Source: Candidatus Helarchaeota archaeon (GTDB taxonomy: Archaea; Asgardarchaeota; Lokiarchaeia; Helarchaeales; HEL-GB-A). From it: 15,165 nucleotides of DNA. The stretch lies in NCBI GenBank assembly GCA_016840125.1, contig JAEOSY010000654.1, positions 1 through 15,165 of the forward strand, in the 5' to 3' direction. This document shows positions 1-15,165 of the stretch, in pieces. How positions within the stretch are numbered: the stretch's first letter is position 1; the number at the start of each line of letters is the position of its first letter. The translations under genes and the position numbers were made by a program. The notes below the pieces were generated by a model that was not told the DNA's origin, ran no database searches, and saw only the letters and a list, made by a program, of their open reading frames with translations.

Positions 1-23
1 ATCTAAAGCACCTCTCAATGTAG

Positions 24-1292
24 ATGTTCAAATTCTCGATTAATCTTATTCAAGTACATTTAAAAATACGGTGGATCAATCTATTTTTTAGGAGAAAAGT
101 AGCAAGTATAGGCTTTGGTATGACGCCTTTCAAAGCGCGTTGGCCCGATAAAACGTATTTTGAGTTAGCCTATGATGCCTGTAATGAAGCGTTACAAGAT
201 GCTGGTATTACAATCAAAGAGGTAGACAGTGCGGTCTATGGGATATATAATGACCTCTTTGAACGTCAGTTCATGCCCGATATTTATGTGAATGACTATA
301 TCGGAAATATTAATAAACCCGGAACGCGCGTGACCACCGGTGGGGCGACTGGTGGGTTCGCAGTTCGTACTGGTTACATGGAAATTGCAAGTGGATTATC
401 AGATATTTGCCTTGTATTGGGTGTAGAAAAATGTAATGATTGTTACGATAAACTAACAGGTACAACAACGCCTGAGGTTCTAAAAGCAATAGCATACAGT
501 GTAGATATGACGTGGGAATTTCCCTTAGGGATGATGGCAGCTTCGAGTTATGTTGTCCTTGTAAACGCCCACTTCTATAAATATGGCAATCCAACAGAAG
601 AACAGATGGCAAAGGTCTCCATTAAAAACCATGGAAATGCTTTTAATAATCCGAAGGCTCAAACCCCTCTCAAACTGACTATAGATGATGTTTTAAACTC
701 TCGAATTATTTGTTATCCTTTCAAAATGTTGGATTGTTGTCTTTATTCAGAAGCATCCGCTGCACTCATTTTGGCGTCTGAAGAGCGCGTTAAAGAATTG
801 AAAATCAAAAATCCGATATGGATAACTGGAGTAGGGGCAGCTTGCACGGATGCTTTTACTGGAAATAGAAAAAATATCGGCTCCTTACCTTCTAATATCG
901 CAGCCGCAAAACAAGCATATAAATTTGCGGGAATCGAATATAAAAAGGCAAAATTGGCATTTGATGTTGTAGAATTGCATGATGCCTTCACGGGACAAGA
1001 AGTAGTATCCTATGAAGAATTAGGATTTGTTGAGTATGGGAAAGGTGGGGACTGGATTGATGATGGAGGACCGGAAATGTCAGGCGAATTACCCGTAAAT
1101 CCATCCGGTGGATTAATCGGCTGCGGCCATGCCGTAGGTGCTACGGGAATCATGTCAACGGGCGAAGCATTCCTTCAATTGCAAGAACGAGCTGGGAAGC
1201 GACAGGTTCCTATTACCAAAGGACGCGCCTTAAGCCATTCTATTGGGGGTCCAGGTGCTGCGTATGCTGCGGTTATTGTATTAGAACGATGA
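24..1292 (+). CDS. Thiolase-superfamily protein lacking the nucleophilic Cys, copy 1 (SCP-x type; aldolase-like?)
   Basis: Thiolase-fold acyl-CoA enzyme of the SCP-x/archaeal thiolase group, about 88% identical by eye to the next gene. The C-terminal half has the HDAF motif (H319) and GHAVGATG (H369), which match thiolase catalytic histidine regions. Where family members read roughly ACASGG with the nucleophilic Cys, this protein reads GGATGG, so the Cys is Gly (G107). Claisen thiolysis through an acyl-enzyme is therefore unlikely. Family precedent for such a change is the retro-aldolase Ltp2, which pairs with a DUF35 protein. The start is uncertain. The codon aligned with the ATG of copy 2 is AGG at 90-92. 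Usable in-frame starts are ATG 24, directly after a TAG and adding 22 residues, or ATG 120, which removes the first beta strand. The rest of the gene looks intact, with many synonymous differences from copy 2. Confidence 0.85.
   Translation: MFKFSINLIQVHLKIRWINLFFRRKVASIGFGMTPFKARWPDKTYFELAYDACNEALQDAGITIKEVDSAVYGIYNDLFERQFMPDIYVNDYIGNINKPGTRVTTGGATGGFAVRTGYMEIASGLSDICLVLGVEKCNDCYDKLTGTTTPEVLKAIAYSVDMTWEFPLGMMAASSYVVLVNAHFYKYGNPTEEQMAKVSIKNHGNAFNNPKAQTPLKLTIDDVLNSRIICYPFKMLDCCLYSEASAALILASEERVKELKIKNPIWITGVGAACTDAFTGNRKNIGSLPSNIAAAKQAYKFAGIEYKKAKLAFDVVELHDAFTGQEVVSYEELGFVEYGKGGDWIDDGGPEMSGELPVNPSGGLIGCGHAVGATGIMSTGEAFLQLQERAGKRQVPITKGRALSHSIGGPGAAYAAVIVLER
58..67 (+). promoter_or_regulatory. 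Possible TATA box for thiolase copy 1
   Basis: An ATTTAAAAAT stretch centred about 27 bp upstream of position 90, the site of the lost start codon. This is the archaeal TATA-to-start spacing expected for a leaderless message. If it is the promoter, the ATG at 24 would lie upstream of the transcript. AT-rich context makes this weak evidence. Confidence 0.25.
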
Positions 1293-1410
1293 AGATGATG
1301 TTAAATGATTACTCTGCGGCTCAGGATGATATATTTATGAAATTTAAAATTAAATTAATAGCGTTTATACGAGTTTCTATCAAGATTAAAAATAAGTTAT
1401 TAGAGAACCT

Positions 1411-1418
1411 TTTAATAT
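1411..1418 (+). promoter_or_regulatory. Possible TATA box for thiolase copy 2
   Basis: TTTAATAT centred about 28 bp before the ATG at 1442, consistent with an internal promoter giving a near-leaderless transcript of copy 2. No Shine-Dalgarno-like sequence precedes 1442, which fits a leaderless start. Chance matches are common in this AT-rich stretch. Confidence 0.25.
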
Positions 1419-1441
1419 TAATTCAGATCATTTTATTTTTT

Positions 1442-2644
1442 ATGAGAAAAGTAGCAATTATTGGATTTGGTATGACGCCTTTCAAAGCGCGTTGGCCAGA
1501 TAAAACGTATTTTGAGTTAGCGTATGATGCATGTAATGAAGCTTTACAAGATGCAGGTATTACAATCAAGGATGTAGACAGTGCGGTCTATGGGATATAC
1601 AATGATCTCTTTGAACGTCAGTTCATGCCTGATATCTATGTCAACGATTATCTCGGGAATATTGACAAACCCGGAACCCGTGTGACTACAGGTGGGGCAA
1701 CTGGTGGCTTTACTGTCCGAAGTTCCTATGCTGAGGTCGCAAGTGGGCTCTCGGATATCTGCTTGTGCCTAGGGGTGGAGAAGTGCAATGACTGTTACGA
1801 TAAGCAAACTGGGACAACCACACCTGAAGTTCTAAAAGCAATTGCTTACTCGGCCGATATGACCTGGGAATATCCATTGGGAATGCTCGCAGCCTCTAGT
1901 TATGTAGTACTCGTCAATGATCACGTCTATCAGTATGGAAATCCAACGGAGGAGCAGATGGCGAAGATCTCTATTAAAAATCATGGAAATGCGATCAATA
2001 ATCCGAAAGCCCAAGCACCAATGAAACTTACTGTTGAAGAAGTCTTGAATTCGCGAATTATCTGCTATCCCTTCAAGATGTTGGATTGCTGTTTGTACTC
2101 GGAAGCCTCAGCAGCACTCATTTTAGCTTCTGAAGAAAAAGTGAAAGAGTTAAAGGTCGAACAACCCATCTGGCTCGCGGGTGTCGGCGCGGCCTGTACT
2201 GATTCCTTCATTGGTAATCGAAAAAGTATTGGAGCATTACCATCGAATATTGCAGCTGCAAAGCAAGCCTACAAATTCGCGGGATTAGATTATAAAAATA
2301 TTAAAAATCTCTTAGATGTCGCAGAACTCCATGATGCTTTTACTGGACAAGAAGTTATTTCTTATGAGGAACTTGGTTTCGTTGAGTATGGAAAGGGTGG
2401 TGATTGGCTAGATGATGGAGGACCAGAAATGAGTGGTGAACTACCCGTAAATCCTTCTGGAGGGTTAATTGGGTGCGGACATGCGGTCGGTGCCACTGGA
2501 ATCATGTCAACTGGTGAAGCGTATCTTCAATTACAAGAGCGTGCAGGTAAACGTCAAGTCCCCATTAGTAAGGGTCGAGCCATTTCCCATTCAATAGGAG
2601 GACCGGGAGCTGCTTATTCAGCAGTAATTGTGATGGAGAGGTGA
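1442..2644 (+). CDS. Thiolase-superfamily protein lacking the nucleophilic Cys, copy 2 (SCP-x type; aldolase-like?)
   Basis: A 400-residue thiolase-fold protein, normal length for the SCP-x/archaeal thiolase group, beginning with the typical strand MRKVAIIGFG. HDAF (H297), GHAVGATG (H347) and a C-terminal SHSIGG segment (H383) are present. The nucleophile position is glycine: V81-T-T-G-G85-A-T-G-G in place of the usual ACASGG. Known Cys-less relatives such as Ltp2 of steroid catabolism are retro-aldolases acting on beta-hydroxyacyl-CoAs with a DUF35 partner. The gene directly downstream here is a DUF35 protein. I infer aldolase-like or otherwise non-thiolytic chemistry. The frame is also open back to ATG 1289, which overlaps the stop of copy 1 as ATGA and would add 51 basic and hydrophobic residues. 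I chose 1442 because it matches the family N-terminus. Confidence 0.88.
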   Translation: MRKVAIIGFGMTPFKARWPDKTYFELAYDACNEALQDAGITIKDVDSAVYGIYNDLFERQFMPDIYVNDYLGNIDKPGTRVTTGGATGGFTVRSSYAEVASGLSDICLCLGVEKCNDCYDKQTGTTTPEVLKAIAYSADMTWEYPLGMLAASSYVVLVNDHVYQYGNPTEEQMAKISIKNHGNAINNPKAQAPMKLTVEEVLNSRIICYPFKMLDCCLYSEASAALILASEEKVKELKVEQPIWLAGVGAACTDSFIGNRKSIGALPSNIAAAKQAYKFAGLDYKNIKNLLDVAELHDAFTGQEVISYEELGFVEYGKGGDWLDDGGPEMSGELPVNPSGGLIGCGHAVGATGIMSTGEAYLQLQERAGKRQVPISKGRAISHSIGGPGAAYSAVIVMER

Positions 2645-2649
2645 AAAAA

Positions 2650-3144
2650 ATGACGAAAAAGTACCATGAAATAGATGATCTCATCATAATGAATTACAAA
2701 TATGCATTAGGTGGACAGTCACATTTCTTCATAGAACTCAAAGATAAGAAGAAGATCTTGGGTGCAAAATGTGAAAAATGTAATACTGTATATTGTCCTC
2801 CACGAATAAATTGTTCCAAATGTTATCATCCAACTAGTTGGGTTCCTCTCAAGGACACGGGGACAATTAGGGTAAGTACTTTAGTCTGGTTCAGTACTTC
2901 AAAGTTTATCCAGAATGTACCCTATGCAGTTGGGTATGTTCAAATCGATGGCGCAACTACGGCGATAAATCAAGCAATTTTCTCAACATCTCTTAAGCCT
3001 TCAAAAATACGTCCTGGGGCGCCTGTCCGTGCCGTGTTTAAGAAGGAGCGGGAAGGGAAGGTCACTGACTTTTTCTTCGTGCCCGTGGATGAATATGAGG
3101 AATGGATTAAGAAACCAGAATTTGAGGGTGGTAAAAGTGGGTGA
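2650..3144 (+). CDS. DUF35 zinc-ribbon/OB-fold acyl-CoA-binding partner protein
   Basis: DUF35-type protein: an N-terminal helical lead, a rubredoxin-like zinc ribbon, then an OB fold. Counting from the GTG at 2641, the ribbon ligands are C44 and C47 (CEKC) and C58 and C61 (CSKC), with an extra C52. The OB part follows from about residue 68 (GTIRVSTLVWF) to the C-terminus. DUF35 proteins are obligate partners of archaeal HMG-CoA-pathway thiolases and of thiolase-like aldolases, bridging subunits and helping bind CoA substrates. The gene adjoins thiolase copy 2. I prefer ATG 2650 to GTG 2641, because the GAGAGGTGA at 2635-2643, which includes the thiolase stop codon, is a good ribosome binding site for 2650. 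A complex with one or both thiolase copies is inferred from adjacency and family behaviour. Confidence 0.9.
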   Translation: MTKKYHEIDDLIIMNYKYALGGQSHFFIELKDKKKILGAKCEKCNTVYCPPRINCSKCYHPTSWVPLKDTGTIRVSTLVWFSTSKFIQNVPYAVGYVQIDGATTAINQAIFSTSLKPSKIRPGAPVRAVFKKEREGKVTDFFFVPVDEYEEWIKKPEFEGGKSG

Positions 3145-3496
3145 AGGTAAGACTGAATCCGAAAAGATTTTGAAATTAATCAGTGAGAATGTTAAGGCTC
3201 AAAAAATTCTCGCTGCAGAAAATTGGAACGTAGTTTTTCAGTTTGAGTTAGATGATGAACCTGACCCTTTCTACATTGAAGTCAAAGACGGGAAAGCAAC
3301 TCTTCAAACTGGCGCGCATTCAGATCCTACATTGATCATCGCTGGTGAAGGCGCAAGTGTTGCGAGAGCATCTCGAGGCCAAGGTGATTTTACCCATTCA
3401 ATCAGCCGAGAGGAAGTCGAAGTAAAGAAAGGCAAGATAATTGAACTAATTCGGTATGGACGTGCAATCGCAGCTGCCCTTAAAGGTAAAAAATAA
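3137..3496 (+). CDS. SCP2 sterol-carrier-like lipid/acyl-CoA-binding protein
   Basis: A small protein of 119 residues matching the SCP2 fold: helical N-terminus, WNVVFQFEL strand, the DPFYIEVKDGKATLQTG strand-turn-strand, a DPTLIIAGE segment and a C-terminal helix ending in KGKK. SCP2 domains bind fatty acyl-CoAs or other lipids in a hydrophobic tunnel. In eukaryotic SCP-x the same domain is fused to a thiolase, so the neighbouring thiolases and DUF35 protein suggest substrate delivery to them. The GTG at 3137 is my start: it has GAGGGTGG at 3124-3131 as ribosome binding site and overlaps the DUF35 gene by 8 nt, implying translational coupling. GTG 3128 is an alternative. The frame is open further upstream to 3029, but that part reads as an out-of-frame shadow of the DUF35 gene. 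Confidence 0.85.
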   Translation: MGEGKTESEKILKLISENVKAQKILAAENWNVVFQFELDDEPDPFYIEVKDGKATLQTGAHSDPTLIIAGEGASVARASRGQGDFTHSISREEVEVKKGKIIELIRYGRAIAAALKGKK

Positions 3497-3541
3497 CCTT
3501 CCCTTTTTTTCTAAATTTAAGCGAAATTTACTCTATTTTTT
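3483..3541 (+). terminator. Terminator region after the thiolase/DUF35/SCP2 cluster
   Basis: Two stacked signals lie between convergent genes. AAGGT (3483-3487) pairs with ACCTT (3496-3500) and is followed by CCC and seven T. Then TAAATTT (3512-3518) pairs with AAATTTA (3524-3530) and is followed by CTCTA and six T. Archaeal RNA polymerase stops at T-runs, so the T tracts alone may suffice. The second hairpin overlaps the tail of the opposing ACAD gene. Confidence 0.55.
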
Positions 3542-5860
3542 GAGATTTTTATAAACTTCTCGTTTAATTAAAAAGCGGAGTATTTCTGAGGTGCCTGCCC
3601 CTATTTTACCAAGGCGGACATCACGAAGTAACCGCCCCACCACGTATTCATCCGTATATCCTATACCCCCTAGGACCTGTAGCGCGTCATCACAAACTTC
3701 TAGTCCATAATCACTCGCAAAAACGCGCGTAATTGCAGACAACATGGGAATATTTTTACCCAAATCAATGAGCCGACTTGCTTTCAGGATCAATGCGGAA
3801 GCAGCTTCAATCTTGATTGCCATTTCTGCGATTTTGAAGTTGACTCCTTCAAATCTTGAAATCGGTCGATTGAATTGCACGCGTTCCATGGAGTATTTAA
3901 TTGCGGTTTCAAAAGCAGCTTGCATGATTCCGAGCATCGTACTCGCGAAGATAAGTCGTTCTGTATCGAACTGGTTCATCATAATCTCATATCCTTGATT
4001 TTCCTTTCCAACTCGGTTTTCAATAGGAATTTCACAATTATTAAACTTTAAATGTGCAGCGGCAATACCTTCCATCCCATGTAAATTATAGACTTTCTCA
4101 ACTTTAAATCCTGGATTATCTGTTGGAACGAGATAACAACTCATATTTTGGCGTGGGGGTGCATTCTTATCGGTTATAGCAAAGACTAGCATGTAATCCG
4201 CTACTCCACCATTAGTTATAAATCTTTTTTCGCCATTTATGATATATGAGTTTCCCTTCTTTGTTGCCTTAGTCTGAATGGACGAAACATCACTCCCAGC
4301 CATCGGCTCAGTTATGCCTAAGCATGCAATTTTATCGCCACTAATTACTTTTGAAAGAATCTTTTCACGTTGTTCCTCAGTACCATATTTTCTAATAGGT
4401 TTTCCAAATAAAAGACATGAGGCCCCTCGAATCATATTGGCGGCTCCACTAGCTCGGGCAATTTCTTCAGCTATGATAGCTTCTTGGGCCCACCCTTTTT
4501 CTTGTCCACCATATTTCTTCGGGTGTGTATAGCCCAGATACCCCTCTTTACCCATCTTTTTAATGAGGGTGCGTTGATATTCCCCTGCTACGATTTTATC
4601 CATATATGGAAGAATTTCGGTCGTTGCGAATTGGCGTACTTTTTGACGTAAAGCATTTTCTTCTTCGGAATAGAAACGATGGCGATTACTAGGTGCTCCT
4701 TGTAATTCCTTATAGACTTCCCGTTGAATTAGGAATCGCATAATTTCACTCGAACCTGCTCCAATCATTCCCAACTTTATATCTCGCAAATAACGCTCCA
4801 CAGGATAATCTTTCGTATATCCAACACCCCCAAGGATTTGTACAGCATCATTGCAAACCTCAAATCCATAATCACTTATGAATGTTTTCGCAATTGCGGC
4901 CTCTTTCGTGGCTGGCACCTTCGGTGTAAGGTCACAGATTCGCGCTGCCCGTACCAGTAAAGCCTCCATAGCCTCAAGCTTTATTGCCATATCTGCAATT
5001 TTAAAGCTTACTCCTTCGAACTGCGCAATAGGTTTTCCGAATTGAACACGCTCGGTTGAATATTTTGCAGCTACTTCAAATGCGGACCGTGCAATCCCCC
5101 GAAGAGTACCTGAGTAGAAGGTACGTTCACCATCTAATTCATCCATGAGAATACGGAAGCCTTGATTTTCTTTTCCAAGTAAATTTTCAAGGGGGATTTG
5201 ACAGTTCTTAAACCTTAAATGTGCCGTTCGGGTCCCATGCATCCCAAGCAAATCATATACCTTTTCAACTTCGAATCCTGGAGTATCAGTATGGAAAATA
5301 AAGGCGCTCATGCCTTGATGCGCATTCACTTCTTTGTTTGTAATTGCGAACAGGCAAATATAATCCGCATCCGCCCCATTTGTAATAAATCGCTTCTCAC
5401 CGTTAATAATCCAGCATTTATTAGCTTCATCTAGTACCGCAGTAGTTTGCATGCCGGCTGTATCCGAGCCTACCAGTGGTTCTGTTATGCCAATGCAAGC
5501 AAGCTTTTCCCCCGCAATAATTGGTTTGAGATATTTTTCTTTTTGCTCTTCCGTACCAAATCCCAACATTGGGGTTCCAAACAGTATAATCGTGGCGCCC
5601 CTCGCCATATCAAGTGCTCCATTAGCGCTTCCAAGCTCCTGCGCTAGGATCGTTTCTTGAACCCATCCCCTGCCTTGCCCTCCATACTTTTTTGGGTGAA
5701 TCATGCTCAAATACCCTTTTTTCCCAAGCAATCGTAATAATTCCCGAGGAAACTTACCTTTTTCAATTTCCTCGATGTGTGGTGTAATCTCCTCTTTGAT
5801 AAACTTTTGAATTTCTTCACGAAATTGTAATTCTTCTTCGGTAAAGAGACAATTCAACAT
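3533..5860 (-). CDS. Tandem-fused (two-domain) acyl-CoA dehydrogenase
   Basis: A 775-residue protein made of two full-length FAD acyl-CoA dehydrogenase domains (about 1-388 and 395-775), each about the usual 380 residues. Each has the HPKKYGGQ helix region, ITEP..GSD flavin/substrate loop (125-133 and 516-524), INGEKRFITNG, an RVQF flavin contact (271-274 and 660-663) and the C-terminal GAG(S/T)SEI. The medium/short-chain catalytic Glu of YEGT is Ala in both halves (A368, A755). A Glu in LDGER (E245) and FDTER (E634) occupies the isovaleryl/long-chain-type catalytic position, so both sites look competent. The enzyme introduces an alpha-beta double bond into an acyl-CoA and passes electrons to an ETF-type acceptor; branched or bulky substrates are plausible. 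The start ATG has GAGGAG upstream. It converges with the thiolase cluster. Confidence 0.93.
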   Translation of the reverse strand: MLNCLFTEEELQFREEIQKFIKEEITPHIEEIEKGKFPRELLRLLGKKGYLSMIHPKKYGGQGRGWVQETILAQELGSANGALDMARGATIILFGTPMLGFGTEEQKEKYLKPIIAGEKLACIGITEPLVGSDTAGMQTTAVLDEANKCWIINGEKRFITNGADADYICLFAITNKEVNAHQGMSAFIFHTDTPGFEVEKVYDLLGMHGTRTAHLRFKNCQIPLENLLGKENQGFRILMDELDGERTFYSGTLRGIARSAFEVAAKYSTERVQFGKPIAQFEGVSFKIADMAIKLEAMEALLVRAARICDLTPKVPATKEAAIAKTFISDYGFEVCNDAVQILGGVGYTKDYPVERYLRDIKLGMIGAGSSEIMRFLIQREVYKELQGAPSNRHRFYSEEENALRQKVRQFATTEILPYMDKIVAGEYQRTLIKKMGKEGYLGYTHPKKYGGQEKGWAQEAIIAEEIARASGAANMIRGASCLLFGKPIRKYGTEEQREKILSKVISGDKIACLGITEPMAGSDVSSIQTKATKKGNSYIINGEKRFITNGGVADYMLVFAITDKNAPPRQNMSCYLVPTDNPGFKVEKVYNLHGMEGIAAAHLKFNNCEIPIENRVGKENQGYEIMMNQFDTERLIFASTMLGIMQAAFETAIKYSMERVQFNRPISRFEGVNFKIAEMAIKIEAASALILKASRLIDLGKNIPMLSAITRVFASDYGLEVCDDALQVLGGIGYTDEYVVGRLLRDVRLGKIGAGTSEILRFLIKREVYKNLKK

Positions 5861-5930
5861 TTAAAAGATGCTCCTCTGCGTTTTTCTAGACTACCTAACT
5901 TGATTGAAGCTAATAACTATTCCTAAGGCG

Positions 5931-6461
5931 TTAAATTTTTTTAATTCCTTTACATTTTTCAAGTGTGAAATCATCCAACCGTAACTCATTTTTTTTGTTA
6001 AAAGGAAATTTTCTACAGCCCTCGGGTTTAAGTTCTTGAATAAAACAAATATTACCCCTCAGAAATGGGCAGTCGTCGGACATTTCAGTAATAATTGTAT
6101 AATTTAATCCCATCTTCATACCTTCTAAAATAATTTCAAAACTTTTTGGATTTAAAATTGGTCTATTACTCCAATCAAGTTTGAAAAACGGTCTGTCAAT
6201 ATTAAACCCACGACCTTCACCTATATAGGTATGATTTTCTAATACGAACTTTATCAATTTCTCCCTCTTTTTCTCGCTCATTGCTTCAAGAAAATAGGGG
6301 GATATCGATTTGGGGTTAATTTGTACATACTTTAAGTAATTTTTCCTCTCATCGCGTTTCCAATTCAAAATATCACGCTTTGAAAGAGAAACCTCGACAG
6401 ATTCCTTACAGCAATTCGCACATCTCACACAATTATAATGGTAATTGGAATCATTGCCCAT
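5931..6461 (-). CDS. CxxCxxCC (YkgJ-like) metal-cluster protein
   Basis: A 176-residue protein of the YkgJ/PF03692-type family, predicted to bind zinc or an Fe-S cluster. The N-terminal CVRCANCC motif gives C11, C14, C17 and C18. The C-terminal half has CPFL (C131), C139, the CRKFPF signature (C149) and C170, which is the family's usual spacing. The middle (about 25-110) is a lysine-rich helical insert with no motif I know. The molecular role of the family is poorly defined; some members are linked to flagellin or protein-lysine methylation, others to unknown redox roles. ATG 6461 lacks an obvious ribosome binding site, so it may be leaderless. It is separated by 70 nt from the ACAD gene and 118 nt from the dehydrogenase, so operon membership is unclear. 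Confidence 0.82.
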   Translation of the reverse strand: MGNDSNYHYNCVRCANCCKESVEVSLSKRDILNWKRDERKNYLKYVQINPKSISPYFLEAMSEKKREKLIKFVLENHTYIGEGRGFNIDRPFFKLDWSNRPILNPKSFEIILEGMKMGLNYTIITEMSDDCPFLRGNICFIQELKPEGCRKFPFNKKNELRLDDFTLEKCKGIKKI

Positions 6462-6579
6462 AATTTATGATTAAGGAAATGCAATTTTTCAGTATTTTGG
6501 TTGCCTAATAGATAAAAGATAAATATCGAATTAGGACTGCAATGTTCGAGGGATTCCGATAAAATAACTATAATAGAAA

Positions 6580-7560
6580 TTATATTTTCACAACGATTTT
6601 GATAAATTTCCTCTCTCCGGGCTCCAAAAATTTGTTAAAAGCAGCCTCTATTTCCTTTAGAGACACGATTTCTGAGATTAGTGGACCGAGAGCAATTTTC
6701 TTTTTCTCGAATAACTCTATTGCATCGTGGATATCCTCGCTACTATGGCTTATTACACCCTTTATACCTATCTCCTTAGTATTCAGCATCATTAGTGGGA
6801 AGGAAACCTTTCCTCTATACATGCCTTCTAAGGTAATAGTTCCCCCCCGTTTTATCATATCTAGTGCCAGCATGAAGGCTTTTTCAGTGCCGGCACACTC
6901 AAAAATATACGAGGGAGCTCCATTTTCCTTAAAAAACTTTCTAAGTTTCGCTTTACTTGGAGGAAAAGTCACGGTCGCCCCTAACGTTACAGCCCTTTCT
7001 CTTAAAAATTGATGCGGCTCGATAACTATTATATATTCCGGGTCTCTCTCACTCAACAACACACTCAGGGTCGTTAATCCGATGTTTCCACCACCAATAA
7101 TTGCTATTTTCTCATACGACCCGATTTTTGATAATTTCATGCCACGCACCCCAATCGCAACCGACTCTACTAATGTGCATTCCTCAAATGGAATTGTTTT
7201 TGGTGCATGGAATAAGAACTCCTTCGGAACCTTCACGAATTCCGCAAAACCTCCATCATCGAAAATCCCTAAGCCTCTCAACTCCCCTTTAAAGACATCC
7301 AGCTGTACATTTATCCCTACTACTCTGTCTCTGATATTAAACCCCGAAATATTCTCTCCAAGCTCAACAACCTCTCCAGCTAATTCGTGCCCCATTATCA
7401 GCGGCGTCTGAAATAACTTGCCAACATAATTTGTGATATCGCTTCCACAGATTCCACAATAATGCACCTTCACTAATGCATCATCCGGACCGGGGGTCGG
7501 TTTTGGATAATCTTCCCGATAAACCAACTTTTTGATATCCTCAAAGACCGCAGCCCTCAC
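6580..7560 (-). CDS. Zinc-dependent MDR alcohol/polyol dehydrogenase
   Basis: A medium-chain dehydrogenase/reductase of 326 residues. The GroES-like domain has catalytic zinc ligands C38 (in CGICGSD), H58 and E59 (GHE) and E132 (LVES), the sorbitol/threonine-dehydrogenase arrangement. The Rossmann domain begins at IIGGGNIGL (154-162), with an acidic E181 after the second strand, suggesting NAD rather than NADP. The four cysteines of the structural zinc lobe expected around 85-105 are absent, as in sorbitol dehydrogenase. Substrate cannot be read from sequence. The start is GTG 7560: the nearby ATG at 7570 is out of frame, and GGAG lies 10 nt upstream. It follows RNase HIII by 19 nt, so the two are probably co-transcribed without an obvious shared function. 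Confidence 0.88.
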   Translation of the reverse strand: MRAAVFEDIKKLVYREDYPKPTPGPDDALVKVHYCGICGSDITNYVGKLFQTPLIMGHELAGEVVELGENISGFNIRDRVVGINVQLDVFKGELRGLGIFDDGGFAEFVKVPKEFLFHAPKTIPFEECTLVESVAIGVRGMKLSKIGSYEKIAIIGGGNIGLTTLSVLLSERDPEYIIVIEPHQFLRERAVTLGATVTFPPSKAKLRKFFKENGAPSYIFECAGTEKAFMLALDMIKRGGTITLEGMYRGKVSFPLMMLNTKEIGIKGVISHSSEDIHDAIELFEKKKIALGPLISEIVSLKEIEAAFNKFLEPGERKFIKIVVKI

Positions 7561-7579
7561 TTCTATTCATCTCCAGAAC

Positions 7580-8449
7580 TTATTTCTTTTTAGCTTGCAT
7601 TTTTTTAAGATAACTCACTTTCGCGACATGCTGCACGTATGGTAGGTCTAGAGCATTTTTGGGGGTTAAAGATCTCAGATCAAGCTCGAGTTCCTCTGAT
7701 TTTTTATCTATCCAAGTTTCGCGATAACTTTTAGCTAAAATACTTGCACTTGCCACTGATATGTTTTCTTCAGCATGGGGTTTTTGTATTATTTCAAAGA
7801 GTGAGGGATTAATCTTTCGTGAAAGGCGAATGTTTGTGATATATCGATTAAATTCATCGATAAGAATGAGATCCGCTTTAATTTTTTTAGGTTTGAGTAG
7901 ATCATGGACCTTACTAATCGCCATTGAATGCGCCCATGCGATGATTTCATCCAGCTTCTTCTGCTCATCATGGAACTCTTGGATCAGTTCATTGAAGCGT
8001 TTCGGATGCGTCGGAACACAATATGTGGCTAATGCGGTTTTTTTGATAAGAGGTGTGAGCTCTTGAATCCGTGAAACCGATAAATCTTTACTGTCCATTA
8101 CACCGTTCGCCTGAAGAAAAAGGCTTTGGTCTTTATCTAAACAAACGGCACATACAACTAAAGGACCTAACCATTCTCCTTTCCCCGCCTCATCTGACCC
8201 AATAATTATTTTTTCATTCCTCATTACATTTGAAAGAATTTCTTCCATCATTCTTGTCATTTTTATTATATTCTGAAAAACTATCTTCCCAGAATTATAT
8301 ACCACCACTAATTTCCCCGCAATTTTACCCCTTAACAACTCATATTGACTTGTTGTGGTGAGCTCGTTGAAATCTTCTTGATTCTTCAATTGAGCAGTGA
8401 ATTTATCTAAAAATTCCTTTGCAACTTTGATGGAAATGAGATCTCCCAA
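7580..8449 (-). CDS. rnhC: Ribonuclease HIII
   Basis: A 289-residue RNase H of the HII/HIII family, which cleaves the RNA strand of RNA-DNA hybrids. Residues 1-60 resemble the TBP-like N-terminal substrate-binding domain of RNase HIII, including YNSGKIVFQ (51-59), which matches the HIII signature YQSGKV.FQ. The catalytic part starts with GSDEAGKGEWLGPLVV (84-99; D86 and E87), followed by MDSKDLS (118-124), LIDEF (D198) and HAEENISVASASILAK (225-240; acidic E227/E228). The N-terminal domain and the GKGE..GPLVV form favour HIII over HII. The start is TTG 8449, six codons after an in-frame TAG, with GAGGAAGA as ribosome binding site; the next in-frame ATG would delete the N-terminal domain. HIII is typical of Firmicutes and some other bacteria and occurs in a minority of archaea. 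Confidence 0.9.
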   Translation of the reverse strand: MGDLISIKVAKEFLDKFTAQLKNQEDFNELTTTSQYELLRGKIAGKLVVVYNSGKIVFQNIIKMTRMMEEILSNVMRNEKIIIGSDEAGKGEWLGPLVVCAVCLDKDQSLFLQANGVMDSKDLSVSRIQELTPLIKKTALATYCVPTHPKRFNELIQEFHDEQKKLDEIIAWAHSMAISKVHDLLKPKKIKADLILIDEFNRYITNIRLSRKINPSLFEIIQKPHAEENISVASASILAKSYRETWIDKKSEELELDLRSLTPKNALDLPYVQHVAKVSYLKKMQAKKK

Positions 8450-8553
8450 GAATATCTTCCTCGACTAATTTTTGTACTAATCAAAGACAACATAAATAGT
8501 TAAAACCACATACTAAATTAAGTACTTCAGTATAATCAATAGAGGAATTTGGA
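8450..8553. promoter_or_regulatory. Divergent promoter region, RNase HIII / acyl-CoA ligase
   Basis: A 104-bp AT-rich gap between divergent genes. ATAAATA at 8492-8498 could be the TATA box for RNase HIII, placing its transcription start near 8468, just before the GAGGAAGA ribosome binding site. TTAAAA (8500-8505) or CTAAATTAA (8512-8520) could serve the ligase, whose AGAGGA ribosome binding site is at 8541-8546. Assignments are by position and composition only. Confidence 0.4.
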
Positions 8554-10083
8554 ATGACAATCGGAAAGTTAGTAAAAGCACAGGCTCAAAAGTTCGGTGA
8601 CAAAGTGTTTTTGTATTGGGAAGACATGACCGTTACCTTTGATCAGTTGAATAAGATTACAAATAAAGTCGCAAACATGTTATATGAATTGGGAATTCGT
8701 AAAGGGGACAAAGTAAGTGTTTTCCTCCCTAATATGCCTGAATATGTGTATTTATATTTAGGAATTCCGAAAATAGGTGCCGTGATTGGTCCTGTAAATG
8801 CTTTATTTAAAGGACGGGAAGTGCAATTTGTCGTCAGTCACTCAGAAGCAAAAATCCTAGTTACCATACCAAAATTCATGGACGTCGTGAATGAGGTTCG
8901 GGAGAAATTACCCGACCTTAAACACGTGATCGTGATAGGCGAACCAATAGACGGGACCTTAAAGTACCAGGATTTAATGGATAAAGCTTCCGAATCAGCT
9001 CCTCCTCCAGTTGAAATTAATGAAAAGGAGGATCCCGCAGCGATTCTTTATACTTCCGGAACCACTGGCTTTCCTAAAGGCATCCTTCAAACTCATTTTA
9101 ATATCAAACGGAATGCTGATATGATTACCAAAGCATTAAACCCAAAACCCGATTATCGATTTATGTTAATTCTCCCGTTATTCCACGTGAATGCGCAAAT
9201 TGTGACAGTTATGATGCCTTTGACTCTTGGCGCGAGTTGTATTTTAACTCCTGGGTTCTCCGCCACCAAACATTGGAACACTGTAGCTAAATATCGTGCT
9301 TCTACCTTCAGCGCTGTTCCAACGATCCTCTCTGTCCTATTACGAATCCCCCATAAGGATTTAGATCTGAGTTCATTGAAGTTTGTTATCTGTGGTGCGG
9401 CTCCTTTACCAGTAAAAGTGATGCAGGATTTCGAATCCACTTTCAATTGCAAGGTTGTTGAAGGGTATGGACTAACTGAAGGCACATGCGCCTCCTCAGT
9501 AAATCCTATGCCAACTGAAACCGAAGATCGGAGAAAAATTGGAAGCATAGGACTTCCTCTACCTGATACTGAAATGAAAATCGTAGATGAAAAAGGTAAT
9601 GATGTTCCGTCTGGTGTGAACGGTGAAATTATCATTAAGGGCGATAACGTCATGAAGGAATATTTTAAAAATCCCGAAGCCAATGCACAAACGCTCAAAG
9701 ATGGCTGGCTCTATACTGGGGATGTCGGTTACATGACGGAAGATGGCTTCTTCTTCATCATCGATCGTAAAAAAGACATGATCATCCGTGGTGGTGAAAA
9801 TATCTATCCACGGGAGATCGAAGAAGTGCTCTACTCCTACCCCGGCGTATCCCTAGCGGCCGTGATCGGCAAACCTGATGAGATTTACGGGGAAGTTCCC
9901 AAAGCTTTTGTTGTAATGAAAGAAGGCGAGACCGCAACGGCAGATCAAATCCTTGCCTTTTGTAAGAAGAACCTTGCAAATTATAAGGTCCCCCAATTTG
10001 TGGAATTCCGCGATGATCTGCCGAAAAATCCTACGGGGAAAATCATGAAGGTCCCTCTACGTGAGGAAGAAAAGGCAGAGTAA
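8554..10083 (+). CDS. AMP-forming acyl-CoA ligase (fatty-acid-type)
   Basis: A 509-residue ANL-superfamily enzyme that adenylates a carboxylic acid and transfers it to CoA. The core motifs are intact: YTSGTTGFPKG phosphate loop (166-176), FHVNAQ (210-215), YGLTEGT (305-311), WLYTGD with D390, DRKKD with R405, GGENIYPREIEE hinge/A8 region (413-424) and the C-terminal PTGKI with the catalytic lysine K496. There is no membrane segment. Length and motif spelling fit medium/long-chain fatty acyl-CoA or related acid ligases; specificity is not readable. It leads an operon with an ICMT-like methyltransferase (31 nt downstream) and an NTF2-like protein. Its most likely partner chemistry in the window is the double ACAD and the thiolase-fold/DUF35/SCP2 set, although it is transcribed apart from both. 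Confidence 0.93.
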   Translation: MTIGKLVKAQAQKFGDKVFLYWEDMTVTFDQLNKITNKVANMLYELGIRKGDKVSVFLPNMPEYVYLYLGIPKIGAVIGPVNALFKGREVQFVVSHSEAKILVTIPKFMDVVNEVREKLPDLKHVIVIGEPIDGTLKYQDLMDKASESAPPPVEINEKEDPAAILYTSGTTGFPKGILQTHFNIKRNADMITKALNPKPDYRFMLILPLFHVNAQIVTVMMPLTLGASCILTPGFSATKHWNTVAKYRASTFSAVPTILSVLLRIPHKDLDLSSLKFVICGAAPLPVKVMQDFESTFNCKVVEGYGLTEGTCASSVNPMPTETEDRRKIGSIGLPLPDTEMKIVDEKGNDVPSGVNGEIIIKGDNVMKEYFKNPEANAQTLKDGWLYTGDVGYMTEDGFFFIIDRKKDMIIRGGENIYPREIEEVLYSYPGVSLAAVIGKPDEIYGEVPKAFVVMKEGETATADQILAFCKKNLANYKVPQFVEFRDDLPKNPTGKIMKVPLREEEKAE

Positions 10084-10114
10084 ACCAAATTTTCCATTTT
10101 TTTAAGGGATGATT

Positions 10115-10738
10115 ATGTTTGTCGCTTGGTTAAATTTCGCAGTGTTGAATGTCTCTGGCGCTTTATTTACTTATATTTACATCCTCAGCGTTATGCCCAT
10201 TACCCGTGAAGAAAAAAGAGGCGAACGAGCTTGGAATGAATGCGCTCGCTACCGAATGATATCTGGCTTCCTCGAATTCGTGATGATGGTCAATCTAATC
10301 TTATGGATTTGGTTTCCAATCCCCGAATTAACCTGGATCGTGCATGAAAATTTTGTTATAGGAATAATAATTGGAGTTTGTATCGCGATCCCTTGCTTGC
10401 TGATTTTATTTAAGGGCTTTTTGGATGCTGGGAGCGAAACCATGACCCCTTCTAAAGAAACCACTATGTATGGAGGAATCTATAACCATATTCGCCATCC
10501 TCATACTGTAGGGGAAATGCCATTATTTATCGTGGTTGCCTTTGCCGTAAACTCCCTCTTTCTTGTTCTTTGGGCAACTATTTACATTCTCATAACTGTC
10601 CCAATTATTATCCATTACGAGGAGAAAGATCTTGTGAAACGATTTGGAGATGTTTATATTGAATACCAAAAAAATACTGGTGCCTTCATTCCTAAATTCA
10701 GGAAAAGAATGAAATATGACAGGGAGCCTAGTTCCTAA
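10115..10738 (+). CDS. ICMT-like membrane methyltransferase
   Basis: An integral membrane protein of about 207 residues from the isoprenylcysteine carboxyl methyltransferase / phospholipid methyltransferase group, which uses S-adenosylmethionine. I see hydrophobic helices near residues 5-27, 52-70, 82-102 and 138-168. The family signature follows: GGIYNHIRHPH (122-132) with the RHP SAM-binding motif, then YEEKDLVKRFGDVYIEYQ (170-187) with the paired glutamates and C-terminal tyrosine motif (numbering from the ATG at 10109). I prefer ATG 10115, because GGGATGA at 10106-10112 then acts as ribosome binding site. The methyl acceptor is unknown; lipid, quinone-like or small thiol substrates are possible. 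It lies 31 nt after the acyl-CoA ligase and 19 nt before the NTF2-like gene. Confidence 0.8.
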   Translation: MFVAWLNFAVLNVSGALFTYIYILSVMPITREEKRGERAWNECARYRMISGFLEFVMMVNLILWIWFPIPELTWIVHENFVIGIIIGVCIAIPCLLILFKGFLDAGSETMTPSKETTMYGGIYNHIRHPHTVGEMPLFIVVAFAVNSLFLVLWATIYILITVPIIIHYEEKDLVKRFGDVYIEYQKNTGAFIPKFRKRMKYDREPSS

Positions 10739-10757
10739 AATCTAGAGGATGAATTGA

Positions 10758-11216
10758 ATGCGTTTTTTTTCGGCAATAAAGAATTTCTTTTCAAACTTAT
10801 TGAAAAGAGAGAAGAATGGCGAAGAGACAAGTTCCGAAGAGCCGGTGAATGAAGTGTCAGATGAAGATGCCATAAGAAAATTTGCAGAAAAATACATTAA
10901 AGCCCTTAATAAAGGCGATCATAAATGGTTCCTGAAGAACGTTGATTTTCACGGGATGTGGGAATGGAATAAAGAGCAGATGGGCGACAGTTATACGCAA
11001 ACACCTGAAGAATTTGAAAAAGAATTCAATGATGGCGCGTATATATTAAAAAATAAGTGGGACAAACAATTTTCAATCAAATCGATTACAATCGAGGGCG
11101 AACGTGCAAAAGTTGAAATTGACGCTGTGGGTGCCAAAAGTATTGGATCTCCCCTAGTCTTAAGCAAAAAATCAGGTAACTGGAAATATATCATGGGGGC
11201 CGTTTGGTTCTGGTAA
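10758..11216 (+). CDS. NTF2-like small protein with N-terminal amphipathic helix
   Basis: A 152-residue protein of unknown function. Residues 1-17 form a likely amphipathic, basic helix (MRFFSAIKNFFSNLLKR) that could associate with membrane. An acidic linker (about 20-38) precedes a domain with NTF2-like layout: a helix with DEDAIRKFAEKYIKALNKGD, a WFLKN loop, a long middle insertion, then paired strands SIKSITIEGERAKVEID and GNWKYIMGAVWFW. That helix-then-sheet pattern resembles DUF4878/lumazine-binding-like folds, but I cannot name a family. The start has GAGGATGA 6 nt upstream. An eight-T run overlaps codons 2-5, a spot prone to sequencing slippage. It is the last gene of the ligase/methyltransferase operon. 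Confidence 0.7.
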   Translation: MRFFSAIKNFFSNLLKREKNGEETSSEEPVNEVSDEDAIRKFAEKYIKALNKGDHKWFLKNVDFHGMWEWNKEQMGDSYTQTPEEFEKEFNDGAYILKNKWDKQFSIKSITIEGERAKVEIDAVGAKSIGSPLVLSKKSGNWKYIMGAVWFW

Positions 11217-11247
11217 TTCCCCTTTTTTTTTATAAAAAAAGATAAAA
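11217..11247. terminator. Bidirectional terminator between convergent genes
   Basis: Nine T (11223-11231), ATA, then seven A (11234-11240) lie between the stop codons of the NTF2-like gene and the opposing orphan gene. Each strand therefore carries a T-run just after its gene, the usual archaeal termination signal, and the two runs can also pair as a weak hairpin. Confidence 0.55.
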
Positions 11248-11715
11248 TTAGAAATCATCATCTTCGATGTCTTTCACGCCTGTTGCTATTGAGCCCGTTG
11301 AGAATAGTTTCCAATACCCGTACTTGTTTTTCTTCATTTCTACGGGAGTTGGAAAATCCTTTCCCCCTGATTGGATGAATATCTTACTTGCTTTCTCGCC
11401 TCGTTTACATTTATCCTCAAGTACCACTAGATCATTATCATAGGAATATGCTTTATACTCATTCTCTGGCGTTCCTCCCAGATATGATTTAGGGGTATCT
11501 GGATCCTCTTTCATATGAGTGATTCGAAACTTCTCCGTGGGTCCAAGTAATCCTTTATCATTCAGGCGATTTTTGGGTACCGTCATTGCACACATTTTTT
11601 CGCCCTCGTCATTTCCATTGACGTATTCTATTGCTCCGATGATATAGCATTTAGTAGCTCCTTCTTCTGTTGTTCCTAACTTTTTCCATAACTTCTCAAA
11701 TTCACTTAGGTTCAT
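11248..11715 (-). CDS. Hypothetical protein, soluble, 155 residues
   Basis: I do not recognise this protein. It is hydrophilic, with no signal peptide or membrane helix. The N-terminus is helical (MNLSEFEKLWKKLG); the body alternates short strands with charged and Gly/Pro/Asn turns. Two motifs stand out: a PTEKFRITHMKEDP region and a C-terminal GYWKLFSTGSIATGVKDIEDDDF with an acidic tail. Three cysteines (C23, C42, C103) have no metal-site spacing. The GxWKL...GV ending resembles C-terminal strands of small beta-rich domains of unknown function seen in bacterial proteins, but I cannot assign one. ATG 11715 has GAGG about 8 nt upstream, and codon use looks normal, so the gene is likely real. 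It is transcribed alone towards the NTF2-like gene. Confidence 0.7.
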   Translation of the reverse strand: MNLSEFEKLWKKLGTTEEGATKCYIIGAIEYVNGNDEGEKMCAMTVPKNRLNDKGLLGPTEKFRITHMKEDPDTPKSYLGGTPENEYKAYSYDNDLVVLEDKCKRGEKASKIFIQSGGKDFPTPVEMKKNKYGYWKLFSTGSIATGVKDIEDDDF

Positions 11716-12056
11716 TCTTATTACCTCTTTTAATTATAATTTCATTTTTTTTTCGTGTAATTATTATAATCGGAACCCCATTAAAAGTTTATATCTATAG
11801 TTTCTGCACACTTTTACTATCGAAGTGATGATTATGCCCCGTGATGAACATTTTGATAAAAATTACCCCCCGTCCTTGAACAGCTTGATGAAGCAGAAAT
11901 CCTTAGCCAATTTCTAAAAAAAAGCACAAATAATACTGGGGTATGGGATGGAGTTCTACACTAATTACCAAAATTATTTAGGGGATTAGGGTAAAGGATT
12001 TTACATTTTTAATATATTTAAGATTTCGGTCTCGTCAAAAAATAATCAGAGTTTGA
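11716..12056. other. 341-bp intergenic region: promoters and a possible broken small gene
   Basis: Between two leftward genes. The left edge holds the orphan gene's AT-rich upstream region (ribosome binding site GAGG and a T10-class run in the + strand). A TTTATATC TATA-like box (11788-11795, +) precedes the frameshifted small reading frame described separately. From 11965 to 12036 I see only AT-rich sequence. The right edge is the terminator of the surface-protein gene. Confidence 0.5.
11834..11964 (+). pseudogene. Possible frameshifted small gene (43 codons across a C6 run)
   Basis: ATG 11834 opens a 27-codon frame ending at TAA 11915-11917. If the ribosome slips back one base, or one C is missing, at the six-C run 11866-11871, the frame continues with the protein-like sequence PPVLEQLDEAEILSQFLKKS to TAA 11962-11964, 43 residues in total. 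A TATA-like box lies about 42 bp upstream and GTGATG just before the ATG. The composite sequence is charged, helical and more protein-like than either frame alone. It could be a decayed fragment, a sequencing error in a small gene, or chance. Confidence 0.35.
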
Positions 12057-12058
12057 TT
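12037..12058 (-). terminator. Hairpin/T-run terminator of the TFB-surface protein operon
   Basis: On the minus strand AATCA (12058-12054) pairs with TGATT (12048-12044) around a five-base loop, followed by AT and six T (12042-12037). It overlaps the stop codon of the surface-protein gene. Confidence 0.5.
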
Positions 12059-13874
12059 ATTTCACGCTAAATGTAGCAAGATTCCGCTTAGTAAATCTCT
12101 TTTTTGCATAGATGATTGAAAGAATTGTTACACCGATACCCAGTAAAATGTAACTCATTGAATCCCAGATCTGTTGTAATAAAGTTAATTCGATTTCAAG
12201 GTCAAATATCAAATTAGAGGAAGAAATATTACCCGATCCTAAAAATTGGAATTCAATTTTCAAACTCGTAGCGTACGAGGGTGTCAAAAGAGAAAAGTTG
12301 ATCATTCCGTTAGTATTAGTTGTAATATTAAAGAATTTATCATTGATACTTAATTGTATTTTATGATTAGGGAGGGGTGTCCCATTTAATGCGTATAAAA
12401 CCGCCTGTATTGTAATTTCTTTTCCGGTAGATTCTTTGAATGGTCCTGTATATTCAAACTTCAAAATTGTAATTTTTTTTGTTAGGTTCGAAAATTGATA
12501 CACAGGAGTGCTGTTAAACCTAAAATTAAAAGAAATATAGGCTTCTTGGATTCGCTTCGGAGGATCCCATATCAATGAGGCAGTTCCATTTGAACCGAAT
12601 TCCAATAATCCAAGATTCCAATTAGTATTATTATAATGCGCTCCAATTTCGATGGACTCACTTATTTTAACTCCATGGCTCACCAAACTATCTGTGATGC
12701 TTATGAGGCAAGAGATACTAGTTTGGTTTTCATATCGATAAAATGAAGCGTCCAATTCAGTCGGGCGTCTTTTCACTTCTACAGAGTGATTGAATTTGAC
12801 ACTCTTACCACTTGGGATCGGATGGGCAATAAAATTGATGATATATCCTCCCGCGGTATTAGGGCTATTGAGAGTCGCCAAATATTGATTTCCGTTCTTT
12901 GAACAAAATCCACTTTCAAATTCAGAACTGAAACTGATATTTGCTTCAAAACTACTTTGAATTATAAAGAAAATTTTTGAGAAATTGGAATCATCATACT
13001 CCACATACGTATAAATGCTTTCAGGATTGAGTAAAGTACAATTTATAGACTGTTCTTCATCGAATATTTCAAACTGATAGGGATAACTTGTGGGCTCGTA
13101 GTCCGTTGTCGCATCATTTTCCAATTGAATAGTACAGATCCCCGCTTCGAGCGCAGAACAATTCACCGTAAAATTTAGGATACCCTGAGAATCAGTATTT
13201 TCTGAAAAATTTAGGGTATTTTCCCCATTGCTTAGGTTAATCTTAATACGTCCATTCGCAAACGCATAAGTTTCAGTATGTTCGTTATGAATGAAAAAAC
13301 TCAGATTCAGGAAATCGGATGAGAAGATTGCTGAAGGTGGTCCTTCAAGGAGAGAGTAATTTAATTGAGCTTTTCTTATTTCTGTATCGTTCTCTGTTTG
13401 ATTAGAGTATATGATGAAATCCATCGGATTAGACATATTAAATATTTTTATCTTTATTCGTCCTTTACAGAGATCAGATGCATTAAAGCGAACGGGGGTA
13501 ATGGAGAAAATCTCAGTCACGTTGTGAAATTCGACACCCTCGATTAAACTATTTCTATATTCAAACCAAGTCGGTTTATCCAGGCCAATCATTCCATACT
13601 CTCTTAAATACCCTGGATTACACTGCATGGAATAAATTGTTGAGACTGTAACATTTTCTCCTATCTCTGCAAAGGTCTTATCGACCGTTAGATTGTAGAT
13701 ACTGACAGTGCCATAATCATCCAGCGTTCGGAAACCAATTCTATTGGGGTCATATTCTTGAACTAGGGTTGTGGTATCATCAAAAATCCATGGTGTATGT
13801 GTGCTTATCAAAGAATTTAGGCAAAGAAAAAAGAAAAGAGCAGTGATTATGCAAGACGATGTTTTTCTATACAA
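12057..13874 (-). CDS. Exported, C-terminally membrane-anchored beta-rich surface protein
   Basis: A 605-residue protein with an N-terminal hydrophobic segment (about 8-25, signal peptide or anchor), a long extracytoplasmic region and a C-terminal transmembrane helix (about 572-590) followed by a basic tail (KKRFTKRN), so most of it should face outside. The ectodomain is strand-rich, with repeated Ig-like or macroglobulin-like passages such as ITIQAVLYALNGTPLPNHKIQLSI-type blocks near the end, and holds over twenty N-x-S/T sequons, as expected for an archaeal surface glycoprotein. Paired cysteines (for example NCSALEAGIC) suggest disulfides. The start is TTG 13874, directly after an in-frame TAG, with GAGGAAGAGG upstream; no in-frame ATG exists near. 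It lies 24 nt after the TFB gene, hence the same operon. Ligand or role is unknown. Confidence 0.8.
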   Translation of the reverse strand: MYRKTSSCIITALFFFLCLNSLISTHTPWIFDDTTTLVQEYDPNRIGFRTLDDYGTVSIYNLTVDKTFAEIGENVTVSTIYSMQCNPGYLREYGMIGLDKPTWFEYRNSLIEGVEFHNVTEIFSITPVRFNASDLCKGRIKIKIFNMSNPMDFIIYSNQTENDTEIRKAQLNYSLLEGPPSAIFSSDFLNLSFFIHNEHTETYAFANGRIKINLSNGENTLNFSENTDSQGILNFTVNCSALEAGICTIQLENDATTDYEPTSYPYQFEIFDEEQSINCTLLNPESIYTYVEYDDSNFSKIFFIIQSSFEANISFSSEFESGFCSKNGNQYLATLNSPNTAGGYIINFIAHPIPSGKSVKFNHSVEVKRRPTELDASFYRYENQTSISCLISITDSLVSHGVKISESIEIGAHYNNTNWNLGLLEFGSNGTASLIWDPPKRIQEAYISFNFRFNSTPVYQFSNLTKKITILKFEYTGPFKESTGKEITIQAVLYALNGTPLPNHKIQLSINDKFFNITTNTNGMINFSLLTPSYATSLKIEFQFLGSGNISSSNLIFDLEIELTLLQQIWDSMSYILLGIGVTILSIIYAKKRFTKRNLATFSVK

Positions 13875-13898
13875 CTATTGTCATACCTCTTCCTCAGA

Positions 13899-14933
13899 TT
13901 AGTTATGAACTAGGGGTTCAATTAGCGACTTCCAACCATCTTTAATTGTGCAAGAACTTGCCCCTGTAATTTCAGCCAAAAGTCTTTGAGTAAAAATCGA
14001 GCTATATCGCCATCTCTTGGACAGACACTTTTCCATCCCATAAACCGCTGAAACCGCAAGGAAGTAAGGATTTCGTCCACCCCTCTCTTCAGTAGGAAGC
14101 CGTTCTAGGAGTGACTGCGTTTCAATTATAAGAACTTTCTCAAATTCAAATTCGGTCTTTGGGATTTTTGATTGTACGCGTTGTTTGATTCTGCCATCTG
14201 AAAGAATTTGATTGACTACTGCAGGAACATACTGTTCGCTCTTTTTACTGCGAAGGTTTATAGGAACCCCGTCAAGCTCACACTTAAGTAACAACGCTGT
14301 TCGAATAATACTGTAACTAGAGACTCGGTGTCTAAATTTTTTAAACGAGGCTGCAACTTCCTTAACCGTTAAAATAGCGCCGCTTTTTGATTCTTTCATA
14401 GCTAAAACAATACAAACGGCTAATAATTTCATACGAATGTTAGAGCGTTTAATTTTCTCTATTTCCTGCAATTTCCTGGAAAATTTTTGATAGAAGTGTG
14501 TTGTCCTCGCCGCATCATCACGGGACAGTTTGAGATCTGAACTTATTAGGCTAAATTGTGCCAAAACTCGAAAGTCTCGTTCCCGCTTCGCAATATGACT
14601 TTTTAATTCGTATCTCTTCTTCAACCTTCTATATAGAAAACGGCTTCGAGGAGATAATGGGCGATAGTTACAATCATGCAAGTATCTTGTGTTGTGGAAG
14701 TCTATATAGCTCCCCATTCCATCAACGAGTTCCCCACGTGCTCCAGGGGACATATTTTTAACACGAGCGGTCAGGCTAGAAACTCTTTCTGGTGGGAGTT
14801 CAATTCGCCGTTCAAATTCATGACCTAAAACAAGACCACATTTCCAACAGATAAACTCTCCTTTAGCAGGATCATATATCTCTTCATGACCACCTTCTGG
14901 ACATAACAAATCTTGATTTATAGATTCATTCAT
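13899..14933 (-). CDS. tfb: Transcription initiation factor B (TFB), divergent paralogue
   Basis: Archaeal TFIIB homologue, 344 residues against about 300-330 for typical TFBs, which bridges TBP-bound promoters and RNA polymerase. The N-terminal zinc ribbon reads CPEGGH (11-16) then CWKCG (29-33). The second cysteine of the usual CPxC is Gly14, leaving C11, H16, C29 and C32 as possible ligands. The B-linker RPLSPRSR (91-98) is recognisable. Two cyclin-like repeats follow (about 112-215 and 230-340); the second ends with a clear helix-turn-helix-like segment AEITGASSCTIKDGWKSLIE. The first repeat is divergent and rich in basic residues. Together these suggest a specialised paralogue rather than the housekeeping TFB. 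The downstream surface-protein gene is co-transcribed. ATG 14933 lacks a clear ribosome binding site. Confidence 0.9.
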   Translation of the reverse strand: MNESINQDLLCPEGGHEEIYDPAKGEFICWKCGLVLGHEFERRIELPPERVSSLTARVKNMSPGARGELVDGMGSYIDFHNTRYLHDCNYRPLSPRSRFLYRRLKKRYELKSHIAKRERDFRVLAQFSLISSDLKLSRDDAARTTHFYQKFSRKLQEIEKIKRSNIRMKLLAVCIVLAMKESKSGAILTVKEVAASFKKFRHRVSSYSIIRTALLLKCELDGVPINLRSKKSEQYVPAVVNQILSDGRIKQRVQSKIPKTEFEFEKVLIIETQSLLERLPTEERGGRNPYFLAVSAVYGMEKCLSKRWRYSSIFTQRLLAEITGASSCTIKDGWKSLIEPLVHN

Positions 14934-14938
14934 GGTAC

Positions 14939-15011
14939 AAACCCCAGTTATTTAGCTACAAAGATAGTCCCACTCCCAATCTTAAAGATGTGGGGTCTAA
15001 GTCTTGGGTTT
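14939..15011. repeat. Nested inverted repeat in the TFB upstream region
   Basis: Outer arms AAACCCCAG (14939-14947) and CTTGGGTTT (15003-15011) pair at 8 of 9 positions. Inside, CCCAC (14969-14973) pairs with GTGGG (14990-14994), and ATCT (14979-14982) with AGAT (14986-14989). The element begins 5 bp before the TFB start codon, so in the message it would be a leader structure enclosing the region just upstream of the ATG; as DNA it could be an operator. Confidence 0.45.
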
Positions 15012-15050
15012 AATACACAAATAAATACCCTCAAACGACCCCTTTGTATT

Positions 15051-15165
15051 ATGAAAAGTATAAAAAAAGGGGGATACGGGCGGGGGGTAATTTCCAAGTT
15101 GCGCATTTTTGAAAAATTTGAGGGGTTTTTATATGCTCATCAGGTTATGTGGTCAGCATTAAAAT
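15051..15165 (+). CDS. Possible 5' end of a gene running off the window
   Basis: ATG 15051 opens a frame that stays open for 38 codons to the window edge (begins MKSIKKGGYGRGVISKLRIF, with aromatic and charged residues later). There is no clear ribosome binding site and I recognise no family. It would be divergent from TFB. The frame is too short to separate from chance; a 50-codon minus-strand frame overlaps the same stretch. Confidence 0.25.
   Translation, partial: MKSIKKGGYGRGVISKLRIFEKFEGFLYAHQVMWSALK

Follow-up and report, generated by a model that had tools for sequence, protein, structure and literature searches.

Ltp2 and Sal are aldolases of the thiolase fold in which glycine stands at the position of the nucleophilic cysteine and which have DUF35 partners. 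Their catalytic residues, according to PMC12329534, are Tyr294, in a YDHF motif, and Tyr344 for Ltp2, and Tyr302 and Cys304 for Sal. In the sequence of 6ok1 the motifs YDHF and EAYIHG bring the Ltp2 tyrosines to, or next to, both places occupied by histidine in thiolases. Features of the window, i.e. the whole stretch of 15,165 nucleotides analysed here, are collected in Table 1.

Table 1. Features of the window, with position, strand and basis or remarks
Feature	Position	Strand	Remarks
Copy 1, Cys-less thiolase-fold protein	99..1292 (homologous part)	+	reading frame open from position 24; its start codon is uncertain
Copy 2, Cys-less thiolase-fold protein	1442..2644	+	400 aa; Gly85, His297 (HDAF), His347 (GHAVGATG)
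Residues Tyr53/Asn54/Arg59 of copy 2, found only in its family	within 1442..2644	+	alignment
Codons for GGATGG (residues 84-89) in copy 2	1691..1708	+	Gly85 replaces the nucleophilic Cys; coordinates computed from residue numbers
DUF35 gene, zf-ChsH2 zinc ribbon and OB_ChsH2_C	2689..3144	+	ORF open from 2641
SCP2-like sterol-carrier protein	3131..3496	+	22.0 bits against a cut-off of 21.3; the ORF is open from 3029 and its start is uncertain
Acyl-CoA dehydrogenase, two fused ACAD units	3533..5860	-	profile matches
CxxCxxCC protein	beyond the SCP2-like gene	-	window gene list
Ribonuclease HII-type protein	beyond the SCP2-like gene	-	window gene list
Zinc-type alcohol dehydrogenase family protein	6580..7560	-	also in L001
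Acyl-CoA ligase (AMP-binding)	8554..10083	+	also in L001 and L002

The two thiolase-fold copies are 88% identical as proteins over 397 amino acids, while their DNA is only 77% identical; dN/dS is about 0.02 and dS is saturated, indicating that both copies have long been under purifying selection. Copy 2 displays the motifs RVTTGGATGGF, ELHDAFTG and GCGHAVGATG, with TTGGATGGF starting at residue 82, and the same motifs are present in copy 1. The N-terminus of copy 1 is uncertain, because window positions 90-92 read AGG where both copy 2 and P0001 (97% identical) start with ATG. The window begins 89 bases upstream of this AGG, which could reflect a sequencing error, the use of another start or an early decay.

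In HMMER alignments, Gly85 of copy 2 falls on the cysteine of the CASG motif of both 6esq, an archaeal acetoacetyl-CoA thiolase, and 7yvy, a thiolase of P. furiosus. In an AlphaFold2 model of copy 2 (mean pLDDT 90.9, pTM 0.92, 77 sequences) it is, by secondary structure only, the second residue of helix 84-100, the site of the thiolase nucleophile. Conservation was evaluated on an alignment of 219 sequences, consisting of 218 database proteins and copy 2. Glycine is found in all 215 rows which have a residue in the Gly85 column, His297 in 218 of 218 and His347 in 217 of 219, both exceptions being fragments (P0064 and P0071, 310 and 325 aa). Tyr53, Arg59 and Gln60 are each present in 216 of 216 rows, and Asn54 in 215. 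Given such uniformity and the low dN/dS, glycine at the nucleophile column is the result neither of chance nor of decay. The loss of the nucleophilic cysteine is fixed in the family of copy 2. The initial annotation had described both copies as devoid of this cysteine, with the HDAF and GH histidines kept, and as something other than ordinary, cysteine-dependent beta-oxidation thiolases; both statements are borne out.

Copy 2 passes none of the NCBIfam cut-offs among the best 25 of 33 families; its score for the acetyl-CoA acetyltransferase equivalog, NF053570, is 273 bits against a cut-off of 600. Where JGI names are given for relatives, they are acetyl-CoA acetyltransferase or C-acetyltransferase, and NCBI mostly uses thiolase family protein. 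The warning that the label acetyl-CoA acetyltransferase would mislead was therefore justified, since some sources do give that name to Cys-less relatives. Counting the family as a beta-oxidation thiolase would lead to wrong metabolic reconstructions for Asgard archaea and uncultured bacteria.

Relatives were collected by protein searches and by a genome scan. In a first protein search 7999 candidates were scored and 2603 matches were obtained at E <=1e-20; among the best 120 of these 2603, taken together with both copies, 119 sequences have glycine and 3 are fragments with no residue at the nucleophile column. The source names among the matches listed include Promethearchaeota, Helarchaeota, Hermodarchaeota, Thermoplasmata, Methanomassiliicoccales, Nitrospirota and Manganitrophaceae; those listed in a later search, with the fusion protein P0097, add Deltaproteobacteria, Thermodesulfobacteriota, Planctomycetes and Bacillota. 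The family is spread over Asgard archaea, Thermoplasmatota and several bacterial phyla. A genome scan provided 54 loci, all titled Helarchaeota, Lokiarchaeota/Lokiarchaeia or Sigynarchaeum; its patterns came from the query, so that only close relatives were reached, the nearest being those of Helarchaeota (92% in L001, 90% in L002). No published report of this Cys-less family in archaea was found in a literature search that covered mainly open-access journal papers.

The DUF35 protein adjacent to copy 2, on which the initial annotation relied, is genuine: PF12172 and PF01796 both score above cut-off, a four-cysteine ribbon is present, and its matches include PhlB as well as the DUF35 subunits in 6esq and Ltp2-ChsH2. 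Of 55 loci (the window and the 54 from the genome scan), 49 have a DUF35 gene as the next one downstream of the thiolase. Among the other six, L030, L037, L039 and L054 stop at a contig end, whereas L005 and L042 are real exceptions. In P0097 the thiolase and DUF35 parts are naturally fused; a search with this fusion for more domains gave no other fusion in the best 120 of 1428.

Other genes recur near the thiolase. A relative of the SCP2-like protein lies beside it in most other loci. The fused acyl-CoA dehydrogenase of the window has 775 aa and two complete units, its halves being 54% identical, and ORFs of equal length, 73-78% identical, are found in L001 and L002. These two sister Helarchaeota loci share the same stretch, with fused acyl-CoA dehydrogenase, CoA ligase and a MaoC-type hydratase. 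The last is absent from the window; it adjoins the CoA ligase in L001 (11405-11959), and in L105, from the genome of L002, it lies two genes from the ligase and is 72% identical to that of L001. A crotonase-type hydratase is encoded within 10 kb of the thiolase in 23 of 55 loci. A 3-hydroxyacyl-CoA dehydrogenase is so placed in 3 of 55, a count which carries no weight because 16 comparison regions around thiolases of four genomes also had none (L102 and L096 hold the orthologue, L089 its 58-59% paralogue, and 13 surround other paralogues only).

Several further observations concern the surroundings of these genes. In L006 a glycyl-radical enzyme of 798 aa that resembles pyruvate formate lyase (2136-4529) and acyl-CoA dehydrogenases are encoded near a Cys-less thiolase of a 473-aa type; ORFs as long as that of the glycyl-radical enzyme occur in L022 and L032. 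A threonine-aldolase-like gene is located about 5.7 kb from the Lokiarchaeal thiolase in L013 and 17 other loci, and in other clusters amino-acid ABC-transporter-like genes recur, both types being named by eye. Additional pairs of Cys-less thiolases are found in Lokiarchaea and Sigynarchaeum (L005, L008, L009, L013, L020, L026, L044, L046), flanked by DUF35 genes on at least one side; GGTTGG and YSPF are the motifs of one partner, while the other is gapped at the nucleophile segment. Within the window, a TFIIB-like protein at 13899-14933 (minus strand) is a weak match, its Pfam zinc ribbon remaining under cut-off and the TFB family scoring 35 bits against 384. Neither Rfam, at gathering threshold, nor a tRNA scan gave a match in the window.

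At the positions of the catalytic residues of Ltp2 and Sal, practically every member of the family of copy 2 has His297, Ala299 and His347. The catalytic tyrosine of the YDxF/YDxY motif is absent, all 218 filled rows reading HDAF, and so is the second catalytic residue, His347 and Ala299 standing where Ltp2 has Tyr344 and Sal has Cys304. In structure, the AlphaFold2 model of copy 2 resembles true archaeal thiolases more than it does Ltp2 or Sal. The initial annotation had proposed a retro-aldolase, by analogy with Ltp2, or an acyl-CoA condensing enzyme that forms no acyl-enzyme: the glycine and the DUF35 protein agree with the likeness to Ltp2, while the active-site residues and the structural comparison do not support an enzyme of the Ltp2 type. 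The combination of Tyr53, Asn54 and Arg59 occurs only in the family of copy 2 (62 rows, L062 being masked), Gln60 being common to others; as far as can be judged from the sequence, the three residues may reach the active site.

A tree of 59 rows was built with the motif columns left out. The signature of one glycine and two histidines requires one change in it, covering 30 rows, namely the family of copy 2 and the 473-aa Lokiarchaeal family. A single origin of cysteine loss across the superfamily was rejected, as 5 changes are required, counted with L061_2620 called Cys-containing on a doubtful alignment, L062 having masked letters and L074 being apparently frame-shifted there. Ltp2 is represented by one Ltp2-like row on an end branch of 1.9, so its placement carries a long-branch warning.

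On balance, and with a confidence somewhat above even, both proteins and the DUF35 protein are assigned to a Cys-less branch of the SCP2-thiolases acting as an aldol-type acyl-CoA C-C lyase or ligase with His/His catalysis. We infer aldolase chemistry from the cysteine loss, from the gene set and from the presumed DUF35 partner, the catalytic set being different from those of Ltp2 and Sal; which way the reaction runs, on what substrate, and what each residue contributes are likewise given below as proposals. An acid would be activated by the CoA ligase, the double ACAD would make the 2-enoyl-CoA, and its hydration, by MaoC in the sister loci, would give the 3-hydroxyacyl-CoA. Cleavage of the latter by the Cys-less thiolase, with no acyl-enzyme, would then release acetyl- or propionyl-CoA together with a ketone or an aldehyde; the enzyme might also run the reverse reaction. 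Gly85 would leave space for the beta-oxygen and form a hydrogen bond to it, a role proposed for the glycine of Ltp2 and Sal. His297 and His347 would serve in acid/base catalysis and enolate stabilisation, perhaps with Tyr53 and Arg59.

Four other functions were weighed. The two histidines might decarboxylate a malonyl- or methylmalonyl-CoA-type substrate with no need of a nucleophile. Cys-less ketosynthases decarboxylate such substrates, both histidines of a ketosynthase-like site are retained here, and the near-invariant Arg59 could bind a carboxylate. According to PMC12329534, malonyl-CoA is a slow substrate for decarboxylation by the Cys-less TbSLP (kcat 0.005 per s), but Sal showed no such activity; the neighbours are enzymes of acyl-CoA oxidation and activation, and no carboxylase was recognised among 14 Pfam-scanned window proteins. 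A decarboxylase or decarboxylative enzyme is accordingly considered unlikely.

A Claisen-type condensing or thiolytic enzyme, in which a second thioester or CoA attacks directly and no covalent acyl-enzyme is formed, would suit a fold nearest to archaeal acetoacetyl-CoA thiolase and the retention of both HDAF, which is found also in the Cys-containing thiolase 7yvy, and GH. No invariant cysteine is available as a substitute, however, and Sal, which has glycine here, is argued in PMC12329534 to be incapable of thiolytic cleavage; this reaction, too, is given little credence. Equally improbable is a non-catalytic pseudo-thiolase or scaffold which binds acyl-CoA or organises a DUF35/SCP2 channel. 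The missing nucleophile would be explained, and the Lokiarchaeal thiolase-thiolase pairs beside DUF35 genes do include one more degenerate partner, but dN/dS between the copies is about 0.02 and practically all members retain the histidines, which is not what one would expect of a dead enzyme. That Cys115, Cys118 or Cys345 serves as the nucleophile of a true thiolase is very improbable: although Cys118 (186/219) and Cys345 (184/219) are common, none of the three is invariant (Cys115, 166/219), Ala, Ser, Thr, Leu and Asn are among the residues that take their place, and a family-wide alternative nucleophile, which would have overturned the reading in the initial annotation, is thereby ruled out.

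In 12 of the 54 orthologue loci (L030, L040, L043-L047, L050-L054) the Cys-less thiolase gene carries insertions of 29-34 nt, 25 in all and up to four per gene (L051; 10001-11337), which bring stops or frameshifts and recur at sites near residues 121, 142, 146, 174 and 301. The interrupted loci are all Lokiarchaeota or Lokiarchaeia by title, and both window copies are free of insertions. The 574 ORFs of at least 180 aa in the 54 loci were scanned for interruptions of 15-150 nt, a procedure which needs an uninterrupted homologue of at least 45% identity in another locus and misses whole-codon insertions, e.g. those of L030, L040, L043 and L045. All interruptions detected in this way lie within the Cys-less thiolase gene, and they come from eight loci (L044, L046, L047, L050-L054). 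The MAGs to which the twelve contigs belong differ in isolate name and in the style of their contig names, which makes a single assembly error unlikely.

In a bulge-helix-bulge (BHB) junction the exon-intron boundaries lie in two bulges of 3 nt, which are separated by a central helix of 4 bp. This helix is complete in 21 of the 25 insertions at a placement fitting the conserved reading frame, but in only 3 of 406 other placements, and the remaining 4 insertions lack it in full form; the 25 are not independent, because same-site insertions are related (22 distinct sequences), and the geometry had first been spotted by eye on folds of these same insertions. Placements were allowed up to 6 score points below the best match to intronless relatives; with a mean of 4.8 placements per insertion, the chance expectation is a few percent for each. 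The outer helix is often incomplete, and a test also requiring an unbroken outer helix of at least 3 pairs fitted some sites only. The mean fold z is -2.3 (60 mononucleotide shuffles per insertion). Besides the interrupted gene, no close family member was found in the genome of L046, where the next match is 38% identical.

By these features the insertions look like candidate tRNA-type (BHB) pre-mRNA introns; the rival explanation is that their hairpins are bypassed during translation rather than spliced. In the accessible text of PMC2738675 (2009) confirmed archaeal pre-mRNA splicing is limited to cbf5, and the Asgard introns treated in PMC11291895, as far as its text is available, are those of tRNA genes. 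Published reports of BHB introns in Asgard protein genes were searched for, mainly in open-access journal papers, and none was found. If the proposal is true, the Asgard archaea, to which eukaryotes are closest, would have pre-mRNA introns.

A broader and more doubtful proposal can be built on the aldol-type reading. The family would represent a new active-site class of acyl-CoA aldolase, in which the nucleophile is lost and both histidines are kept together with near-invariant Tyr53, Asn54 and Arg59. With its DUF35 partner it might cleave beta-branched acyl-CoAs, isoprenoid-like or hydroaromatic, in anaerobic archaea and bacteria after dehydrogenation and hydration, with neither ketone formation nor carboxylation, and in some Lokiarchaea expression of the gene might require that as many as four tRNA-type (BHB) introns first be removed from its mRNA. 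An aldolase of this kind would provide anaerobes with a route for branched acyl-CoA cleavage.

Among known proteins, the SCP2-thiolase-like protein of Trypanosoma brucei, TbSLP (5ab4), is similar in being devoid of the thiolase cysteines and, as far as the accessible text on it goes, in having no settled reaction. The 473-aa Lokiarchaeal proteins, whose best match is PRK06365, under that family's cut-off, share the Gly/His/His signature and form the sister branch in the tree, but have GCMH for GCGH and Phe-Ala-Asp for Tyr53-Asn54-Arg59, and are 32-34% identical. The thiolase of 6esq, found with DUF35 and HMG-CoA synthase, differs in having the nucleophilic cysteine and HDCF and in lacking Tyr53, Asn54 and Arg59. 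The bile-acid aldolase Sal-Shy(DUF35) (9myr) resembles the locus in its glycine for the nucleophile and its DUF35 partner. The steroid side-chain retro-aldolase Ltp2-ChsH2(DUF35) (6ok1) likewise has a thiolase fold with no cysteine (GGGA in 6ok1) and a DUF35 partner, and the pairing of acyl-CoA dehydrogenation with MaoC hydration in the sister loci is also found in its system. A dehydrogenase pair, MaoC, DUF35 and a Cys-less thiolase make up the same kind of set as ChsE1-ChsE2, ChsH1-ChsH2 and Ltp2. If the enzyme is an aldolase, it would add a third catalytic solution on the thiolase fold to those of Ltp2 and Sal.
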